Positions 1 through 64,000 of a stretch of DNA of 64,000 nt are shown in pieces (positions within the stretch are counted from its first letter, which is position 1; each line of letters opens with the position of its first letter). Source of the DNA: a virus; IMG/VR virus record IMGVR_UViG_3300025131_000013, positions 1 through 64,000 of that record; one strand, written 5' to 3'. A model generated the notes under the pieces. It saw only the letters and a program-made list of their open reading frames with translations. It did not search any database and was not told the DNA's origin. A program made the translations under genes and the position numbers.

Positions 1-2
1 AC

Positions 3-584
3 GAAGATGACGAAGATGACGAAGATGACGAAGATGACGAAGATGACGAAGATGATGACGATGACGATGACGAAGATGATGACGAAGATGATGACGAAGA
101 TGATGAGGATGAGGATGAGCCTCCCGCCAAGCCCAAGGCCAAGGCCAAGGGCAAGGGCCGTCCCGACATCAGCCAGTTCACGAAGCGTGCTGAAGGTCCG
201 GTGGGACCGGGAATTGAAGATGGTCTCCCGTGTTGTGCCTACAACGCCCCCTGGCCGTCATCTAAACCACGCAATATTGCATTCGAGGAAATCCAGAAGG
301 CTGGCAAGAAGGGTCTGGGTAAGGACGCTTGGGTTGAGAATGTTGCCGCTCGGTTTAAGAAGGAGAAGCTCACCCAGTCTCCGACTTCCTCGGTTACAAC
401 CGTCCTGAAGGCTGGTCGTCGCGTGACGATTGAGCCCAAGGGCAAGGGCGAGAAGGTTCGCTACGTGGTTGTCTGGCCGCTGAAGAATTCGCCTGAGTTT
501 GCTGAGTATGATAAGGCCCAGGCTGCCGCCGCCAAGAAGGGTGCGAAGGGCAAGACGAAGGGAAAGGGCAAGTCCAAGAAGTAA
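3..584 (+). CDS. Acidic-tailed small basic-domain protein, 5' partial (paralogue 1 of 3)
   Basis: The reading frame is open from the left edge, so the start lies outside the window. The first 39 visible codons (3-119) encode only Asp and Glu, from a GAAGATGAC-type 9-bp tandem repeat. A Pro/Lys/Ala/Gly linker follows. The C-terminal domain (about residues 60-160) has the signature RNIAFEEIQKAGKKGLGKDAW, then KAGRRVTIEPKGKG and YVVVWPL, and the protein ends in a Lys-rich tail. The same domain recurs at 5986-6564 and, leftward, at 18533-18862. The helical segment followed by a paired strand looks like a small winged-helix, but that is inference. Codon choice is strongly biased (AAG, GCC, GGC), suggesting high expression. 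No known family is recognised. A nucleoid-type or DNA-mimic role is speculative. Confidence 0.85.
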   Translation, partial: EDDEDDEDDEDDEDDEDDDDDDDEDDDEDDDEDDEDEDEPPAKPKAKAKGKGRPDISQFTKRAEGPVGPGIEDGLPCCAYNAPWPSSKPRNIAFEEIQKAGKKGLGKDAWVENVAARFKKEKLTQSPTSSVTTVLKAGRRVTIEPKGKGEKVRYVVVWPLKNSPEFAEYDKAQAAAAKKGAKGKTKGKGKSKK

Positions 585-618
585 GTGCTCTGACGCATGC
601 CCTGGACTTTCTATTAAG

Positions 619-652
619 CAAGGGACGGGTCCGAAATATGGCCCGTCCCTTG
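619..652 (+). terminator. Stem-loop terminator after the acidic-tailed gene
   Basis: An 11-bp perfect stem, CAAGGGACGGG (619-629) with CCCGTCCCTTG (642-652), encloses a 12-nt loop. It lies between the stop of the acidic-tailed gene and the start of the flavoprotein. The T-tract after it is short (TGTTTC), so termination efficiency is uncertain. Confidence 0.6.
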
Positions 653-671
653 TTTCACAGTTGAGGATGGA

Positions 672-2042
672 ATGCCTAGACTAGTAATAATTGGCGGGGG
701 AATCTCGGGTGCCTCTATGTTCTACCATATGAGGATTAATTATCCTGAATGGGAAGTAGTCCTCCTTGAGCGGGGAGACAAGGTAGGAGGGATCAATCGT
801 AGTATTGAAGTAGAAGGGCTGAGATTTAGCCTGGGCAGTCGCTACATCTTCGCTATCGACGAGTATACTAACGACCTAGTGAACGGCCTTGCAAACAATG
901 AATGCGTTCGCGGACAATCGAATCATTCCGTGTTCTATAAGAAGCGTTATATAGAGTTTCCTGTACAATTGAATACCTCAGGTCTTTCAATCAGAGAACG
1001 GGCAGAGTGTCTCTGGAAGCTATGGTGGAGAAAGAAGTGGGATAGCGAGACTATGTGGTCCTTTGAAGACTGGGCTATTTGCAACTTCGGAGAGGCTATT
1101 GCCCGCAAGTTCATCTTGAGTCACGTAACGAAATGTTGGCGGACGGATCCAGGTGAGATTGACTATACCGGATCGGCCAAGAAGGTGATGGAACCAAGAG
1201 TAAGGGATATGGTCTGGGGAGCACTCAGGCGTCAGAAGTCTTTTAAGAATCAGGAGTTCCTGTATCCCAAAGGTGGGATTGGGACTATTGTGGATGAGAT
1301 GATAGAGCGCGGTCAATGTATTGACGACAATAAGGGATATGGCTCAGTCAGCACTAAGTTTATGGTTCACTCGGTAGATATGAGTGAGAGACTGGTTGCC
1401 TCTGAGGACGGGCAAGAGGTTCCGTATGACGCCATAGTTTCGACTATCCCGATGCCTGGGCTAGTAAACTTGATCGACAACTCCAATATTGGAGTCCCGC
1501 AATCAGTCATCCTTGCCGGGGACAAACTTAGATACAATTGTATGGCCTCGGTGATGCTGGTATTTGAAGGAGATATATTAGATGGGCGCCAAGAGCATTT
1601 CATTTACGTTCCTGGAAAAGAGTATTGGTTCTCCAGAGTTTCAATTCCGAGAAACTTTGATCCTACTTCCTGCCCAGAAGGGTATACCTCCCTCCTGGTT
1701 GAAATATGTTACAATAGGGAGCAGAAAGGATTGCTCTTTAGAAAAGACTACCAAACGGAGTTGGCTACGAAGGTGGCTAAAGAAGTAAATGATCTGTTCC
1801 CGAAGCTCGACCTGACTGCTAGGCTTAAGGGCTTTGCAGTAGGGGTTATTGACCCGGCCTATATCATAACGGATGAGAACTATAAGGAGTCCAGAGCGGA
1901 TTGTTTACGGTATCTAGCTCAGAACGACATCCATATGCTTGGCCGCTTTGGGAAGTGGGACTGGAGTAGGATTGAAGACACTATCCCTGAGTCGAGGGAT
2001 CTATCTCATCAAATCGGTGGGAGGCTGTGGCTAAATGAGTAA
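672..2042 (+). CDS. FAD-dependent UDP-galactopyranose mutase-like oxidoreductase
   Basis: A 456-residue flavoprotein. The N-terminus has the Rossmann dinucleotide motif IIGGGISGAS (residues 6-15, GxGxxG) and an acidic residue after the second strand (LLERGDKVGG), typical of FAD binding. FLYPKGGIGT near residue 200 is characteristic of the UDP-galactopyranose mutase / protoporphyrinogen-oxidase-like amine oxidase superfamily. Enzymes of the mutase branch interconvert pyranose and furanose nucleotide sugars, which would suit the glycosyltransferase that overlaps its 3' end by 8 nt. The assignment to mutase rather than another amine-oxidase-like flavoenzyme is inference, because substrate-binding residues cannot be judged by eye. 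Length is in the family range, slightly longer than a typical bacterial mutase. Confidence 0.75.
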   Translation: MPRLVIIGGGISGASMFYHMRINYPEWEVVLLERGDKVGGINRSIEVEGLRFSLGSRYIFAIDEYTNDLVNGLANNECVRGQSNHSVFYKKRYIEFPVQLNTSGLSIRERAECLWKLWWRKKWDSETMWSFEDWAICNFGEAIARKFILSHVTKCWRTDPGEIDYTGSAKKVMEPRVRDMVWGALRRQKSFKNQEFLYPKGGIGTIVDEMIERGQCIDDNKGYGSVSTKFMVHSVDMSERLVASEDGQEVPYDAIVSTIPMPGLVNLIDNSNIGVPQSVILAGDKLRYNCMASVMLVFEGDILDGRQEHFIYVPGKEYWFSRVSIPRNFDPTSCPEGYTSLLVEICYNREQKGLLFRKDYQTELATKVAKEVNDLFPKLDLTARLKGFAVGVIDPAYIITDENYKESRADCLRYLAQNDIHMLGRFGKWDWSRIEDTIPESRDLSHQIGGRLWLNE

Positions 2043-2943
2043 GAGACTCCTGTATGTTGAGCGGGCTAAGAAGAATCTGAATGCCACACATCGCCTCAAA
2101 GGGTTTATCCAAGCAGGATGGGAACCCTATCTGATCGATATTGCGAATGTGCGTCCCGATATAATAATGAAGCAAGCCAAGATGTTAGACCCTCACGCCG
2201 TCTTTATATCGGTGGCCGCTTCCTCTTGTCTTGAGGAACTGGAAGCCTTGCTTCCAAAGGCGTATATCTTCCTGTTCTTGGGAGATATATATGGTCCTTC
2301 GTTCAGGTATGTTGCGTCTTTGGTCCCTCATTTTGATTGTCTGCTGGTAAGTAACAATGATACCAGAATTCACAATTACTTCTTGAGTCGAGGGGTGAAG
2401 AGGGTTGAGGAGCATCAATGTGCTACAGATACTATTCATTATAAGGACAATGGGACCGAGCCAGACAAGGATCTCGTTTTTGCCGGGAATGTAGTCAGGA
2501 GAACAAAGGACTATGCCTTCAGGCGAGAGATGGTTACAGAGTTGGTTGATAAGGGGGTCTTGGGTGCTTTCGGTGCAGGATGGAATGAGAGAGCCAGACC
2601 TTGTAGCCTACTTCAATACCCGAAGATGATGACCCGAGGCAAGATCCAGTTGGTGATTAACGGGTTTGGATTCCTGAGGAATTGTTACTCAAATAGAACT
2701 TGGAACGCCTTAGCTATGGGCCGGCCAGTCCTTCACTATAGGACGAGGAACGCTGAGAGGTATTTCCGCGATGGATTTGACTTAGCTTTCTTCTCAAGCC
2801 GGGACGAGCTGTATTTGAAGATGAGGTGGCTCTTGGATAATCCGGATGAGGCTAAGGCCATAGGGCAAAGGGGGCGTAGGTTGGTAGAGAAGTGGCATAC
2901 CTACAAGAACCGGGGCGAGGAACTGTTGGAGCTATTAGGATGA
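2035..2943 (+). CDS. CgeB-like glycosyltransferase (group 1 type)
   Basis: A 302-residue soluble protein with the organisation of CgeB-like / DUF3880-type glycosyltransferases: an N-terminal Rossmann-like half with a CLLVSNNDTRIH segment and a C-terminal nucleotide-sugar half. Motifs shared with the gene at 36113-37126 show the two are paralogues: EHQCATD here versus EHHCATD there, and NRTWNALAMGRPVL versus NRVWNALACERLVL, followed by a terminal helix with RGRRLVEKWHTY. It presumably transfers a sugar from a nucleotide donor; donor and acceptor are unknown. The start overlaps the flavoprotein stop, so the two are translationally coupled and probably act in one glycan pathway. Confidence 0.8.
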   Translation: MSKRLLYVERAKKNLNATHRLKGFIQAGWEPYLIDIANVRPDIIMKQAKMLDPHAVFISVAASSCLEELEALLPKAYIFLFLGDIYGPSFRYVASLVPHFDCLLVSNNDTRIHNYFLSRGVKRVEEHQCATDTIHYKDNGTEPDKDLVFAGNVVRRTKDYAFRREMVTELVDKGVLGAFGAGWNERARPCSLLQYPKMMTRGKIQLVINGFGFLRNCYSNRTWNALAMGRPVLHYRTRNAERYFRDGFDLAFFSSRDELYLKMRWLLDNPDEAKAIGQRGRRLVEKWHTYKNRGEELLELLG

Positions 2944-2944
2944 A

Positions 2945-3046
2945 ATGCTATTTGGACTCAAGAAGTTGGCCCCGTTTTCAAGTTACCCTGACTTCATTCC
3001 GAGAGAGGCTTTTGAGATACAACAAGTGATAGGATGGATTATCTAA
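2945..3046 (+). CDS. Possible 33-residue small protein
   Basis: A short ATG-initiated frame begins 2 nt after the glycosyltransferase stop and encodes a plausible peptide starting MLFGLKKLAPF. A weak purine stretch (GGATGA) lies just upstream. A competing 29-codon frame begins at 2940 and overlaps the previous stop as ATGA, so which of the two, if either, is translated is unclear. No family is recognised. Confidence 0.3.
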   Translation: MLFGLKKLAPFSSYPDFIPREAFEIQQVIGWII

Positions 3047-3129
3047 GGGAGGATTTCAAAAAGAAGGTTTCCCAGCAGTGTCGAGTGAAGGCGTTTACTG
3101 AATTTTTTTTTAGAGAGTGGAGGAAAGCA

Positions 3130-3948
3130 ATGGCTGGTGAATCAATAGGACTCACAGCATCATCTTCAGAGCAGTCAACGGTTCCGATAACAAACTCACC
3201 GATAGTGAAGCTGGTGTCTCCGCCAGATTCCTTCGATTGTCTTACTCAGATCTCGACGATGTGGTTGGCGGCCCATCATGTCGATCCGATTGCGATCCAA
3301 AAGACGCTGACTATCGAACAGATGCGGTCTATGATTTGGGACGAGGTGATCCCGATTCCTGCTTGGCAGACGGTGTTGGAGTGTGTTCGGTTTACGTTTG
3401 TGATCCACAATATGAGCCGACCGGCGCAGCAGCAGTTGACCCGACAGAGGCTTGGAGTTGGCTTCAATAACAACTCCCTTCGGATCATCAAGCTTGAGAC
3501 GTTCGCGGACGATGACCGGTATCGGACGCCTCCTGGTTTGAATGAGGAACAGCACAATTTATACCACAGCGCCATAGATCGGTCGCAAGAGGACTATGAG
3601 GAGCTTCTTAAGGCAGGTGTGAGTCAAGAATCAGCCCGAGGTGTCCTTCCTCAGAATATCCACTCGCCTACGTTGACGATGTTCTCCGATCTGCGCGCCC
3701 TCCGAGGGTTCATCTCCAAGAGGCTTTGCTACGAGGCCCAGGATGAGATGAATGAATTTGCTGTATCCCTTAAGAGAGAAGTTGATGAGTGGGATCACTG
3801 GTTCGGTGGACTGCTTTCCTTCCCTTGCTCCCGAGATAAGGAGTGTGTGATTGGTCCAGGTGCCGCTGAACGTTGCCCGCTTCCGTATGAGTGGAAGGGT
3901 GGTGCCAATAAGGGTGTTGTTATTACTTCCCATAAGGAGATCAGGTGA
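3130..3948 (+). CDS. thyX: Divergent flavin-dependent thymidylate synthase
   Basis: ThyX methylates dUMP to dTMP using FAD, NADPH and methylene-tetrahydrofolate. The start at 3130 is chosen because GGAGGAAAG sits just upstream; an in-frame ATG at 3034 has no comparable site. From this start the protein has 272 residues. The substrate-binding region reads SRPAQQQLTRQRLGVGF then NNNSLR: Arg105-Gln106-Arg107 with Ser116. The family motif is RHR-x7-S, so His is replaced by Gln and there is one extra residue before Ser. The downstream segment (YEELLKAGVSQESARGVLP, then RALRGFISKRLCYEAQDEM) matches the family closely. A Cys-containing C-terminal extension (SFPCSRDKECVIG) is unusual. Nucleotide metabolism is its likely role; activity with the altered motif is untested. 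Confidence 0.85.
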   Translation: MAGESIGLTASSSEQSTVPITNSPIVKLVSPPDSFDCLTQISTMWLAAHHVDPIAIQKTLTIEQMRSMIWDEVIPIPAWQTVLECVRFTFVIHNMSRPAQQQLTRQRLGVGFNNNSLRIIKLETFADDDRYRTPPGLNEEQHNLYHSAIDRSQEDYEELLKAGVSQESARGVLPQNIHSPTLTMFSDLRALRGFISKRLCYEAQDEMNEFAVSLKREVDEWDHWFGGLLSFPCSRDKECVIGPGAAERCPLPYEWKGGANKGVVITSHKEIR

Positions 3949-4010
3949 TCTTAGGGATCGTAGGATTTTTGGCTTTCTTTAGTTTGACAGTTTACGAGAA
4001 TGGGAAATAG
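3945..4010 (+). CDS. Possible 21-residue membrane peptide coupled to thyX
   Basis: A GTG start overlaps the thyX stop as GTGA and has AAGGAG at ideal spacing. The product, VILGIVGFLAFFSLTVYENG plus a final Lys, is almost one transmembrane helix with a charged C-terminus. It is very short and no homologue is recognised. The coupling and ribosome site are the main support. Confidence 0.4.
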   Translation: MILGIVGFLAFFSLTVYENGK

Positions 4011-4012
4011 TC

Positions 4013-4321
4013 ATGGTACAGCAACGAGAAGGACGTATACTCACAGTTACCCCTGAGAATTACCAGCAGATTATGCTTGCCGTCTTAAGGACCAATAACG
4101 CTGGTAACCTCAAACTTCTTAGCATACGTGCTGGGGAAGCCGGCATTGCGGACCCGAAGGTAATAGACAAGTTGACTGATAATCAATGGATGGCGATGCT
4201 ACATAAGCTGAGGGCCGTTCATCCGGAGCTTACTGAGGATGAGCGTGAAAGTTCTAAGGAATGGTGCTTCAAGAACGGGGTCTATCCAGGAGGGAATAGT
4301 GAGTTCGACGAATCTGTCTAG
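4013..4321 (+). CDS. Hypothetical protein, 102 residues
   Basis: A mixed-charge, probably alpha-helical soluble protein (MVQQREGRILTVTPENYQQI...). No motif or family is recognised. Its 3' end overlaps the start of the next gene by 23 nt, and a strong ribosome site for that gene lies inside it, so the two are likely co-translated. The ribosome site for this gene itself is weak (GGGAAA). Confidence 0.65.
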   Translation: MVQQREGRILTVTPENYQQIMLAVLRTNNAGNLKLLSIRAGEAGIADPKVIDKLTDNQWMAMLHKLRAVHPELTEDERESSKEWCFKNGVYPGGNSEFDESV

Positions 4322-5135
4322 GCCAAAGATCACCCTCTCTTACCAAGGTGGGCTTAAGGGTAAATCCGGTCCCAACGGCCGCATCTCTGTAAGTAAAAGA
4401 CCTAAGAGGATAGCCCCAACAAAGCGGACCAAAGCGTCCCGTGTAACTGACTTCAATATTCATGTTAGGTCTACTTTACCGCAAGATGTTCCTCCCAGTC
4501 ATATCTGTAATGGCCCAACCTACAAGCGTTTATGTACAATATCTGCTGGGAAGGGGACAGATCATTCTGGGGTTGGTCGGTGTAAAACTCATGAATCCAG
4601 GACAAGCATGACAGTAAGAAAGCAAGCAGAAGGTTTGGAAGCAGTCAAGAGTAGATACGGGGGTGGTGCACCGACCAACCTCAAAAAAGCCTATGATGAG
4701 ATGCTTTCAGATAAGGGCTTGATGAGTGTAGATGAGGAGATGGCTGCCTCGAAAGCTATGCTCAAGGCTATTATGGAGAGTATAGGTGAGGTTGACTTCT
4801 CGTCAGATGAAGGAACGGATAAGGCTTTGAAGTTCTTGAAGGCGTTCAAGGACGTAACTACTCTCAACCTTAAATATCAGGAGATCCAGAGAAAGTCTGA
4901 TTTCATCATCACCCTTCCCCAGTTCATGAAGATAGTGAAACAAATCGGTGCTATTGTAACAGAGGAATTAGAAGCTGTTGATCCTGTAGTCAAGACCAAG
5001 CTGATGAGGCGGTTAATTGCAGAACTGGATATTACGGGCCAGTCAGCAATGGCCTCAGAAGGGGCTGTGGATGCCCCATTCGATGTGGAGGATGGTGATG
5101 AAGAGGAAGGAACACAGGAAGTTAAAGTGCTCTGA
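4299..5135 (+). CDS. Zinc-motif protein, possible small terminase-like
   Basis: The GTG start at 4299 is preferred because AGGAGGG lies 4 nt upstream; an in-frame ATG at 4239 lacks one. The product has 278 residues. A basic N-terminus precedes the segment CNGPTYKRLC, then GKGTDHSGVGRCKTHE, a Cys-Cys-Cys-His cluster resembling the zinc motif of phage proteins that end in HGG and are often annotated as small terminase-like. The remainder is predicted helical (YDEMLSDKGLMSVDEEMAASK, LKFLKAFKDVTTLNLKYQEI) with an acidic C-terminus. It lies 17 kb from the large terminase, so a packaging role is only one possibility; a DNA-binding regulator is another. Confidence 0.7.
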   Translation: MSSTNLSRPKITLSYQGGLKGKSGPNGRISVSKRPKRIAPTKRTKASRVTDFNIHVRSTLPQDVPPSHICNGPTYKRLCTISAGKGTDHSGVGRCKTHESRTSMTVRKQAEGLEAVKSRYGGGAPTNLKKAYDEMLSDKGLMSVDEEMAASKAMLKAIMESIGEVDFSSDEGTDKALKFLKAFKDVTTLNLKYQEIQRKSDFIITLPQFMKIVKQIGAIVTEELEAVDPVVKTKLMRRLIAELDITGQSAMASEGAVDAPFDVEDGDEEEGTQEVKVL

Positions 5136-5367
5136 GTGTAAGCAGTTATCCGTAGGGTCAGCAAGAGTGCACTGGCTTTATATAGGATTAGCTGCTGTTG
5201 TCAGATCTACGAGTAAATCAGGGAACCTCTTTGTGGTGTCTGTTGAGAATAAGTGGTTTTGCTGTGGTGAGTGTTTCTCGGACTTCATAGATCGGAAGAT
5301 GGATGAGTCTGATCTGGCTGATGCTAAGACCAAAAAGTATTTGAAAGCAAGTAGAAAAAAGCATTAG
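5098..5367 (+). CDS. Small zinc-ribbon-like protein
   Basis: The start at 5098 is chosen for GGAGG (5087-5091) six bases upstream; the frame itself is open further 5'. The 89-residue product has CSEC near the N-terminus and FCCGEC about 45 residues later, a CxxC...CxxC pattern suggesting one zinc site, and ends in a Lys-rich tail. It overlaps the previous gene by 38 nt. The function is not recognisable. Confidence 0.6.
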   Translation: MKRKEHRKLKCSECKQLSVGSARVHWLYIGLAAVVRSTSKSGNLFVVSVENKWFCCGECFSDFIDRKMDESDLADAKTKKYLKASRKKH

Positions 5368-5407
5368 GGTTCCAGATGAGGATTCTTTACCTTTAGATAA
5401 CGAGAGG
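5366..5407 (+). promoter_or_regulatory. Conserved phage promoter-like motif, copy P1
   Basis: This copy reads AGGGTTCCAGATGAG, then GATTCTTTACCTTTAGATAA and CGAGAGG. It matches the shared consensus AGGN(5)CCAG...GATTCGYTACCTTTAAGTAG and precedes the gene at 5436, whose ribosome site AAAGGAGGTG follows about 20 nt later. An AT-rich -10-like core (TTAGAT) is visible; no consensus TTGACA lies at sigma-70 spacing. Confidence 0.6.
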
Positions 5408-5435
5408 AATACTGCGAACGAAAGGAGGTGAAACC

Positions 5436-5792
5436 GTGGCCAAACGCAGAATTAAGAGAACAGCTTTATCCTCGACCAGATGTCCATATTGTGACTCCAG
5501 GCTTAAGCATCCGCTTGGAACTGGGCCAACGTCCAGGGAGATGGTGAAGCTAGGTAAAGAGCTTGGGATGAGGTTCAGTGACGCAAACCTCAAGCATTTT
5601 GTCCGGAAGGGATTGCTCCCAAGACCAATAAAGCGTCCGATGGTTATGAACGGCAAGCATACCTCTATTGGTGTGTTCCCTAAGATGGCCGGCAAACGCT
5701 TACGCATCTTGGCTAAGATGAAGTTGGTTCTTCATATGAGCGAGGCCCAGATCATAGATAAGTTTAGGGAGAAAGGGCTGATGTATGAGTAG
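5436..5792 (+). CDS. MerR-like helix-turn-helix protein with N-terminal zinc motif
   Basis: The GTG start follows AAAGGAGGTG. The 118-residue product has a CPYCDSRL motif at residues 16-23. A segment follows that resembles the winged helix of MerR proteins (LKHFVRKGLLPRPIKR, then GKHTSIGVFPKM and LAKMKLVLHMSEAQIIDKFR). MerR-type proteins bind DNA and usually regulate promoters. This one lies alone behind the first copy of the repeated promoter motif, so it is a candidate regulator of the early operons; that link is inference. Some phage small terminases also use this fold. Confidence 0.65.
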   Translation: MAKRRIKRTALSSTRCPYCDSRLKHPLGTGPTSREMVKLGKELGMRFSDANLKHFVRKGLLPRPIKRPMVMNGKHTSIGVFPKMAGKRLRILAKMKLVLHMSEAQIIDKFREKGLMYE

Positions 5793-5822
5793 CCGATCCC
5801 CCTATATATAAGGAGTAAAGAA

Positions 5823-5939
5823 GTGGTGAGGGGCAGGAAAAAAAAGATTAGGATCAGGGTTGCGGCTTTCGTATACTTAGATAACGAAGGAAAGGGGGCA
5901 ACTAAGCCCCTGAAGGGTCGAACGGTGACGGACCCTTAA
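5823..5939 (+). CDS. Possible 38-residue basic protein
   Basis: A GTG frame behind ATAAGGAGTAAAGAA encodes a strongly basic peptide (VVRGRKKKIRIRVAAF...). The ribosome site is good, but the frame overlaps promoter-like copy P2. It may be coincidental. Confidence 0.35.
   Translation: MVRGRKKKIRIRVAAFVYLDNEGKGATKPLKGRTVTDP
5850..5892 (+). promoter_or_regulatory. Promoter-like motif, degenerate copy P2
   Basis: This copy has AGGATCAGGGTTGCGG, then CTTTCGTATACTTAGATAAC and GAAGG. It keeps the AGGA block, the TCG step and a TTAGAT core but diverges elsewhere. It lies about 95 nt upstream of the acidic-tailed gene at 5986 and is the best promoter candidate for it. Confidence 0.45.
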
Positions 5940-5985
5940 GGCCATAAGGCCCACGTCGCCAAGGGTAAACCGGATGGAGGTCCAG

Positions 5986-6564
5986 ATGCCCAAGACTACA
6001 AGTCGTAGGCGTGCCCCGTCTTCCAAGAAAGCCGTAGATGAGCTCGAAGCTGAGCTCGACGAGGCTCTGGAGGATGAGGAGTTGGAAGACCTCGATGAAG
6101 AGATCGAGGATGAGCTGGACGAGGACGAGGATGAGATCGAAGCGGAAGCTGAGGTCGAAACTCCTGCGAAGCCCAAGAAGGACAAGGCTCCGAAGGGATT
6201 CGTTTGCGCCTCTGTCGTCGAGAAGCACGGTGAGGGTGAAGCGAAGCCCTGCTACACCGCCATCGCTCCGTTCAGGACTTCGCCTGCTCGGAACCTGGCT
6301 TTCCAGACTCTCCAGGACGCCGGGAAGTCCGGCCTGAGTATGGACGACTGGATCGGCGAGGTCGCGACCACCTTTGAGGAGCAGAATATCTCTGGCTCCG
6401 CTAAGGGGGCTGTCTCCTTCATCCAGAAGGCGACGAAGCGCGTCACGATCCAGAAATTGGCCGGTGGCGACGACAAGGGTAACTACGTTGTCGTCGAGCC
6501 GTTGGCCGACAAGTCTCGTCGGACGTTCAATAAGAACGGGACTGTGCGGTCGAAGTCGAAGTAG
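5986..6564 (+). CDS. Acidic-tailed small domain protein (paralogue 2 of 3)
   Basis: The start at 5986 is chosen because GGAGGTCCAG precedes it; an in-frame ATG 12 nt upstream lacks a site. The product has 192 residues. Residues 15-60 are an Asp/Glu-dominated helix (DELEAELDEALEDEELEDLD...). A PAKPKK linker follows, then the domain shared with 3-584 and 18533-18862: CYTAIAPFRTSPARNLAF, LQDAGKSGLSMDDW, and KATKRVTIQK with NYVVVEPL. The tail is basic. Codons are highly biased, as expected of an abundant protein. No named family is recognised. A winged-helix DNA-associated protein with an acidic autoinhibitory or DNA-mimicking arm is a reasonable but unproven reading. Confidence 0.85.
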   Translation: MPKTTSRRRAPSSKKAVDELEAELDEALEDEELEDLDEEIEDELDEDEDEIEAEAEVETPAKPKKDKAPKGFVCASVVEKHGEGEAKPCYTAIAPFRTSPARNLAFQTLQDAGKSGLSMDDWIGEVATTFEEQNISGSAKGAVSFIQKATKRVTIQKLAGGDDKGNYVVVEPLADKSRRTFNKNGTVRSKSK

Positions 6565-6571
6565 ATCAATT

Positions 6572-6655
6572 GGGGTAGAGTTCAGCCACCCGCGCGTTCC
6601 TGGCCATTGTGCCCGCGCATCGGAGTGATTTAATGCTCAGGTTGGACTCTACCCC
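6572..6655 (+). terminator. Long hairpin after the acidic-tailed gene
   Basis: GGGGTAGAGTTCAGCC (6572-6587) pairs over 16 bp, with two G-U pairs, with GGTTGGACTCTACCCC (6640-6655), followed by TTCTTTT. The 52-nt loop contains a smaller GC-rich hairpin (CCGCGCG/CCCGCGC). It could be a terminator, or a processed structured RNA given the large loop. It is not a tRNA: no D-arm or T-arm consensus is present. Confidence 0.6.
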
Positions 6656-6675
6656 TTCTTTTGCCCGGAGAGGAT

Positions 6676-7197
6676 ATGCGACACTTCGCTATGATAAGCC
6701 GAAAGGCGGCAAAGAGCCTCATAGCAAAGACCAGAAATATCCCCTTGGTCTTTGTTGAGTCGAAAGAGATTAGTTCAGGCAAATCTTTCTCCAGAAAGGA
6801 GATTCTCAGAAGGGCAGAGAAGGTGGCTGCTAAGCGGGACTGGAGGGTATCGTTCGCAGAAAAGGTGGTGCGACGAGAAATAGCCCGATTGAAAGTGAAT
6901 TTGTTTAAGATACCAACTGGCGCCTTTGTTGGTATGGCCTATTCAGTCAAAGGCTACAGAATCAGATATGACCTGATTGAAGTGCCTTTTCCAGTTGGTG
7001 GTAGAGTGCTTTGGAAGTACAGAGCCAAAGATTGTTCTTGTCCTGCTGGTAGCAGAGGTCGTCGATGTTGGCATCAGGATTATACAGACTACATGCTTGA
7101 CGGGCTGACTACTATTCCCCAGAAGTATGGCCCATTTAACAAAAGGATGCTGAAGTATATAGTGAAGCAAAAACGGGAATGGAAAGCCGAGAGGTGA
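6676..7197 (+). CDS. SWIM-type zinc finger protein
   Basis: The start at 6676 follows GGAGAGG. The 173-residue product has CSCP (C120, C122) and CWH (C131, H133), giving CxC-x8-CxH, which is the SWIM signature. SWIM domains mediate DNA or protein contacts in transposases, recombination mediators and SWI2/SNF2-associated proteins. Upstream of it is a basic helical region (KEILRRAEKVAAKR) and strands (YSVKGYRIRYDLIEVP). The protein carries no other recognisable catalytic domain. It is in an early-type operon with the small gene that follows. Confidence 0.75.
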   Translation: MRHFAMISRKAAKSLIAKTRNIPLVFVESKEISSGKSFSRKEILRRAEKVAAKRDWRVSFAEKVVRREIARLKVNLFKIPTGAFVGMAYSVKGYRIRYDLIEVPFPVGGRVLWKYRAKDCSCPAGSRGRRCWHQDYTDYMLDGLTTIPQKYGPFNKRMLKYIVKQKREWKAER

Positions 7198-7218
7198 AAA
7201 TGAGGAGGTCAGGTCGCT

Positions 7219-7401
7219 ATGATGGTCTGGAGAAATTCTGTGACGTGTTTACCAAGCGAACGGGAAGACCTGAGGAAGGCAATATACGCATATGCCTTGA
7301 CGTTGAAGAAGGGTAGTGTTGAGCGCAAGAAATATGTTAAATATTATCAGGCGTTTAAGAACGCAGACGAGCGGCAAGCCGAGGATGTGAAGGGGAATTA
7401 G
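7219..7401 (+). CDS. Hypothetical small protein, 60 residues
   Basis: A helical, polar peptide (EREDLRKAIYAYALTLKKGS). GAGGAGG lies 10 nt upstream. A shorter overlapping frame at 7200-7316 uses the same ribosome site and cannot be excluded. No family is recognised. Confidence 0.5.
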   Translation: MMVWRNSVTCLPSEREDLRKAIYAYALTLKKGSVERKKYVKYYQAFKNADERQAEDVKGN

Positions 7402-7405
7402 CCGT

Positions 7406-7447
7406 AGGTTTTCAATTGGGGATTCGTTACCTTTAAGTAGGTAGGGA
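7406..7447 (+). promoter_or_regulatory. Promoter-like motif, copy P3
   Basis: AGGTTTTCAATTGGG is followed by GATTCGTTACCTTTAAGTAG and GTAGGG, a perfect match to the consensus core. It heads the operon that begins at 7504 and runs through RNase H to about 9319. Confidence 0.65.
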
Positions 7448-7503
7448 AACGGCCCATAGAGGGCTAATCGGACAACCTAACTTACGCCCAAAGGAGGGCT
7501 AAG

Positions 7504-7887
7504 ATGGCTAACAAGAAAGACCTCGGTAGTCTCTTAGAGCAATTCTTACCGAAGCTGAACGCCTTCGCTTCAGAACCGGAAACGGTGAGAGAGTCGCTCA
7601 GGAAGATCCTGGAGCATACCGAACATAAGCAGTTCTTACTGGGCCTAGAGCAGGCCTCCGATCCACTCGCTTTCGCCTACAATATATACCTCTGGACTCA
7701 GGGGATGACGAAGGAAGTGAGAGGGTCGGGCGAACTGAAGAAAGGAAAGACCTGGACGGAGAAGCAGATGAGCAGGGGATACTCTCCTGACGAGATAGAC
7801 TGCGACGCCGATCAACCCTTCACGAGTAACGCGATGATCGCTACGATTGACGGTCACGTTAGACTAGGGAAGATGAGACGTGAGTGA
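7504..7887 (+). CDS. Hypothetical protein, 127 residues
   Basis: First gene of the operon behind copy P3, with AAAGGAGGGCTAAG upstream of ATG. The product is helical in its first half (LGSLLEQFLPKLNAF, ESLRKILEHTEHKQFLLGLE), then mixed. No motif is recognised. Its last codons overlap the RNase H start by 8 nt. Confidence 0.75.
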   Translation: MANKKDLGSLLEQFLPKLNAFASEPETVRESLRKILEHTEHKQFLLGLEQASDPLAFAYNIYLWTQGMTKEVRGSGELKKGKTWTEKQMSRGYSPDEIDCDADQPFTSNAMIATIDGHVRLGKMRRE

Positions 7888-8311
7888 TACGATCCTATAT
7901 ACTGACGCAGGGTGTAGGAAAGATCTATCCCTTGGATCGTATGCCTACTATGTAGATGACTCACTCAAGGGATCTGGCTCCTTGAAGGGTCGTGTGAGTC
8001 CTACTAGTTGCGAGCTACTTGCCGTTCTTATTGGACTGAAGCGACTCAAGAAACTTGGCTATACTGAAGTGATAGTTAAGACCGACTCCCAGTATGTTGC
8101 GGGGATAATGAATAACCGAGCACATTGGCTTTCTATACCGAGGGATGAGAAGAGCCATAGCCGGATGGTTATGAGGCTCTACCGAGCGATTGAAGAAATG
8201 GAGGTAGAGGCTATTTGGATACCAGAGAATAGCGAGCACGGGAATGAGGTGGCCCATCGAATCGCCTCGGCCAGACTAAGAGAGGTGAAAGGATGTACAT
8301 CAATATCTTGA
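7880..8311 (+). CDS. RNase H-like nuclease (type I fold)
   Basis: RNase H cleaves the RNA strand of RNA-DNA hybrids, which phages use for primer or R-loop removal. The 143-residue protein starts at GTG 7880 and shows the catalytic signatures: YTDAG (D9), CELLAVLIGL (E45) and VKTDSQYV (D69). The fourth position falls in SEHGNEVAH, where the family's usual Asp appears as His126. The EHGNE loop itself is intact. The length is typical of compact RNase HI proteins. The altered fourth carboxylate may lower activity or be replaced by a neighbouring residue. It overlaps the preceding and following genes, indicating one operon. Confidence 0.8.
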   Translation: MSDTILYTDAGCRKDLSLGSYAYYVDDSLKGSGSLKGRVSPTSCELLAVLIGLKRLKKLGYTEVIVKTDSQYVAGIMNNRAHWLSIPRDEKSHSRMVMRLYRAIEEMEVEAIWIPENSEHGNEVAHRIASARLREVKGCTSIS

Positions 8312-8616
8312 CCGCTGACGATCCTAGACTTGATGGATGTAAGATTGTTTTGTCGGCTATATGTGAAGAGCCAGGAAAGGATAATGAGAACAATCCTGGT
8401 GGAGAGAGGATTGACTCTGGCCCGAAAGTTGTAGAGTTTGTTACTCATCAGGTGAACAGGTATGGTGACCGATACCTGGGACATTACCATGTCTTCGGGT
8501 CGAGCGATGATGATATCCCTGTAGGTCGCAGTGCCGAAGATGCGTTAAAGCGTAGTCTGGAGGACTTTTATGAAAGAGTGGCCAGGGACAATAGGCTATC
8601 GGCTCAAGGCGCGTGA
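8293..8616 (+). CDS. Hypothetical protein, 107 residues
   Basis: Overlaps the RNase H gene by 19 nt. The product has a central segment, RYLGHYHVFGSSDDD, and a C-terminal helix, AEDALKRSLEDFYERVARDN. No family is recognised. The AGAGGTGAAAGG upstream is an adequate ribosome site. Confidence 0.6.
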   Translation: MYINILTADDPRLDGCKIVLSAICEEPGKDNENNPGGERIDSGPKVVEFVTHQVNRYGDRYLGHYHVFGSSDDDIPVGRSAEDALKRSLEDFYERVARDNRLSAQGA

Positions 8617-8905
8617 GAATCCTAGATGGCCCCATGTTAGCCGCCACATGGAGGTGTTTTGGGACAATAAGGGCAGATTCGTCTCCTATGTTTACTGCTA
8701 CTCTAAGGAGCAGGCAAAAGAGACTCTCAAGGAATTAGTTAGGCAGGGGTTTCCGGTTTGGACGATGACGAAGAACAAAGGGAAGGTGATAAAGCAATGG
8801 GATGTTCCAGATGTCTGGATTATCTACCTTTCTGAAACAAGAGTCCTGTTGAAGCTACATCAGAGATGGTATGAGAAGGGTAAGGTGATATGGCGAAGAA
8901 AGTGA
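8570..8905 (+). CDS. Hypothetical protein, 111 residues
   Basis: Overlaps the previous gene by 47 nt, with TGGAGGACTTTT upstream of its ATG. It has an alternating strand/helix pattern (FWDNKGRFVSYVYCYSKEQA, KETLKELVRQGFPVW). The function is unknown. Confidence 0.6.
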   Translation: MKEWPGTIGYRLKARENPRWPHVSRHMEVFWDNKGRFVSYVYCYSKEQAKETLKELVRQGFPVWTMTKNKGKVIKQWDVPDVWIIYLSETRVLLKLHQRWYEKGKVIWRRK

Positions 8906-9102
8906 CGCGTATTTGCCAAGAGCCGGGATGCGAGAAGCGCGTCCGAGTGAAGTCCAATATCAAGAAAGGAGAAAAACCATTCGTCCAGTATATCTTTGCT
9001 CGGTGTAAGGAGCATGATCTGGCTTATCGAAAGGAACAGGATGATGACCAGGCAAGAAGCGATAAACTTGGACCACAGAAGAGAGCTTCATCACGTAAGT
9101 GA
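8890..9102 (+). CDS. Small zinc-ribbon protein, 70 residues
   Basis: CQEPGC near the N-terminus and RCKEH about 27 residues later form a C-x4-C...C-x2-H set able to bind one zinc. The remainder is basic. It overlaps the previous gene by 16 nt and the next by 62 nt. Confidence 0.6.
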   Translation: MAKKVTRICQEPGCEKRVRVKSNIKKGEKPFVQYIFARCKEHDLAYRKEQDDDQARSDKLGPQKRASSRK

Positions 9103-9319
9103 AAGAAACAGAGAAAATGAACCGATCCGGTGTCGGGTCAACGGGAAGTGTAAGACCTGGAAGACTCGACCTGATGAGTTCAGACTCCCTGTAGTATATG
9201 GTCTGAGAGATTACTTCTACATCAACCATACCAATGCCCATGAGTGGGCTACGAGCGAGGAAGAGGCTCGCAAGCAGAACAGGAAAAATCGAGATCGCAA
9301 AGCTGCGGTCACCGTATAG
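9041..9319 (+). CDS. Hypothetical protein, 92 residues
   Basis: The start at 9041 is preferred because AAGGAACAGG precedes it. The product is charged and ends in a basic helix (SEEEARKQNRKNRDRKAAV). It has a single CRVNGKC pair. Its last gene position in the operon is followed by a hairpin. The function is unknown. Confidence 0.55.
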   Translation: MMTRQEAINLDHRRELHHVSERNRENEPIRCRVNGKCKTWKTRPDEFRLPVVYGLRDYFYINHTNAHEWATSEEEARKQNRKNRDRKAAVTV

Positions 9320-9322
9320 TTA

Positions 9323-9354
9323 GATAGCGGGAGGCTAACTGGCCTCTCGCTATC
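9323..9354 (+). terminator. 13-bp stem-loop
   Basis: GATAGCGGGAGGC (9323-9335) pairs with GCCTCTCGCTATC (9342-9354) around a 6-nt loop with one G-U pair. It lies between operons and is followed by only three T residues and then the ribosome site of the next gene. It could be a weak terminator, an RNA-processing site or an mRNA-stabilising 5' structure. Confidence 0.5.
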
Positions 9355-9378
9355 ACTACATTTAAAGGAGGTGGTAGA

Positions 9379-9783
9379 ATGCCTGATGGAGAAGATAGAG
9401 TGCCGGTCCCAGGGGAGGAAGAAATACAAAGGCAGTTCCTTAAGGAGACTGGCCTGGCGAAAACGATTGCTAGATTCTCAACCCGAATCGCTGAAGGGGT
9501 GGCGGACGATCTACAAAAGAAGTTTGCGGCAATGTTCGCTACCTACAGATCTCAGACGGCTACAGAGATCCAGGAGATCATTGATGCGTTGAGGGAGGCC
9601 AAAGAGAATTTGGTCGATCCAGAGAATCTTGAGATAGATGCTGTTATCGACCAAGTGGTAAATCTCAGAGCCGGTCTGCTGGAGCTTCAAGAAGGGGTGG
9701 ACGATGGGACGGGCGTTTGGTCTCACGAGGTGCGATCGGAGGTAGTAAGGAAGATCGTGACCGCTATCGCAAGCGAATGCTAG
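9379..9783 (+). CDS. Acidic helical protein, 134 residues
   Basis: The start follows AAAGGAGGTGGTAG. The product is acidic and largely predicted helical (IARFSTRIAEGVADDLQKKF, EIQEIIDALREAKENLVD). No motif is found. It is followed by a GC-rich structured intergenic element. Confidence 0.7.
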   Translation: MPDGEDRVPVPGEEEIQRQFLKETGLAKTIARFSTRIAEGVADDLQKKFAAMFATYRSQTATEIQEIIDALREAKENLVDPENLEIDAVIDQVVNLRAGLLELQEGVDDGTGVWSHEVRSEVVRKIVTAIASEC

Positions 9784-9790
9784 GGCCGAA

Positions 9791-9853
9791 TGCAGGCCGA
9801 ACAAGGGGCGGGGCGGGTCCGGAACCTACCCGATACCGCTCAGCCCTGCTACA
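9791..9853 (+). ncRNA. Candidate structured RNA element, copy A
   Basis: An intergenic GC-rich element has GCAGG and CCTGC at its ends and an inner hairpin CGGGT...ACCCG within GGGGCGGGTCCGGAACC. A second copy with the same end pairing and core CGGGGCGGGTCCG occurs at 13607-13665. Each lies upstream of a start codon. This is conserved structure inferred by eye; it may be a cis-regulatory leader, a processed RNA or a protein-binding DNA site. Confidence 0.4.
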
Positions 9854-9878
9854 CCGCTTAGACAAAGCGAGGTAAACT

Positions 9879-10292
9879 ATGATCGGTAGGTGGCTAGGCT
9901 ACGTTCATGATCGGGTCGTTGGACGAGAGATTCGGATAAGTGACAGCCATAAATATAGGAGACAAAAGTGGATGATTGATCATCCGATGGGCGACCAGTC
10001 AAGAGAGAGAAATGTGATTGGTGATCCTGTGATAATGGGGAAAGATCCAAACTTCTTCCTGGTAATTGGCGGACTGGTGCTAGGCTTTATGTTCGCAAGG
10101 GGAGAGGTGGAAGCTACTATCTGGATAATCTTTCTAGCTGTGTGCGTTACTGCCCCGTTGATGATGGTAGGGAAGTGGGCCTCAAACAGGGAGTTGGAGA
10201 AGAAGGCTGAGAAGGATGAGGAGAAGTTTGCTGGTGGAGTTAAGGCTGTAGAGCCTAACACGGGAGACTTGGATGATCTTGTTGACCTATAG
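9879..10292 (+). CDS. Membrane protein with two transmembrane helices
   Basis: The 137-residue product has a basic N-terminus. Two hydrophobic segments follow (FFLVIGGLVLGFMFA and TIWIIFLAVCVTAPLMMVG), then a charged, largely acidic C-terminal tail. GAGGTAAACT precedes the ATG. Topology suggests a small inner-membrane protein; the function is unknown. A holin is conceivable by architecture only. Confidence 0.65.
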   Translation: MIGRWLGYVHDRVVGREIRISDSHKYRRQKWMIDHPMGDQSRERNVIGDPVIMGKDPNFFLVIGGLVLGFMFARGEVEATIWIIFLAVCVTAPLMMVGKWASNRELEKKAEKDEEKFAGGVKAVEPNTGDLDDLVDL

Positions 10293-10300
10293 ATTCCACT

Positions 10301-10342
10301 AGGACGCCAGTTGTCGATTCGCTACCTTTAAGTAACGAGGGA
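10301..10342 (+). promoter_or_regulatory. Promoter-like motif, copy P4
   Basis: AGGACGCCAGTTGTC is followed by GATTCGCTACCTTTAAGTAA and CGAGGG. It precedes the small gene at 10373, with AAGGAGGTGATACG as the ribosome site in between. Confidence 0.65.
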
Positions 10343-10372
10343 AAGGCTGGAACCGGAAGGAGGTGATACGAT

Positions 10373-10540
10373 ATGGCGAAGGAAAGTTTTGTGAACGACA
10401 AGAGAACGAAAGTCCAGTTCTACGACAGCGAGCTTAAAGCATTCAGGGACGGGACGAAGTGGGAGTTGGCGAAGTTCTACGCTCTTGAGTTCTACCGTAT
10501 GAAGTTGGCGATTAAGTATTCTTGGCTACCTTGGAGGTAG
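10373..10540 (+). CDS. Small basic protein, 55 residues
   Basis: A short gene with a strong ribosome site (AAGGAGGTGATACG) directly behind copy P4. The product (MAKESFVNDKRTKVQFYDSE...) is basic and ends in an aromatic helix (FYALEFYRMKLAIKYSWLPW). The stop is 5 nt before the next start. No family is recognised. Promoter position and ribosome site make it a credible gene. Confidence 0.65.
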   Translation: MAKESFVNDKRTKVQFYDSELKAFRDGTKWELAKFYALEFYRMKLAIKYSWLPWR

Positions 10541-10545
10541 GGAAG

Positions 10546-10797
10546 ATGATTACCGAGCGCAAGATATATATACTTGAATCGGAGATCCCCAATAGTTGCT
10601 GGTTGCGGGAGATCGAGATGACGATAGGGCACGCTGGACTACACGCGATCCAGTTCATGCGCGATATGAATCTCTTTGGGATCAGGGGCGCAATTAGTTA
10701 CGTGAAAAGATACGAGGCAGAGGGTCACTTTGAAGAAGGGACGACTGCCGAATTGGAGCGAATCGCGACTGAGCTAGAAGGTCATCTCAGTCAATAA
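10546..10797 (+). CDS. Hypothetical protein, 83 residues
   Basis: The start at 10546 is placed behind GGAGGTAGGGAAG. The protein is mostly predicted helical (AGLHAIQFMRDMNLF, TTAELERIATELEGHL). The function is unknown. Second gene of the P4 operon. Confidence 0.65.
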   Translation: MITERKIYILESEIPNSCWLREIEMTIGHAGLHAIQFMRDMNLFGIRGAISYVKRYEAEGHFEEGTTAELERIATELEGHLSQ

Positions 10798-10810
10798 GGA
10801 GGAAACGCAA

Positions 10811-11113
10811 ATGCCTGATTCACGGAAACTCGCTGGCTCGCTCAAGTATGTGAGCAAGGCCAAGATTACAATGCAGAATGGGTTTGATTTCCCATTCGAC
10901 ATGCTCCGATACGATCATTGTCATCCCGCATCCAGTGAGGATGCGACAGCTATATGGACATTAGTGACTGAGACGATCTTCGGTCGTGGTGAGAACGATA
11001 TGATTGAGGTCACCCTCGTCAAGTATCACGAGACTAAGGACAATCCTGGTTGGACGCCTGGGCGTTGGCAGTCCTTTGGTGCGCAGCTGGAGATTGTTGA
11101 TGCCTACTCCTAA
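10811..11113 (+). CDS. Hypothetical protein, 100 residues
   Basis: AAGGAGGAAACGCAA precedes ATG. The protein has mixed strands and helices with a short YDHCHPAS segment that could hold a metal but is not a known motif. It overlaps the next gene by 14 nt. Confidence 0.65.
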   Translation: MPDSRKLAGSLKYVSKAKITMQNGFDFPFDMLRYDHCHPASSEDATAIWTLVTETIFGRGENDMIEVTLVKYHETKDNPGWTPGRWQSFGAQLEIVDAYS

Positions 11114-11306
11114 CGACAAAATCGAAGTGAAGGACATACCTCGCTTGAGTAAGGTGAGGGAGTTCAACGGAGGCCCGATCAAGGGCCTTGTGAAGGGTGA
11201 GTCAAAAGACTGGCCTGGACGATGGTATGTGGAGATCAGCATAGAGGATATGGTCCACACCTGGTGCCTCTGGGAAGATGAGTTCACGGTTGTTGATGGG
11301 GAGTAA
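11100..11306 (+). CDS. Hypothetical beta-rich protein, 68 residues
   Basis: The start at 11100 (GGAGATTGTTG upstream) overlaps the previous stop region. The product looks like a small SH3-like or OB-like barrel (GGPIKGLVKGESKDWPGRW, TWCLWEDEFTVVDGE). This is a fold impression only. Last gene of the P4 operon. Confidence 0.6.
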   Translation: MPTPNDKIEVKDIPRLSKVREFNGGPIKGLVKGESKDWPGRWYVEISIEDMVHTWCLWEDEFTVVDGE

Positions 11307-11315
11307 CTTTCCAAT

Positions 11316-11357
11316 AGGTTCCAGGTTGTCGATTCGCTACCTTATAATAAGGACGAG
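11316..11357 (+). promoter_or_regulatory. Promoter-like motif, copy P5
   Basis: AGGTTCCAGGTTGTC is followed by GATTCGCTACCTTATAATAA and GGACGAGAG. This copy carries an exact TATAAT where the others have TTAAGT or TTAAAT, which places the -10 element within the motif. It heads the operon starting at 11387. Confidence 0.7.
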
Positions 11358-11386
11358 AGACTTGGACCGGAGGGAGGTGATACGAA

Positions 11387-11602
11387 ATGGTCGTAACGAT
11401 TGATAAGGAACGCCGAGCCAAAGGTGAGAAGCTATTCAACGAAGGATGGCGGATCGCCAGAACCTTCCGAGTCCCGAAGCAGGGACGCCATAAGGGGTGG
11501 GTTAAACTTAAGAAGCACGGAGCGGGTGGTATGCTCCAGATCCCGCCTGAAACCGCTGAGCGAATCAAGGAGCTTGAAGAAGATGAAGGTTCTGATTCTT
11601 GA
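11387..11602 (+). CDS. Small protein with GW module, 71 residues
   Basis: First gene behind copy P5. It contains GEKLFNEGWRIARTF, an A/G-x2-L-x3-GWR pattern found in several other small proteins of this region (12070, 14222, 16684). Basic central residues and a C-terminal acidic helix follow. It overlaps the receiver-domain gene by 20 nt. The function is unknown. Confidence 0.65.
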   Translation: MVVTIDKERRAKGEKLFNEGWRIARTFRVPKQGRHKGWVKLKKHGAGGMLQIPPETAERIKELEEDEGSDS

Positions 11603-11954
11603 CGATAACATCGACGTAGCCTTGTCAGTCTCTCAGATGACTAAGGCTTGTCTTCCTGAAGCGGAGATCCTGGTGTTCTACGATTCGCTTGAGGCGTTAC
11701 GGAAGATGACCGGCGATATTGATATCTTTATCACCGACTTCGATATGCCGGGGTTGGACGGAGTAGCGATGGCGGTCAACGCTAAGACGATGAATAAGAA
11801 AACAGCGGTTGTGATGATTAGCGGATTGCCTCAGACAGAGATCGAGGATACTCCTCGACGGACAGAAGATTTTAGGTCAAGCGTCGATTGGTTTATTGCT
11901 AAGCCGGTCAACTTGGCGGACCTTCAACGGACGATTGGAGAGATAGTCGAGTGA
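11583..11954 (+). CDS. Stand-alone response-regulator receiver (CheY-like)
   Basis: A 123-residue single receiver domain. The conserved residues are visible: acidic pair D7-D8 (LILDDN), phosphoacceptor D52 (FITDFDMPGLDG), S80 at the switch position (VVMISG) and K107 before Pro (FIAKPVN). Receiver domains accept phosphate from a histidine kinase and switch partner binding. No kinase and no output domain lie nearby, so this product could intercept phosphate from, or mimic, a host signalling protein; that is inference. It is the second gene of the P5 operon and its stop overlaps the next start as GTGA. Confidence 0.9.
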   Translation: MKVLILDDNIDVALSVSQMTKACLPEAEILVFYDSLEALRKMTGDIDIFITDFDMPGLDGVAMAVNAKTMNKKTAVVMISGLPQTEIEDTPRRTEDFRSSVDWFIAKPVNLADLQRTIGEIVE

Positions 11955-12073
11955 ACTACTACCAGCGAAAGAAGCGTGAGAAGCAGCTCATCGCTCTCGC
12001 CTTGTTCCTGTTCGTCTGTCTCTATATAGGATCGGAGCTATTCATCCACTACTACCTGGGACCGGAGCCATGA
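11951..12073 (+). CDS. Tiny single-pass membrane protein, 40 residues
   Basis: The GTG start overlaps the receiver gene stop (GTGA) and the stop overlaps the next ATG (ATGA), so it is coupled on both sides. The product has a basic N-terminus (YYQRKKREKQ), one hydrophobic helix (LIALALFLFVCLYIG) and a short tail. No family is recognised. Its position directly after the receiver could mean a membrane anchor or partner, which is speculative. Confidence 0.55.
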   Translation: MNYYQRKKREKQLIALALFLFVCLYIGSELFIHYYLGPEP

Positions 12074-12297
12074 TGGACCTTAATAAGGCTACTGGGGCCA
12101 TAGCCCGTGGGCTATTTGATGCCGGCTGGAGGACTTCGATAATGTCCTGCCACGACAAGGATAACCCGATGGAGATATTTAGAGAGGTGGATGGCGAGGG
12201 TGAAGTAGATCATTGTAGTAACCTTGGGGTATACCGCGCTCTCGATGAGATGAGCGAACATGCGAGGGATGAGGAAAATGGAACCTTGGAACGATAA
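12070..12297 (+). CDS. Small protein with GW module, 75 residues
   Basis: The sequence IARGLFDAGWRTSIMS matches the recurring GW module. The remaining part is acidic with a terminal helix (YRALDEMSEHARDEE). It overlaps the preceding tiny gene as ATGA and the next gene by up to 38 nt. The function is unknown. Confidence 0.6.
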   Translation: MMDLNKATGAIARGLFDAGWRTSIMSCHDKDNPMEIFREVDGEGEVDHCSNLGVYRALDEMSEHARDEENGTLER

Positions 12298-12640
12298 TCG
12301 TTGGTCTGACTGTCCGGATCTCACCGAGCGTGAGGCGTATGAAGAGTTGATGGAAGAAGAAGTGAGTGACGAGGATTGGGAGGAAGAATTTGAAAGGAGG
12401 AAGGTCAAAGAGGAGGATGAGGGACGAATTGCCCCGCCTGTGGGAGCTACCCTTGTTGACGATAACTTCGGGACATACCACGATACGGATGACCCGGATG
12501 TAGTTGAGTTCTACGCCCAAGTTCAGAGGGAGAGTGTCCCGACTGAATGCCAGGGGTGTGGCCGCACTTTTAATTTGCGGCCGGGATACGGCTTCTGTAA
12601 CTCGTGCGCTGATAAGCGAGAGAGAGGAATGGACTTTTGA
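12260..12640 (+). CDS. Acidic protein with C-terminal zinc ribbon
   Basis: The frame is open from ATG 12260, and in-frame ATGs at 12269 and 12278 are alternatives; GAGGAAA favours 12278. The N-terminal half is very acidic (YEELMEEEVSDEDWEEEFE). The C-terminus has CQGCGRTF and FCNSCADKR, a four-Cys ribbon. Role unknown; ribbons of this sort often contact DNA, RNA polymerase or ribosomes. Its stop overlaps the TTG start of the next gene. Confidence 0.6.
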   Translation: MRGMRKMEPWNDNRWSDCPDLTEREAYEELMEEEVSDEDWEEEFERRKVKEEDEGRIAPPVGATLVDDNFGTYHDTDDPDVVEFYAQVQRESVPTECQGCGRTFNLRPGYGFCNSCADKRERGMDF

Positions 12641-13020
12641 GGGCGAGATCGGAGTTCACCCAGGGCTTCGTCGGTGCCGGCGATGAGACGTTCAATTTTA
12701 TCGCTAAGTGCTGGAACGTAAGCCACGCAAGGGCGATCCTTGCGGAAGAACCTAGAGATGGCGGGCAGTATCCTCTGGTTAACGTCAGACCTTTCATCGG
12801 AGCAATCCGAGATGAGGGAAAGGAGGCGATTGAGACCGCAGACTTGGATGAGCCAATCCTTCTGGTTGCGGTCCCGTTTGAAGAGGAAGGGGATAAAGGC
12901 CACTACTTGTTCCCCATCGACGGTTGGCATCGAATCAAGAAAGCGATCGGGTTGGGACTGAAGGAGATTCCAGGCGTAGCACTAACTCTTGAGGAAAGTG
13001 AGGAGGCCACACTCTTATGA
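12637..13020 (+). CDS. ParB-like domain protein
   Basis: A TTG start overlaps the previous stop. The 127-residue product has the segment FPIDGWHRIKKAIGLGLKEI followed by PGVALT, which matches the IVDGHHR...LGLKEIPVVVL core of the ParB N-terminal (ParB/sulfiredoxin-fold) family. The preceding PILLVAVPFEEEGDKGHY strand region fits too. Members include chromosome-partition CTPases, nucleases and small phage proteins of unknown role. No HTH domain follows, so a partition function is not supported. Confidence 0.65.
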   Translation: MRARSEFTQGFVGAGDETFNFIAKCWNVSHARAILAEEPRDGGQYPLVNVRPFIGAIRDEGKEAIETADLDEPILLVAVPFEEEGDKGHYLFPIDGWHRIKKAIGLGLKEIPGVALTLEESEEATLL

Positions 13021-13343
13021 GTCTCGGATATGATCCTGAGTTACCGAATGGATTCCAAGACGCCGACTTTGAGATGAGGGAAATGGAAGCTCAAGGTCGG
13101 GAGCACAGACGGAAGGTGAACCGCTCTCAAGCCCTTCGGGATGAGGGAAAGTGGGATGAAGCGGCTGAGGCTTGCCCGCATAGCGGAGGGTATAGTAGTC
13201 CTTCCAAAGCGGCTGAGCGGGCGGATGATCCTCGGAAGGATGAGAAGGGGTTCCGCTGTGGGACCTGCGGATCGTTCCTCTCAGGAGATCCGTGGGAGGA
13301 TTACACTATCATTGCAGCTTGTGAGATAGAACCTTACATCTAG
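13017..13343 (+). CDS. Small Cys/His protein, 108 residues
   Basis: Starts on an ATGA overlap. It contains ACPHSGG and later FRCGTCGSFL, a possible split zinc site, within a polar sequence (REHRRKVNRSQALRDEGKWD). Function unknown. Confidence 0.6.
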   Translation: MSLGYDPELPNGFQDADFEMREMEAQGREHRRKVNRSQALRDEGKWDEAAEACPHSGGYSSPSKAAERADDPRKDEKGFRCGTCGSFLSGDPWEDYTIIAACEIEPYI

Positions 13344-13352
13344 GAGGAAGGT

Positions 13353-13595
13353 GTGTCTAAGACCAGTAGTATCTTGAGGCAGAAGGAGCTTCAGTCCCAG
13401 AAGCACGACTCAGAAATAGCCTCTTGTATCTCTGTGCTACACGACGCAGTGCTGGCAAGACTGGCTATCGACCCAGACCATCTTAAGCGAGTGATGGTTG
13501 ACTTTACTCGATGTGATGATCACTCGGACGCAGTGATGTCCGTAGACTATATGCGGATGGAAGTGGCGGAATTCACTGAGAATTACGTAATATAA
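13353..13595 (+). CDS. Hypothetical helical protein, 80 residues
   Basis: The GTG start is behind AGGAGGAAG. The protein is helical and polar (LRQKELQSQKHDSEIASCIS, MRMEVAEFTENY). Last gene before structured element B. No family is recognised. Confidence 0.6.
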   Translation: MSKTSSILRQKELQSQKHDSEIASCISVLHDAVLARLAIDPDHLKRVMVDFTRCDDHSDAVMSVDYMRMEVAEFTENYVI

Positions 13596-13606
13596 TGCCG
13601 GCGTGT

Positions 13607-13665
13607 TGCAGGTCGTTTGTTTCGGGGCGGGTCCGAACCCGTAGAGTTACTGTTCGGCCTGCTAC
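13607..13665 (+). ncRNA. Candidate structured RNA element, copy B
   Basis: It shares TGCAGG...CCTGCTAC ends and the CGGGGCGGGTCCG core with copy A at 9791. The outer stem GCAGGTCG/CGGCCTGC pairs over 8 bp with one G-U, and the inner hairpin CGGGT-CCGA-ACCCG is perfect. It lies about 60 nt upstream of the KTSC gene. Confidence 0.4.
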
Positions 13666-13726
13666 GGGGCTGCATTCGAGCTGGAATAACCGCATCATAA
13701 GGGTCGAAAGGCCGAAGGAGCGAGGA

Positions 13727-13945
13727 ATGCCGATCAAGATGAAGAAGATCAAGTCGAGCAATATTCAGTCAGCGGGTTACGATGGGAAGAAGCACGTCAT
13801 GGTGATTAACTTTGGCGGTCCGGACTACCACTACGCCGATGTGCCGGTTGAAGTCTATACCAGTTTCTGTTCCGCAGATTCCAAAGGGAAGTTCTTCCAT
13901 ACGGAGATCAGAGACAAGTTTGAGCATGAGAAGCAGGAGGACTAA
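13727..13945 (+). CDS. KTSC domain protein
   Basis: The start at 13727 is chosen for AAGGAGCGAGGA upstream; the frame is open through the structured element but translation there is unlikely. The 72-residue product is a complete KTSC domain: SSNIQSAGYD, VMVINFGGPDYHYADVPVEV and ADSKGKFFHTEIRDKF. KTSC domains are small, found in phages and bacteria, sometimes fused to RNA-related enzymes such as lysyl-tRNA synthetase; their role is unknown. Confidence 0.8.
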   Translation: MPIKMKKIKSSNIQSAGYDGKKHVMVINFGGPDYHYADVPVEVYTSFCSADSKGKFFHTEIRDKFEHEKQED

Positions 13946-13980
13946 ACCAGTCAATGGTGCTTAATCGCAACTGGAAGGAA

Positions 13981-14175
13981 ATGATGATGGAAGCTACAGA
14001 AGCCCAGATGAAAGCAATCCAGATCCTTTTGAAGCGCAACGAGAAGTTGATACTGTGGCGCCCAACGACGATGGACGCTCTGCCTGAGGGGTATATTGCG
14101 GGTGCCTACTGTATTAAGTTTGGTGATGATCCCAGGGCATGCGGGATTGATCCGGATGGCTCGGTGTCGTCATGA
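13981..14175 (+). CDS. Hypothetical protein, 64 residues
   Basis: GGAAGGAA directly precedes ATGATGATG at 13981; an in-frame ATG at 13954 is possible. The sequence has a helix (EAQMKAIQILLKRNEKLILW) then PEGYIAGAYCIKFGDD. Unknown. Confidence 0.5.
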   Translation: MMMEATEAQMKAIQILLKRNEKLILWRPTTMDALPEGYIAGAYCIKFGDDPRACGIDPDGSVSS

Positions 14176-14221
14176 CCCTCTATTTGGCCCAAAATCTTAC
14201 TTAAGAATGAAGGAGGAAGTG

Positions 14222-14425
14222 GTGACTGAAGAGACGCTCCTATATGCGGCTAAAGAAGTGAAGCCGATAGCTCCTGAGATTGCAAGGAGATTGAAGAAGT
14301 TGGGATGGGGAGTATTCGCTGATACTGTGATAGCGAAAGATGGGGACGACAACAACTCTGCCGCGATAGTTCGGGATATTGATCCTTCGGTTATAGCTGA
14401 GATGAAAGGAGAAGGTGATGGCTGA
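14222..14425 (+). CDS. Small protein with GW module, 67 residues
   Basis: The GTG start is placed 5 nt after GGAGG. It contains EIARRLKKLGWGVFADTVIA, another variant of the recurring A-x2-L-x3-GW module, followed by an acidic turn and a helix. It overlaps the next gene by 8 nt. Confidence 0.55.
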   Translation: MTEETLLYAAKEVKPIAPEIARRLKKLGWGVFADTVIAKDGDDNNSAAIVRDIDPSVIAEMKGEGDG

Positions 14426-14618
14426 GGGACCGTTTTTAGTGATTGAGGATATAGACTTGCCCTTCCCAGAGAGTCTAGGGATGCAGGTGCAGGTGACGCA
14501 AGCCTATCGGCTGACCGAGCTATTTGATCGAGTCGAAGCGGGTGAGGTAATTACGGTGTTGGTTGGTAGGACCGCAATTGGTTCTAAGACGCTAACCCTT
14601 TCACTGAAAGATAAGTAA
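14418..14618 (+). CDS. Hypothetical beta-rich protein, 66 residues
   Basis: ATG 14418 follows AAAGGAGAAGGTG. Strands predominate (PFLVIEDIDLPF, VITVLVGRTAIG). Unknown function. It ends just before promoter copy P6. Confidence 0.55.
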   Translation: MAEGPFLVIEDIDLPFPESLGMQVQVTQAYRLTELFDRVEAGEVITVLVGRTAIGSKTLTLSLKDK

Positions 14619-14641
14619 GATGATGAGGTAAAGAAATCAAT

Positions 14642-14684
14642 AGGACGCCAGGTGCGGATTCGTTAATTTTAAATAGGCCGGAGA
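14642..14684 (+). promoter_or_regulatory. Promoter-like motif, copy P6
   Basis: AGGACGCCAGGTGCG is followed by GATTCGTTAATTTTAAATAG and GCCGGAGAAA. It heads the operon starting at 14719. Confidence 0.65.
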
Positions 14685-14718
14685 AACCGGCAGAGAACCC
14701 GAACTGGGAGAAGAGAAG

Positions 14719-15042
14719 ATGGGAAACTACGGCGTTCAAGAAACTAACCCGATCACTAAAGGCTTCCACAACGAGAAGCCAGAGGGATCGGTTTGTTGGA
14801 CGGACCCGAGGCTTGAGAGTATCGAACGTCTCAGGCTACTTTCGGATCCAGGATTCCCGATGTGGGACGTAAGCTATTGTACGGGCAGGTTAAAGGACGG
14901 CACAAAAGTTGATGTCGAACTTCCGTTCGATCAGCTTCGGAAGCGCAGGAAGATCAACGCGCAGATAGTCGCTTACGCCAAGAAGGACGGTGTCTACGCC
15001 AAGCGGCTCGGAATCTTCAGCGCGATCTCGACGCTCAACTAG
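14719..15042 (+). CDS. Hypothetical protein, 107 residues
   Basis: First gene behind copy P6. It has mixed secondary structure with a basic helix (FDQLRKRRKINAQIVAYAK). No family is recognised. GGGAGAAGAGAAG precedes the ATG. Confidence 0.65.
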   Translation: MGNYGVQETNPITKGFHNEKPEGSVCWTDPRLESIERLRLLSDPGFPMWDVSYCTGRLKDGTKVDVELPFDQLRKRRKINAQIVAYAKKDGVYAKRLGIFSAISTLN

Positions 15043-15050
15043 GGGGAGTG

Positions 15051-15263
15051 ATGAAAGAGAACAAGGTATTCGCAGTCATATCGTATGATGGCTACCTCGG
15101 TTGTAACTTCACTCGTTACGCCAACGGGGCCGCGACAGGTTGTCGGGACTTTCCCGATGGAGAAATCACCCTCGCAACTCTCGACCGAATCAGAGATGCG
15201 ATCGCAGAGCATCTCGGACTCATCGAAGGTTCCGGTCACTACAAAGAGAGTGTTGATGGATAA
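15051..15263 (+). CDS. Hypothetical protein, 70 residues
   Basis: GGGGGAGTG precedes ATG 15051. Small alpha/beta sequence (VFAVISYDGYLGCNF, TLDRIRDAIAEHLGLIE). Unknown. It overlaps the next gene by 8 nt. Confidence 0.6.
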   Translation: MKENKVFAVISYDGYLGCNFTRYANGAATGCRDFPDGEITLATLDRIRDAIAEHLGLIEGSGHYKESVDG

Positions 15264-15585
15264 GATCAAGCTAGCAGGGGATTCGATCTGGTGGAATCGG
15301 AAGGATTTTGATGGGAGAGAGATAAGCGAGCAGGCAGGCAAGCCCTACCCGAAGGAAGCAGAAGTCGGTGATATGGAAGAGGAAGATAATGATCTTGGCC
15401 TCCCGAGCACGATCATAACGGTCTACCATAACCTTCCTTGGGAAATTTACACCGATACAGGATTCGCCGAGGGAGTCAAAAGACTCTGGAAGGAGAGGAC
15501 TGGTGAGGATCACGATATAGATTGGACGGAGCAGGGCATGCAGAACGACTCGGTAGCAACCTTCGATATGTTGGCCAAGCAGTAA
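15256..15585 (+). CDS. Hypothetical acidic protein, 109 residues
   Basis: ATG 15256 follows GAGAGTGTTG. The product is acidic in the centre (EAEVGDMEEEDNDLG) with aromatic-rich flanks (DSIWWNRKDFDG, NLPWEIYTDTGF). Unknown. Last gene of the P6 operon. Confidence 0.6.
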   Translation: MDKIKLAGDSIWWNRKDFDGREISEQAGKPYPKEAEVGDMEEEDNDLGLPSTIITVYHNLPWEIYTDTGFAEGVKRLWKERTGEDHDIDWTEQGMQNDSVATFDMLAKQ

Positions 15586-15595
15586 AGAAACCAAT

Positions 15596-15637
15596 AGGAA
15601 CTCAGGTGGGGATTCGTTACCTTTAAGTAGGTCGAGA
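15596..15637 (+). promoter_or_regulatory. Promoter-like motif, copy P7
   Basis: AGGAACTCAGGTGGG is followed by GATTCGTTACCTTTAAGTAG and GTCGAGAG, a perfect core match. It heads the operon 15673-17757. Confidence 0.65.
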
Positions 15638-15672
15638 GCCGACTGGGACGGACTAACTGAGAAGGAGAAAAG

Positions 15673-15927
15673 ATGAGAGACAGGTTCGATGATATCGTAG
15701 ACGCCGATATGGCGGGCGACTCAGCGAAATCTGAACTCCTGAGGGAGTTGGATCGCTTGATGATAGACCCCGATGATTGCTCTCCGGACGTTTGCCCAGG
15801 TTGCGGAGGCGAACTGAAAGAGGGAGGCGGGTATGTTGGTGAGACGGTAGTTTACTGCGACGCTGACGGTTGTAAGGTCGGAATCGTCTGGGAAGATTCG
15901 GCTGCGGCTATCGCCGCTGTCTTTTAG
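15673..15927 (+). CDS. Zinc-ribbon protein, Lar-like
   Basis: The 84-residue product has CPGCGGEL and YCDADGCKVGIVW, followed by a short terminal helix (DSAAAIAAVF). The arrangement CPxCG...C-x4-C plus an A-I-rich end resembles the Lar restriction-alleviation family, small zinc proteins that modulate host type I restriction-modification. The typical FCG is here GCG and the family identity is tentative. First gene behind copy P7, so probably early expressed, which would suit an anti-restriction role. Confidence 0.55.
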   Translation: MRDRFDDIVDADMAGDSAKSELLRELDRLMIDPDDCSPDVCPGCGGELKEGGGYVGETVVYCDADGCKVGIVWEDSAAAIAAVF

Positions 15928-15936
15928 GAGGGAGTG

Positions 15937-16683
15937 ATGACGGAGAGAGCGAAGAAACTGCTGGCGGGGCGTAGTCTGCCCCGCTTTGTAGAGGAATTTG
16001 CTACCTCGGCTGAGCCGATAGACGGGCACCAGGGTGGCGGCGTTCCCTACTTGAACTTCTTGGCCGACCGTATTTGGAAGTTGGCCGAGAGGATGAATGG
16101 CGATAACCCCTCTGGATATCGAATATCAAAGTATGCTGAGGGAGTAAATCTTGAACATCAGCCAGATACGATTGAGGAAGCTACCCGGACAGTCCTGACT
16201 GATGAGGAGATGTATTCGGTTCCGTTTGAAGCCGGGGATGGACGAGGTGAAAAGAGTATCCTGGCTGCGAGACTCTACTCTTGGATGGCAGCCAGATACT
16301 ATGAGGAGTGTGAATCGAAGGAAGATCACAACCTGGAAAAGATCCCGCTGGATATCGAAGTTGACGTAGGCGGTGAAGTATTCCTCGCTGTTACGCTGAA
16401 GTATGGGGATAAGTCATTCTCCTTTGAACTAGACGAGTGGTTCGCTGGCTTTAGCTATAATGGATCTCTTGATCCTAATGGCGAAACGATTGATTCGTAT
16501 GATCGTTTTTGGTCCGACTACGCTGTAAGGCCGAAGGTTGATTCGCTAAAGAAGATGAGCGGAGAAGATGTTCTTAAGGCCGGATACAGCGAAGGATGGC
16601 TGAAAGAAGGAGTAGATGAATACGTGGCTATTCCTAATCCTGGAGTAGCTGGAGGCGTAACTATTGTTTCTTTGGAGGCTTAG
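15937..16683 (+). CDS. Hypothetical protein, 248 residues
   Basis: ATG 15937 follows TAGGAGGGAGTG. The N-terminus is helical and basic. The centre is acidic. Around residues 135-175 is a beta segment, PLDIEVDVGGEVFLAVTLKY then GDKSFSFELDEW, that resembles FGDTPFLFEIDTSKED in the next gene and GKEFSVKVDAYG at 19506. It ends with a GW-like YSEGWLKEGVDEY. The repeated strands suggest the two genes and the 19506 gene share a domain. Function unknown. Confidence 0.65.
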   Translation: MTERAKKLLAGRSLPRFVEEFATSAEPIDGHQGGGVPYLNFLADRIWKLAERMNGDNPSGYRISKYAEGVNLEHQPDTIEEATRTVLTDEEMYSVPFEAGDGRGEKSILAARLYSWMAARYYEECESKEDHNLEKIPLDIEVDVGGEVFLAVTLKYGDKSFSFELDEWFAGFSYNGSLDPNGETIDSYDRFWSDYAVRPKVDSLKKMSGEDVLKAGYSEGWLKEGVDEYVAIPNPGVAGGVTIVSLEA

Positions 16684-17319
16684 ATGGAACGAGTCGATGT
16701 GGAAGCGAAAGACTTCAAGCATCTGCTGGCCGCCTTCCTAGAGGGCCAGATGGAGGACCACGCGCCCGGTGTTTGGGTTGATATCGAAGGGAAGATTGAT
16801 ATTGTCCCGGCGGGGGAATCGTGGATGAGCGTTCGGTTGGACTTCGGTGATACGCCCTTTCTGTTCGAGATTGATACGTCCAAAGAAGATATCCAGATGT
16901 TCGAGGAACGGAAGGATGAGTTAGCTGAGGTAGTCCAAGCGAGGGCGTTGCTACGGGACGGTTGGCGCGCCGACGATTCCGCTGCTAAACCGGAATACTG
17001 CACTCATTCGATCTTTGACCCTAAAGGTGGCGCCTCGTGTGTGATCCCTCCGGGAGTATTTGACGAGATGGTGAAGATCCAGAATCGGGATGAGGATACC
17101 CCGAATGGCTGTATTGTCTCGGAGTCGGGTGTGAAAGTAGTTCCGGTTGTCGAGGCGACCGTAGTTGCCGCCCAGAAGCTCTATGACGAGGGATACCGCA
17201 ACTACCCAGCGAGGGAAGGCTTCTGGATCTACAGGACGGATGAGAACCAGAACGACGATGCCCAAGAAATAAGCCAGGCTACCTGGAGCGCGCTACTTGC
17301 TCTGGAGGATCGACACTAG
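16684..17319 (+). CDS. Hypothetical protein with duplicated GW module, 211 residues
   Basis: It starts immediately after the previous stop (TAGATG). Residues 1-70 form a beta domain (PGVWVDIEGKIDIVPAGESW, VRLDFGDTPFLFEID) like those at 15937 and 19506. Two copies of the GW module follow: VQARALLRDGWRADDSA near residue 80 and VAAQKLYDEGYRNYPAREG near residue 160. This makes it the most complete member of a small-domain family scattered in the region. Function unknown. Confidence 0.65.
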   Translation: MERVDVEAKDFKHLLAAFLEGQMEDHAPGVWVDIEGKIDIVPAGESWMSVRLDFGDTPFLFEIDTSKEDIQMFEERKDELAEVVQARALLRDGWRADDSAAKPEYCTHSIFDPKGGASCVIPPGVFDEMVKIQNRDEDTPNGCIVSESGVKVVPVVEATVVAAQKLYDEGYRNYPAREGFWIYRTDENQNDDAQEISQATWSALLALEDRH

Positions 17320-17364
17320 AAGGTGAGGGTGAGTAGAGATTCCAATAATCAGAAAGGAGAAGTA

Positions 17365-17757
17365 ATGAACTGGGAACTTAACCGTAAACTGGAGAGGATA
17401 GCAGTGTATGCCGTCCTTAAGATGCTCTCGGATGATGAATGGAAGCCTTACCGCGTAGATGATGGGTGCGAAGATATCGGTATAAACAGGGTGACCGATA
17501 TCCACGAGGCATATCGCGCTGTGATGGCGGTAGACGAATCGTATGTCAACCTCAAGAAGGTAACTGCTGGTGTCCCTCCTAAGACTACGATTGGTTGGGT
17601 GCGGTTCGTTATGGGTAACGACCCGGACGAGGTGGTGTGCGACTATACTACCTCAATTGAGACTCTCGACCATGTTGACGTAAAGGATCTGATTGACGAG
17701 CAGCTCGACCGTATTCTGGATGAATATTTATACGAATACTTACACAACGTAGCTTAA
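17365..17757 (+). CDS. Hypothetical protein, 130 residues
   Basis: AGAAAGGAGAAGTA precedes ATG 17365. It contains AVLKMLSDDEWKPYRVDDG, a weak GW-module variant, and a C-terminal acidic helix (DLIDEQLDRILDEYLYEYL). Last gene of the P7 operon before a long intergenic stretch. Confidence 0.65.
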   Translation: MNWELNRKLERIAVYAVLKMLSDDEWKPYRVDDGCEDIGINRVTDIHEAYRAVMAVDESYVNLKKVTAGVPPKTTIGWVRFVMGNDPDEVVCDYTTSIETLDHVDVKDLIDEQLDRILDEYLYEYLHNVA

Positions 17758-17985
17758 GGGGGTTTTGATGCAGGCAATTCTCAGTGGTACCAATGGCTAA
17801 AAACATCTTTTCCCGTAGGGAGGAAACATAGCAACCAATGGGCAAAAAGAAATTCGGGATGAGAAATGATGGGAAGGAAAGAAAGGTCAGCCCTAAAGAA
17901 TGTGAGGTATGCTGAGGGAGGTGTAGGACTAAGGTGGATGACGTATACTTAATGCTATGTAGCGTATATCGTCCTATATGTAGGA

Positions 17986-18135
17986 GTGCGTCTATGGCGT
18001 AGGGTTACGGACTATGACTGGATGTGGTATGATGACGACTGTAATATGATCTGCCTAGTCTTTACTGCTGTAGTTATGCTCGTGGGGTGGTTAGGACTAG
18101 AGTGCCTTATGTTCCTCTCCCACTCTCCCCGCTGA
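17986..18135 (+). CDS. Possible 49-residue membrane protein
   Basis: A GTG-initiated frame encodes a basic/aromatic N-terminus (VRLWRRVTDYDWMWYDDD) and one hydrophobic segment (MICLVFTAVVMLVGWLGL). No well-spaced ribosome site precedes it, so translation is uncertain. Confidence 0.3.
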   Translation: MRLWRRVTDYDWMWYDDDCNMICLVFTAVVMLVGWLGLECLMFLSHSPR

Positions 18136-18199
18136 ATCCTCTCATTATCAATCTAGCTCCCCGCTGAATCCTCTCATTATCAATCTAGCTCCCCGCTGA
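18126..18199. repeat. 32-bp tandem direct repeat, 2.3 copies
   Basis: The unit begins TCCCCGCTGAATCCTCTCAT and ends TATCAATCTAGC. Copies start at 18126, 18158 and (partial, 10 bp) 18190. The copies are identical and contiguous, so this is not a CRISPR array. Function unknown. Confidence 0.85.
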
Positions 18200-18360
18200 T
18201 GTGAGACACCGCTCGACTTCCCTCCTGGCACTCAGTCACACACCCACACTGGGTTGATTGGATGATTGGCACGATGCCCAGCTGGCTGTGTTTTCAGTCA
18301 ACCGGCAGTAATCACAATTGACGTGCCTTATCAGCACCAAACCGCACCAAACAGGACTGG

Positions 18361-18454
18361 CCATTCAGTCAACCAGGCAAGTTTGGGTTGCTGAATGGTG
18401 AATTTAACCATCCAGTCAACCATGCAAGTCTGGGTTGTTGAATGTTGAATGGTG
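18361..18454. repeat. Two 47-bp hairpin-forming direct repeats
   Basis: Copies start at 18361 and 18408. Each contains CCAKYCAGTCAACC, CAAGTYTGGGTTG and TGAATG. In copy 1 CCATTCAGTCAACC can pair with GGGTTGCTGAATGG with a single bulge, giving a hairpin of about 13 bp. The copies differ at several bases that largely preserve the pairing. Confidence 0.6.
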
Positions 18455-18491
18455 GATGCTGCTGGTTGTTGGTTGGGTCCGGCCCGGATGT

Positions 18492-18530
18492 GGAAAGGGG
18501 GTCGACCTTGGAGCTGGCCGACCCCCTTCC
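18492..18530 (-). terminator. Stem-loop downstream of the leftward gene
   Basis: GGAAAGGGGGTCG (18492-18504) pairs with CGACCCCCTTCC (18519-18530) with one bulge. It lies 3 nt beyond the stop of the leftward gene at 18533 and could end transcription from that side; no T-tract follows on the minus strand. Confidence 0.5.
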
Positions 18531-18532
18531 TG

Positions 18533-18862
18533 CTAGTTCTGCTTCTTCTCCCGTGGCTTACCGGGAGCTACCGCCACATAGTTCCCGTTCTCCAATCGGG
18601 TAACTACCACCCGCCTCTTCGCACGGACGACGAAATTGGCGTAGAATAGCGGGTTGGCGATACCCGCCTCGGTCAGCTTTTCGAGCCAATCGACCTTACT
18701 GATTCCCGTTTTTCCCGCGTCCTGGAGAATCTGCCAGGCTCGGTTGCGACCCTCGCTGCGCTTAAACGGTGATCGCGCGTTGTGGTACGGGAGTGCGGAA
18801 CTGCCGAGACTCTCAGCGAGACTCGGAACGACCTGCGGCTGCTTCTTACTCTGGGTGCCCAT
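18533..18862 (-). CDS. Small domain protein without acidic arm (paralogue 3 of 3)
   Basis: The leftward start at 18862 follows TGAGGAGTCCGAT. The 109-residue product contains NARSPFKRSEGRNRAWQILQ, DAGKTGISKVDWLEKL and KRRVVVTRLENGNYVAVAPG, matching the C-terminal domain of the genes at 3-584 and 5986-6564. The long Asp/Glu arm is missing and the tail is basic. It has its own leftward copy of the conserved promoter motif. It is a separate transcription unit against the direction of its neighbours, so its regulation probably differs. No known family is recognised. Confidence 0.8.
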   Translation of the reverse strand: MGTQSKKQPQVVPSLAESLGSSALPYHNARSPFKRSEGRNRAWQILQDAGKTGISKVDWLEKLTEAGIANPLFYANFVVRAKRRVVVTRLENGNYVAVAPGKPREKKQN

Positions 18863-18895
18863 ATCGGACTCCTCATTTTTAGGTCTGAGGCCTAT

Positions 18896-18938
18896 CCCCG
18901 ACCTGCATTTAATATAACGGATTCGCACTGAGATTCCT
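18896..18938 (-). promoter_or_regulatory. Promoter-like motif, leftward copy P9
   Basis: Read on the minus strand: AGGAATCTCAGTGCG, then AATCCGTTATATTAAATGC and AGGTCGGGG. It keeps the AGGA block, CAG, the CGTTA step and an AT-rich core (TATATT). It sits about 35-75 nt upstream of the leftward start at 18862. Confidence 0.5.
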
Positions 18939-19180
18939 AATGAAATCTTCGCTTTCAGCGAAAAAAGTTTCGCTGGATGATGCCCGATATATCAGAGATT
19001 TCAGTCAACGGGTGGCGTGGGCTGTGGTGTGCGGTGTTGTTGTATAGGGATTTCAGTCAACGCCGGGCGCTGATGTTGCGCGCGGTGTTGTATAGGCATC
19101 AAGCTGCACCAACGCGCCCCGGACATATGCTTGATGGTGGCTGATGGTGGCTGGTGGAAAAAAAAAGTTTCTGTTGGGCT
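18939..19180. other. Intergenic region with CAGTCAAC motifs
   Basis: No gene seen. It contains two GATTTCAGTCAACG copies (motif at 19002 and 19054), a TTTCGCTGGATGATG stretch, TGGTGGCTGATGGTGGCTGG reiteration and an A9 run at 19158-19166, ending at promoter copy P8. Confidence 0.5.
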
Positions 19181-19223
19181 AGGATTCCAGTTGTCGATTC
19201 GCTATCTTTAAATAGGTAGAGAA
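19181..19223 (+). promoter_or_regulatory. Promoter-like motif, copy P8
   Basis: AGGATTCCAGTTGTC is followed by GATTCGCTATCTTTAAATAG and GTAGAGAATC. It precedes the small gene at 19252. Confidence 0.65.
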
Positions 19224-19251
19224 TCCGCTCTACCTAAACGAAGGGAACGAG

Positions 19252-19458
19252 ATGGATATCCCTATTCTTAGGGGGATCGTAAAGTCCAGCGTATTAGAGC
19301 TAGACGGTTGCGTTAACGAATACGGAGTAGAGGTTGATGTATGCTCCGGAGGCGGCCCCAACGCGGGAGGCGTTACGATCCAGCTTCGGATTCCAGATCG
19401 AGACGAAATCTCGATTAGACTTCAGAACGACGGAATCTTCACGGTAGTCGAACTCTAA
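19252..19458 (+). CDS. Hypothetical beta-rich protein, 68 residues
   Basis: Behind copy P8 with GAAGGGAACGAG before ATG. Strand-rich (YGVEVDVCSGGGPNAGGVTI, EISIRLQNDGIFTVVEL), similar in style to the beta domain of the genes at 16684 and 19506. TG and CA dinucleotides are already sparser here than in neighbouring genes. Function unknown. Confidence 0.6.
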   Translation: MDIPILRGIVKSSVLELDGCVNEYGVEVDVCSGGGPNAGGVTIQLRIPDRDEISIRLQNDGIFTVVEL

Positions 19459-19465
19459 CCTCAAC

Positions 19466-19487
19466 GGGCGGGACTTCGGTCCCGCCC
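19466..19487 (+). terminator. Hairpin with TTCG tetraloop
   Basis: GGGCGGGAC-TTCG-GTCCCGCCC is a perfect 9-bp stem with the very stable UUCG tetraloop. It is intergenic, 7 nt after a stop, and followed by CAACG rather than T residues, so it may stabilise mRNA rather than terminate. Confidence 0.55.
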
Positions 19488-19505
19488 AACGAAAGCGAGG
19501 GCGAT

Positions 19506-19760
19506 ATGGTGGATGGAGTAAAGGAAATGTTCGAGGGACTTTGCGGGTTTCTAAACGAGGTTACTGAAGGATGGTTCCTTGATATTAATCCTGTGTCGCC
19601 GATAACCGGGACTGTGACCCTTATCCCGAACGGAGAGGGATGGGTTGAGATGGTGATTTCAGTCGAAGGTAAGGAGTTTTCGGTGAAGGTGGACGCCTAC
19701 GGAAAGACCGGATGTGAGTATGGAGATCCTTCCCCCGAACGTAATTGCTTTGGAGGATAG
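19506..19760 (+). CDS. Hypothetical beta-domain protein, 84 residues
   Basis: GCGAGGGCGAT precedes ATG. The core FLDINPVSPITGTVTLIPNG, then WVEMVISVEGKEFSVKVDAY, parallels the N-terminal beta domain of the 16684 product (VWVDIEGKIDIVPAGESW, VRLDFGDTPFLFEID). It is probably a single-domain paralogue. Function unknown. Confidence 0.6.
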   Translation: MVDGVKEMFEGLCGFLNEVTEGWFLDINPVSPITGTVTLIPNGEGWVEMVISVEGKEFSVKVDAYGKTGCEYGDPSPERNCFGG

Positions 19761-19770
19761 GACGAGGAAG

Positions 19771-19816
19771 AACGATCCGTTGACTGGGATATTACTTATT
19801 CAGTCAACGGATCGTT
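19771..19816. repeat. 16-bp perfect inverted repeat
   Basis: AACGATCCGTTGACTG (19771-19786) and CAGTCAACGGATCGTT (19801-19816) are exact reverse complements around an AT-rich 14-nt spacer; with one mismatch the pairing extends to about 20 bp. Both arms carry the CAGTCAAC motif found elsewhere in this intergenic zone. It may be a terminator without T-tract, an operator or part of an origin. Confidence 0.7.
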
Positions 19817-19860
19817 GTTCGAGCTGGTAGGTATTGCTGGCTGCTGCTGGTTGCTGGTTG

Positions 19861-19923
19861 GCTTTCAGCCAGTCAGTCAGCTTCCAGTCAGTCAGCCAGT
19901 CAGCTTTCAGTCAGTCAGTCAGA
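19861..19923. repeat. CAGTCAG-type microsatellite
   Basis: Reiterated CAGT/CAGTCAG units with occasional TTC and CC interruptions (for example AGCCAGTCAGTCAGCTTCC). It ends about 45 bp before the left inverted repeat of the TG/CA-free island. Confidence 0.75.
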
Positions 19924-19969
19924 AATCACAACCGGCATAGGGTAAGCACGTTAGAAAAACTAAGTCCTA

Positions 19970-19998
19970 CTACTTAGCCTTAAGCGATACTAAGTAGT
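19970..19998 (+). repeat. Left terminal inverted repeat
   Basis: CTACTTAGCCTTAAGCGATA followed by CTAAGTAGT. It matches the reverse complement of 21049-21077 at 28 of 29 bases. It is itself part of an 11-bp palindrome (CTACTACTTAG / CTAAGTAGTAG). Confidence 0.8.
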
Positions 19999-20267
19999 AG
20001 TGGGAAAAATCTACCGGAAGAAAATTCTTAAGAAAAAGATTAGTTTCGCTTAAGGGAAAAATCTTCCTCTACGAAAATTATAAGACGTTCTACTACTTTT
20101 CCGCTTAAAGCGAAATCTATACCTAAAAGCGAAAAAAAGGCGAAAAAAGACGAGAAAATTTTTTTTACGAAAAGCGAAAAAAAACGCTAGACTCGACTAG
20201 TTTAATACCCTATACTTAGACCTACGAACCCTAACGAAAGGAAACGAAGAAAAGAGTAAAAAGAGTA

Positions 20268-20389
20268 GACTCTAGGCGAAGCGGGAACTTAGGCTTTCGC
20301 CCTTACTACCTAGAGTCCTACCGCCGGATTATCGGGATAACCCTTAAATATCCGGCTTAAAAGGTTCCTAGCTTACCGTAAAAAGCTAG
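20268..20389 (+). promoter_or_regulatory. Structured leader of the island gene (three hairpins)
   Basis: Three successive stems lie in the untranslated leader: GACTCTAGG (20268) with CCTAGAGTC (20309), GCCGGAT (20323) with ATCCGGC (20350), and CTAGCTT (20368) with AAGCTAG (20383). All are perfect. They end 40 nt before the start codon, which has TTTAGGAG upstream. The leader may be a regulatory RNA. The 5' portion (20041-20210) is very A-rich with repeated GCGAAAA units. Confidence 0.5.
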
Positions 20390-20429
20390 ACTCGATTTAT
20401 TTTTTTTTACTTCTCTTTAGGAGAAAAAA

Positions 20430-20978
20430 ATGTCTCTCGATATTACCCCCGTAGAGGCCGCCGTAGAGGTCCCCGTAGTCGGAGACTCTAAGGACGCCGG
20501 GATATACGCCTATAACCTTTTCGAAGTCGCCCGGATCGCCGTAGCGCGGCGTCCTAAAGACGCGAAAAAGGTTAAGGTAGGAACCGAAGATCGAGGCGGT
20601 TATACTAGTCCCGATCGATACGCGTCCTTCCGGCTCGCGTTTTCCCTCTCTCTAACGAATTCCGAAGCTAAACGGGTAGCTATCGTAGCGCGCTTCTCCG
20701 AGACGTTAAAGATTCGGAAACGGATCGTAGACGCCGGAATTCCCGTAGGGAAGGGTTATACCTATAAGGAACTCGCGTCTACCGCCGCCGCTCTACGCTA
20801 CGGCGAAAAGTACTCCGGGTTCGTAGCGTTTCGACCTAACGGTACTCGATTCGCCGTAGCGGAAAAAAACGAGCGTTTCTTTCTTTACGTAGTAAACGCG
20901 AACGGAGAGGTTTTCCCTAACCTTCCCGAATCGCTTAAGGTTAAGGAGGTCGAGGGGGAGCTAATAAAGGTAGAGTAA
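20430..20978 (+). CDS. Island protein of 182 residues lacking C, H, Q, W and internal M
   Basis: ATG 20430 follows TTTAGGAGAAAAAAA. The product begins MSLDITPVEAAVEVPVVGD and is basic, soluble and alternating strand/helix (YAYNLFEVARIAVARRPKD, KGYTYKELASTAAALRYGEK, RFAVAEKNERFFLYVVNANG). It contains no Cys, His, Gln or Trp and only the initiator Met, exactly the residues whose codons contain TG or CA. Codon junctions also avoid T|G and C|A. Valine uses GTA, GTC and GTT, never GTG; Ala never GCA; Leu never CTG or TTG. No family is recognised and no catalytic motif is evident. The lack of Cys and His excludes zinc sites and His-based catalysis. Confidence 0.85.
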   Translation: MSLDITPVEAAVEVPVVGDSKDAGIYAYNLFEVARIAVARRPKDAKKVKVGTEDRGGYTSPDRYASFRLAFSLSLTNSEAKRVAIVARFSETLKIRKRIVDAGIPVGKGYTYKELASTAAALRYGEKYSGFVAFRPNGTRFAVAEKNERFFLYVVNANGEVFPNLPESLKVKEVEGELIKVE

Positions 20979-20989
20979 TAAATTCGACT

Positions 20990-21021
20990 CCCGGTCCTAA
21001 CGGACCGGGGGTTTTTTTTTT
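20990..21021 (+). terminator. Rho-independent terminator of the island gene
   Basis: CCCGGTCC (20990-20997), loop TAAC, GGACCGGG (21002-21009), then GG and a run of ten T (21012-21021). A textbook terminator, and itself free of TG and CA. Confidence 0.9.
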
Positions 21022-21048
21022 AGCCTATAGGGAAGTTCCTTCCCTTCG

Positions 21049-21077
21049 ACTACTTAGTATCGCTTAAGGTTAAGTAG
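21049..21077 (-). repeat. Right terminal inverted repeat
   Basis: ACTACTTAGTATCGCTTAAG followed by GTTAAGTAG, the reverse complement of 19970-19998 with one mismatch. The TG/CA-free tract ends 7 nt beyond it, at CA 21085. Confidence 0.8.
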
Positions 21078-21189
21078 AACTAAGCAGAACGGGGTAGGGG
21101 TTAAACGCTAATTTCTTAGCTTTTAACGTCTCAATTGGTCTGCTTACATACACGTGCAATTTTTTGGTGAAATTTGCTTCAGGAGGGTG

Positions 21190-21294
21190 TTAGTGAGTAG
21201 CGAGGAATAAGAGGGCCACAGCACACCCAACGGTGACGATTACCGAACCTGGCGATTCAGCAATGATGGCGATTAGCGCGTTTAGGAGTTTCAT
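21190..21294 (-). CDS. Tiny membrane peptide, 34 residues
   Basis: A leftward ATG overlaps the stop of the upstream gene as ATGA, indicating translational coupling. The product starts MKLLNALIAIIAESPG and has a hydrophobic segment VIVTVGCAVALLFLA. One or two membrane passes are possible. It resembles small phage toxin, lysis or accessory membrane peptides only in architecture. Last gene of the leftward operon. Confidence 0.5.
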   Translation of the reverse strand: MKLLNALIAIIAESPGSVIVTVGCAVALLFLATH

Positions 21295-21548
21295 AAGTCA
21301 ACATACTTTCCGATGCCAACTCTGCAAGGAGGCATCATAGGGTTGATTTTGAGCTCAAGCTGTTCGAACACTTCGTAGGCTTGAGCGTGGTTGGCCATGA
21401 GGAAGGAGACTATCTCAAGATCGGGGGTGATCTCTCTGAAGACCTCCTCAGATGGGGCCATAGCCTCAGTTGGCTTCTTACCGTGCTCCCGCATCTGTTC
21501 GATTAGGAGTATGAGTTTGTGGAGTGTAGCGCGGTTGTTTGGGGTCAT
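21291..21548 (-). CDS. Hypothetical protein, 85 residues
   Basis: Middle gene of a leftward three-gene operon, joined to both neighbours by ATGA overlaps. Mostly helical (NRATLHKLILLIEQMREHG, EIVSFLMANHAQAYEVFEQL). No family recognised. Confidence 0.65.
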   Translation of the reverse strand: MTPNNRATLHKLILLIEQMREHGKKPTEAMAPSEEVFREITPDLEIVSFLMANHAQAYEVFEQLELKINPMMPPCRVGIGKYVDL

Positions 21549-22000
21549 AGGTCTACCTTGCTGTCATCCTTTATAGCGAATAGTCCTGCTGGCTTTGGAT
21601 TTCTGAGTCGAGTGACTAACTGGACGCTATTGCCAGTGTAATAACCTCCCTGACTGATGTCGACAAATATATCTCTGTCTTCCTCATCAGTCCGGGTATG
21701 GAATCTTTTGTTTCTATTTGGGCGATGATAGTCAGGAGTGAGGCTTATCCTAAGTCCACCCTTCTCTTCGCCGGCATCCCCACTGGATGTATCTTCAATA
21801 CACCACTCTGAGCCATTGTTGAGAGTGATATAGAACTTTCGACGATTCTTGGCGAATCGCTTTTTCTTGTCCTCTTGAGGCGGCTTGATGCGTCTCCTCG
21901 GGGGATTCCGACTATTGTAATGTTCACGTCTGTTCTTTTCTTCAATGCTTTCTTTGCGGTCACCTCTAACCATATCCCAAATCTTCATCTTGTTCTCCAT
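21545..22000 (-). CDS. Hypothetical basic protein, 151 residues
   Basis: First gene of the leftward operon. The N-terminal half is extremely basic (EEKNRREHYNSRNPPRRRIK, DKKKRFAKNRRKFYI), the C-terminal half strand-rich (FVDISQGGYYTGNSVQLVTR). It may bind nucleic acid; no family is recognised. CCTCAATGG... on the plus strand gives a minus-strand AGGG-type site upstream of its ATG. The operon runs opposite to the head genes and ends near the TG/CA-free island. Confidence 0.65.
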   Translation of the reverse strand: MENKMKIWDMVRGDRKESIEEKNRREHYNSRNPPRRRIKPPQEDKKKRFAKNRRKFYITLNNGSEWCIEDTSSGDAGEEKGGLRISLTPDYHRPNRNKRFHTRTDEEDRDIFVDISQGGYYTGNSVQLVTRLRNPKPAGLFAIKDDSKVDL

Positions 22001-22060
22001 TGAGGGTTCAAAGACTTTTTTTAGTAATTAGCTATACCATGCTGACGTCTGATGAATAGT

Positions 22061-22092
22061 GAAGGCCAGAGCTTTTCCAAGCCCTGGCCTTC
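22061..22092. other. Hairpin in the divergent intergenic region
   Basis: GAAGGCCAG (22061-22069) pairs with CTGGCCTTC (22084-22092), 9 bp perfect. It lies between the leftward operon and the rightward head operon (22001-22252), which otherwise shows AT-rich DNA, a TTGACG at 22201 and AGTAGGAG before the 22253 start. It may be an operator or leader structure. Confidence 0.45.
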
Positions 22093-22252
22093 TCAGGAGG
22101 TCCATATAGCCACGGCATTAGTCGCTTCATCCCGTAACTAAAATAAGTATACAAAGTTGTAGCTCGTGTAACGATCCGGGTCAGTCCGATGTATATTTTG
22201 TTGACGAGAACAAACCATCCAATGCTTTTAAAAAGTAGGAGAAATAATTAAG

Positions 22253-22663
22253 ATGCTTACTTTAAAGCAAAGACAAGAGCGAAAAGCTGAGCTAAGTGCT
22301 ATGAATAAGATTTATCTGGTGAATGAATTGGTTGACGCCGAAGACACAATTGCTCGCAAAGAAATGAACATCGCTGATAATGTTGATAGGTTGTCAGAAT
22401 ATAAGGGTAAGCTCAGAAACAATGAGCGTGTTGTTGTTACCCGTAAGAAGCGCAAGGGTGACATGGATAAAATGGCCATCAAGAAATGGAAGGAATTTAC
22501 TAAACTGCAGATATGGGTTAATATCTTGGCTGCTATACCCAACATACTGGGTGCAGCAGCCACAAACGAGTACACCCATTTTATGTTGGCACAGCTATTT
22601 ACTAATGCCGTTATTGGACCGGCCATTTTCTACTACCAAAAGAAGCAGGAGAGATTTGGATAG
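22253..22663 (+). CDS. Coiled-coil membrane protein, 136 residues
   Basis: The N-terminal two-thirds is a charged helix (KEMNIADNVDRLSEYKGKLR). A hydrophobic hairpin follows (IWVNILAAIPNILGAAAT, MLAQLFTNAVIGPAIFYY). Architecture is that of a membrane-anchored coiled coil, as in several holin-associated or superinfection-type phage proteins, but no specific family is recognised. AAGTAGGAGAAATAATTAAG precedes the ATG. Confidence 0.6.
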   Translation: MLTLKQRQERKAELSAMNKIYLVNELVDAEDTIARKEMNIADNVDRLSEYKGKLRNNERVVVTRKKRKGDMDKMAIKKWKEFTKLQIWVNILAAIPNILGAAATNEYTHFMLAQLFTNAVIGPAIFYYQKKQERFG

Positions 22664-22804
22664 ACCTAAGAAAGCTGACGGCAATGTTATTTTTTTGTTT
22701 TACCCGGCTAGGCAGTATTTATTTGACTGGTATAGGGAATCGAGACCGATGATGCCTTAAGGGTTTGGGTAATGGCTGACCTTAGCAGAAATTAAGGAAG
22801 GTGA

Positions 22805-24622
22805 ATGTCTAGTTTGACCCACAAAAAAAAGAAAAGAAACAAAAAGACTGATCCTGGGGCTTTGCTTCGGGGTGAGCTTTCCAAGCACTTTGGCCTAGAT
22901 GTTGATGAGAGAGCAAACCTTGGATCGGAAAGCGAGGCTAAACAGTTCTTAGAAGAGCAAGATGAGATTTGGGATGAATATCCGGTGACATCAAGTATCT
23001 TCTTTGAGGATTGGATTCGAGAAAAGATGTACCCAATCCAACAGGAGCTGTGCGATGCCGTGCTGGGTGTACTTCCTACAGAGTGGCCTAACGACTTTGA
23101 GGAGGCATTTGCCTTATGGGGTAAGGGGTCAGGTAAGGATAGAACGTCTGCTAAGATGTGTGTCTATCAAGGATACCGGCTGATGTGTATGAGAGACCCT
23201 CACGCCTTCTTTAAGCAGAGCCAGATAGACATCGCCAATATGTCGAGGAATTCTCGACAGGCCAAGAAGGTTTATTTCAATAACCTCAAGGAGGTGGTCC
23301 GAAGATGTTTTGATCCCGCTACCAAGAAGAATTGGTTTGAGGAGCGGGGTGTTGATCTTCGGGAGCAGAAAGATATTCAGTCCGCCGAGATCCGTTTATG
23401 TGGGGCTCACAACGAAGCCCACCATATAGAGCAGGATATAACCTGTCATTCTTTGGATTCAGAGCAGAATACGGGTGAGGGCTTTAACCTGTTCTTCTCG
23501 GTCTTGGATGAGCTTGGAGACTTTGCTGTAGGTAATGGAATAGAGCTTCACGAGGCTATCACAGAAACAACAGTCTCCCGGTATGAGGGTTATGGTAAGG
23601 TAATTGCGATCTCGTTCATGTATAATAAGAGCGACCCATTCCAAATTATCTGGGCTCAGACTAAGGGTGATCCAAAGGTCTTCCAATCTGGACCCCACGC
23701 TACATGGGATGTGAATCTTGGAAGATCAAAAACTTCATTCTCCAGACACTACAAGCGCAATCCTATTCGTGCGCGTAGAGTTTATGAATGCAAAGTGGAT
23801 GATAAACGTTCAGGACTTATCAAGCTCAGATCGGTGGTGGAAAGGATTTTTAATAACGGTGATGTCCTCAATCCCGTTGCCGGTGGTTCTCCTGTCGTCG
23901 GATATTATCCTGAGATTATATCATCACCTGAGACTGTGAAGGCCTTGAGGTTTACGGAGCATTTCAAGCCTAAATCTTCCGCGTGCTATACGGTCCATAT
24001 TGATCTTGCTAAGGGTAAGGCCAAAGGTGACTCCGTAGGATTCTGTATGGCTCACCCGGAGAGAATGAAAGGCTATATAGATGAGGGGATGAAGAAGCTC
24101 TGGGTTCAGATGGGGAATGCTGTCGATACTGAGGAGGAAGTATCCAAAGGCGTAGTGTTCGATCTTATGCTAGGTATAAGGGGAGCAGACGCGACTCAGG
24201 AAGTCCGGTTGGCCGAGATTCGACAACTCATCTATCGTCTCAAGTTTGAGATGAGCTTTAATATCATCAAGGTTACAATGGATGGCTACCAATCAGCTGA
24301 TACGATACAGGAGTTAAATGAAAGGGGAATCCCAACCGAACTGTTATCGGTAGATAGAACTCCAGACCCTTACGAATCTCTTGTTGATTTAGCTTACCAG
24401 GGGCTTGCAAAGGCTTACCCTCATGTTGTTGCCCTAAGAGAGCTAGATGAGGTCGACAATGATGGTAAAACAGGCAAAATCGACCATCCTGCCCTGTCTC
24501 TTGTCCGAATGGCAGAGGAAGGGTTTGAAAAAGGTAGCAAAGATGTTTCGGACGCTATGGCGGGGGCCAGTTATACGTGTATTAGGGACATTCCACTTGA
24601 TTCGGGTGTCTTCTTTGGATAA
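22805..24622 (+). CDS. terL: Terminase large subunit
   Basis: The 605-residue packaging motor. The N-terminal ATPase has Walker A WGKGSGKD (G106-D112) and Walker B FFSVLDELGDF (D235-E236). The C-terminal RNase H-fold nuclease has VHIDLAKGKAKGDS (D400), VTMDGYQSAD (D493) and SKDVSDAMAGA near residue 590, the three-carboxylate pattern of the family. It cuts concatemeric DNA and translocates it into the prohead through the portal encoded at 25974. Length is on the long side of siphovirus terminases. AAGGAAGGTGA precedes the start. No adjacent small terminase is obvious. Confidence 0.93.
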   Translation: MSSLTHKKKKRNKKTDPGALLRGELSKHFGLDVDERANLGSESEAKQFLEEQDEIWDEYPVTSSIFFEDWIREKMYPIQQELCDAVLGVLPTEWPNDFEEAFALWGKGSGKDRTSAKMCVYQGYRLMCMRDPHAFFKQSQIDIANMSRNSRQAKKVYFNNLKEVVRRCFDPATKKNWFEERGVDLREQKDIQSAEIRLCGAHNEAHHIEQDITCHSLDSEQNTGEGFNLFFSVLDELGDFAVGNGIELHEAITETTVSRYEGYGKVIAISFMYNKSDPFQIIWAQTKGDPKVFQSGPHATWDVNLGRSKTSFSRHYKRNPIRARRVYECKVDDKRSGLIKLRSVVERIFNNGDVLNPVAGGSPVVGYYPEIISSPETVKALRFTEHFKPKSSACYTVHIDLAKGKAKGDSVGFCMAHPERMKGYIDEGMKKLWVQMGNAVDTEEEVSKGVVFDLMLGIRGADATQEVRLAEIRQLIYRLKFEMSFNIIKVTMDGYQSADTIQELNERGIPTELLSVDRTPDPYESLVDLAYQGLAKAYPHVVALRELDEVDNDGKTGKIDHPALSLVRMAEEGFEKGSKDVSDAMAGASYTCIRDIPLDSGVFFG

Positions 24623-24636
24623 GAGGGGTTAAGAGC

Positions 24637-25086
24637 ATGGAAGAGATAGAAGTCAAGGATGAAGATTGTGATTTAATAGGTGATGGGAGTGAAATATTTG
24701 ATGCTCAGGCCGAAATAGATAAGATTTCAGCTGAAATTGATCCAAAACAACTTAAAAAGCCAGAAAAGAGATCAAAAGAGATAGATTGGCGTGATAAATA
24801 CCGTGCAAAACGGTATTTGGCTCGTTCTAAGGAGTATTTGGCTACTAAATGGGTTGTTTTGCGCAGAAACTGGCTCAACTTACCGGGTTTTGCGGCAATT
24901 TTCACCAATACGCTTAGTGTTTTCACAGTAATAATGATGGGCCTTGCAATGTATTATTCGGTAGGCCACCTCAGGAACGGGGCTAATTTCACCCTTATTA
25001 TTGCGGGTGCGGTCCTAATTGGTGTTATCGGATGGACTAATAGTAGGATTGGCGATGCCCCGAATGAGAAAGACGACAGCCAATAA
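24637..25086 (+). CDS. Two-helix membrane protein, 149 residues
   Basis: An acidic then basic cytosolic N-terminus (residues 1-80) precedes two transmembrane helices (IFTNTLSVFTVIMMGLAMYY, LIIAGAVLIGVIGW) and a short acidic tail. It lies between terminase and portal with two other membrane proteins. Holin-like topology, but no family evidence. Confidence 0.6.
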   Translation: MEEIEVKDEDCDLIGDGSEIFDAQAEIDKISAEIDPKQLKKPEKRSKEIDWRDKYRAKRYLARSKEYLATKWVVLRRNWLNLPGFAAIFTNTLSVFTVIMMGLAMYYSVGHLRNGANFTLIIAGAVLIGVIGWTNSRIGDAPNEKDDSQ

Positions 25087-25113
25087 GAGCACCCATTAGC
25101 AGGAGATTGCTCA

Positions 25114-25422
25114 ATGGAGCGCGGCCTTCACGACCACGATATATCTGGTAAAAAACCATCTTGTATCCAAAAAATAATAAAAACAATCCTTAAACCATTC
25201 ATCATGTTGAAAAATATATTAGATGGTAATTGGTGGGCAGAAAAGATTGCAAATAAAACAGGCATATATGATATAGCAAAAGAATCAAAAATACGCTTGT
25301 GGGCTTTAGGACTAACAGGATGGCGTTACTGGGCCTATCAAATAGGTGGTGGCATACTGTTTGTTATAATAATAGAGACTATATTAAACCAAATCAATCT
25401 TTCTATATTACCATGGAGATGA
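25114..25422 (+). CDS. Membrane protein, 102 residues
   Basis: A basic amphipathic N-terminus (IQKIIKTILKPFIMLKNIL) and a C-terminal hydrophobic helix (YQIGGGILFVIIIETIL). AGCAGGAGATTGCTCA precedes ATG. The DNA is more AT-rich than its neighbours. Unknown function. Confidence 0.6.
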   Translation: MERGLHDHDISGKKPSCIQKIIKTILKPFIMLKNILDGNWWAEKIANKTGIYDIAKESKIRLWALGLTGWRYWAYQIGGGILFVIIIETILNQINLSILPWR

Positions 25423-25463
25423 AGGCAGCAGCCAAGGCTAATTCTGACACCAAGAGATAGGCA

Positions 25464-25598
25464 ATGGCTCTACAAACACTTATATTTGATTCCTTTATAG
25501 CTATTCCGCTAAATCAGAGACACGCCTTCCCTTCTATTGGTGTCAAGAAGAGGGCACAGGGAAAGTCACTCAAGGATGGCGGGGACAAAAGAAAGTGA
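25464..25598 (+). CDS. Possible 44-residue basic peptide
   Basis: An ATG frame encoding a hydrophobic start (MALQTLIFDSFIAIPL) and a basic end (KSLKDGGDKRK). Its stop lies 4 nt before the preferred start of the next gene. The ribosome site is weak and no homologue is recognised. Confidence 0.25.
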   Translation: MALQTLIFDSFIAIPLNQRHAFPSIGVKKRAQGKSLKDGGDKRK

Positions 25599-25602
25599 AG
25601 CA

Positions 25603-25977
25603 ATGTCTTCCGAGAATGGTCAAAATGCTCCAATCACTCGTCGAGAAGGAGATAGAATATGGAAAACTGTCGACGAGCTCAAAAAGGAAGTAGTAGACAG
25701 GCATGATGACGTTCGTGAGAACTTCAGATTGGTGTTTAACAAGTTAGATAAAGTCAGGAAAGAGTTCTCGCGCTGCCCGATTTATGCTAAAACCTTAAAT
25801 GATGTCGAAGAACGCGTTGGTGAGCTTGAAGGTGAGTGCAGTAAGATGAAGGTTGAGGTTTACGGAAATCAGCAAAATAGGTTCTCGAAAGGTCTGGGGG
25901 TATTTACTCAGACTGTTACAGTTTGCGCTGTTTTGATAGGCGGCGTCTGGTTCTTAATCACGAAAGTAGCCCAATGA
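25603..25977 (+). CDS. XhlA/BhlA-like coiled coil with C-terminal membrane anchor
   Basis: Start 25603 or the in-frame ATG 25576. The protein has a long heptad-type helix (WKTVDELKKEVVDRHDDVRE, FRLVFNKLDKVRKEF, DVEERVGELEGECSKMKVEV) and a single C-terminal transmembrane helix (VTVCAVLIGGVWFLI). This matches the layout of haemolysin/holin-associated XhlA and BhlA proteins of phages and prophages. The stop overlaps the portal start as ATGA, an unusual place for a lysis gene, so another role is possible. Confidence 0.55.
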   Translation: MSSENGQNAPITRREGDRIWKTVDELKKEVVDRHDDVRENFRLVFNKLDKVRKEFSRCPIYAKTLNDVEERVGELEGECSKMKVEVYGNQQNRFSKGLGVFTQTVTVCAVLIGGVWFLITKVAQ

Positions 25978-27497
25978 TTTCCCTACTGAAAATCGCTACC
26001 AATCGGGGCAGTAAACCGGGGAGCAAAAAGAGCTTCCTTTCTGAAGATGACGCTTCAATAGGCTTGGGCTCAGCAGGAGGAAAGCTATTAGGGAAGTCCA
26101 AAGGCCTCAGGTCTGACCAGATGTGGAAGATGTATGAGCGGAATATCTGGGTCAGATCCTGTGTGGATCGGATTGCCAAGAAGATTGCTGCCACTCCTCC
26201 TATTATAAGAGGGTTTAACAAGAAGGATGCTAATACCTCTTTGACGAGTCGTCAGAAGCGACAAAAGGAACGTTTGGAGGAAATCTTTGAGAATCCTAAT
26301 AACAATGATCAGAATTGGTCGAACTTCCGTGAGGTATCTACAAAGGACATCTTGATCTACGGGCATACTGGGGTGGAGTTAGTTCCTGATCTAGTGTCTG
26401 GTGAGATCGTTGAGGTATATAACGTCACCGGATCAGAGATTCGACCCAATTTTAACTCTAGGGGTCAGTTTAAGAATGCTCAAGATGCTTACCGACAGTA
26501 TCAGCGCGGTTCTGTAGTAGCCAAATTCCCCAGGGATGAGTTTCTTTGGATGCGTGGAGAGTCGGTATCACATTCAGTTATGCCTGTCTCTCCTCTTGAA
26601 ACTTTGAGACAAACGGTGACGGCTGAACTTTACGCCTCCCAGCATAATCTTGATTTCTTTGCAAATAACGCCACCCCGCGATTGGCAGTCATGTTCGACA
26701 ATGTCGGACAGGGCCAGGGTGCTGGTGCTCTTGATAGAGCTAAATCTTGGTGGAATCGGGAACTTCTTGGACAGCCCCACAAGCCGATCTTTATGGGATC
26801 TGAACAAGGCTCGGTTAAACTTGAGACGCTTAATGTAAATAATCGGGATATGGAGTTTCAGGCCTATACTTCGTGGCTGTTGATGAAGATCATGGCGGTC
26901 TACCGTTTACAGCCTGTGGTTCTAGGAGTTATATTGGACGGCAACCAATCCAAGTTAAATTCCGCTCAGCAGATCCAGCTGTTCAAGGAGGATGCGCTTA
27001 AGCCCCAGCTTGATCTGTTCCGTGACGCCTGGACAACTAAGGTGATCTGGAATGCCTTCGGATATGATTCCTTATTCTTAGAGTTTCAGGGATTTGATCT
27101 CTGGGATGCGCAGGAGAAGGCGATCTGGCACGAGAGGTATCTGAGATCTGGAGTCTTTACGATCAATCAGGTTTTGGATGAACTCGGAATGGAGCCTGTG
27201 CCTTGGGGTGATGTTCCTTACATAGCCTCCAATCTTCAGGAATTAGGCGGGGAGGAAAACAGGACTGGGGATGCTGAGTCTTCTCCGCCATCGGCTGATT
27301 CTCCTTCATCTGAGACGGATGCCTCTAGGGAAGGTGATGCCAGACAATCAGCTCGTAAGTCTATGGCTGCTTCTGCTTCTTTGAGAGAGATAGGGGTGAG
27401 TGAGTCTCAGCTGAAAGAAGCCGGTTTGCGTCTCAGGAAGCAACACGGTAGTTTCCATGATAGGCTTATCAGTTTTCCTAAGTCGATGACCGCATAA
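25974..27497 (+). CDS. Portal protein
   Basis: A 507-residue HK97-type portal. The start at 25974 overlaps the previous stop. Family features include NIWVRSCVDRIAKKIAATPP near the N-terminus, LIYGHTGVELVPDL, MPVSPLETLRQTV, NLDFFANNATPRLAVM and the nucleotide-clip/stem region LNSAQQIQLFKEDALKPQLD. Residues 440-480 are a Ser/Asp-rich low-complexity tail. It forms the dodecameric vertex through which TerL packages DNA and to which the connector proteins at 39677-41555 bind. Confidence 0.9.
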   Translation: MISLLKIATNRGSKPGSKKSFLSEDDASIGLGSAGGKLLGKSKGLRSDQMWKMYERNIWVRSCVDRIAKKIAATPPIIRGFNKKDANTSLTSRQKRQKERLEEIFENPNNNDQNWSNFREVSTKDILIYGHTGVELVPDLVSGEIVEVYNVTGSEIRPNFNSRGQFKNAQDAYRQYQRGSVVAKFPRDEFLWMRGESVSHSVMPVSPLETLRQTVTAELYASQHNLDFFANNATPRLAVMFDNVGQGQGAGALDRAKSWWNRELLGQPHKPIFMGSEQGSVKLETLNVNNRDMEFQAYTSWLLMKIMAVYRLQPVVLGVILDGNQSKLNSAQQIQLFKEDALKPQLDLFRDAWTTKVIWNAFGYDSLFLEFQGFDLWDAQEKAIWHERYLRSGVFTINQVLDELGMEPVPWGDVPYIASNLQELGGEENRTGDAESSPPSADSPSSETDASREGDARQSARKSMAASASLREIGVSESQLKEAGLRLRKQHGSFHDRLISFPKSMTA

Positions 27498-27570
27498 TAC
27501 AACTCTCTTAGTTTGATTTGAAGAAGTAACGCAAATTGCGCTGGTATACTGGATCATCGAGGCAAAATTT

Positions 27571-28731
27571 ATGAACATCCCAGATACAGCACCAGAGGGC
27601 GTCAAGATCGCGTTCCGTAAAGGCGGATGGGGTGCCGTTGAAAGGAAGTATCGGGTCACTCAAAAGAATGAGATGACTCATTTTCTCAGGAGAAAGACTG
27701 AAGTTCCTTTGCCAGGAGAGGGCTATACGAATCAAGCAGACCTTCCTGATGATGTTCAGGAGTTGCCCGGATCTGCAACCCTATATTGGATGGAGTGTTA
27801 TAACTTTGCTCTGAGTCATCACTATCCTGAGAAAGCTAAGGACGCGGCTTGGAAGGCCATTAAAAAGCGGTATTACAATAAAAAGGGTGCTTGGAGGATG
27901 AAGATGGAGAATTTGGAGAAAGTTGGCTCATTCAAGGCGAGTATGATCGCCAAGGTTCGTAAGGTTGAGAAAGATGGCGAGCCTGATCAGTTCTTTATAG
28001 AGGGAAAAGCCTCAGATACTTCGATTGATCTGGAAGATGATCGAATGGGTCCAGAGTTCATCAAGACGATGCGGGAAACTGCTGTCGGCCTCAACCTTTA
28101 TGTGGATCACGATCATACGCTCGACAAGACTATCGGAGTGATAGTCGAATCGGATGGTGATGATGACAACTTCTTCATCAAGGCACGCCTTGAAAGTCCT
28201 GAGAGTAATTCTCATGTAGCTTCGATTATCAGCAAATCCGAAGCGGGTATTCAGATCGGCTTTTCTATTGGTGGTCGAATCCTTAAGGCTGTAAAGCAGC
28301 ACGCTGAAGAGATTGGTAGAGCGGTCCGCACAATCGTTAAAGGCGTCTTAGCGGAAGTATCTGTTACCACAATGCCTGCCAACCCCAACGCTAGAACTTC
28401 TTCATTATCTCTCGCAAAGTCACTACACGGTGCACTTGATGATCTGGAAGAAGATGGGACCTTTGATCCCGATGACGCAGAGATCATCAAGATCCTAGAA
28501 GAAGTATTTGAGATGGATCAGGTTCGTGCTGCTTTGAGTCGGCTGACCTGGTCGTTTATTGACCTTACGCTGGATATTGTCCACTCTGACGATCTCGCTC
28601 CTGGTGCCAAGCAGGACAAGATTATAGAAGTGTCGAGTGAGTTCGCTACGGCAATATCTTCACTGTCCACCAAATTAGCAGATTTTATCGCAGGACAAGA
28701 TGACTTCCTGGAGGCAAGCGAGGCCGCTTAG
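27571..28731 (+). CDS. ChaB domain-prohead protease fusion
   Basis: Two domains in 386 residues. Residues 55-112 match ChaB (NQADLPDDVQELPGSATLYW, FALSHHYPEKAKDAAWKAIK, GAWRMK). Residues 115-290 are an HK97-type prohead protease (peptidase U35-like): LNLYVDHDHTLDKTIG holds the catalytic His (H180 or H182), IQIGFSIGG the Ser (S232), and LAEVSVTTMPANPNA the conserved core. The C-terminal 90 residues are helical and acidic and could act as scaffold. Proteases of this kind cleave scaffold and capsid delta domains during maturation. Why a ChaB module is attached is unclear. Confidence 0.85.
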   Translation: MNIPDTAPEGVKIAFRKGGWGAVERKYRVTQKNEMTHFLRRKTEVPLPGEGYTNQADLPDDVQELPGSATLYWMECYNFALSHHYPEKAKDAAWKAIKKRYYNKKGAWRMKMENLEKVGSFKASMIAKVRKVEKDGEPDQFFIEGKASDTSIDLEDDRMGPEFIKTMRETAVGLNLYVDHDHTLDKTIGVIVESDGDDDNFFIKARLESPESNSHVASIISKSEAGIQIGFSIGGRILKAVKQHAEEIGRAVRTIVKGVLAEVSVTTMPANPNARTSSLSLAKSLHGALDDLEEDGTFDPDDAEIIKILEEVFEMDQVRAALSRLTWSFIDLTLDIVHSDDLAPGAKQDKIIEVSSEFATAISSLSTKLADFIAGQDDFLEASEAA

Positions 28732-28761
28732 CATACCCAGGTTGCAAAAGGAGGTGAAAAC

Positions 28762-29337
28762 GTGACAGATAAAACCAAACAGAGCTTGGCTGATTCCATC
28801 GGGTCGATGATTACGAAAGCAATCGCGACAGGGGAAGTGCCTGAGGAGGAGACTCCGAAAACTGCCTCAACCGAAGAAATCACCAAGTCCGTGACCGAGG
28901 GTGTTCTGGCCCAGTTGGCAGATAGTCCGGTTTTTAAGGCGATTGCGGGAGCGCAGACGCCGGCAGAACCAGATCCGAACGCTGACATTAAGAAGTATGT
29001 CCGGCGTTACGTCCGTAAAGCGGTCCAGGAGGCTTCTGAAGTCCTCAGTATCGAAATCATCAAGGGTGTTTCGACATCTGTGATGGAAATGTTCGGTGGC
29101 GAGGAGCAGATCAAGAAACTGAATAAGATCGGCTCTAAGCTCAAGGTTGTCGGGACCAAGAAATCTCAGGCCCCGGTTGACGATGGTGAGGATGACGGCG
29201 AAGAAGATGAGGTTGTCGAGAAGAAGTCCAAGAAGTTTGCCAAACGAGATGCTCGTAGGGAGTCCGGTAAGCGTGGGACTGAAGAGCAACTCGATAAGCA
29301 CTTGGGCAAGATGGCCAGAGAAGCGTTGAAAGGCTAA
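28762..29337 (+). CDS. Probable scaffold-like protein, 191 residues
   Basis: The GTG start follows AAAGGAGGTGAAAAC. Highly charged and helical: acidic N-terminus, YVRRYVRKAVQEASEVLSIE in the centre, then DDGEDDGEEDE and a basic end (KKSKKFAKRDARRESGKR). Position between protease and capsid is where scaffold or decoration proteins normally lie. Assignment is by context and composition. Confidence 0.6.
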   Translation: MTDKTKQSLADSIGSMITKAIATGEVPEEETPKTASTEEITKSVTEGVLAQLADSPVFKAIAGAQTPAEPDPNADIKKYVRRYVRKAVQEASEVLSIEIIKGVSTSVMEMFGGEEQIKKLNKIGSKLKVVGTKKSQAPVDDGEDDGEEDEVVEKKSKKFAKRDARRESGKRGTEEQLDKHLGKMAREALKG

Positions 29338-29413
29338 TCCTGCTATGGGGCAGGTAGTATTTCCTACAGCCGTTACGGGCTGAGAGTCTGATCCGGAAAG
29401 GTGGTGTTTCAAA

Positions 29414-30406
29414 ATGGATGAAGATGTTGTCCTAGTGCTCGGTGATTTGGATGATGCCCTCGAAAAACAGCAGTCTACGACTGCTGGTGTCGGTGGTGAC
29501 TTTCTTCCGGTCCCGTTGGCGAATACCTTTATTGATCTCGTAAGAGATCAGAACTGGGTCCGCCAACTGGTCCAGACCGTGCCGATGGGCTCCAAGACCC
29601 TTGATTTCCCAAAGATTCTAACAGGTCCGTCAGTGTATTACGAGTCAGCTGAGAATGCGCAGGCAGTAGAAACAAGCATGACGACTGGTTCGGTGCGTCT
29701 GACAGCCAAGAAGCTCTTTGCGCAGTTAAAGGCGTCTGAGGAACTCTTTGAGGATGCTGCGTTCGATATGGATACGATCATCCGACAGCATTTCGTGAAT
29801 TCCCTGGCTGATGCCGAGGAAGAAGCGTTTGTTGACGGTGAAACTACCCATACCGCCTCAGCAGTAACCCCAGGAGCTGCTACGGAGTCCAATTGGTATA
29901 CGAAAGATCACCGTCTGATTTTCGACGGGTTGGCTACACTCTCGACTGCCTCAGGGGCTGCAACGGGTGTCAACGGCGCAGGTGCGTCGATTACTTCCGC
30001 TATGATTAGGGAAGCAATCTACAACCTGGGCGTTTATGCGCGTTCAATGAAGGATGTGGTTGTCCTTCTTAACCCTTGGTCGGCGAACGAGCTTTTGGAT
30101 GACGCCAAGCTCGTAACTCTCGACAAGTATGGTTCCCAGGCGACGATTTTCACGGGAGAAATTGGCCGGCTGTACGGCCAGGCACGCGTTCTGACCTCGC
30201 CGTATCTGGCAGACGGTAAGGGTGTGTTCTTCCACCGGGGTAATCCTCTGATTGGTGACCGCAGACTTGTGCGTCTGCGCGGTGAGGATGTTATTGAGTA
30301 TGATCAGCGAAGGCTGGTGATCTCAGAGCGTCTTGACTTCGTGGTGCAGTATGCTAACGCCATCGGCGAGATGTTTAACTTGGATCGTCCTGGATCTGGC
30401 TCCTAA
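29414..30406 (+). CDS. Major capsid protein (HK97 fold)
   Basis: A 330-residue phage capsid protein. Family-like segments include FLPVPLANTFIDLVRDQNWV, VRLTAKKLFAQLKASEELFE (P-domain spine helix region), DMDTIIRQHFVNSLADAEEE and RLVISERLDFVVQYANAIGE at the C-terminus. The N-terminal 25 residues could be a short delta arm removed by the protease at 27571. GGAAAGGTGGTG precedes the ATG and codon choice is biased, as expected of the most abundant virion protein. A terminator-like hairpin follows. Confidence 0.88.
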   Translation: MDEDVVLVLGDLDDALEKQQSTTAGVGGDFLPVPLANTFIDLVRDQNWVRQLVQTVPMGSKTLDFPKILTGPSVYYESAENAQAVETSMTTGSVRLTAKKLFAQLKASEELFEDAAFDMDTIIRQHFVNSLADAEEEAFVDGETTHTASAVTPGAATESNWYTKDHRLIFDGLATLSTASGAATGVNGAGASITSAMIREAIYNLGVYARSMKDVVVLLNPWSANELLDDAKLVTLDKYGSQATIFTGEIGRLYGQARVLTSPYLADGKGVFFHRGNPLIGDRRLVRLRGEDVIEYDQRRLVISERLDFVVQYANAIGEMFNLDRPGSGS

Positions 30407-30432
30407 CCATTAGGTTAAGACCAGACCTAAAT

Positions 30433-30466
30433 GAAGGGGGCGGGGCTTTGGCCTCGTCCCTTTCAT
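30433..30466 (+). terminator. Hairpin after the capsid gene
   Basis: GAAGGGGGCGGGG can pair with CCTCGTCCCTTTC with several G-U pairs, followed by ATTGT. Placement after the capsid gene suggests partial termination, adjusting capsid versus downstream expression. Confidence 0.5.
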
Positions 30467-30494
30467 TGTATATAGTCTTAAAGGAGGTAGTTGG

Positions 30495-30629
30495 ATGAAA
30501 GAGGTATTTAAAAGTAAGACAGATGGAGAGCCGAAGCCGATCAAGAAAGAGATGATAGGCCAACGGACCCCTGAAGAGAAGAAGCGCAAGAAAGAGACAG
30601 AATTGAGGAAGGGATGTTTGATATATTAG
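30495..30629 (+). CDS. Small highly charged protein, 44 residues
   Basis: AAAGGAGGTAGTTGG precedes ATG, a near-perfect ribosome site. The peptide is rich in Lys and Glu (PKPIKKEMIGQRTPEEKKRK). It overlaps the next gene by 16 nt. Function unknown. Confidence 0.6.
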   Translation: MKEVFKSKTDGEPKPIKKEMIGQRTPEEKKRKKETELRKGCLIY

Positions 30630-31204
30630 GTGCAGTAAGCTCTATAGCGACAGGAGGATTAACTGGACTCATCGGGTCCGGTATTTCGCAGTTTATGGAG
30701 CACAGGAAGCAAAAGACTGAATACGCCCATCAGCTTGCTTCTCGTAGACTTGATCTAGAGATAGTTGAGAAGAAGGCAGAGCTTCAGATCAAGGTAAAAG
30801 AGACCGATGCGAATATCGCGCTTGAGATTGAGGCTGGAAAAGATTTTAGGAACTCATTTGATAACGATAAGGCTAGATATGTTGATTCTAGTCGGACTGG
30901 TGCTGTTGTTAACTTTCTTCTAGGGTGTGTGGATGTAATTAGAGGGATGATCAGGCCAGTAGCTACTATTTTCTTCAGCTATTTGACCTATTCTATCTCA
31001 GACTCCCTTTTGACTCTATTAGGGGGAATTGATCAACTTCCCAGAGAACAATTAGTTGATCTCCTTAATAGAGTCACCCAAACAATACTGTATATCGCTA
31101 CGACTTGTATTTTATGGTGGTTCGGAACTAGGCCACCAAAGATGAACCAATATACCGGAGGTGTCTATGCCGCACAACGTGGCGAAGCACAGCGTTCTGG
31201 TTGA
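30614..31204 (+). CDS. Membrane protein with central coiled coil, 196 residues
   Basis: An N-terminal glycine-rich amphipathic segment (AVSSIATGGLTGLIGSGISQ), a charged helix (RRLDLEIVEKKAELQIKVKE) and two hydrophobic segments (MIRPVATIFFSYLTYS, TILYIATTCILWWFG). Similar layouts occur in phage proteins near structural genes, possibly holin-like. GAGGAAGG precedes the ATG. Not assigned to a family. Confidence 0.6.
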   Translation: MFDILGAVSSIATGGLTGLIGSGISQFMEHRKQKTEYAHQLASRRLDLEIVEKKAELQIKVKETDANIALEIEAGKDFRNSFDNDKARYVDSSRTGAVVNFLLGCVDVIRGMIRPVATIFFSYLTYSISDSLLTLLGGIDQLPREQLVDLLNRVTQTILYIATTCILWWFGTRPPKMNQYTGGVYAAQRGEAQRSG

Positions 31205-31261
31205 CCCCGCATTTGTGTAGTTTTCGTCGTTAAGAGTAACGCCTAATCAGGAGTCAAGATT

Positions 31262-33385
31262 GTGAATAAGTTTGAAGGTAAGAATTTTGTGAATCCGGGC
31301 AATGTTAAGATTGATGATCCCAAGGCCGCGATTGCTATCGAAGCTCAGATCCTTTCGGATTTGATTATTGATCGAAAGCAAACCGGCCATGAATCATTGG
31401 GTGATAAGGATGCCCTGATCCAAGTAGCTCATGATGTTGATTGGGTTACTCTCCGAATAGCCAAGAGGCTTATTAAGGAGGCAGGACCACGAAAAGCTAT
31501 CGCGCTTGCTCAACTAGCGTCAGGGAATCTCTTTACTCCGCATAACGAGATACGGACGATAGAGAGAAAGCCCGGGAAATCATGTGCATTCTTCTCTGAC
31601 GGTCGTTCCTTCTATACGGGTGGTCGCTACAGCGTTTTTATGCACGCCGTCTTACTGGCCGAGGTGATGAATGTCACTTGGCTGACTGATGAACCCCTTC
31701 CGTTTGAGTCAGACTTCCCAGATCATAAGGTCAAGGTCATTGAAGACGCTCGGATATTTGAGCGGAAGATGGAGGATCTTGGTGTTGACTTTGTAGTTGG
31801 ACTCCCCAATCTATCAGGACAAGCTGCAGCCGCTTATTCGGAGCAGTTCAAGATCCCCTATTATTTGGTGATGTTTGAATCGCCGAATTTCATCAAGGAG
31901 TTCAGGAGTGATGGGGAAGATGCGAAGGAAACCTACTGGACTGACTATAAGAAGTGTATGCGTGGTTGCGACGCTGTTATCGCTCATAGCAATGTTAGTG
32001 CGGACTTTACTCGTGATTGGCTCTCTGACGGAGAAGGTAGACTCCCTCCAGTCCGAGTAACTCACCCTACGTGGAATAAGACAATACTTGACGCTGAACT
32101 GTTTAGCCAGCTCAAACCTAGAGAGGGTGTGGTAATTTGCTCCCGCTCTGCTCCGTTCAAAGATCCGTATGCTCTGCTAGTTGAGCTGGATAAGATAGGC
32201 TTTAAAGAGCGAGTGGTAATAATCGGAAAGACTTGGAAGACAGATCGTTACGAGAAGGATTGGTCTTTTGAGTTGATCCTATACGGGACTATCTCAGATA
32301 CTAGAAAGTTCTCGTATCTGAAGCAAGCCAAAGTTCTCGCTATGCCCTCCCAATTTGAAGGATTTGGGATGCCTCCAATGGAGGCACTGGCGTGCGGAAC
32401 TCCGGTGATCGCTTATGATCTGCCCGTTCTTAAGTCGATTTATGAAGGGGAGATTGTCTACACCCCTATAGGTAATGCTGGTTTGATGGCACGGCGTATA
32501 GTAGAGGCGTGTGATCCTGAGATCAGAGACATACCTTTCCAATCAAAGCCAATCCTCAAAAAGCTCTCCCCGCGTAGTGCGTTAACTTCCCTAAAGCGCG
32601 CCTTCCCAGGCCCATTAACACTTGGAGTAGGCATTATTGCCTACGATATAGGGGATTGGGTAGGAAAGGCAATTGAGAACGCCGCCCAGTATGCTGACGA
32701 GGTCTATATTGTCCACGGACGGTGCGCTGACTTCCCTGAAGCTCCTCACGGAGACCAGCATACGATTGAGGAGATTGAGCACGCCATCTCTCAGATAGAC
32801 GTTCCGGTGTTCTTCCATCGGCTGGGAGAGCATATCCCTCCGACTAAGGTTGCTCTCCAAAACTTCATCGCCGAACGGGTTGAGACCGACATCTATATGA
32901 AGCAGGATGCGGATGAGTTCTGGCATCCAGAAGATGTTCAGAAGGCTCTGGAGATGTTCGTTGAGGATGAGGAATTGGACATCATCCGAGTGTCCTGGCA
33001 TCACTTCTGGAAGAATTTGAAGCAGGTTACTTGTGATGCCGGAGGTCAGTGGACGAATAAGCACCCTCGCTTCTGGAGATGGAACTCAGGGTTCTCCCAT
33101 ACCTTTACCCATAACAACTTTGTCGACGCAGATGGTATAGAAGTCAGACCACCGGACTATCCAGAGGTTGTAACAGACCTAACCTGCTATCACTGCGGGT
33201 ATGCTCGGGGTGAAGAGTATGTCCAGCGCAAGATCGAGTTCTATCGGGATAGGGGAATTGAGAAGGATGTTAAAGATACCTATACCGATTGGAAGCCTGG
33301 AGATCGGACTCAGCCTACCCAGCACGCTAATGTGAATAGCTGGGTCGAGCCGTTCAAGGGTAAGTTGCCGGAGATCCTGAAATGA
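31262..33385 (+). CDS. Two-domain glycosyltransferase (GT4-like plus GT2-like)
   Basis: A 707-residue protein. Residues 1-95 are a helical region of unknown role. Residues 100-420 form a GT-B type, group 1 transferase with PSQFEGFGMPPMEALACGTP followed by VIAYDLP, the donor-binding signature. Residues 450-700 resemble a GT-A, family 2-like domain (LGVGIIAYDIGDWVGKAIEN; DIYMKQDADEFWHPEDV supplies a DAD-type metal motif). One polypeptide could therefore add two sugars. GTG at 31262 is the start. First gene of the glycan cassette inserted after the head genes; overlaps the next gene by 4 nt. Confidence 0.8.
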   Translation: MNKFEGKNFVNPGNVKIDDPKAAIAIEAQILSDLIIDRKQTGHESLGDKDALIQVAHDVDWVTLRIAKRLIKEAGPRKAIALAQLASGNLFTPHNEIRTIERKPGKSCAFFSDGRSFYTGGRYSVFMHAVLLAEVMNVTWLTDEPLPFESDFPDHKVKVIEDARIFERKMEDLGVDFVVGLPNLSGQAAAAYSEQFKIPYYLVMFESPNFIKEFRSDGEDAKETYWTDYKKCMRGCDAVIAHSNVSADFTRDWLSDGEGRLPPVRVTHPTWNKTILDAELFSQLKPREGVVICSRSAPFKDPYALLVELDKIGFKERVVIIGKTWKTDRYEKDWSFELILYGTISDTRKFSYLKQAKVLAMPSQFEGFGMPPMEALACGTPVIAYDLPVLKSIYEGEIVYTPIGNAGLMARRIVEACDPEIRDIPFQSKPILKKLSPRSALTSLKRAFPGPLTLGVGIIAYDIGDWVGKAIENAAQYADEVYIVHGRCADFPEAPHGDQHTIEEIEHAISQIDVPVFFHRLGEHIPPTKVALQNFIAERVETDIYMKQDADEFWHPEDVQKALEMFVEDEELDIIRVSWHHFWKNLKQVTCDAGGQWTNKHPRFWRWNSGFSHTFTHNNFVDADGIEVRPPDYPEVVTDLTCYHCGYARGEEYVQRKIEFYRDRGIEKDVKDTYTDWKPGDRTQPTQHANVNSWVEPFKGKLPEILK

Positions 33386-34260
33386 GGATTTGTATAATCA
33401 GGAACAATAATCCGGGGCACGTCCAGATAGCAGATATGCTCTGGAGGTCAGCCTTAAGACTAGGGCATACTCCTGTTCTTGCCGGGGCAAATGATATGTC
33501 CCCAAGACCAGCGGATATGACCATCCTAGTCAATATCGTCCCTAAAGCTATGGCGGCAGTCAATAAGGCTACTGGGACTCTCGGCAGGATACGTAATAAG
33601 GTGTATATCAATCTTGAGAACTTGCCTTTTGCCGAGGGCAGTGGTCAGTTCGAGAGATACAGGATCAAAGAGTTTAACGCCCAGATAGAGATTTTCAATC
33701 CTGGCTGCGTAACACTCTGCGACCCCGGAGTGTATGATCGGGTGTCCCTTAAGAAGCTAGGCGTGATGATGCCTCGCCAGTTCTACGATAAAGGGTTCTT
33801 GTATGATCCAGACTTCCATAGGGATCTAAGGATGCTTAAGGATTTGGGAGCTTGTTTTATAGGGAGCTTGAGCGAGGACAGGAAAGAGAAGTTGGCGTCT
33901 ATTCGGAAGGTGAATGTCTTTCGATCCTGGGGGTATGAGAAGGTATCCTTGATGAACCGACACGCCATCTCCCTGAACTTCCAAAAGCGGGATGAGCACA
34001 ACTTCAAGACGTATAGGGCAGTAGACGCGATAATGTGTGGGTGCCTGTTCTTAACAGAGCAGGATGACTTCCATACTACTTTCCCTGATGATTGTTATGT
34101 CTCAGTCCCGATAGAGGATATGCCTGAGGCGGTGGAGTATTATCTTGAACACTCCAACGAGAGGGAAAAGATAGTAGGTTTGGCCCAGGAGTTCATCAAG
34201 AGTAATTTTGGAGTAGACCAGTATCTAAGTGGACTAGTAGAGGAATTTCAAGATGCCTGA
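33382..34260 (+). CDS. CgeB-like glycosyltransferase, 292 residues
   Basis: ATGA overlap with the preceding gene. The C-terminal half has the CgeB/Glyco_trans_1_2 pattern: NFKTYRAVDAIMCGCLFLTE, then SVPIEDMPEAVEYYLEHSNE and a final helix. The N-terminal half is Rossmann-like (MRICIIRNNNPGHVQIADML). Probable nucleotide-sugar transferase of unknown specificity. Confidence 0.7.
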   Translation: MRICIIRNNNPGHVQIADMLWRSALRLGHTPVLAGANDMSPRPADMTILVNIVPKAMAAVNKATGTLGRIRNKVYINLENLPFAEGSGQFERYRIKEFNAQIEIFNPGCVTLCDPGVYDRVSLKKLGVMMPRQFYDKGFLYDPDFHRDLRMLKDLGACFIGSLSEDRKEKLASIRKVNVFRSWGYEKVSLMNRHAISLNFQKRDEHNFKTYRAVDAIMCGCLFLTEQDDFHTTFPDDCYVSVPIEDMPEAVEYYLEHSNEREKIVGLAQEFIKSNFGVDQYLSGLVEEFQDA

Positions 34261-35545
34261 TAAAGTTGATGGCTTGCGGGATATAGTGAATAATCTGAAG
34301 AAGAAGGATCGAGACTCCACTATCTTGTTCACCGAAGAAGAGATCATGGAGATTCGTCACGGTCAATCTTCAGAAGAGGACAGGAAAGCCTTGTTTGATG
34401 CCGTCAGGGAGAGGCCAGGATTCCAAGCTCCTGGAGCAGCAGCTCACGCCAGCAGACCGGAGATGATCGCTAGAGAAGGGCAGGAGAATATGACTAGTGA
34501 TCAACTAGCTGATCTCCTTATGCTCAAGCTACAGGTAACTCCTCAGCACAAGATACCTTTCACGGGGACTAAGGTCAATGTCAATAGTTGGTCTAACGCG
34601 ACTAGGACATTCAGATGTTGGGGAGACTACTGGGCCTGGATGCAATTGGGTCGTGCGTTTACTGAATTGGGCTACCATTTTAATGTTGATCCTGGGATCT
34701 CTGACGTCACAGTGTATCTGAGGGGCGGTCGATTCAAGACCGACGATCATTGGCAGGTCCCAAATCGGATCAACCCAAATACCCACAATATTGTCTGGAT
34801 CTATTCTCATCCGGACGACATATCGAGTCTTGAGCTTCGGGACTACGATGAGGTATGGTGCCTCTCCCAGAAAATGGTCGATCAAGTTCAGGCTTACGGG
34901 CACAAGGGATTAGTTGAGACTCCTATTACTTCGTGCACAAACATGGTGGAGCCTTCTACAGTCGATGACCGCTTCGACGTAGTATTTATCGGGAATGCCC
35001 GAGGTCAGACAATTAACGAGGATGGTAGGGACGTCATCCAGATGCTGAAGGATCGATCGGATCTAAACGTAGGCATCTACGGGATGAAGTGGGATCTCCC
35101 TCATCTTAGCTGGGTAGTAGATCGAGGATGGTGGCAGGGTGACTACTACGCCTACTACAAGCTACCAAGACTCTACAGCGGAGCAAAGGTAGTCCTGAAT
35201 GATACTCACCCCGATATGGCTAGGTTCGGGTTCATCCCGATGAAGCTATTCGATATCATTAGATCAGGTGGATTCCCGATCACGGACGGCATCGCTGGTC
35301 TTGAGGAGAAGCTCCCAGAGATAGCTGTCTATGAAAGCAAGAAGAATCTCAACGATCTGATTGACTATTACCTGGAGGAATCAGACGAGCGGACTGAGAG
35401 ACAGCGCGATATGTGGTATCGTATCAAGGATGATACCTTTACCGCAAGAGCAGCAGAAGCAGTCGAGAGTTCTCATTACGAGGGATGGAAGTCAAGAGAG
35501 TCAGTATCGCAGGAGATGTTCGATGTCCACCGAGTTGAAGCTTGA
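34253..35545 (+). CDS. CgeB-like glycosyltransferase with N-terminal extension, 430 residues
   Basis: Overlaps the previous gene by 8 nt. About 100 residues of charged, low-complexity extension precede a transferase core (NVNSWSNATRTFRCWGDYWA, NIVWIYSHPDDISSLELRDY, DVVFIGNARGQT, FGFIPMKLFDIIRSGGFPIT). The motif order matches the other CgeB-like enzymes here. The extension may tether it to a virion or partner; inference only. Confidence 0.7.
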   Translation: MPDKVDGLRDIVNNLKKKDRDSTILFTEEEIMEIRHGQSSEEDRKALFDAVRERPGFQAPGAAAHASRPEMIAREGQENMTSDQLADLLMLKLQVTPQHKIPFTGTKVNVNSWSNATRTFRCWGDYWAWMQLGRAFTELGYHFNVDPGISDVTVYLRGGRFKTDDHWQVPNRINPNTHNIVWIYSHPDDISSLELRDYDEVWCLSQKMVDQVQAYGHKGLVETPITSCTNMVEPSTVDDRFDVVFIGNARGQTINEDGRDVIQMLKDRSDLNVGIYGMKWDLPHLSWVVDRGWWQGDYYAYYKLPRLYSGAKVVLNDTHPDMARFGFIPMKLFDIIRSGGFPITDGIAGLEEKLPEIAVYESKKNLNDLIDYYLEESDERTERQRDMWYRIKDDTFTARAAEAVESSHYEGWKSRESVSQEMFDVHRVEA

Positions 35546-36116
35546 GGTAGGGTGCGGCGGTAGATTGCCTGGAGGCTATATCGGAGTAGATATAGTCCAG
35601 ACTAAGGCAGTCAAAGGGAAGCCGTTTATCTATGGTGAGGCTGCTAAGATACCGTTTCAAAGCGGGACGGTAGATGAGGTATCCTGCTGTCATATGGTAG
35701 AGCATCTTGACCCTAGATACTTTGTGAGTTGTCTACTTGAATGGCGTAGAGTTCTGAAGGTAGGCGGGGCGTTGGTTATCCAATGCCCTAATGCTATTGT
35801 CTACCTAGAGGAACTTCTTGAGTTCTTTAGAGATGGTGGATTACCTCGCGCACCACGGCTAGAGCCGCAGAGGTATCCAGATGAGATGAAGAACCGACCG
35901 TATGAGATGTGGCCTATAATCCAGGTCACCGGACTTGCTTCGATAGGAGACCATATGGTTAATCGGAATCACTTCTCTATAGAGCATCTGAGATTCTACG
36001 TCGAGATATACGGTGGCTTTGAGATAAAGGAAGCCAAAGTCAAAAGGACTAGGCAGAGTCACGGAATCGAACATCGACCTGACGGAGATTTAATTGTCCG
36101 AGGAACAAAAAGATGA
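35523..36116 (+). CDS. SAM-dependent methyltransferase
   Basis: ATG 35523 is inside the end of the previous gene. The 197-residue protein has the class I motif LEVGCGGRLPGGYIGVD (motif I and the acidic end of strand 2), IPFQSGTVDEVSCCHMVEHL (motif II region) and WRRVLKVGGALVIQCPN (post-motif). This matches Methyltransf_11-type enzymes, often O-methylating sugars or capping glycans in such clusters. Confidence 0.8.
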   Translation: MSTELKLEVGCGGRLPGGYIGVDIVQTKAVKGKPFIYGEAAKIPFQSGTVDEVSCCHMVEHLDPRYFVSCLLEWRRVLKVGGALVIQCPNAIVYLEELLEFFRDGGLPRAPRLEPQRYPDEMKNRPYEMWPIIQVTGLASIGDHMVNRNHFSIEHLRFYVEIYGGFEIKEAKVKRTRQSHGIEHRPDGDLIVRGTKR

Positions 36117-37126
36117 TCAAGGTATTCTATGTAGACGCTTTTGCCCAAGAGAGGTATTCAGGCCCCTTTAGGCTCAAAGGATTCGAGTTGGCTAAGTTCG
36201 ATGCGGTTGCGTTTGATTACCGACAGATCGGATATACTCACGGGGAGCTAGGGCTGAATCACTCTCTACTCAATTCTTTGAGGGTTTTCAGACCGGATGT
36301 TATATTCGTCAACAAGGGGCACTTCGGGATTAATCAGAAGGTGCTAAGGCAGTTCCTTGACGATAATCCTCATACTATGCTCATCACTTGGACCGGAGAT
36401 CAGCGCGGGACGGTAATGGATGAGGTAGTTCCCTGTGCTCAACTCTCTCATGTCCTTGCCCATAGTAATGACGATCCTAAGTTGGCTAAAGGGTATAATG
36501 AGGTGGGCGTCCCTAACGTAATAGAGCATCATTGCGCTACGGACGTTGAGGTGTATAAGCCTCACGATGCCTGGCCGCAATCAATGGAAGGAGAGGTATC
36601 CTTCTTTGGCAGCCAATACGGGGCGTATCCTCTTAGCGGGTTCAGGGATGAAGTCCTGAAAGCTGTTGATAAGGAGTATGACCTAAAGCTGTATGGAGGA
36701 AACTGGGAGAGGGTGTTTCCGGGCAAGCTGACTAGCCAAGCCCATCGAGATAGATACGCTTTGGCTGCCTCCGGCTGTAATATCCAACTCTGTGTCAATG
36801 CCTTCAATAATATCCACCGCTATACGTCGAATCGGGTATGGAACGCTTTGGCGTGCGAGAGGCTTGTTTTACAGCACCATTTCGCCGGGGCTGAGTCTTT
36901 ATTGGGTCCAGGTTGTGAGAATGTAGTATACTTCCAAGATACTGATCAGTGCCTGGCGCTTATTGACTACTATCTGGCCCATAAGGATGAGGCCCAGGAG
37001 ATAGCAGCCAGAGGCAGGAAGTTTGTTGAGGAGGCTCATACCTACTACCATCGGGCTATGGAGCTAAAGGATATATACGACAAGTGGATGGAGGATGATG
37101 CCTGGTCCTTCAACAGGAGGGGATAA
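36113..37126 (+). CDS. CgeB-like glycosyltransferase, 337 residues
   Basis: Paralogue of the gene at 2035 (shared HCATD, NRVWNALA and terminal RGRKFVEEAHTY). ATGA overlaps on both sides. N-terminal YVDAFAQERYSGPFRLKGFE and the C-terminal nucleotide-sugar half are intact. Specificity unknown. Confidence 0.8.
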   Translation: MIKVFYVDAFAQERYSGPFRLKGFELAKFDAVAFDYRQIGYTHGELGLNHSLLNSLRVFRPDVIFVNKGHFGINQKVLRQFLDDNPHTMLITWTGDQRGTVMDEVVPCAQLSHVLAHSNDDPKLAKGYNEVGVPNVIEHHCATDVEVYKPHDAWPQSMEGEVSFFGSQYGAYPLSGFRDEVLKAVDKEYDLKLYGGNWERVFPGKLTSQAHRDRYALAASGCNIQLCVNAFNNIHRYTSNRVWNALACERLVLQHHFAGAESLLGPGCENVVYFQDTDQCLALIDYYLAHKDEAQEIAARGRKFVEEAHTYYHRAMELKDIYDKWMEDDAWSFNRRG

Positions 37127-37956
37127 TGCCTGATGCTTTTTGGCAAACTCCGGAGTTTCTGGAATTCTTGACTAAAGGTAAGGTTGAGAAGACCAGATAT
37201 AATCTGAATGTGGATGATCTATCTCCTGCTATACCAAGGAAAGAATCTACAGACATCCTATTCAAGCTATTCAAGCTATACCCCGGTTTAAAGGTGGATG
37301 CCTTTGTAATCCCTGACTGGAGAGGCGAGGCCTGTGTTAAGGACTACCCTGGTTGGATACAGGAAGTCAAGACCCTGGTCGATATGTTCGATCTGAGGCT
37401 CCACCACCACGGGCTTAACCATGATTTCAATCAAGGCTTTAGGACAGAGTTCTCGGATAAGTCAATAACTGAATGCGAGGACATTATAATAAAGGCCGTA
37501 GAGGTCTGGAGCAAGGTAGGGTTGGATGTAGGGATGGAAGTCTTCAGGTCACCTAGATGGGTTAGCAGCACGAACCTTTTGGATGCTTGTAAGAATCTAG
37601 GGTTCAAGATAATTGGCCTAAATTGGAGGCAGCATCCGGCAGAAGTATGGAAGAGGGGGATGGATGTAGTATATAGCAATTTCTACTACGCCAATACCCC
37701 GACCTACCCAAGCGGCAAGGCTAAGGATAAGGATCTCCACCAGTTATGGTCTGATTTCTCTAACGAGAGGATCTGCCACGCTCACTTCGGGCATCTAGGA
37801 TACGATGCCTTGAGGAAAAGAGTAGACAACACAAAGGTGGACATAAGAGATATGATCCTTTACGGGGCAGACTACGTGTATCTGGAAGAAGCAACTTCTT
37901 TCCGAGAGGTGGTGAAAAATGCAAATCCCGCTGTTCAAGCCGCATGTCAACCCTAA
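37126..37956 (+). CDS. Polysaccharide deacetylase-like protein
   Basis: A 276-residue NodB-type fold candidate. NLNVDDLSPAIP (D30-D31), RLHHHGLNHD (H93-H95, H99) and FRSPRWVSS (R141, W145) match the Asp, His-x3-His and Arg-x-Pro landmarks of the deacetylase/DUF2334 superfamily, which remove N-acetyl groups or bind metal sugars. It overlaps the aminotransferase by 38 nt. Likely trims or modifies a sugar of the cassette product; substrate unknown. Confidence 0.7.
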   Translation: MPDAFWQTPEFLEFLTKGKVEKTRYNLNVDDLSPAIPRKESTDILFKLFKLYPGLKVDAFVIPDWRGEACVKDYPGWIQEVKTLVDMFDLRLHHHGLNHDFNQGFRTEFSDKSITECEDIIIKAVEVWSKVGLDVGMEVFRSPRWVSSTNLLDACKNLGFKIIGLNWRQHPAEVWKRGMDVVYSNFYYANTPTYPSGKAKDKDLHQLWSDFSNERICHAHFGHLGYDALRKRVDNTKVDIRDMILYGADYVYLEEATSFREVVKNANPAVQAACQP

Positions 37957-39061
37957 AGCCCTAAAGGGATTAGCCGATATATTTGAGTCCGGTTGGACGG
38001 GTCTTGGCCCAAAGACTGAGGAGTTTGAAGAGGCTTTCTGCGAATATACCGGGGCTAAGTATGCGGTAGCTGTCAACTCGTGTACAGCAGCCCTACACTT
38101 AGCCTTAATTTGCGCTGGATCAAGGGATGAAGAGACAGTCATATCAACTCCTATGACTTTTGTTTCGTCCAATGAGGCTATTAAGTATACCGGGGCATAC
38201 GTTGATTTCGCAGACGTATGTTCTGAAACGCTTAGTATGGACCCCAAATCTTTACAAAAGATGTGCGAGGATCAAGGGCCACCGAAGGTTGTAGTTGTAG
38301 TCCACTATGGTGGCTCTCCGGCAGAAATTGATTCTTTTTCTAGTCTCCAAGATCAATACGGCTTCGAGATTGTATGGGATTGCGCCCATGCTATGGGTGC
38401 TTCTCATAGGGATAGGAAGCTGGGATCTTTTGAGAAGTTTGCCTGCTTCTCTTTTCACGCGGTAAAGAATCTAGGGATTGGTGACGGAGGGATGATAGCG
38501 ACGAATGATCAAGAGGTCTATGAGCGTCTCAAGCGTCTAAGATGGATGGGCGTTGATAGCTCGACTTACGAAAGATCCTCAAACGGAAAGTATAAATGGT
38601 TGTATTCCGTAGATGAGTTGGGGTATAAGTATCACATGAACGATGTCATGGCTACGATTGCTTTGGCTCAGCTTAAGGATCTAGAGTGGCAAAACGAGAG
38701 GCGCAGGAATTTAGCCCTCCAATACCAGCATTTTCTCGTAGACCAATGGGCTTCTAATGGGGATCTGCAGATCGTTAATCCTTATAAGTCAGATAGGGAA
38801 AATGCCCAGCACCTGTTCGTTATACGGGTGAAGAAGGGGGCAAGGGACGGCTTACATAACTATTTGGCTAAAAGAGGGATCACTACCGGGGTCCATTATT
38901 ACCCGAACCACCTATACAAGATGTTTTACGGGCAGTACCAGTGCCAGCAGGCTTGCTTGGCATTTGAGGAAATCCTTAGCCTACCGATGTATTGGCAGAT
39001 GGAAACTGAGGAGCAGACTTATGTTTGCGAAGCAATTAAGTCCTATTTTAACGCTGTCTGA
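37919..39061 (+). CDS. DegT/DnrJ/EryC1-type sugar aminotransferase
   Basis: A 380-residue PLP enzyme. VNSCTAALHLALICAGS is the cofactor phosphate-binding region, WDCAHAMGAS holds the cofactor-binding Asp (D154) and FHAVKNLGIGDGG the Schiff-base Lys (K183). C-terminal GVHYYPNHLYKMFY is also typical. These enzymes aminate keto nucleotide sugars (for example toward pseudaminic or bacillosamine-type sugars). The acetyltransferase downstream would complete an acetamido sugar. GAGGTGGTGAAA precedes ATG. Confidence 0.92.
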   Translation: MQIPLFKPHVNPKALKGLADIFESGWTGLGPKTEEFEEAFCEYTGAKYAVAVNSCTAALHLALICAGSRDEETVISTPMTFVSSNEAIKYTGAYVDFADVCSETLSMDPKSLQKMCEDQGPPKVVVVVHYGGSPAEIDSFSSLQDQYGFEIVWDCAHAMGASHRDRKLGSFEKFACFSFHAVKNLGIGDGGMIATNDQEVYERLKRLRWMGVDSSTYERSSNGKYKWLYSVDELGYKYHMNDVMATIALAQLKDLEWQNERRRNLALQYQHFLVDQWASNGDLQIVNPYKSDRENAQHLFVIRVKKGARDGLHNYLAKRGITTGVHYYPNHLYKMFYGQYQCQQACLAFEEILSLPMYWQMETEEQTYVCEAIKSYFNAV

Positions 39062-39065
39062 TAAG

Positions 39066-39620
39066 ATGGCGATTAAAAATCTTGTTCCAAAGGAGCAAGA
39101 TAAGGTTCCTGTAACTCAACTTCGATGGATGATGGATCTGAGGAATAGGGATCAGGGCGTCCGGGATGCTCTAGGGATAGAGGGGCAACAGACTTGGGAA
39201 GAGCAATTGGCTTGGTACAAGGGTTTCATCTTCGACCATAAATCAGCTATTTATATGATTCACTACGGCAGTAATTTTGCCGGATACTTGAACTTTACAG
39301 CTCTTGATCTAAAGGGAAGGCACACTGAGATAGGGATTAAGATGACTGAGGCCTACCGGGGACAGGGGATAGGGAGGCAAGCCTTCGAGTTCTGGTGTGA
39401 TATGCTTACCAAATACTATAACCTGAATAAGCTCTACCTTTGGGTAAGGGAGCATAATTTACCCGCAATAGGCCTGTATGAGTCTATGGGTTTTGTTGAA
39501 ACAGGGCGCCACAAGGCTCACTTTTATGATGATGAATCAGGTCATTGGAGCGATTATATCTTAATGTCTCTGTACCATATTCTCTTTACGCCTTCAACTA
39601 TAGAGAAGAAGGATGGTTGA
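39066..39620 (+). CDS. GNAT-family N-acetyltransferase
   Basis: Start 39066, 4 nt after the aminotransferase stop. The 184-residue product has the GNAT acetyl-CoA loop GIKMTEAYRGQGIGRQAFEF (R98 to G103) and YLWVREHNLPAIGLYESMGF. Positioned to N-acetylate the amino sugar made by the preceding enzyme, as PseH does for PseC; this pairing is inference from order and family. Confidence 0.88.
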   Translation: MAIKNLVPKEQDKVPVTQLRWMMDLRNRDQGVRDALGIEGQQTWEEQLAWYKGFIFDHKSAIYMIHYGSNFAGYLNFTALDLKGRHTEIGIKMTEAYRGQGIGRQAFEFWCDMLTKYYNLNKLYLWVREHNLPAIGLYESMGFVETGRHKAHFYDDESGHWSDYILMSLYHILFTPSTIEKKDG

Positions 39621-39676
39621 TTCTATCCAAGGTTGTTGGTATAAGTTAGCGACCGAACTATTTCAGGAGAAATGTG

Positions 39677-40309
39677 ATGCCCTACGCTGTAGCAAATGAC
39701 GCCGCGTCTCTTGCTGGCCTACAGGCTGGTGATGTAACAGCGGCCCACGCAACCCTAGCAGACGATATCGTTGACTCTCTGATGAATAGGGTGCCGGATG
39801 GTTTTAATCAAGTCACAGCTTCTGCGGAGTCACACACAGTGCGTATCGCTGGAACGCGTGAGCTTCTATTAAATCATCATCCGGTGATTTCTATTACTAC
39901 GGTGGTAGTGGACGCCAGGGCTTCTAATCCTACCACTCTAAATTCGGGTAACTATAGAGAGGAAAATGGAATCCTCAAGTTAGTTACCCCGGCTGCGGTG
40001 AACGCAGGGATAGAGTGGGTTTCTTCATGGCCAGTTGGAATCGAGCAAGTTGATGTCACCTACGAATACGGATATTCGTCAACTCCTGCTCTGATAGTCC
40101 AACTGGCTAATATTATCGCCGGAGAGATTGGCAAGAAGGCTAATCAAGCAGCCAATCAGCCAGCCTCCGGAGCTTCAAAAGTCCGAATCGGAGACTTTGA
40201 GGAGCAGTATGCGTCCGGATCAATGGACGCTATTACTCAAATGCTTACTGAAACAGGCAAGGTAATCCTTGCTCAAGCGAACTTAATTTATCGGGAGTAT
40301 CGCTACTGA
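39677..40309 (+). CDS. Head-tail connector (gp6-like adaptor)
   Basis: CAGGAGAAATGTG precedes ATG 39677. The 210-residue product begins with a helical LADDIVDSLMNRV, has a middle strand region (LLNHHPVISITTVVVDARAS) and a C-terminal helix (ALIVQLANIIAGEIGKKAN), the usual pattern of siphovirus connector adaptors that dock on the portal. First gene of the neck module. Confidence 0.7.
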   Translation: MPYAVANDAASLAGLQAGDVTAAHATLADDIVDSLMNRVPDGFNQVTASAESHTVRIAGTRELLLNHHPVISITTVVVDARASNPTTLNSGNYREENGILKLVTPAAVNAGIEWVSSWPVGIEQVDVTYEYGYSSTPALIVQLANIIAGEIGKKANQAANQPASGASKVRIGDFEEQYASGSMDAITQMLTETGKVILAQANLIYREYRY

Positions 40310-40674
40310 TGGCTATCCAGATCCCGACAATATATCTGAATCGGATAGCAACAATTACACGACCTGCCGATCCTTCAACTGCTGATGCTTCTGGTGTGAT
40401 CGGAGCACACACTACTGTTTCATTAGTTGCTAAGATAAGGATCTACCAGAACGATGATTATGGAGGTCGGACTGGTAAGATTGAAGAACAGGGTGTTGTA
40501 GCCGCTTCCTCGCATAAGGCGGTAGTTGGTGCGAACGAGGATGTATTAGCTGGAGATACGCTGGTAGATAATGCTACAAGTGAGTCCTTTTCAATTAACC
40601 TAGTAGATAGTCAGCCAGCAGGATACGTAGGCTCTCATAAAGAGATTTGGCTGACTTCGTCAGAGTATAAGTAA
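40309..40674 (+). CDS. Head closure (stopper) protein
   Basis: Overlaps the adaptor by 1 nt. 121 residues, beta-rich (LNRIATITRPADPSTADAS, VSLVAKIRIYQNDDYGGRTG, LVDSQPAGYVGSHKEIWL), matching the size and style of head-tail joining stoppers. Assignment rests on order and composition. Confidence 0.65.
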   Translation: MAIQIPTIYLNRIATITRPADPSTADASGVIGAHTTVSLVAKIRIYQNDDYGGRTGKIEEQGVVAASSHKAVVGANEDVLAGDTLVDNATSESFSINLVDSQPAGYVGSHKEIWLTSSEYK

Positions 40675-41117
40675 TGGCTTCTAACAGACACATCTTTAGT
40701 GTAAGGTGGATAGGCATACCTAGCGCAATTATTAGCTTCCAGAATGAATTTAACGCAATTATTCGTGAAGCTAGGACAGTTGTGAAGAATACAGCTAACC
40801 GGACAGCTAGGAAGTCAGCTACTGCTCTTAGGCGAGGCAGGTATAAGGCGTATCAGTCAGGGAGACTTGCTAGTGCCCACTCGGTTGCTGAAATGATGAA
40901 TACAAATACGATAAAGACATATAGGGTTGCTAACACCTCAGACTACGCTCTGTTTATTCATAACGGGACCAAAAGGATGGCTGGTAGGCCGTGGCTCCGA
41001 GGAACGCTGAACGGAGAAATACCTAAGTTTACTAAGGATATCAGGGCTGTGGTTGCTCGTAAGAAGACAGTTGAGGTTGGGTCAGCACCTTCGTTATCCT
41101 TTACGGCTGGAAGGTAA
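40674..41117 (+). CDS. HK97 gp10-like neck protein
   Basis: 147 residues. The helical region VKNTANRTARKSATALRRGR and the segment VANTSDYALFIHNGTKRMAG with RPWLRGTL match the gp10-like tail-completion family, in which an immunity-protein-like Y-x-L-F-I-H-x-G-T segment is typical. It overlaps the stopper by 1 nt. Confidence 0.75.
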   Translation: MASNRHIFSVRWIGIPSAIISFQNEFNAIIREARTVVKNTANRTARKSATALRRGRYKAYQSGRLASAHSVAEMMNTNTIKTYRVANTSDYALFIHNGTKRMAGRPWLRGTLNGEIPKFTKDIRAVVARKKTVEVGSAPSLSFTAGR

Positions 41118-41120
41118 GAG

Positions 41121-41555
41121 ATGCCAGCAATTGCCCAAGATGATTATTTAATACAAGCCGCAATAGCCTATCTTCTGGCTGATGCGGATGTTTCTGGTAT
41201 AGTAGGAACGGATGTATACCAGAAAGATACGGAACTCGTTGGGGTAACACCACCTTACGTGACCGTGGGATTCGATTTTGAATCCAAAGTTTTAGGAATC
41301 TCGTCAAATAGGGGAACTTTCACGGTGATATGCTGGTATGCGGATAGTCCGTCTACCAACATCACACTACTCCGTCAACTGGCAGCAGAGGTTCGTAGGT
41401 TGTTCGACGTAGAGCACGCAGTTTCCTCCATTTTATCATATAAGAGCGGCCTCAAACTGCGCTACTCATCTCTACGTGACTCTCCAGTCTTAGTCGATAC
41501 AACCGACAACCTGTATTGGTGTCCAGCTGAGTTTGACGCTATTCTAGACACCTAA
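41121..41555 (+). CDS. Tail terminator/completion protein
   Basis: 144 residues; N-terminal helix (IAQDDYLIQAAIAYLLAD), TPPYVTVGFDFESK and RGTFTVICWYADS resemble tail terminator proteins of the gpU/DUF3168 type, and its position directly before the tail tube gene fits. It caps the tail tube and joins the neck. Confidence 0.65.
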   Translation: MPAIAQDDYLIQAAIAYLLADADVSGIVGTDVYQKDTELVGVTPPYVTVGFDFESKVLGISSNRGTFTVICWYADSPSTNITLLRQLAAEVRRLFDVEHAVSSILSYKSGLKLRYSSLRDSPVLVDTTDNLYWCPAEFDAILDT

Positions 41556-41575
41556 CTACGAAAGGAGGTGGAAAA

Positions 41576-42067
41576 TTGGCTGTTCAGTTCGGTATTGCTA
41601 CGATGAAGATGACGCCGCAGACTGCGGGCGGATCTCCTGACTCTAATGTAGGTCCGATCACCATGGGAATTCTTCAGAATGTGTCGTTGGACTTCTCGTT
41701 CGACTTTGCACAGCTATACGGTGGTTCTGGAGTGTTCCCGGTAGATGTTCGCGTCCATACAGGTTCTATTAACGGTCAGGCTGAAGAAGCTGAGATGACC
41801 GGCATCTTCTTCGCTTTATTGACTGGCGGGACTCAATCGAACGCAACGGTGACATTCACGAATACTACTCAGCCAACGGAGTGGCAGCTTGAGTTGGAAT
41901 TGGCTACGGATAGTTCGGATATGAACTTTACGTTGAATGCTTGCCGTTCTTCGTCGTTCAATGTCCCGTTCGCCCGTGATAGTCATGTTATTACCGGATT
42001 TCAGTTCCAGGCTTTTGCCGATAATAGCGGTAATATCGGAACACTTGTGATAGATGATCCAAGCTAA
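41576..42067 (+). CDS. Major tail tube protein
   Basis: A TTG start behind AAAGGAGGTGGAAAA. The 163-residue beta-rich protein has the regular strand pattern of tail tubes (LQNVSLDFSFDFAQLYGGSG, MTGIFFALLTGGTQSNATVT, VITGFQFQAFADNSGNI). Codon bias and the strong ribosome site suggest high expression. It lies before the chaperone pair and tape measure as in other siphoviruses. Confidence 0.75.
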   Translation: MAVQFGIATMKMTPQTAGGSPDSNVGPITMGILQNVSLDFSFDFAQLYGGSGVFPVDVRVHTGSINGQAEEAEMTGIFFALLTGGTQSNATVTFTNTTQPTEWQLELELATDSSDMNFTLNACRSSSFNVPFARDSHVITGFQFQAFADNSGNIGTLVIDDPS

Positions 42068-42095
42068 GTAGTTAAGAACACCCAACAGGCCTGTA

Positions 42096-42121
42096 GGGTG
42101 GCGGCGCTTGGGTCGTCACCC
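42096..42121 (+). terminator. Hairpin after the tail tube gene
   Basis: GGGTGGCG (42096-42103) pairs with CGTCACCC (42114-42121), one G-U, followed by TCCTTTAC. Likely attenuates transcription between the abundant tube protein and the chaperones. Confidence 0.5.
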
Positions 42122-42144
42122 TCCTTTACTACGGAGTAGTCAAG

Positions 42145-42657
42145 ATGAATGCACCAATAAAGAAGCATAAGAGTAAGAAGAAACGCCGTCCAGAGACACC
42201 TCTTGAACCTGAAGCCGTAAAGGAAGTGGAGGATGAAGAGGAAGCTGGTGTGTTTGAGGAAGAGGATGAACTCTCTGTTTTGGAAATAGCCTCTGATCTT
42301 GATGGCACTCCACGGCCAGATGAGAACTTTGTTCTTAAGATCAATGGTAAGGACTACAAACTCGTTCCTGCTACCTTACGAGACATCCCGAAGTTGGGTG
42401 GTCTCGTTCAGTCGATTACTGCCTCGGCTGAGGATGAAGATGAGATGTCTTTCTTCTCTGAAGAGAAAGTCAATCTCGTTGCTGAACTAATTCTACTTTC
42501 CCTCTCGAAAAAAGATCGCAAGAAGGTCACAATAGACGACATTCTTGATTCTTGTCAGTTTGCAGACTTTCCGTTGGCGCTTCAGGCTTGTCTAAGTCTG
42601 AATGATTTTTTAAGAAGGATGGGTCAAGTCAAGAGGACGATGGAGAGCCTGGTCTAG
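42145..42657 (+). CDS. Tail assembly chaperone (gpG-like)
   Basis: The 170-residue product has a basic then very acidic N-terminus. A helical core follows (YKLVPATLRDIPKLGGLVQS, EEKVNLVAELILLSLSKKDR) and ends in a short zero-frame tail. Near its 3' end, 42606-42612 is a T-TTT-TTA slippery heptamer in the correct phase, and the -1 frame is open from there into the next gene. It therefore matches the G/GT system of lambda, where the two products wrap the tape measure before tube assembly. Confidence 0.8.
   Translation: MNAPIKKHKSKKKRRPETPLEPEAVKEVEDEEEAGVFEEEDELSVLEIASDLDGTPRPDENFVLKINGKDYKLVPATLRDIPKLGGLVQSITASAEDEDEMSFFSEEKVNLVAELILLSLSKKDRKKVTIDDILDSCQFADFPLALQACLSLNDFLRRMGQVKRTMESLV
42606..42612 (+). 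promoter_or_regulatory. Programmed -1 frameshift site
   Basis: TTTTTTA read as T-TTT-TTA in the frame of the upstream gene (codons 42607 and 42610). Slipping back one base gives TTT-TTT-AAG and then an open frame to 43145. A fusion of about 333 residues results. This is the standard siphovirus tail-chaperone device; no downstream pseudoknot was worked out. Confidence 0.75.
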
Positions 42658-42677
42658 TCGATCCTTATCATATAGCT

Positions 42678-43145
42678 ATGACAATGTATGTGTTCTGTAG
42701 CGAATGTGGCTGGAAGCCAAAAGACTTCTTTGACTTAACTCGCAGGCAAATGAATGCCCTTATGAAGGGGCGAGAGAAATGGTTCAGACAAAAAGCGAAG
42801 GCAGAGGAAGATGCTGAGAAGGGCATCAAGCCTAGAGAACCTGTAAAAGGCGGTAACTATCGAACCAGAGCGGAAAATATCCACTATAATAAGGAGGCAG
42901 GAAACGCTTCGATTGTCGGTGGTAGCGAGATTAGTAAAGCGATAGAGGTTGCCGGCGATAAGGGCAAGATATCAGTTAGCTCCACCGGGGGAATGTTTGA
43001 AGGTCTTTCTAAGGCAGGCGGGATGGATACGAAGGTCTGGAGAGGCGGGGTCAAGAGGAAGGATCGACCCAAGAGTCAGAAGGAAAAGATAGCAGCAATC
43101 AAACGGGAAATGGCTCATAACGAAAAGCACTACGGGATAGACTAA
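42678..43145 (+). CDS. Tail assembly chaperone, frameshift extension (gpT-like)
   Basis: The -1 frame extends from the slippery site at 42612 to 43145; the first in-frame ATG is at 42678 and would give 155 residues if independently initiated. It has a C-x2-C pair (YVFCSECGWKPKDFFDLTRR) at its start and a basic C-terminal region (KRKDRPKSQKEKIAAIKRE). No ribosome site of note precedes 42678, supporting expression mainly as the G-T fusion. Confidence 0.75.
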   Translation: MTMYVFCSECGWKPKDFFDLTRRQMNALMKGREKWFRQKAKAEEDAEKGIKPREPVKGGNYRTRAENIHYNKEAGNASIVGGSEISKAIEVAGDKGKISVSSTGGMFEGLSKAGGMDTKVWRGGVKRKDRPKSQKEKIAAIKREMAHNEKHYGID

Positions 43146-43146
43146 G

Positions 43147-46100
43147 ATGCCATCTAAAGTAGCCTCAATATTTGCCGACATCGGCGTTGTTTTAGGGGGA
43201 TTCAATAGAGGAATGCAGGCCATCAAGTCCTCATTCCTTACCCTTAATAATGTTGCTGGTGATTCAGAGGCAATTCTGCGTCAAGCGGGATTTGCTTTAA
43301 CAGCTGTTAGTGTTGCCGCTGCTGCACTAGGCAGAGTAACTATAAAGACATTCGTTGAGTTCGAGCAGTCCATAGCGAACGTAGCGAGTGTCCTGGATGG
43401 CATGGATAGTGATTTTGAGGCGTTAGAAAGTGCCGCCAGAAAAGCAGCTATCCAGACTATTTTTACGGCTAACCAAGCCGCAGATGCTATGTATGTTCTT
43501 GGTTCTGCCGGTCTTGAGACGGGTGAGATCTTCTCAGCCCTTGAGCCTATTCTCGCTCTTGCTGCCGCTACTCAAGCTGAGATCGCTGATTCCGCTCGAC
43601 TAGTGGTATCGGCGATGGTTGCTTTCCAGATCCCGTTCTCGGATACCGCTAGAGCAGCCAACGCATTTGCCGCGGCAATCGCGAATTCTCAGGCTACTAT
43701 GGATAGGTTGACGAACTCAATGAAGTTTGTCGCCCCGGTAGCCAGAGCCGCAGGAATCTCGTTTGAGCAGACTACGGCGGCACTCTCCCAGTTACTCGAC
43801 GCAGGCATCTCTGCTTCGACTGCTGGCGTCTACCTCCGTGGTATTATGCTGAGTCTTCAGAATCCTACTATGAGGGCTAGAGGCGCAATTCGATCTCTTG
43901 GGCTCAGCATGGAGGATGTTTCACCTCAGGTGAATGATCTGGCTCAGATTATCCAGAACCTTGAAAGCGTCCAAGCGGGTGCCGTAGATAAGGGTGATGA
44001 GCTAGCGGACATCTTCGGTAGACGTTATACCACCGCAATGCAGGTCTTGATCCGGCTAGGATCTACTGCTCTTAGGGACTTTGAGGCCGGGATTACTGGG
44101 ACCAATAAGGCTTTCGATCTTCAGATGGTCCAGATTACGACCGTCAAGGGTGGCTGGTTACTCCTTAAGTCAGTCCTTCAGGATTTAGCTATTGGGCTCG
44201 GCAAGGTTCTCCTGCCGGCTCTTGACTTTGTTACTAAGTCATTGAGAGGGATGTTCCTACTCATCAACGAAGCGTTCAATGCCTTGCCTCCGATCCTTCA
44301 GAAAGCAGTGGTAGGGTTCGGTGCTCTAGCTACGGTCCTGATAGCAGTCCTTGGCCCACTGGCTTTATTTGTAGGATTCTTGCCTAAGATGGCGTTAGGT
44401 ATAGGCCTGATTGCGGGCACTATAGCATCGAGTATTGCCCCGTTTATAGCTTGGGCGGGAGCTATAGGATTGGCGGTGACCGCTATCGCAGGGGCTACAG
44501 CTGCTTTCATGGCCTTCCGAAAAGGTTCTGAATCCGGAATCAAGCGTCCTGTTGAAGAGACTATGTCTGTCCTTCGGGCCTTTGAGCAGAGGGTAGACCG
44601 GACTAACTTCTTGCTGGACGAGTATGCGCAGGGTGGAGAAAAGGCAGCCCATGCCGCTGGTGAGCTAGGAAGAATGTTTGTTGGCGTGGAGATGTCTACT
44701 ACGGCAATGGGTAAAGCCCTTACTGTAAATACGGTTGCTATTCGCGAGCAGATCCAAGCAGAGAGAGAATTAATAGACATCAAACGCCAATCTCTAGCTA
44801 CCGATCTACTGACTAATATAGATCAGGAGGTCAAGAAAAGAGATGAATTAATAGAGAGAGTAAGGATATCAGAGAGAGTCTACGAGGGCTCATTAAGAGT
44901 TGCTCGCGGCATGGTGGCGATCGGTAACCAGTCTGCGGCAGCCACCAAGAAACAAAATGATCGCCTTTCAGCAGCTACAAGGACTAGGGAAGCTGACGTA
45001 AATGCTCTTGAAGCTCAAGAGAAGGCTTTGTCTAATACTATAGCTCAATTTGTTAGGGCTGAGTTAGGTATTACTTCTGGTGAGATTTCTCTTGAAGAGT
45101 TTACGGCTGCGGTTGTCGCCGCACGACCTGCTCTTGCCGCTCTTGCCCCGGAATTGTATAAGATTTTCCAGCAGAATCAGAAATTGAACAAATCAGGCGG
45201 GGGATCTACTCAGCGAGATAGGGCTGAACGCCTTAAGGCTGAGACGGATATCCAGAAAGCCCGGTTTGGAGCAGTTGCGGCAGCTAACGCCTTGATCCAG
45301 GATGAGCTTGAGAGGGCGTTGGCAGCTAATAACCTTGCTTTGGACAAAGCCCTTGCGGACGCTGAGAAGAGGGGCAAGGAAGTAGCAGTCTCTCTAGGAG
45401 AGACTATTGGATTAGCCCACGAAGGGCGTTTGGCTGAGAATGCCTTTAAGCGAAAGGATGCGGCCGACAAGAAAGCGCGTGACGCAGCAGAAAAGAGGGC
45501 GATAGCTTCAGCTGAACGCATAGCTAGGGTCAGAAATCAGTTCGAGCAGCAGTCAAATGCCGCTATCGCTGTATCCAGAGCCAATATGATTGCGGATATT
45601 GATCAGCGTGAGATGGCTCAGCTCAAGGCTAGATTTGCTAATCAGATAGTAGCTATTAAAAGATTTGTGGATGAGAATGCTGAACTGAGTGTTGAAGGTA
45701 AGAGGCTGGCCAACCTTAGAATCTTAACTCTTGAGCAAGAGCTCATCTTCAAAGAAGATGAGCTTAGGGTTAAACAGGCTGAGCGTAGGGAGGATGAGAG
45801 GAAAGCAGAAGTCAAGAGATTGAAGAAAGAAAGAGATAAGGCTCTGTCTGAGGATAATCAGTTACAGGAAACGATGGCCGTAATTGATGGGATCCTGGGA
45901 GATTTCAGTAGGGATATTCAGGATATAGTCTTGGACGGTCTGTTCGGTGGAAATAAGGAAGTAGACCGAAGAACCAGAGATAGACTGCAAGATCTGGATG
46001 AGTTCCATCGCCAGCAGAAGGCAAGATTAGCTGGAAATTCCTCGGCTCTCATGGCTCTTGAAAGAGATGTGGCAGAGCAGAGAAGAAGGATTCAGCAGGA

Positions 46101-46602
46101 CGCAAACGAGCAGATAGGGTCGGCCTGGACTAAATTATGGGAAGGCCTCAAGAGATCCTTCATACGGAATATCCTACAGTCGATGGAGCGTAGTCTACGT
46201 GAGTTCATCAAGAGAGCAATCTTAAGGCTGGCTGCTCTCAGGCTAGGAGAGGCTGCGGCGCGTAAGGAGGGTGGCGGGATGCTTACCTTCCTGAAGGTAT
46301 TGGGGACGTTCGCTTCAATAGCGTCCGGCAATCCGTTGCCTGCTCTAGCTGCTGGATCTATCGATCAAGTAGTAGGAGGAGGTGGTGGTGGTGCCGGACC
46401 TGGGACGCATCGTAGTCCTGATTCAGTTCCATTTGCTGGCAAACCAGCTTTAGGCAGAGGTGAAGGCATTACGGTAGTGATCAATAATGATGGTCTTATG
46501 AGAGGTGCTCTTGTTATGGCAGACGATCCAGAGATTATGGATCGAGTTGTCAGGAATACGCTTGAGCCGGCCATCGCTAGAATTCAATCAGAGAACTTGT
46601 AA
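43147..46602 (+). CDS. Tail tape measure protein
   Basis: An 1151-residue TP901-type tape measure. The N-terminus has the core FVEFEQSIANVASVLDGMDS, ANQAADAMYVLGSAGLETGE, VARAAGISFEQTTAALSQLL and GVYLRGIMLSLQNPTMRARG. A hydrophobic stretch at about residues 375-450 (VVGFGALATVLIAVLGPLAL, LGIGLIAGTIASSIAPFIAW) may enter the host membrane. Long coiled coils follow, and the C-terminus has a GGGGGGAGPG turn. The length fixes tail length; at about 0.15 nm per residue a tail near 170 nm is expected, an estimate from the family. It starts 2 nt after the chaperone stop. Confidence 0.92.
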   Translation: MPSKVASIFADIGVVLGGFNRGMQAIKSSFLTLNNVAGDSEAILRQAGFALTAVSVAAAALGRVTIKTFVEFEQSIANVASVLDGMDSDFEALESAARKAAIQTIFTANQAADAMYVLGSAGLETGEIFSALEPILALAAATQAEIADSARLVVSAMVAFQIPFSDTARAANAFAAAIANSQATMDRLTNSMKFVAPVARAAGISFEQTTAALSQLLDAGISASTAGVYLRGIMLSLQNPTMRARGAIRSLGLSMEDVSPQVNDLAQIIQNLESVQAGAVDKGDELADIFGRRYTTAMQVLIRLGSTALRDFEAGITGTNKAFDLQMVQITTVKGGWLLLKSVLQDLAIGLGKVLLPALDFVTKSLRGMFLLINEAFNALPPILQKAVVGFGALATVLIAVLGPLALFVGFLPKMALGIGLIAGTIASSIAPFIAWAGAIGLAVTAIAGATAAFMAFRKGSESGIKRPVEETMSVLRAFEQRVDRTNFLLDEYAQGGEKAAHAAGELGRMFVGVEMSTTAMGKALTVNTVAIREQIQAERELIDIKRQSLATDLLTNIDQEVKKRDELIERVRISERVYEGSLRVARGMVAIGNQSAAATKKQNDRLSAATRTREADVNALEAQEKALSNTIAQFVRAELGITSGEISLEEFTAAVVAARPALAALAPELYKIFQQNQKLNKSGGGSTQRDRAERLKAETDIQKARFGAVAAANALIQDELERALAANNLALDKALADAEKRGKEVAVSLGETIGLAHEGRLAENAFKRKDAADKKARDAAEKRAIASAERIARVRNQFEQQSNAAIAVSRANMIADIDQREMAQLKARFANQIVAIKRFVDENAELSVEGKRLANLRILTLEQELIFKEDELRVKQAERREDERKAEVKRLKKERDKALSEDNQLQETMAVIDGILGDFSRDIQDIVLDGLFGGNKEVDRRTRDRLQDLDEFHRQQKARLAGNSSALMALERDVAEQRRRIQQDANEQIGSAWTKLWEGLKRSFIRNILQSMERSLREFIKRAILRLAALRLGEAAARKEGGGMLTFLKVLGTFASIASGNPLPALAAGSIDQVVGGGGGGAGPGTHRSPDSVPFAGKPALGRGEGITVVINNDGLMRGALVMADDPEIMDRVVRNTLEPAIARIQSENL

Positions 46603-47360
46603 TGAAAACAGTAGATGTGACATTCCTAGCAGAGCAAAATAAGCTCTCTGGCTCTAAGGCAATCGAAGAGGCCAAGGTATACAAGAGGTATCCGTGGCCG
46701 ATAACTGAGATTGTGGATGCCGGGAATTTCAAAGTAGAAGGGCACGCAGAAGATCATTTTTCCTTGAATGATTGGTTCATCATAACTACGAGGAAATTTA
46801 GCACCAAGTTTAGAGTGACTGGGACTCCATCGTTCGCATCAGGAGTGACTAATATACCTTCTGCTGCTCACTCTTTAGGGACGGCGCAAGATGTCGGAGG
46901 CTTCGTAGCCAAGCGTTATGACGTCTCAAGGCAGGTCTTGAAGATAGGGACAATAAGTCAGAGGTTTGAAGGACAAACTCTGAATAGCTTTAGGACTGGT
47001 GCCGCCACTATAGAGATGAACGACAGGGCATATCTAAATCTGTATGACGAGGCAAATCAAGATGGGGTATTCTTCCAGAGAAGCTGGTCGGATACCATAA
47101 GTGTCTCTACGCCTGGTGCCAGCACGACAGTATTTACCTTAGTTACCGGAGGTTTGACGACTAATAAGCTGAGGGGCTACACCCTACAGCTTTTATCAGG
47201 CCCCTACGAAGGCAAAGCCTACCCTATTATAGCAAATGCGGCAGGGACCGTTACGATTCAGGGAGTCGTTAGTAATGCTATATCTGGAGATGAGGTTTTG
47301 CTTGCTCTTGAGAATCTATTCTATGGCGAAATCTTGGCCGGATTTAAGGGTGCTCTGTAA
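46602..47360 (+). CDS. Tail protein (distal tail region), 252 residues
   Basis: Overlaps the tape measure stop by 1 nt. Beta-rich throughout (WPITEIVDAGNFKVEGHAED, VLKIGTISQRFEGQTLNSFR, TIQGVVSNAISGDEVLLALE). Position directly after the tape measure is that of distal-tail or minor tail proteins. No specific family is recognised. Confidence 0.6.
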   Translation: MKTVDVTFLAEQNKLSGSKAIEEAKVYKRYPWPITEIVDAGNFKVEGHAEDHFSLNDWFIITTRKFSTKFRVTGTPSFASGVTNIPSAAHSLGTAQDVGGFVAKRYDVSRQVLKIGTISQRFEGQTLNSFRTGAATIEMNDRAYLNLYDEANQDGVFFQRSWSDTISVSTPGASTTVFTLVTGGLTTNKLRGYTLQLLSGPYEGKAYPIIANAAGTVTIQGVVSNAISGDEVLLALENLFYGEILAGFKGAL

Positions 47361-49678
47361 TGGCTACATATAGCTTCTGGCAATCAAAGACGGTAGCTCA
47401 ATTATCTTCGATTACGGATGGCGTGACTGATGCCGATAAGGCATATATGGAGGCTAATCCGTTTGACCAGATAGCTGCTATGTTCTCGGAACTAGGATCT
47501 GGCCCTAGTGGTAGTCTTATTGATCTGACGGTAAGACTGGCCGTATCGTTACAGGCTGATGGCGATTTAATACCTGGCTCTGTTACACTAGCCATAGACG
47601 GTCAAGATATATCTGTAAACGACCTGTTCGTATCAGGCATAACTAGCTTTAACGCTGTCCAGTATACATGGACTGGATCAGACGGTGGAGCCGGGGATGT
47701 TCTGACTACGGATGGTGGGGGTAGTCTTACTTGGACCACTCCTACTGTTTCCTCGCCTCTCTGGACTCAGTCAGGCAACGATATATACTACCCGTCTGGC
47801 GGAGTAGGAGTTGCCGGAAACGTAGGAATTGGATCTAGTTCATCCCCCAGCCACAGATTTACTGTTCAACAAACTGGATCTGCCTTCGTAGTCCTTAATA
47901 ATGCTGGGACAGTATTCTTTGAGGTTGATACTAGCCTCAATACGATAACTGCTCCTACGGTTGGAGTGACTACTACGATCTATACTCTTGAAGCCACTAA
48001 TTCGTTTGATGTTGGCTCGGGTAGCTTTACGGTTAATAGTGTAGGCAATACCGATATAGCCGATGACCTTAAGGTAGATGGCCACACAGGGTTGGGTGCT
48101 GGTGCTACCCCTTCGTCAAATCTGACGTTTTGGATACATAATACGCTTGGCGCAGGAGGAACTGTCTATAACTTTGTGAATCAGCTAGTTGTTAGTGGGG
48201 CCAATACTGACGTATATGGGCAATGGAATACGGTAGGGACTTCTGCCGCCGTAGCACTTACCAATATCTATAATCTCCGTATAACTGAGGGATCAAAGAC
48301 CCCAGGCACTACGATCACAAATCAGTATGGCGTCCTTATAGGGACGTTAAATGATGCTTCCAATAACTGGGGCATATGGTGCGAGACAGACTCGGTATTT
48401 ACCGGGACTCTTAAGGTTGGGCCGGATAGTGCCTTCCTGAATGCCTCTCATGGATTCAGAGTAGAAGTAGATCAAGCGTTCAATGCTGGCCTTGAAGTAG
48501 TCAACATAAATAGTAATGGATTTGCTGCAGCCTCTATGGACTTGAGAAGGACTGCTACTGGAGTAAGCGGTCATCATGTAGGCATCTTTAACGTCACTGG
48601 TAAGGATACAGCCGGCAACATCCATCAATATGCGAATGTTATTTTTTCATCAGAGATAGCGACCTCTGGTGGAGAGATGGGCCAGATATCTCTGTATGTA
48701 GCAGAGTCAGGAGTAGACACCCAAGAGTATTTGAGAATCTCTGCTAACAATACGGCTATTTCTCTGAAGGGGAACATCCTTCCTCTGTCAGGTGATGATA
48801 CGGGTCAGATAGGTGATACATCTGATAGGTTTTCAAAAGGATATTTTGCTGATTCGGTATCATCCGGTGCTACTGTTGCCCCAGGAACAAGTGGAGCATA
48901 TGTATACCGATTTGTTGCTCACAGCACTGCCGCTGAAGGAGTCTACTCACAATGGACTAACTCTGCTACCGGAACTGGAGCAGACCAGGGCTTTGTAATT
49001 GGAATTGATTCAACAGGTCAAGGGATTCTTTATAATAACGAAGCTCAGAATATCTTGTTCTATACTGCTGGCGTTCAGGCAATGATTATAGAGACTGGAA
49101 CTGAATTTCTTGGGATCGGGCCATCAACCACCACCCCCGCTTATCGAATTGATACCCAGGGTGTTGCCTCGAATGAGGCATACCGCATTTCTACTGATGT
49201 AGTTGACGGCGCAGTATGGTTTATTTGGAATAATGATGCCCGAACTTGGTGGGGTGGAGTCAGAACGGATGATTACTGGGCCCTTTGGGATCAAACCGGA
49301 GCCAATTATCGCCTTGTAATAGCCACTAATGGAGATATCTCAGGAACTCACGGAACTTACCATATATCGTCTGATGAGCGTCTTAAGACAAATGTTGTTC
49401 CGATAGAGAATGCTTTAGCTACTGTATGCCAGATGGAGGGTGTTCACTATAATTGGATAACCCCTCCTTACAAGCGAGAAGGAAAGCAGACTGGGATGAT
49501 AGCTCAGCAGATTTATGGAATAGCCTCTGAGCTCACTCAGACAGCAGATGATGAAATGGCTACTATGTCAATTAAGGATGACATCAGTGTTGACGCATAC
49601 TTAGTTGAGGCAATTAAGGAACTTAAATTAGAAAATGATGATTTGAGAGCAGAAATCGAGATTCTGAAGGCGATATAG
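47360..49678 (+). CDS. Tail fibre with C-terminal S74 intramolecular chaperone
   Basis: A 772-residue fibre. The body is a beta-repetitive sequence rich in Thr, Gly and Asn (residues 100-650). The last 100 residues form a Peptidase_S74 domain: SDERLKTNVVPIENALATVC, EGVHYNWI and GMIAQQIYGIASEL, ending in a coiled coil (LVEAIKELKLENDDLRAEIE). Such domains trimerise and then cleave themselves from the fibre. The N-terminus probably docks to the distal tail; the body contacts the host. Confidence 0.85.
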   Translation: MATYSFWQSKTVAQLSSITDGVTDADKAYMEANPFDQIAAMFSELGSGPSGSLIDLTVRLAVSLQADGDLIPGSVTLAIDGQDISVNDLFVSGITSFNAVQYTWTGSDGGAGDVLTTDGGGSLTWTTPTVSSPLWTQSGNDIYYPSGGVGVAGNVGIGSSSSPSHRFTVQQTGSAFVVLNNAGTVFFEVDTSLNTITAPTVGVTTTIYTLEATNSFDVGSGSFTVNSVGNTDIADDLKVDGHTGLGAGATPSSNLTFWIHNTLGAGGTVYNFVNQLVVSGANTDVYGQWNTVGTSAAVALTNIYNLRITEGSKTPGTTITNQYGVLIGTLNDASNNWGIWCETDSVFTGTLKVGPDSAFLNASHGFRVEVDQAFNAGLEVVNINSNGFAAASMDLRRTATGVSGHHVGIFNVTGKDTAGNIHQYANVIFSSEIATSGGEMGQISLYVAESGVDTQEYLRISANNTAISLKGNILPLSGDDTGQIGDTSDRFSKGYFADSVSSGATVAPGTSGAYVYRFVAHSTAAEGVYSQWTNSATGTGADQGFVIGIDSTGQGILYNNEAQNILFYTAGVQAMIIETGTEFLGIGPSTTTPAYRIDTQGVASNEAYRISTDVVDGAVWFIWNNDARTWWGGVRTDDYWALWDQTGANYRLVIATNGDISGTHGTYHISSDERLKTNVVPIENALATVCQMEGVHYNWITPPYKREGKQTGMIAQQIYGIASELTQTADDEMATMSIKDDISVDAYLVEAIKELKLENDDLRAEIEILKAI

Positions 49679-49706
49679 CTGGTATCTTAGAGGAAAGGGG
49701 AATCAG

Positions 49707-50021
49707 ATGGCCTTGACAGAAGCAGAAGTTAAATTCGTAGCAAGACTTCAGGCTCAGGTAGACGGGATGAATCATTCCGTTAGAGCTGCAGCCCAGAGTC
49801 TGCTGGTAAGAAAGAAAGCCGTCACAGATTTGATGGCTGAAGAGGCAGCTTTATTTGGATCGTCCTTCGGTGATACCGATTCCGTTGATACTGCTGCTGC
49901 TGCTCTTCAGGTAGATCTGGATCGAGTGGACGTAGCGGTTGACGAACTATTTAATACCGGATTGATTTCAGGAAGTAGAGTGGAAATGGAAGGAGGGCTT
50001 AACCCGTCAATACCCCAGTAG
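49707..50021 (+). CDS. Hypothetical protein, 104 residues
   Basis: AGGAAAGGGGAATCAG precedes ATG. Helical N-terminal two-thirds (VRAAAQSLLVRKKAVTDLMA), small and acidic overall. Located among tail genes, perhaps a fibre accessory. No family recognised. Confidence 0.6.
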   Translation: MALTEAEVKFVARLQAQVDGMNHSVRAAAQSLLVRKKAVTDLMAEEAALFGSSFGDTDSVDTAAAALQVDLDRVDVAVDELFNTGLISGSRVEMEGGLNPSIPQ

Positions 50022-50036
50022 GGAGTTATTAAGAGT

Positions 50037-50582
50037 ATGAGTAAGAAGAAGTATGGCCAGTTCATGCGCAGTGCGCGCAAGCAGAAGTTAAGAATGAGGA
50101 GAGAATTCGTGGAATCACTCGCTTTTAAGCTCAGATACTACCTAGAGGACAGCGGTGACGTTGCCCCTCAAGAAGATGGAAGTAAGAAGCCAGTCCGGAT
50201 GGAGATCCAGAACGATCCGAAGTATCTCCTGGGCATTATGAACGGGATCGACACAGCCAAAGACCCGTATAAGTCCAGACGCCGAACGATTATGCGTCTG
50301 TTCTCTTCGTGTACCAAGGTCGCTCGTGATTGGGCCAGGTCAATGAAGGATACGGATATTCCTGACGAAGAGCAAGATTTCGTCCTGGAGATTGATATCC
50401 CGATCAGCCCAGAGGGGATGGAGTTTCTTAAGGAGTTGGTCGAGAAGCCGCCAGAAGGAGCCAAGTATCAGTCGATTCCGGTTCAGCATCTGCTGGTATC
50501 TATCGAAGATCAGTATAACGAGTGGAAATCGGAAAAGCCTGATGGCGCGGTTGCAGAGAGCGAACAAAAACCTCCCGCGTAA
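50037..50582 (+). CDS. Hypothetical protein, 181 residues
   Basis: Basic N-terminus (MSKKKYGQFMRSARKQKLRM), mixed core and acidic C-terminus. No motif recognised. A terminator follows, so it closes this transcription unit. Confidence 0.6.
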   Translation: MSKKKYGQFMRSARKQKLRMRREFVESLAFKLRYYLEDSGDVAPQEDGSKKPVRMEIQNDPKYLLGIMNGIDTAKDPYKSRRRTIMRLFSSCTKVARDWARSMKDTDIPDEEQDFVLEIDIPISPEGMEFLKELVEKPPEGAKYQSIPVQHLLVSIEDQYNEWKSEKPDGAVAESEQKPPA

Positions 50583-50608
50583 CCTTTCGGATCGGACGGT
50601 GTTCGGAC

Positions 50609-50636
50609 TGCTCAGGGGCTGCAAAGCTCCTGAGCA
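50609..50636 (+). terminator. Hairpin terminator with GCAA loop
   Basis: TGCTCAGGGGCT-GCAA-AGCTCCTGAGCA is a 12-bp stem with one G-U and a GNRA tetraloop, followed by ATCCTTCTTTT. An outer pairing of AACCTTTCGG (50581) with ATCGGAAGGTT (50654) may enclose it. Confidence 0.8.
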
Positions 50637-50667
50637 ATCCTTCTTTTCCCTATCGGAAGGTTGTTAG

Positions 50668-53600
50668 ATGCCCATCGTAAGGTTCAGCCCTAGCTCAGAA
50701 TTCGGAACATTCAAATGGGGTCAACTAGACACAGGAGAGGCAGGAGAAGTGGCTAGATTACTCTATCATTCGGGATTGATCCATCCAGGGTCAATAGATG
50801 CTCTGACAAAGCAGAAGATGATGAGGGTTCGATCATTAGGATTCCTCAGAGAACTTGACCTATACAAAGCCTGGCAATATACTGAGCTCAAAGGCAGGAT
50901 GGTCACTATTCCCGGAATCCAACTCTGGTCATATGGTGAGGGACAATTATCAGCACCATCCTATGGCCCAAAGGATTTAAAATTGTCTGTCAAGGACAGT
51001 CAGCTGGGACAGATATCCATAGAGGACATTAGTTCCGATTATCATGCCGGACTATACCCTCTGAAGTATCGCTACCCATCTTTATTCTCGTGGGATAGGG
51101 GTGAGTGGGAAAGAATACTCGGAGTCACTGGCCTCGATGCCAATGGTGCTACCAAAGTAACAGGGATTGATGGATCTGCTAATGATGGATACGCCAGAGT
51201 TAAGGTGGCTGATTCAGACGCAGATCGCCCATATGTCTTCCCTGAGAATGATATAGTCGAGTTCGTAGAGGTGACTGGTAGGCTTGATGCTACAGAAAAA
51301 ATCCTGAATGTAGGATCTCTTGCCCTGTCGTATGATTCCGGACCAGAGGTTGCTCTGAATCCTTGGTTCGAGGATATTATATCCTGGGATGGCGCGAATC
51401 TTAGCACTCGCGCCAATAATCTGACCGGCAAGCTATCTGAGAATTTCAATAAGTCTGGAGATATTATCCAGAATACTGCCGGTGACTCCTTCTATATAGG
51501 GTCATCGCAACCATTCTACGGGTTTGAGTTATTCGCCTCTAGTTGGCTTGGAGTAGGCGAGACTATAGAGATAATGTTCTCCAACAGGCCTCACGTATCT
51601 GAGAATGGAGCAGTTGATACCGGGTTTAGTGCTGATTTCTGGTCTTCAGTGACAGATGAGACATCGGCCCTGAATGAGGACGGCAGTATATATTGGGACG
51701 ATACTGCCGTAGTAGGATGGACAAAGGCTAATCTGATCTATGATGATGGGGCAGAAAAGCAGTTCCTCCAGTATTACTGGATCAAAGTTAAGGTGACTAG
51801 TGCTACTCCAGGGACCTTGACGGCCCTTACCTTGAGGCGCCATCTTAGATTGCCTGGATCAAAAGGCGACTATATAACAGTTAAGGTAGATCCTGAGGCC
51901 TTGAGGCTAAAGGAATCAGACGAATCCCTAGTCATAAGGCCTGATAGTAATGGCGTTGCGACTCCATCATCCTGGCACAGATTTGTATCAATGGATAAGG
52001 CTATAACGGAATTAGCAGACGTAGCAAGGTTCAGAGGTGAGATACTGGACCAGGATGACATAAAGATAAATCTGAACTCAAGGTATATGAACGTATATTC
52101 CGATCTACCTGGTCCAGATTACTACCAGAGGATAACGGCTTCCTTTGTGGATTCAGATGATAATGATCGGGTATATCTGGGAATAGGGAAAGAGCTATGG
52201 TCCTATGAGCAGCAAGGATCATTACAGTTCCTAGGCAAGATAGTGAATAAGACCGATCCTGCCGGAACTCTTGACGATCTTACATTCACTTCTATTCAGA
52301 GAATAGTGAAAGACGGGAATGTAGTAAAGGGTGTAGCTTGGACAAGCCGTAGAGATGTAGGGACTGGCCGATCTGATTCGGCTGCAGTCACCTTTACCTA
52401 TACGGTGTCTACTGATACGTTTGCTTACTCCCAAGTCAATGATGGTATCTATGGCGTGATGCCGTCTAAGGAAGTATCAAGGATAGGAACGGTTCATGCT
52501 GCTGGAGGCCCGACATACTTCAGGTATATAGGGCAGGGATGGGTTGGTGATACTTTCCATGGCGGAGAGAATATGACCATCCCGTTTGAGCAAGATGTTT
52601 ACACAGAAGCAGCAAGCGCATCGGCTGGCTTTCTTTCCGTTCAGGTTCACTCCAGGGATGGTAATACTTCCTCAACTGGCTTAGACTATCCGATCTGGAT
52701 ATTTGAACCAACGATGGTAGGTGTCGCACACGAGCCTAACTATGAAGAGGGTCCATACTGGCACGCTAGGCCAGGTGTATACGCCGTCAATGATGGCGTA
52801 GGGACTGTTAATGAGAATGATAAAGACAGGATAGGGTTTAGATACTCTGTAGGCCAAAAGGGGATGGTCGAGTATCACTTTAACGATGACAACTGGTATT
52901 GTTTCGAGCGTAGAGATCAGCTAAATACAGATACTATAAGGTTGAGGCCTGCTGGAGGTGGAGCGGGTAGTTTTGAGGATTGTATTTTCTTCTATCCATC
53001 GATCAATGATGGAGATCCTACAAATACCAACCCTAACGTATTAGCTGGCCAATTCCCTGATGCGGCAGCCGATAAGGTATACCTGTCCTATATCATATGG
53101 AATGAGGAGGATGTAGCAGGGACGCTTGCTGAGTCAGTATCCTACTTTAGTCTTTACCAACAAGATGGTAAGGCTAAGGATTGGCCGAAGGCATTCCATT
53201 ACAATATAACGGGTGCTCTTTATACGGACAAGACAACCGTTTGGAATGCAGGGACTGGCGGAGCAGCCACCCTAGACGCCCAATACGATGCTGTCTATGT
53301 CGGCGATACTACTACCTTCAATTCCGTATATTTTTCTGTTACCAATAGTGCGTTTAACGCCACAGTCCTGCTTCAATACTGGAATGGGTCTGCTTGGACT
53401 ACAATTGACGCAAGCTTGCAGAATGACAACACTTCTGAGCTTACTACAGACGGTCATTGGACTTGGTCACCTCCTGCTGATTGGGCAGAAACAGCGGTTA
53501 GTCCTGGGGCGATAACACAGTATTGGATCAGATTCCAGGTCGATCCCTATGTCTCTGGATCTACGGTGATAGACGGTGCACAGAATGCTTGGACTAATTA

Positions 53601-54639
53601 CTGGGAATCAAGAGCAGCTATCGCAGGTGCTAATAGAGACTGTGAGATGATAACTGATTTCTGTCACAATCCCAATGAAGGGACGATCCACGCCTGTGTA
53701 TTTGATCGCGATATAACGGCAGGATCTAACCCCGGTGAGTATGCCTATCTGGTCATTGAGTTGTCTACCTTGGACTATAATTACAGCCAGACAGGGGACA
53801 ACTTCTTATTTGATCCTATTAGGCCAATCAAAGGATTCATCTACAATTCGACTGACTTTAACATCTATTCAATAGCCACTAGTCTAGCTGACTTTAATCA
53901 AGGCTCTTGGCTCCTGAAGTGTGACTTTACTGGCGGAAACACGATAGAGTTGGAGAACGTTGGAATCGCTCCAGGAGGTGCTTACGATTTAGAGGGGCAT
54001 CTTTCCGTAGATTCAGACGGAGGCATGTATGGGGTCGTTGGCGGTAATGAGAACGTCCTGTGGCAATACTCCGACGTAATATGGCCTAGAGTCCACATAC
54101 TTAATATGGGCGATATGGATGTATCAGAGGCCATCGTGAAATTGTGCCAAGCGTCCAATTTTGTCGTCCAAGTTACCTCAGAGAGGGTTTTGACTATTCA
54201 AGGAAGGCTCGGCAAGACCACTCCGGGGACATTCACTGCTGGCAGGAAGCAATTAATAGACGTGAGGCCGTCTAAGAAATACCAGCATATCTATCGGGCG
54301 GTCACAGTATCTTGGAGTAATGGAGTTGATTCAGGAGTAGAGAACTATGGCGATGTTAATAGTAAGGGCGCCATACTATCCGTCAACAATGAATTTATAC
54401 AGAGTCCGTATTACGCCAGGATTTTGGCCCGTATGCTATTCGACTATTTCAAGAACGTCAGATATGTCTTCCAGGCAGATATGACTTATCTACTGCAATT
54501 AGAGTTGGGAGATGAATTAACCTTTAGCGTTCCTTCAAGTGTAGCTGGTATAGATACTACGAAGGAATGGATTGTCTGGGGGCTTGATCTAGACACCACC
54601 AATAAAAAGTTACTTGGAACATTCTTGGAGAAAGTATAA
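50668..54639 (+). CDS. Large tail hub / baseplate-like protein, 1323 residues
   Basis: The N-terminus (VRFSPSSEFGTFKWGQLDTG) and central part are beta-rich with many Trp and Tyr (YWIKVKVTSATPGTLTALTL, YWNGSAWTTIDASLQNDNTS). The C-terminal 200 residues resemble a hub domain (MDVSEAIVKLCQASNFVVQV, VRPSKKYQHIYRAVTVSWSN, YARILARMLFDYFKNVRYVF). It probably forms the tail-tip hub on which the fibres sit. A related WNGSAWTTI motif is typical of putative carbohydrate-recognition modules, but function is inferred. The stop overlaps the next start. Confidence 0.65.
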   Translation: MPIVRFSPSSEFGTFKWGQLDTGEAGEVARLLYHSGLIHPGSIDALTKQKMMRVRSLGFLRELDLYKAWQYTELKGRMVTIPGIQLWSYGEGQLSAPSYGPKDLKLSVKDSQLGQISIEDISSDYHAGLYPLKYRYPSLFSWDRGEWERILGVTGLDANGATKVTGIDGSANDGYARVKVADSDADRPYVFPENDIVEFVEVTGRLDATEKILNVGSLALSYDSGPEVALNPWFEDIISWDGANLSTRANNLTGKLSENFNKSGDIIQNTAGDSFYIGSSQPFYGFELFASSWLGVGETIEIMFSNRPHVSENGAVDTGFSADFWSSVTDETSALNEDGSIYWDDTAVVGWTKANLIYDDGAEKQFLQYYWIKVKVTSATPGTLTALTLRRHLRLPGSKGDYITVKVDPEALRLKESDESLVIRPDSNGVATPSSWHRFVSMDKAITELADVARFRGEILDQDDIKINLNSRYMNVYSDLPGPDYYQRITASFVDSDDNDRVYLGIGKELWSYEQQGSLQFLGKIVNKTDPAGTLDDLTFTSIQRIVKDGNVVKGVAWTSRRDVGTGRSDSAAVTFTYTVSTDTFAYSQVNDGIYGVMPSKEVSRIGTVHAAGGPTYFRYIGQGWVGDTFHGGENMTIPFEQDVYTEAASASAGFLSVQVHSRDGNTSSTGLDYPIWIFEPTMVGVAHEPNYEEGPYWHARPGVYAVNDGVGTVNENDKDRIGFRYSVGQKGMVEYHFNDDNWYCFERRDQLNTDTIRLRPAGGGAGSFEDCIFFYPSINDGDPTNTNPNVLAGQFPDAAADKVYLSYIIWNEEDVAGTLAESVSYFSLYQQDGKAKDWPKAFHYNITGALYTDKTTVWNAGTGGAATLDAQYDAVYVGDTTTFNSVYFSVTNSAFNATVLLQYWNGSAWTTIDASLQNDNTSELTTDGHWTWSPPADWAETAVSPGAITQYWIRFQVDPYVSGSTVIDGAQNAWTNYWESRAAIAGANRDCEMITDFCHNPNEGTIHACVFDRDITAGSNPGEYAYLVIELSTLDYNYSQTGDNFLFDPIRPIKGFIYNSTDFNIYSIATSLADFNQGSWLLKCDFTGGNTIELENVGIAPGGAYDLEGHLSVDSDGGMYGVVGGNENVLWQYSDVIWPRVHILNMGDMDVSEAIVKLCQASNFVVQVTSERVLTIQGRLGKTTPGTFTAGRKQLIDVRPSKKYQHIYRAVTVSWSNGVDSGVENYGDVNSKGAILSVNNEFIQSPYYARILARMLFDYFKNVRYVFQADMTYLLQLELGDELTFSVPSSVAGIDTTKEWIVWGLDLDTTNKKLLGTFLEKV

Positions 54640-55559
54640 TGTCGTTTTCAGGGAACGTATTAGGCGGTGTCGGATATCCAAGATTCTATCTTCTATCAGA
54701 AGATATGGTATCAAATGGCAGCATGGAGGATGATGATAACTCTGATAATCTGCCTGATGGGTGGACTGCTGGCGGTGCTGGCTCTATTAATAGGGTAGCG
54801 GACACATCCACTATCTTTGGCGATTACGTCATGAACCTTATAGACGCTAGTGTTGGCGCTAATGGTTGGGCTCAATCATCTGTCATGGATCTTCCTTCAG
54901 GAGAAGATATAAACGGTCACGAGTTACTGGTTTCGATGTGGGTAAAGTTGATTACAGGAACCCCGAATCCTGGCGGTCTGATCGTCTATGTCTACAATTC
55001 TAGTAATATTCTGGTCGGCAACGAAGAAGTGGTAGCCATAATAGGGACTACGTGGCAGCAACTTTGGATCCCTGTTAGGCCGTTGGTATCACTCACAGGC
55101 GATACGGACCTGTACATAACTATTTTGCCAACCAGAGGCGGGGTATCAGAACTAGCCAATTACTACGTAGACAACGTCCAGGTTTTTGAAGTGAACGATA
55201 CGGTGGATATATCTGTCGAGCCGCAAGAGTATCAGGCTCAAGGCTGGGATAAGCAATTACAAACTGGCCGGCAGACCCTGATTGATGGCTCCCTGAAAGA
55301 GTATGTCCACGGATGGAGATACCGATGCGAGATAGGGTATGATCTGCTAACTGCCGCAGACGAGGTATTGAGGCAGAGTATAGCGGATCACGATGGCCTT
55401 ATAGGTTTTATGCCGCACATTGATACTGCCTGGGGCCAAATTTGCCTTTGGAATGGTGCTCTTGATAGAACATACTGGCTCAATCGCTTCCTCGGTCATA
55501 CGTCAGCTATTCCTTTGATTGGAGCAGAGTTGATGAATGAGAAGCCCACAGGAACCTGA
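54639..55559 (+). CDS. Tail protein with carbohydrate-binding-like module, 306 residues
   Basis: Residues 22-190 resemble a CBM_4_9-type beta sandwich (MVSNGSMEDDDNSDNLPDGW, then ELLVSMWVKLITGTPNPGGL and ANYYVDNVQVFEVND), a fold that binds glycans and is frequent in tail proteins. The C-terminal 110 residues are a separate domain (LKEYVHGWRYRCEIGYDLL). Likely a virion surface protein. Confidence 0.65.
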   Translation: MSFSGNVLGGVGYPRFYLLSEDMVSNGSMEDDDNSDNLPDGWTAGGAGSINRVADTSTIFGDYVMNLIDASVGANGWAQSSVMDLPSGEDINGHELLVSMWVKLITGTPNPGGLIVYVYNSSNILVGNEEVVAIIGTTWQQLWIPVRPLVSLTGDTDLYITILPTRGGVSELANYYVDNVQVFEVNDTVDISVEPQEYQAQGWDKQLQTGRQTLIDGSLKEYVHGWRYRCEIGYDLLTAADEVLRQSIADHDGLIGFMPHIDTAWGQICLWNGALDRTYWLNRFLGHTSAIPLIGAELMNEKPTGT

Positions 55560-55723
55560 TGTCTCATAACCTCATTATTTCCAACGGTGTATACCTATTC
55601 GCCTACGCTCTGAGTGCTTCTGGGGACTTGCTTCTCAACGTAGGGCCGGAGACTAGATGGAATAGGTCACCAACGGGGGTAAGGGGGGACTTCCTTTTCC
55701 AGCCAAAGACTAAAAGGAATTAG
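55559..55723 (+). CDS. Small protein, 54 residues
   Basis: ATG overlaps the previous stop (TGATG). Sequence starts MSHNLIISNGVYLFAYALSA and ends in a basic tail. It fills the gap between two adhesin genes; coupling supports translation. Unknown. Confidence 0.5.
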   Translation: MSHNLIISNGVYLFAYALSASGDLLLNVGPETRWNRSPTGVRGDFLFQPKTKRN

Positions 55724-55729
55724 AATCTA

Positions 55730-57295
55730 ATGGCCCCCGTTAATATTGGTGATTACTCAGCCTCTATAAATCAGGAGTTTAGAGTATCGGATGTTAGATG
55801 CTCTGGAGTTAGTGCTCCTAGTCTCGGACAGAGAGTAAGCGGTGATAGCGTGACTGTCACCTTTACCCTCATGACGTATGTCGATGCTGATCTCACCGGA
55901 TCGGTGATTATCGAGTTTTCGACTGCGGGTGCCGGCGGACCATGGAGTGCCGCAACGATTACTGGTGCTACTACGGGTTTAACCGTGTCTCAGGACGGCA
56001 ATACGTATAGCGTGACTTGGGATTCTCTAACTGACGTTGGCTCGAACGTAGATCAGAATAATATCCTGTTTCGCATTACAGCTAATGATGGGACGAACAA
56101 TGATGGTGATGCGGATACTCCTGTCAACTCGTCCTTCTTTACGGTAGACAACCTTCCATCTGCTCCTACAATTACTGCCCCGACTTCAGGGTGGTTCCGT
56201 AAGGATGATGACTATCCTTCCTTCGCAGTAGAGTTCACTATTCCTACTGATCCCGGCGGCGACAAGCTATGGCCGGTATTTGAAGCGGATACTTCGCCGA
56301 ACTTTGATTCTGTAGCCTTCTTCCAGGTGGACAGCAATGACGCAACGAACTATCTGTTCTTTGACGTTGAGGTTACTAATCCTCTCAAGCCTATCTCCGG
56401 ATATTATGTCCAGGATGTCGCAGCAAACGAGGATGGATCGGCAACCACGGTAGATTGGGATTCTTTGTCGGATGCCTATACTGGTGATGCCCTGCCCACT
56501 ACGATATTGGATGCCAGAGTCCTTCTGATACAAAAGAAGGATCGGAGGGTATTGCTGACCTCGGTATCGAATACACAGATCCAACTAACTGCTTCTGCTG
56601 CCGGAGTAGCAACGCCTGAAGTAGACCTCTACATATTCGATGACGTCCAAACAGACTTCTATATAGTATCCGGGTTGACTGTTCCGAATACTACTTTGAC
56701 GGCGCAAACATTTGCTTCGATGGGTGAGGACTTCGCCCAGGCAATCCCTAATCCGTTTGGTAGTGCCCCTCGTATCTTGATGTGTGATGAAGCAGAGCGA
56801 CTCTGCTATATGGGGACGATTACTACTACGGATGTAGAACTTGCTAAGTCAGTTGCTGGTCCTACGGGCAACGGAACGGTTACGCTATTCATCTTGAAGA
56901 CAAACTCAGATATCTACCAAGATGATAACTATGCTGTCACGCCTTCAGATCTTACGATCACTCGGTATGACAGCTTAAGCGATGGGGGCGCACTTCCTAC
57001 CTCTGTCGGTGGCGCCGTTCCTAGCGTGGTTCCTAACTCAGATCGGGCTGTATACGTAGACAGTCCCGGCTCAGAAGATTTCCAGATAGCTAAATCTGGT
57101 GCCGGGATTCCTACGGACGCGACAGTTGAGATGAATATCTTTACAGAAGAAGGTGCTTCAGGGATCTGGGTAGTTATGCCTGCTACTGGAATTGATGATG
57201 CGACATTTGAAGGTGGTAACGCCCGTTACAGAGCGCAAGCGGGTGACTTCGACGACAATGTCTGGTATTTTAGAGCTGCGTTCGGTAACACTTAG
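55730..57295 (+). CDS. Adhesin with Ig/FN3-like domains, 521 residues
   Basis: Strand-rich with Thr, Ser, Asp and Asn. Segments such as SVTVTFTLMTYVDADLTGSV, FRITANDGTNNDGDADTPVN and APTITAPTSGWFRKDDDYPS resemble tandem immunoglobulin- or fibronectin-like domains often appended to phage surface proteins. Repeated DSLSDAYTGDALPTT / DSLSDGGALPTSV motifs show an internal duplication. Probably a host-binding or decoration protein. Confidence 0.6.
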   Translation: MAPVNIGDYSASINQEFRVSDVRCSGVSAPSLGQRVSGDSVTVTFTLMTYVDADLTGSVIIEFSTAGAGGPWSAATITGATTGLTVSQDGNTYSVTWDSLTDVGSNVDQNNILFRITANDGTNNDGDADTPVNSSFFTVDNLPSAPTITAPTSGWFRKDDDYPSFAVEFTIPTDPGGDKLWPVFEADTSPNFDSVAFFQVDSNDATNYLFFDVEVTNPLKPISGYYVQDVAANEDGSATTVDWDSLSDAYTGDALPTTILDARVLLIQKKDRRVLLTSVSNTQIQLTASAAGVATPEVDLYIFDDVQTDFYIVSGLTVPNTTLTAQTFASMGEDFAQAIPNPFGSAPRILMCDEAERLCYMGTITTTDVELAKSVAGPTGNGTVTLFILKTNSDIYQDDNYAVTPSDLTITRYDSLSDGGALPTSVGGAVPSVVPNSDRAVYVDSPGSEDFQIAKSGAGIPTDATVEMNIFTEEGASGIWVVMPATGIDDATFEGGNARYRAQAGDFDDNVWYFRAAFGNT

Positions 57296-57303
57296 AGGGA
57301 AAA

Positions 57304-59262
57304 ATGGCCGAGTATAAAGTTCCAGAACTCGCGTATGAGTTTCCTAGCGAGGACATTACCGCTGAGAGCGGATATCGTGTCCTTTCTGTTGATCTCAACA
57401 ACGGTCGGTTTATGTGGGACCTTGAAGTATTCCGGCAGCTTGAGCGGGCTACCTCTTGGTATCAGGAGTTAGGTGCGTTTCCGACTCACGCCTTGATATT
57501 TGTAGATACAACAAGAGGTATTGTTGAGATCTATGATAGAAAGGATAATACGACTTGGGCCACGTTTACAGCGGGAGCAAATAACTTCCTGCTGAATTCT
57601 ACTGCTATAAACGACATCGACTTTGTTGATGGTGTGCTAGCGGTGGCGGATGATACGAACGGGCTACAGTTGGTTGATTTCGTTCGGGACGCAGGATACC
57701 GCTATGATACGAATGGCCTATACGTTAAGGTAGGGGACATAGCGGATCGTGACGGTGCCCTCGGTGAGCTTCTGGTTAATACGATCATCCAGCTTAACCA
57801 CGATGACGTAACCTCGGTGAGTATGGCCCGAGACCACGACGACCAGTATGTGGAGATGGACATCGGTCGAACTGTTCCGGATATTTTGGTCACTACGGAT
57901 GATGAGGTGACTCTCCTTAAAGCGAGAGATCACGCATCGAACGAGCAGGCAGCCTACGATCTGGGCACCGCCTCTATAGTAGGATTGTATTGCGTCATCA
58001 CCCCAGACGGGCACTGCTTTAGCGCATACTCTGATGTTACGAACGATAAGGTGCGGTGGGATAAGACTGCCGGCATTATCGCTGATACGTGGCCTGCGGC
58101 AAACGATACGATTCATGGCGGTGGAACTACGGGAGGTGGTATTAATCCTGTATCATCTGGAGCCGTGATCTCAATGATTGGCGCCATACCAGGTGTGTCA
58201 GCGGCTGATGGTGCTTCGCCAGTGTTGGCAATTGGAACAGACGAGGGGCTGACGCTAAAGCATCTGGATGATACGAACGAGTCTGATGGTATCACTTTCT
58301 TTTTCGACAATGTGGCGGCCCATCCCCCGTTGGCTGGGAAAGCAACACTCAAGGACTCGTGGTGGCTAGGATCGGTTGCCGGCCTACAAGGAAAGACCCT
58401 TACGAATGGCGGAACTGTAACCTTTGCTGCCGCCGTTACGGGTAACGGTGCGGTATTTACGGAGGGTGGAGCGACCGTCCTGTCCAGGACTGGTGACGCC
58501 GATCTAGATACGGGCACCGATGACTTCGCTATAGGGTTCTACTTCAAATCGACGAATGCGGCAAATCCAGGATCTTCGGTCAACCTCCTTAACCTTGAGG
58601 ATGCCGGCGGTCAGGATATGCTGGAGATTTTCGCCAATACGTCCGGTCAGATCGTTGCTCGTATTACGGATGACTCCGGTGCTACTTGGGATACGATAAC
58701 GACAACGGCTGACTACTACAACGCTTTGTGGCATTCGCTGATGCTGGTCCGGGACAACAGCACTCTCTATCTTTATATAGATGGAAAGCAGGCAGGGACC
58801 GTAGCGGTGACGAATGCTGCTACTGCTCTCGACTTCGCTGAGATCTACGTAGGGAATGATAAGGCGGCAGGCACCGGATTCGGCGGGACGATGGATGATC
58901 TGTTCTTCTGGCAGCTGACGGATGCTACGAACGCAGCGAGACACTTCTCAAGGTTCTGGCACCGGAGAATGCAGTCAGGACTCAATAACGCTTCTATCGG
59001 GACCGAGCTAGATTTGGCTCCGGTCACTTGGGTTTCCTCAGACCATGAAGGCGAGCACTTCATGTTCGGTGACGCGAATGACATGTATGTGATTGATCGT
59101 TTCGGGATCATCATCCAGAACACTGCTACTCCTGGAGGGACTATCCAAGACGGAGATATATGGACCCTGCCTGGAGCAGCAGGATTTGCCTACGCTCTTG
59201 GGACTACTACTACTGTTAATGTCCAGCAGGTGAATGTCGACCTCGCTGATATCCTGCTCTAA
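57304..59262 (+). CDS. LamG-domain tail adhesin, 652 residues
   Basis: Residues 1-340 carry repeated short strands, possibly a beta-propeller (LAVADDTNGLQLVDFVRDAG, ASPVLAIGTDEGLTLKHLDD). Residues 350-560 form a concanavalin/LamG-type lectin domain (DDFAIGFYFKSTNAANPGSS, NALWHSLMLVRDNSTLYLYI, MDDLFFWQLTDATNAARHFS). Such domains bind surface glycans. The gene at 62196 shares this architecture, including the DEGL segment and the LamG end, so the two are paralogues. Confidence 0.75.
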   Translation: MAEYKVPELAYEFPSEDITAESGYRVLSVDLNNGRFMWDLEVFRQLERATSWYQELGAFPTHALIFVDTTRGIVEIYDRKDNTTWATFTAGANNFLLNSTAINDIDFVDGVLAVADDTNGLQLVDFVRDAGYRYDTNGLYVKVGDIADRDGALGELLVNTIIQLNHDDVTSVSMARDHDDQYVEMDIGRTVPDILVTTDDEVTLLKARDHASNEQAAYDLGTASIVGLYCVITPDGHCFSAYSDVTNDKVRWDKTAGIIADTWPAANDTIHGGGTTGGGINPVSSGAVISMIGAIPGVSAADGASPVLAIGTDEGLTLKHLDDTNESDGITFFFDNVAAHPPLAGKATLKDSWWLGSVAGLQGKTLTNGGTVTFAAAVTGNGAVFTEGGATVLSRTGDADLDTGTDDFAIGFYFKSTNAANPGSSVNLLNLEDAGGQDMLEIFANTSGQIVARITDDSGATWDTITTTADYYNALWHSLMLVRDNSTLYLYIDGKQAGTVAVTNAATALDFAEIYVGNDKAAGTGFGGTMDDLFFWQLTDATNAARHFSRFWHRRMQSGLNNASIGTELDLAPVTWVSSDHEGEHFMFGDANDMYVIDRFGIIIQNTATPGGTIQDGDIWTLPGAAGFAYALGTTTTVNVQQVNVDLADILL

Positions 59263-59271
59263 GGAAACGTA

Positions 59272-60867
59272 ATGAGAACCCTTTCTAAATTTGGATTATC
59301 AGATGACTCCATAGCATCGGGCATCTTATCAGGCATTCCTGCTGGGGACTACACCGATCCTACTCTATATGGAACGACTAGGATATGGTGGGATGCCACC
59401 AATACCTTGTTCCGATCTAAGATAGGGTCAGACCCTGCCTCCGAGACTGATGGCGCTCCAGAGTCTCATCTTACTCAGGTCTACGGTGATGAGTCCGATG
59501 GAGCCGTGGCTAATGCTACGGACGTAGATATTGAGGCTACTACGATTGCTCAATCTGGAGTCGTTACTCCAGCTTCTAATCGGATCTGGCGAGCTACAGG
59601 GAATGTTACCCTAACTCAGACGGTTGATGTAGTCCAACAGGACGGTCAAGCTCGTAGTCCTTTCCCGTTGAGACAAGGATCTCCAGGAATCGAGCTTGGC
59701 GCCATTATGGCGGCTATCGGATCGAAGGGGATGCCGGTTCCAATAAGGCCTGGTGGAGATGGAACAGGGCTTATTGGCGGTATTATCCAGATTATCTCTG
59801 GAGGCGATGTATCGGTTGGCGCAGCGATGTCTGCTTTAGGGACTAACGCTTCAGGAGATGGCGGTGGAGGCGGTGGAATAGTAATTATAGTTGCCGCTGG
59901 AACTATTTCTGGCGCTAGTGCTATTGACGTATCAGCGGGGGATGGACACGCTACTGCGGCTGCCCAAGGAGGCGGTGGAGGCTACTCAGGCGGATGGGGA
60001 GGTCACGGTGGTTGGGCGGGAGCGGGTGGAGGCGATGCGTATATAGGTAGGACGCCTGGAGCATCTGGAGCAGGGTATAAGGTTGCTCAAGCTGGCGGAG
60101 GTGGATACCAGGGTGGCGGTGGAGGCGGGTGTATAGATGCGGTTGGAGTTACTACTGGATCCACAGCTGGTGGCGCTGGAGGTGATGGAACGGCTTTCTT
60201 GAACTTTGATCAGCAGAAAGAAGATTTGACTGATCACTGGACTGACGCAGTAGAGGTTTGGAATGCTGCTGTGGCTGGTTCCAACTCGGGATGTTGTGCC
60301 GGTGGTGCAGCTGGAGTAAATGGAGGCGGTGGAGGTGGAGGCGGTGGTCGACCGGGATCTGCTGGAGCCGCAGGAGCAAATGGTGGAGCAGGAGGTGACG
60401 CGGGTTCGGGTGGTGGAGCAGGAGGCGCGTGTAATATCACTGGAACTGCTGGCAATGGAGGTGCTGGAGCCGCAGGATCTAACTACGCATACTCTTTGAC
60501 TAATAAGGACGTGTTTACTGGGATGCCTGGTGGCCAGGGAGGCGGTGGAGGCGGTGGCTTAGGCAAACTTCAGAACGGCTGTTCTGATGGTTCTGCTGGA
60601 GCAGGCGGTGCTGGAGGTGCGTCACCTGGACCATTCGTAGGTAGTATGGGTAATGGATCTGGCGGGGCAGGCGGGACAGGAGAGACTCCTAGTGGTGGTG
60701 ATGGTGATGGCGGTGACGGAGGCGATGGAGGAAATGGTGGCGGTGGCGCTGGCCTAGTTATCCTTGTTGCCCCTACTATTACCTACAATGGAACTGTAAC
60801 CGGAAAGCTCGTGAAGATAGCAGGCACAGACGCTGAGAACATCCTTAGAAGTGTATTCGGTAGCTAA
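59272..60867 (+). CDS. Polyglycine-rich tail-tip adhesin, 531 residues
   Basis: The first 65 residues (MRTLSKFGLSDDSIASG..., DPTLYGTTRIWWDATNTLFR) form a module also found at 61964. Residues 190-510 are dominated by runs of Gly with Ala, Asp, Ser and Asn (GGGGGYSGGWGGHGGWAGAG, GGAGGDAGSGGGAGGACNIT). This is the composition of polyglycine type II helix bundles seen in distal fibre adhesins such as the gp38 of some T-even phages, which set host receptor specificity. Homology is by composition only. Confidence 0.75.
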   Translation: MRTLSKFGLSDDSIASGILSGIPAGDYTDPTLYGTTRIWWDATNTLFRSKIGSDPASETDGAPESHLTQVYGDESDGAVANATDVDIEATTIAQSGVVTPASNRIWRATGNVTLTQTVDVVQQDGQARSPFPLRQGSPGIELGAIMAAIGSKGMPVPIRPGGDGTGLIGGIIQIISGGDVSVGAAMSALGTNASGDGGGGGGIVIIVAAGTISGASAIDVSAGDGHATAAAQGGGGGYSGGWGGHGGWAGAGGGDAYIGRTPGASGAGYKVAQAGGGGYQGGGGGGCIDAVGVTTGSTAGGAGGDGTAFLNFDQQKEDLTDHWTDAVEVWNAAVAGSNSGCCAGGAAGVNGGGGGGGGGRPGSAGAAGANGGAGGDAGSGGGAGGACNITGTAGNGGAGAAGSNYAYSLTNKDVFTGMPGGQGGGGGGGLGKLQNGCSDGSAGAGGAGGASPGPFVGSMGNGSGGAGGTGETPSGGDGDGGDGGDGGNGGGGAGLVILVAPTITYNGTVTGKLVKIAGTDAENILRSVFGS

Positions 60868-60879
60868 AGAGAGGACGAT

Positions 60880-61332
60880 ATGCCAACGCCTGAAGAACTA
60901 GCTGATCAGATAGCCAAGCTTGACGCTGATAGAGCTATACTGGAAAAGAAGCTCGTTGAAGATCCTATCAACGAGATTACTTTCAAATCAGCGGTCGATA
61001 TAGTTGCTGCTGATCCCCTAATGTCGTCAATCGGAGTGGCGGTAGTTAAGTCAGAGATACACCCTCAATGGTGTAGTCTCGACTTTCCTGTTGGCGCTGC
61101 TTCAGGATTCCAAGCGTTGGCTATGAGGCAGATGATACAGCTTATGCTGTCTCTCGGTGCTGAGCCTGGATTCAAAGTGGTGGAGAACGGAGCCAAGAGT
61201 AGGCTGCCCTACAGGGTATACGTGGCTATTACGAATATCAACGAGTGTATTGAGGCTGTGAGGGTTATGGCTTTGACTGACTCCCAGAGAGTGTTGGAGT
61301 ATGCCGTTGAGGCAGACGAGGCAAGTATATGA
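60880..61332 (+). CDS. Hypothetical protein, 150 residues
   Basis: GAGAGGACGAT precedes ATG. N-terminal coiled coil (TPEELADQIAKLDADRAILE) then alpha/beta core (ITFKSAVDIVAADPLMSSIG, FQALAMRQMIQLMLSLGAEP). Located between adhesins; no family recognised. It overlaps the next gene by 4 nt. Confidence 0.6.
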   Translation: MPTPEELADQIAKLDADRAILEKKLVEDPINEITFKSAVDIVAADPLMSSIGVAVVKSEIHPQWCSLDFPVGAASGFQALAMRQMIQLMLSLGAEPGFKVVENGAKSRLPYRVYVAITNINECIEAVRVMALTDSQRVLEYAVEADEASI

Positions 61333-61964
61333 TCTCAGGTGATATCAAATCCAACGGCTGCGCTCTGCTCCCAGGAGTAGTGACTGGACCGTCGACTAAG
61401 ATTATGATCGAGACTCTCAACGGGATGCTAGAAACCCTGGAAGAGATGTCTAGGGTTAATGGCTTGATAGTCAGAGAGACATTCTCAGACTTCTTCAATC
61501 TCCCACAGATAACGGATGTAGTCAAGGACGTTCTTGGGACTGATAGTCCTATCCTTTTGGCTACGAGAGGGAATGCTAGTGTCTCTAGTGATCCCGGTGA
61601 TCCGCCTCATTCTAACAATTATGAGTGGGGTAATATTGCCCCAGGAATCTCGATAGTCACGGCCTGTCTCTATCTGGATAAGATAGACGATACGTCAGGC
61701 ACGTTTGCTTACTGTCCAGGATCCCATCTGAAGTATTACCCTCCTTATACGGAAGTCCCGACCCAAGCAGATATAGACGCGGGGACATATGAGGAAGTCT
61801 ACGCAGAGGCGGGTGACGTTCTCTTTAGGATACCGGAAGTCTGGCATGCTGTAAGGCCGATAGGAAACCCAAGAAGATATATCACAGGCTTCTGGGTGAA
61901 TCCTGATAACGCGGGCAAGTTCCTCTCAGAGCGGGTGGAGCGATTTTTGGAGGTTCGGGCCTAA
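61329..61964 (+). CDS. Phytanoyl-CoA dioxygenase (PhyH)-like protein
   Basis: A 211-residue member of the Fe(II)/2-oxoglutarate PhyH family by SIVTACLYLDKIDDTSGTFA, YCPGSHLKYYP, and GDVLFRIPEVWHAVRP with NPRRYITGFWVNPD. The first metal-ligand motif, normally HxD, reads H94-S-N96; H173 and R182/R183 are in place. Asp-to-Asn may weaken iron binding, or the enzyme may use a variant site as some halogenases do. Phage members may hydroxylate virion proteins or small molecules; unknown here. ATGA overlap with the previous gene and 1-nt overlap with the next. Confidence 0.75.
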   Translation: MISGDIKSNGCALLPGVVTGPSTKIMIETLNGMLETLEEMSRVNGLIVRETFSDFFNLPQITDVVKDVLGTDSPILLATRGNASVSSDPGDPPHSNNYEWGNIAPGISIVTACLYLDKIDDTSGTFAYCPGSHLKYYPPYTEVPTQADIDAGTYEEVYAEAGDVLFRIPEVWHAVRPIGNPRRYITGFWVNPDNAGKFLSERVERFLEVRA

Positions 61965-62185
61965 TGAGAACTATATCGAGATTCTCTGTCACCGCTCCAT
62001 TACCGGGTTCAGTTCCTGACGGGACGTTCACTGATCCGTTTATCTACGGGACTACATACGTCTGGCATGACTCGGTGAACAATGTGATGAGGAAGCAACT
62101 TACTACCCCGGTTACTGAGACTGAGGGAGAGATTCTGATGGAGGCTGAGGATTCACCACCAACAGCAGGTGTTAGTGATTTCTAG
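61964..62185 (+). CDS. Short protein equal to the adhesin N-terminal module
   Basis: 73 residues starting MRTISRFSVTAPLPGSVPDG, then DPFIYGTTYVWHDSVNNVMR. This parallels the first 65 residues of the polyglycine adhesin (MRTLSKFGLSDDS..., DPTLYGTTRIWWDATNTLFR). It may be a stand-alone docking piece or a remnant of a second adhesin whose distal part was lost or replaced by the gene that follows. Confidence 0.65.
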   Translation: MRTISRFSVTAPLPGSVPDGTFTDPFIYGTTYVWHDSVNNVMRKQLTTPVTETEGEILMEAEDSPPTAGVSDF

Positions 62186-62195
62186 GAGGATGGGG

Positions 62196-64000
62196 ATGAG
62201 AAAGTATTTCAGTCAAGTAGCTTTAGCACTACTTTTATTAGTAGGGGTGACGTTTGCTCAGACTCACCACTCGAACAAGAAGATATTGTTTCATAAGGCT
62301 ATTGGTGTCTTGCCTGATAGCCTTATTATGGTGAATCCTGATACCACGATCACCGGATTCAGCGCAAACATCGTCAAGCGTTACAGCCTGAACGACCCTG
62401 CCGTGATGTGGGACCGTGATGCGTTTCAGGCGAAGGTCAGCGTGTCGAGCATCGGCACACGCGGCGATACGACTGATGCGTGGCCGACGAACTTTGCTAT
62501 TGTATCAGCACAAGAGTCTGCCACAGACTCGCTTGGTATCATTAACACGGACACAGGCGAACAGTGGATGTGGTTTGTCGCGGGGGCGTCGTATATGCTT
62601 GGCAATGGCGCATCTGCCGTTTTTGCCAACAGCGTGTTCTTGGATGGAGTCCTCTACGTTGCCGTCGATGGGACAGGATTATTTGTCATCGACTTTCTTA
62701 GAGAGACGAGTGATTACGTTCTGGACCAAAACTCCTACAGGTTCAAGGGGAACATTTCCGAGAGGAACACAGGCGCAGGAATCATTCAGTATGCGAAGTA
62801 TCCGCCCATCACGAACGCGGATGTTAATGTCGTCGACGCGATCCGCGATCCAGAGGGCGGCATGGACGAGTTCGGGCGACCGTTGCACTATTGGGTGGTG
62901 GGAACTGATGGCGGTATCTCCGAATACAATCCCATCGACAACGCCATTTGGGACTCTGGGGGGACTGACGATGGCGATATTGTTAGGCTGATGGACCGGG
63001 GGGATGTGTGGTGGGCGTATGAAGATCCAACACGATACTGGGTGTATAGAACCGCTCCCATTCAGTCGCACTACAAAAATGGGTTTGGCCCACCGGGGGG
63101 TGGCGAGTATGCAGACGCGGGGGTTGGTGGAACAGATATTCCGTGGACAACATCAGCAGTTGTTACGAGCTTTACCGTTCCAGTTGGTTCTGTGACGCAC
63201 GATGGCGCACCTGTTGTAATTATTGGGTCGGACGAGGGCTTGATGATTTCGCAAAACAAGCCATTCGTATTGCCCTCTGGGTCCGCAAACAGTTCCCTCA
63301 CCCACACCATCGATGCCACGCAGAACGCGCCACTGTGGTCAGGCGTGGTTGTGGACTCGTATCCACTTGAAGATGCAACGGGGATGTTTGGTGAGGATCT
63401 GACTGACGAGGGCGTGACCTTCTCGTCGGCTGTAATCGGTAATGGCGTAGTCCTTGATGGCACCAACATTATGTATCGTAACAACGATGCGACCTACACG
63501 CCAACAGGGACGATGGGGACCGATCTGTATATGACTGTCGCGTTTTGGGTGAAATCAAGCTACGCAGACAGTTGGGATCCACTCCTTGCTTTGACAGAAG
63601 GCACGACCCCCGGTAACGATTGGTTCAGTATTTTCCCGTGGGCTGGTGTCGTCTACGTGCGAATAACTTCCAATGCCAACTCAACTGCCGAGACAGTAGA
63701 TACACAGATTGATGTTCTCGATAATACGTGGCACCATATTGCCTTCACTATTGGTGCAACTGAGTTACGGTGTTATTTGGACGGGATTCTTATAGATACG
63801 GATGCGTCACTTACCTCATTCTCAGGGGTTCCAGCGTGGGATACATTCACAGTTGGCGACCTACACGATGGGTTCACTGGTGCTGGTTCGATGTTTATAG
63901 GCACACTCGACCAAATCCTCCTGACGTATCGGGAGCTTACAGCCAAAGAGGTCAGGCACCTACATCAGCGCGGTCGTGACGCGCTACAACATAACGCCAT
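62196..64000 (+). CDS. Signal-peptide-bearing LamG adhesin, 3' partial
   Basis: ATG 62196 follows GGAGG at 6 nt; the frame stays open for 601 codons to the window end. Residues 1-22 are a signal peptide (MRKYFSQVALALLLLVGVTFAQ, cut likely after Ala). Residues 60-350 are strand-rich (LDGVLYVAVDGTGLFVID, VVIIGSDEGLMISQ) and residues 410-600 a LamG/concanavalin domain (MTVAFWVKSSYADSWDPLL, NTWHHIAFTIGATELRCYLD, TLDQILLTYRELTAKEVRHL). It is a paralogue of the 57304 product. A secretion signal is unusual for a tail protein and the codon use becomes more GC-rich after about 62330, both hinting at acquired DNA. Confidence 0.8.
   Translation, partial: MRKYFSQVALALLLLVGVTFAQTHHSNKKILFHKAIGVLPDSLIMVNPDTTITGFSANIVKRYSLNDPAVMWDRDAFQAKVSVSSIGTRGDTTDAWPTNFAIVSAQESATDSLGIINTDTGEQWMWFVAGASYMLGNGASAVFANSVFLDGVLYVAVDGTGLFVIDFLRETSDYVLDQNSYRFKGNISERNTGAGIIQYAKYPPITNADVNVVDAIRDPEGGMDEFGRPLHYWVVGTDGGISEYNPIDNAIWDSGGTDDGDIVRLMDRGDVWWAYEDPTRYWVYRTAPIQSHYKNGFGPPGGGEYADAGVGGTDIPWTTSAVVTSFTVPVGSVTHDGAPVVIIGSDEGLMISQNKPFVLPSGSANSSLTHTIDATQNAPLWSGVVVDSYPLEDATGMFGEDLTDEGVTFSSAVIGNGVVLDGTNIMYRNNDATYTPTGTMGTDLYMTVAFWVKSSYADSWDPLLALTEGTTPGNDWFSIFPWAGVVYVRITSNANSTAETVDTQIDVLDNTWHHIAFTIGATELRCYLDGILIDTDASLTSFSGVPAWDTFTVGDLHDGFTGAGSMFIGTLDQILLTYRELTAKEVRHLHQRGRDALQHNA

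Follow-up and report, generated by a model that had tools for sequence, protein, structure and literature searches.

A natural phage cassette purged of TpG and CpA and conserved in two lineages: a possible target-null expression unit

Introduction

Restriction-site avoidance reflects selection against short sequences, which normally are sites of 4-6 bp that are depleted genome-wide and incompletely. A reading of DNA at the level of the dinucleotide, T then G, is found in the thymidine-hypermodified phages (M6, ViI and phiW-14), whose 5hmdU DNA kinases act on T in TG or TC (PMC6449724, PMC7653180). No TG/CA-free island has been described in those phages. Defence by adducting phage DNA also has precedent in DarTG, with a specificity other than the one considered below (PMC9967889, PMC11543638). 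In that system, enzyme-made adducts at short phage-DNA motifs block replication and transcription; DarT2 uses the motif TNTC, DarT1 targets G with no evident motif, and both work on single strands. We know of no phage gene that escapes DarTG through absence of the motif.

Here we describe a phage expression cassette from which TG and CA are almost completely absent on both strands. To our knowledge, no described system has this property, and our literature search for such an element found none, in line with an earlier note that first drew attention to the tract. The window that we analysed, 64,000 nucleotides long, is part of a 93,475-bp IMG/VR virus record (IMGVR_UViG_3300025131_000013).

Results and discussion

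One dinucleotide step is excluded from a single cassette

The exclusion of TG and CA from the cassette is certain. Between 20003 and 21084 CA is absent and the only TG is that of the ATG at 20430-20432, just as the earlier note had read these letters. Base composition predicts 131 such steps (49.9 in the leader, 68.2 in the coding sequence and 12.9 in the 3' part), so that the near-total depletion stands, and its expected number, given there as roughly 135, is slightly lower. The nearest steps that bound the cassette are a TG at 20001 and a CA at 21085. As limits of the depleted unit, the original coordinates proved slightly too narrow: 19948-21131, which includes the left hairpin, holds only 3 TG/CA in 1,184 bp. 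A genome-wide comparison, which had been proposed as a check, gave TG/CA odds of 0.97 in the rest of the 93-kb genome, where no stretch of more than 61 bp is without either step. As a control, the longest such stretch in 694 kb of unrelated viral contigs is 79 bp.

CG and TA steps are abundant in the cassette, as had been stated (odds 1.78 and 1.30). The remaining dinucleotide ratios (CG up, AT down) approximate those predicted from forbidding TG/CA in random DNA; thus no second step is avoided, and the claim of a specific one-step exclusion, as opposed to a general compositional oddity, is upheld. Every NTG and every TGN is excluded equally, which points to a reader of the dinucleotide itself. 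We also agree that this is no codon effect, because coding and non-coding DNA are purged alike, and 2,000 recodings of the 182-residue protein with the phage's own codon usage gave a mean of 53 TG+CA and a minimum of 38. Five amino acids (C, W, M, H and Q) are missing from the protein except for the start Met, where 18 such residues would be expected.

The cassette is natural and conserved in two lineages

Two further contigs, from other metagenomes, carry the window phage at 99.6-99.8% identity, cassette included (L001 and L002). Their variants comprise SNPs and, in L002, an in-frame 21-bp deletion; L001 has a second TG in the cassette, at 20031. About a third of random changes would make TG or CA, and the SNPs inside the cassette are too few to serve as a test of selection. 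Altogether, contigs from four IMG/VR records contain the cassette, and their variants are independent. An assembly artefact or synthetic insert, which the earlier note had listed as a possible refutation and which the designed look of the property might bring to mind, is therefore so improbable as to be practically negligible, given these independent contigs and a homologue, about 50% identical in protein, in another phage lineage.

This homologue lies in a divergent phage (contig IMGVR 3300024259_000062, hereafter L007) whose terminase and capsid proteins share 82% and 86% amino-acid identity with those of the window phage. Its cassette occupies the same locus between the same neighbours and is stricter, with 0 TG/CA in 1,596 bp against 192 expected. 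The earlier note had proposed a protein search of metagenomic contigs and had held that homologues with ordinary dinucleotide use would count against its claim; the sole homologue found shares the depletion. Since no NTG codon of any kind (ATG, GTG, TTG or CTG) is present in the L007 cassette, its gene must start at another codon. The sole good candidate is an ATT at L007:4056, in frame and 7 nt after an AAGGGG Shine-Dalgarno sequence, and translation probably begins there. The start codon itself has thus been purged.

The leaders of the two cassettes (427 bp in the window phage and 800 bp in L007) have almost no sequence in common, and both are free of TG/CA, which argues that the exclusion is itself the conserved trait. 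At about 50% amino-acid identity between the proteins, the 0 of 192 in L007 likewise indicates that the exclusion has outlasted extensive divergence. We conclude that the cassette is natural and selected. Selection on the DNA and conservation are shown in two lineages, those of the window phage and the L007 phage.

A directed mutator that strips TG/CA from a segment, comparable to the action of RIP on CpA in fungi, might also produce a loss so extreme and so limited to one segment. This origin is very improbable. TA stands at 1.29/1.33 against 1.58/1.62 under plain exclusion, so that the RIP product TA is not in excess; the cassette ratios show no sign of TG to CG or TG to TA mutation, and the products of change are varied. 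Furthermore, the gene is open in both phages, and the window phage keeps exactly the functional ATG.

Beyond the window phage (2 contigs) and the L007 phage, IMG/VR gave no matches. DNA and protein queries of GenBank phages and plasmids had no match, and the GTDB genomes contain no relative of the cassette; one GTDB pattern hit (L111) has ordinary TG/CA and was set aside as chance. A pattern search with the shared 14-mer motif returned about 80 chance matches, none with a TG/CA-free tract. Relatives of the terminase and capsid (26-39% identity) have no such cassette in the stretches checked, and a profile of the cassette protein found nothing in four whole records of those relatives.

Architecture of the cassette

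The features of the cassette and its surroundings are collected in Table 1.

Table 1. Features in and around the TG/CA-free cassette (window positions)
Feature	Position	Strand	Basis or remark
Genome maximum of TG/CA density	18175..18474	.	68 per 300 bp
Early-type promoter and gene g37 (68 aa)	19192..19458	+	TG/CA observed/expected 0.36-0.43
TG/CA-rich spacer (CAGTCAGTCAG / GCTGCTGCTGGTTGCTGGTTGG), directly left of cassette	19801..19945	.	
Left-end hairpin, 11-bp stem CTACTACTTAG/CTAAGTAGTAG	19967..20000	.	sequence, fold
Repeated motif CCTTAAGCGA in loop of left-end hairpin	19967..20000	.	sequence
TG/CA-free cassette: leader, gene, terminator, right hairpin	20003..21084	+	one TG (start codon)
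Non-coding leader without TG/CA	20003..20429	+	structured as RNA, z about -2.6 to -3.1
Best sigma70-like promoter TAGACT-N17-TATACT	20188..20216	+	weak, prediction only
Gene, 182-aa protein	20430..20978	+	Met solely at start, no C/W/H/Q
Intrinsic terminator CCCGGTCC-TAAC-GGACCGGG, then T10	20990..21021	+	sequence, fold
Right-end hairpins with TATCGCTTAAGG, inverted copy of left end	21030..21077	.	inverted repeat, fold
Conserved right flank TACATACACGnnnAATTTTTTG, outside cassette	21146..21167	.	also directly right of L007 cassette

The predicted promoter is a TG/CA-free version of TTGACA/TATAAT. The cassette ends form an inverted repeat (19970-20007/21040-21077, 87% complementary), and the ends of the L007 cassette are palindromes with T-runs that do not resemble them. 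A 10-nt motif, TCGCTTAAGG, occurs four times in the window cassette and twice in the L007 cassette, and nowhere else in either genome. The L007 leader is also structured as RNA (z -6.1), and an Rfam search gave no match. Within that leader lies an imperfect palindrome of about 310 bp (L007:3468-3778), and the segment L007:3260-3800 folds with a z of -8.9. A strong 20-nt hairpin is present between g38 and the window cassette (19767-19820), with an analogous hairpin to the left of the L007 cassette.

The purge extends about 70-100 bp past the terminators. Together with the long purged leader, this seems more than transcription alone would need. Avoidance at the level of RNA was rejected, because each step is missing along with its complement and the purge reaches past the terminators.

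Both cassette proteins (182 residues in the window phage and about 218 in L007) have a variable, short acidic N-terminus and a conserved basic core, with a pI of about 9.8-10. The protein has no match in Pfam, PHROGs, NCBIfam, PDB sequences, or phage, plasmid and genome collections. AlphaFold with the two sequences suggested helices followed by a three-stranded sheet at low confidence (pLDDT 41 for the full protein and 57 for the core), and Foldseek on these models gave no meaningful match. Neither the sequence nor these low-confidence models matched the terminase small subunit (TerS). Kinship with the g9/g36 family of the phage was rejected (hhalign probability 5%).

Transposition, one of the hypotheses in the earlier note, is not supported. 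The only gene of the cassette has no Pfam, PHROG or NCBIfam match to a transposase or recombinase, and the cassette sits at the same locus in two divergent phages. No relative with an empty site was found, and the neighbours are the same in both lineages.

Neighbouring spacers are rich in the same step

The earlier account was correct on the depletion and missed the neighbouring spacers that are hyper-rich in TG/CA. Across 18-21 kb, spacers carry 26-33 TG/CA per 150 bp against 18 expected, and transcription units are poor in them. The densest tract lies about 1.8 kb upstream of the cassette in both phages, and the L007 counterpart is likewise the maximum of its contig; for comparison, the genome mean is 35-36 per 300 bp, and local shuffling reaches at most 58. 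TG contexts within this tract are like the genome average in both phages. Gene g37 has the lowest TG/CA in the genome after the cassette. Early-region genes in general are poorer in TG/CA than the remaining genes of each phage when protein sequence and codon usage are controlled for (p=0.004 in the window phage, p=0.005 in L007), with a small deficit of about 5%.

Given this arrangement, the product of the cassette gene might itself read TpG/CpA, with its own gene lacking the target so that expression continues. Such a protein could bind DNA as a silencer, with the TG/CA-rich spacers as nucleation sites, or could act as a nickase or modifier. The TG/CA maximum beside the gene in both phages fits this idea, and the only gene in the exclusion zone encodes a protein whose basic core and acidic tail would suit a DNA-binding protein; TCGCTTAAGG, limited to the cassette in both phages, could be its specific binding site. 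A function like that of a xenogeneic silencer is possible. However, weak binding to a dinucleotide is hardly expected to cause selection against the last TG or a start codon, and a nuclease would also cut the remaining phage DNA. No DNA-binding family was recognized in the protein, including the silencer domains H-NS, MvaT, Lsr2 and Rok (Pfam and NCBIfam). We regard this self-exemption as doubtful, although it and the modification-free island discussed below are the chief rivals of our preferred reading.

The control region has other features of its own. A perfect 32-bp tandem duplication (18125-18188) lies in non-coding DNA beside the TG/CA-rich tract. Near-identical early promoters (about TAGGAnnCCAGTTGTCGATTCGCTACCTTTAAGTAGGnGAGGG) occur at window positions 5377, 7417, 10312, 11327, 14653, 15607 and 19192, where this family precedes small early-region genes, and the L007 phage has a related promoter motif, TTACCTTTAGTTAG (contig G001 16557-29249). 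We considered TG/CA-free early promoters as a sign that modification blocks initiation, and rejected this because the L007 promoters carry CA in the spacer.

Replication or recombination offers a further reading of this region, in which TpG is the minimal start site of the phage primase or the preferred loading sequence of its RecA. The cassette would then be a desert for priming or recombination, and the TG/CA-rich DNA beside it a start zone, perhaps an origin accompanied by its initiator. Among its own proteins the phage counts a DnaG-like primase, a DnaB-like helicase, Pol III alpha and RecA. Hairpin ends, palindromes and iteron-like repeats mark the cassette, the control region in which it lies is non-coding, and TGGTGG runs occur within the TG/CA-rich tracts. 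Even so, this explanation is improbable. Known primases read trinucleotides, whereas the exclusion seen here makes no difference among NTG or among TGN. A desert of 1.1-1.6 kb is only about one Okazaki fragment, and the TG/CA deficit of the early genes would be left unexplained.

Restriction-site avoidance and possible DNA modification

In addition to the replication proteins, the window phage encodes a ThyX-like protein, a family-4 UDG, a terminase and capsid (both named from their relatives), an amine-oxidase-like flavoprotein, several glycosyltransferases, methyltransferases and a DegT aminotransferase. The ThyX-like protein (3034-3948) is divergent, with the motif RQR-X8-S in both phages, where the usual motif is RHR-X7/8-S. 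Glycosyltransferases, a methyltransferase and a DegT/PseC-like aminotransferase cluster between the capsid and tail genes (31262-39061). A sigma-factor-like protein (positions 92010-92723 of the whole phage genome; weak match, E 0.001) is 72% conserved in the L007 phage.

Genome-wide, TGCA occurs at 0.36/0.22 and CATG at 0.44/0.42 of expectation in the two phages. GTAC (0.10) and many 6-bp palindromes are also avoided, for example CTCGAG, with none found where about 29 are expected. Judged from these counts, such site avoidance indicates probable heavy exposure to restriction enzymes.

A phage that modifies its own DNA at TpG might need to keep the cassette unmodified, to leave the unit usable by host RNA polymerase or some other host enzyme at the start of infection. 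The precedent of the 5hmdU kinases favours such a modification-free island, as does the presence of the ThyX-like protein, flavoprotein, glycosyltransferases, methyltransferases and aminotransferase, although the glycan genes may serve surface sugars. Several observations nevertheless make it unlikely. The avoidance of TGCA and CATG, along with GTAC and 6-bp palindromes, means that TG sites are apparently exposed to restriction and cut, which argues against a bulky T modification at TG, and for this reason thymidine hypermodification is disfavoured. In addition, TC is not excluded from the cassette, and a Pfam scan of about 45 of the 118 predicted proteins detected neither a 5hmdU kinase nor an aGPT-pyrophosphorylase domain.

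A possible target-null cassette

Among the hypotheses of the earlier note, escape from an agent that reads TG/CA is the best class. Because both strands are purged, in leader, coding and post-terminator DNA and with no regard to context, such an agent would read TpG/CpA in DNA. Because the purge is confined to one unit, graded into its neighbours and faintly visible in early genes, it would concern expression early in infection. The loss of five amino acids and, in L007, of the normal start codon speaks for strong selection. A single TG is not fatal, however, since the window phage keeps its ATG and L001 has its second TG.

Our preferred explanation, offered tentatively, is that the cassette is a target-null expression unit that stays usable while some agent acts on TpG/CpA of phage DNA. 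An early-region gene, together with the leader, terminator and end hairpins that belong to it, would be kept free of the step, such that an agent acting on TpG/CpA in double-stranded DNA could not damage, mark or block it. The agent's substrate would be DNA, not RNA, and its action would fall early in infection. Every TG would bear its own cost, and the gene product would be needed during the agent's activity. In the version that we favour, the agent is host-derived, a defence by which phage DNA is adducted, nicked or blocked at TpG/CpA. The gene would encode a counter-measure whose production has to go on even when the genome is under attack. The counter-measure role is a guess, because the protein has no recognizable family or fold. 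The TG/CA-rich spacers might be a sink, or merely places where unavoidable TG/CA steps are tolerated. We know of no agent with plain TpG/CpA specificity, and we found none.

It is conceivable, on the same tentative footing, that complete exclusion of one dinucleotide step from a whole transcription unit, non-coding DNA and start codon included, renders a gene of some phages 'invisible' to an agent that acts on DNA. A dinucleotide absent from both strands over 1-1.6 kb, across divergent phages, suggests a strong TpG/CpA-acting agent in the cell. If true, this target-null rescue cassette, set beside TG/CA-rich tracts, would be a counter-adaptation of a new kind and would imply a dinucleotide-specific DNA-acting defence, toxin or modifier that has hitherto gone unrecognized. 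If the agent were found, a DNA-targeting immune system or phage weapon of a new sort might come to light. Any genome can be scanned for the signature, a long tract that lacks a dinucleotide.

Comparison with known systems

Each of the known systems resembles the cassette in part. With transposon-like elements, the window cassette shares inverted hairpin ends and a motif repeated at both ends and inside, but it lacks a transposase, and the ends differ between two divergent phages that carry it at one locus. It differs from RIP-like hypermutated DNA in having no TA excess and intact reading frames. Unlike the thymidine-hypermodified phages, the window phage retains TC in its cassette, avoids TG palindromes and has no kinase among the proteins searched. 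DarTG is like the proposed agent in placing adducts at short motifs of phage DNA, and is unlike it in motif and in its use of single strands. The window phage also practises restriction-site avoidance in the usual sense, whereas the exclusion in the cassette concerns a 2-bp step, is confined to one unit of 1.1-1.6 kb and is near absolute.

Follow-up and report, generated by a model that had tools for sequence, protein, structure and literature searches.

Why does a viral protein of 182 residues contain no cysteine, histidine, glutamine or tryptophan, and no methionine after the first? The question is raised by ORF 20430-20978 in the DNA analysed here, called the window (64,000 nucleotides, positions 1 to 64,000 of the IMG/VR virus record IMGVR_UViG_3300025131_000013). 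A direct count over the 182 residues bears out the absence of Cys, His, Gln, Trp and internal Met claimed by a sequence-only reading. These five residues account on average for 9.9% of the products of plus-strand window ORFs of at least 180 aa; at this average, the chance of meeting none of them in 181 positions is about 6e-9. Among the 102 window ORFs of at least 100 aa, this is the only one that lacks all five. The constraint on synonymous choice was also described correctly (no GTG, GCA, ACA, TCA, CTG or TTG), and CCA is absent too. The start ATG carries the sole TG/CA of the ORF. Every codon junction therefore follows the rule, in agreement with the proposed avoidance of T|G and C|A junctions.

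A TG/CA-free island around the ORF

The product, P0001, lacks the five amino acids because its ORF sits inside a TG/CA-poor stretch of 1,137 bp (19948-21084). The features of this island and of its immediate right flank are as follows.

19948..21084, no strand: TG/CA-free island, 1,137 bp, with two TG/CA sites, at 20001 and 20431
19970..20007, plus strand: left arm of an inverted repeat near the island ends (38 nt, 87% complementary)
19978..19986, minus strand: copy 1 of the motif CGCTTAAGG; further exact copies on the plus strand at 20047, 20932 and 21061
20001..20002, plus strand: sole noncoding TG of the island, found in contigs L003 and L004 too
20247..20415, plus strand: predicted leader RNA of branched shape ahead of the ORF, from the fold of 20180-20430
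20419..20423, plus strand: Shine-Dalgarno-like AGGAG, read in the sequence
20430..20978, plus strand: ORF (P0001), 182 aa, ATG start, without Cys, His, Gln, Trp or internal Met
20986..21021, plus strand: intrinsic terminator, without TG/CA
21040..21077, minus strand: right arm of the inverted repeat (38 nt, 87% complementary)
21145..21166, plus strand: right-flank motif TACATACACGNNNAATTTTTTG, common to the related phage L016, where it lies just outside the island

TG/CA occurs in the window at a background of 0.115-0.123 per base, and the next longest run without it outside the island is 61 bp. Under a geometric model, the 654-bp TG/CA-free run within the island has an expectation of about 1e-32. 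TG/CA is missing from both strands, whether the DNA codes for protein or not, and all TG contexts are gone rather than one particular trinucleotide. Leader, terminator and flanks also obey the rule, which shows that it acts on duplex DNA; since the island extends about 60 bp beyond the terminator, the rule does not concern only the messenger. Thus, the sequence-only reading was right about a TG/CA-avoiding ORF and captured part of a larger feature. It did not reveal that the rule is not about P0001: noncoding DNA and, as described below, unrelated genes of a distant phage are covered too, and TG/CA-rich noncoding blocks accompany the islands. There is no genome-wide underrepresentation, the observed/expected ratio of TG/CA being 0.96 in the window, 0.92 in L016 and 1.04 in the distant phage L054. 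The TG/CA-free phenomenon is real, extreme and recurrent. We found no description of a TG/CA-free phage island in the literature searched, and comparison of the DNA of the window and L016 islands with 50,697 phage records gave chance-level matches only.

The predicted fold of 20180-20430 has an energy of -66.6 kcal/mol (z -3.12), reached by none of 200 shuffles; near the leader, 20227-20288 shows weak similarity to L016:3855-3911. No Rfam family matched at gathering scores, and a tRNA search of the window found none. The score of the window inverted repeat was reached in 0 of 500 order-1 simulations with the same dinucleotide make-up; the corresponding repeat at the L016 island ends is marginal (8 of 500). 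The island contains four exact CGCTTAAGG motifs, and a pattern scan found TACATACACGNNNAATTTTTTG only in the two phages concerned, the window phage and L016. Two observations speak against a transposable element: no transposase family was found with Pfam or PHROGs, and an island of the window type was met in one setting only, in two phage species, and not at unrelated sites. Elsewhere, neighbouring amine-oxidase-like, glycosyltransferase and ThyX genes lie at 672-3948 of the window, and a UDG-superfamily gene at about 82.6-83.2 kb of its record.

Two AlphaFold2 runs on P0001 gave mean pLDDT values of 40.6 and 57.9. Foldseek with the better model revealed no match at E<=0.001. The statement that no known fold is recognised therefore stands as far as sequence searches go, and is weakly tested by structure given the low pLDDT of the models. 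Apart from the L016 protein, no homologue of P0001 was found in the phage records or genome contigs searched, and a comparison with plasmids gave a single match, at E 0.6.

Conservation, recurrence and adjoining TG/CA-rich blocks

Two further contigs represent the same phage (99.65% and 99.8% identity) and both retain the island, one of them with an extra, third TG. In contig L004, an in-frame 21-bp deletion near the end of the ORF makes the C-terminus 7 residues shorter; part of the P0001 tail thus seems dispensable. Compared with contig L015, 12 of 24 substitutions fall within the 1,284 bp of the island region, out of 21,816 bp, in about six clustered events; despite its maintenance, this region evolves rapidly between strains. 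The sole one in the ORF is synonymous, as read by hand.

The related phage L016, whose terminase is 82% identical, has an island of 1,596 bp with zero TG/CA sites. It encodes the only divergent P0001 homologue found (50.7% identity over 148 aa), which also lacks all five residues. Homologues rich in His, Gln, Cys or Trp were sought, and this sole divergent one shows the same absence. Over the 148 aligned codons, differences between the two genes number 59/46/94 at the three codon positions, which indicates a real protein under selection. About 45% of the nucleotides have changed (199 of 444 positions) and one third of the possible single-nucleotide variants would create TG or CA, so divergence without any TG/CA implies strong maintenance. 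The strong and long-lasting constraint proposed from the sequence is thereby supported. ATG, GTG, TTG and CTG are all barred in the L016 island and the ORF must start otherwise; the likely start is ATT at L016:4056, 7 bases after AAGGGG, so that this phage seems to have given up ATG for ATT.

The search for further islands covered 71 further loci of terminase relatives (1,080,865 bp), 60 regions of larger contigs that overlap some of these loci (1,112,057 bp), contig G003 and part of G004. Two regions stand out.

L054:974-2299: third TG/CA-poor island, 1,326 bp, 11 TG/CA sites
L135:14151-16380: restricted-vocabulary region of contig G009, 2.2 kb, with a word set other than TG/CA

L054 is a distant phage (terminase 33% identical). 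Six of its 11 sites lie in three identical TTGACA...TATAAT promoters, where the -35 boxes (TTGACA) hold them, three are ATG starts and two are inside the last ORF. Its island ORFs of 50, 120 and 138 aa all lack the five residues. CG is strongly depleted genome-wide in this phage (0.25) and is not depleted in the island. The G009 region, which belongs to a fourth phage, includes two promoter-gene cassettes, with two ORFs that have a similar TTGACA promoter and leader. Relative to the genome rate, ATG/CAT, CCA/TGG and ACA/TGT are at 0.08, GAG/CTC at 0.14, CAC/GTG at 0.16 and CAG/CTG at 0.19, and 63 of the 92 CA steps are TCAA or GCAA; the avoided set is not a simple dinucleotide. Comparison of P0001 with the island proteins of L054 and G009 revealed no homology.

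Other candidates were set aside. The low-TG/CA window of L029 reflects Glu/Asp repeats, those of L056 and L050 look intergenic, and dinucleotide skews in G011 and G004 are due to charged-residue repeats. Weaker runs lack other dinucleotides (TA in L139, a Glu/Asp repeat; AA in L151; CG in CG-poor genomes), and none is comparable to the TG/CA islands except L033. This phage contig (L033:1-5092, 5,092 bp) has 521 C, 1,077 G and zero CG. At G007:82300-84100 (L123), we observed a GC-rich, noncoding-looking segment of very restricted vocabulary (GGCGCC, CTCGAG and GGCCGG words). In the window itself, a small ORF region at 19199-19499 has 13 TG/CA per 300 bp compared with a mean of 36, the lowest of any 300 bp outside the island; it resembles an island that is weaker or in decay.

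Upstream of the window island, the composition is reversed in three blocks.

18190..18480, no strand: noncoding block rich in TG/CA, the island's mirror image (TG 1.81, CA 1.83, CG 0.36, TA 0.18)
18990..19170, no strand: second TG/CA-rich noncoding block, with repeated CAGTCAAC
19815..19946, no strand: third TG/CA-rich block, abutting the island, with CAGTCAG repeats

All lie within 2 kb upstream of the island and are poor in CG and TA. Between 19801 and 19946 fall five of the 24 between-strain substitutions. A small gene between TG/CA-rich blocks is oppositely oriented in the two phages (window 18533-18928, minus strand; L016:1966-2320, plus strand; 74% DNA identity over 97 bp), which suggests a cassette inversion.

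TG/CA was then counted per 300-bp window over 78 contigs (2,157,363 bp, several contigs incomplete). The three highest counts belong to the contigs of L016 (G004), the window (G000) and L054 (G003), precisely those with TG/CA-free islands. These rich windows start 1,801, 1,773 and 1,819 bp before the respective islands, and the longest open frame through them is no more than 74 aa. The naive chance that the island contigs are the top three is 1/76,076, a figure to be taken as a guide only, since two of the three contigs are related, their lengths differ and the test is post hoc after the first. No mirror-image rich block was found beside the G009 region, whose richest windows look coding.

What the avoidance could mean

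Expected TA and CG counts were derived by maximum entropy from base composition and TG/CA absence, for seven TG/CA-free stretches of three phages. Pooled over these stretches, TA is not in excess (371 observed, 427 expected) and CG hardly so (325 observed, 307 expected). These counts point to selection rather than to a one-way mutator. The island pattern fits purifying selection against duplex TG = CA.

Our best reading, to which we give a probability of about 0.3, is that the island, as an early anti-defence unit, has been cleared of a recognition signal two bases long, for instance a CRISPR PAM. A host agent otherwise able to attack any sequence would have to recognise TG before it can act; most likely TG would be a 2-nt PAM that a CRISPR-Cas system reads on either strand. 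The island would encode an early anti-defence product, and once this product is made, recognition sites elsewhere would be harmless. With a site inside the unit, the agent could act before the product is made, which could explain why the purge is confined to the island and why it extends to the margins past the terminator and to the ATG of L016. The TG/CA-rich noncoding block may serve as a decoy, in which the phage could escape hits or acquired spacers at low cost.

Several observations support evasion of recognition. The bar on TG/CA holds for both strands, for coding as well as noncoding DNA, and beyond terminators. The rule survives some 45% nucleotide change although a third of single-nucleotide variants break it, and the lack of a TA excess, with hardly any for CG, is what one would expect if TG/CA is lost through any mutation that happens to abolish it. 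In L054, 9 of the 11 remaining sites are in -35 boxes and ATG starts. A rule that is local and two-stranded, yields at ATG and -35 boxes and changes its word in G009 fits an agent with a very short signal; the different G009 word set is what would be expected if recognition signals vary between hosts. The three richest windows, found in the three island contigs 1,773-1,819 bp upstream, also count for evasion with a decoy. The L054 layout (three unrelated ORFs with their own strong promoters) resembles anti-defence islands. PAM depletion by selection has been documented genome-wide in phages (PMC4246573; PMC12174588). For Cas12c, a study reports a PAM as short as TN and silencing without cutting (PMC10523329), and plasmid anti-defence genes are described as clustered, early and promoter-rich (PMC11541004).

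Other observations count against a PAM. TG/CA is kept in three L054 promoters, the worst place if binding at these sites silences the gene. The depletion published, in the sections considered here, is genome-wide underrepresentation rather than local absence. The G009 words are not a simple dinucleotide, and a PAM leaves the inverted repeats, the 1.8 kb spacing and the leader RNA without explanation. The undepleted rest of the phage (0.96) fits a PAM only if the island product works. As for anti-defence, Pfam and PHROGs gave no convincing family for the island proteins (PHROGs without two G009 proteins), and none matched above the curated cut-offs of Pfam, PHROGs or PADLOC. PADLOC, whose models describe defence rather than anti-defence, gave a weak HamA-like match (E 0.011) for one L054 ORF. 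A plasmid search found no near match to window 1-25000. Recognition evasion is the best of several readings, and beyond selection against duplex TG/CA we infer its every step.

TG/CA could instead be read by another DNA-acting enzyme of two-base specificity, a nuclease, nickase or base-modifying enzyme of host or phage. The island would then have to stay uncut or unmodified, and the TG/CA-rich blocks would be preferred substrate. A strand-symmetric duplex rule with functional exceptions speaks for such an enzyme, as do adjacent rich and free blocks. We nevertheless regard it as rather unlikely, given that TG/CA is normal in the rest of the genome, that G009 avoids other words and that a Pfam scan of about 80 proteins of the phage record recognised no DNA-modification enzyme; glycosyltransferases, methyltransferase domains and ThyX are present.

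Less probable still is a phage-internal DNA transaction, for example primase starts that need TG, dense in the rich block and lacking in the island, so that at an origin or packaging site the island would stay single-stranded or without primers. The phage has its own DnaG-like primase, the region lies upstream of the terminase gene (1.7 kb in the window, 5.1 kb in L016), CAGTCA words are repeated in the rich blocks and the window island has inverted-repeat ends. However, every TG context is lost and not one trinucleotide, L054 carries several promoter-gene cassettes instead, and it is hard to see why a coding unit should be left unprimed.

Known xenogeneic silencers show a preference for AT-rich DNA and for TA steps. 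That the island genes escape binding by a TG/CA-preferring host silencing protein, with the rich block as sponge or boundary, agrees with adjoining rich and free blocks and with the strong L054 promoters. It is a doubtful explanation, as TA is kept in the islands, against expectation for the known silencers. Avoidance at the RNA level, to protect the transcript from an RNase that cleaves at UG and CA, could accommodate the six L054 -35 sites, which are upstream of presumed transcription starts. We find it highly improbable, as it requires two unrelated dinucleotides on one strand and the rule reaches about 60 and 100 bp past terminators and hundreds of bp upstream of the ORF.

Finally, we give hardly any credence to mutation pressure by a RIP-like or deaminase mutator with TG/CA context that has exhausted its local targets: near-total local TG/CA loss with sharp edges and the clustering of strain differences (12 of 24 substitutions in 1,284 of 21,816 bp) would suit it, but C-to-T or A-to-G change at CA needs an excess of TA or CG, of which there is none for TA and hardly any for CG, TG/CA persists in L054 promoters and start codons, the L016 ATG was seemingly exchanged for ATT, and a RIP-like target in particular was rejected for want of a TA excess and because the ORF is intact and conserved (59/46/94).

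Significance and comparison with known systems

A near-absolute local dinucleotide ban that reshapes proteins and apparently displaces ATG may be a direct record of an unseen selective agent. As the avoided word is not the same in all these phages, islands of this kind might be used to deduce which motifs unknown defences recognise. Their genes would be prime candidates for counter-defence or for other functions that must never be intercepted. We propose tentatively that they form two-part stealth regions, a unit in which a host recognition dinucleotide is erased from both strands, even from the start codon and at the expense of five amino acids, together with a noncoding decoy packed with it; the word varies between phages and would reveal the motif of a host defence as yet unassigned.

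Comparison with known systems helps to place the islands. In fungal repeat-induced point mutation (RIP), a limited region loses CA and TG from both strands and is left with a TA excess and broken ORFs. The phage island shares the local CA/TG loss, whereas its TA is not in excess and its ORF is intact and conserved. In restriction-site avoidance, phages purge the words of host enzymes; the sites are 4-8 bp and the avoidance is genome-wide. The island is also purged of words, but these are two bases long and the purge is local. Plasmid leading-region anti-defence islands resemble L054 and G009 in their small unknown ORFs clustered with their own strong promoters; the relevant part of that account (PMC11541004) contains no dinucleotide exclusion, which distinguishes them from the phage islands, whose anti-defence role we infer. 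The islands also resemble PAM-depleted phages (Streptococcus I-C, Vibrio I-E, P. aeruginosa I-F; PMC4246573, PMC12174588), from which selection has removed a short strand-independent motif. The depletion reported for these phages is genome-wide underrepresentation, whereas the islands combine near-total local absence with a normal rest of the genome and an adjacent motif-rich block.
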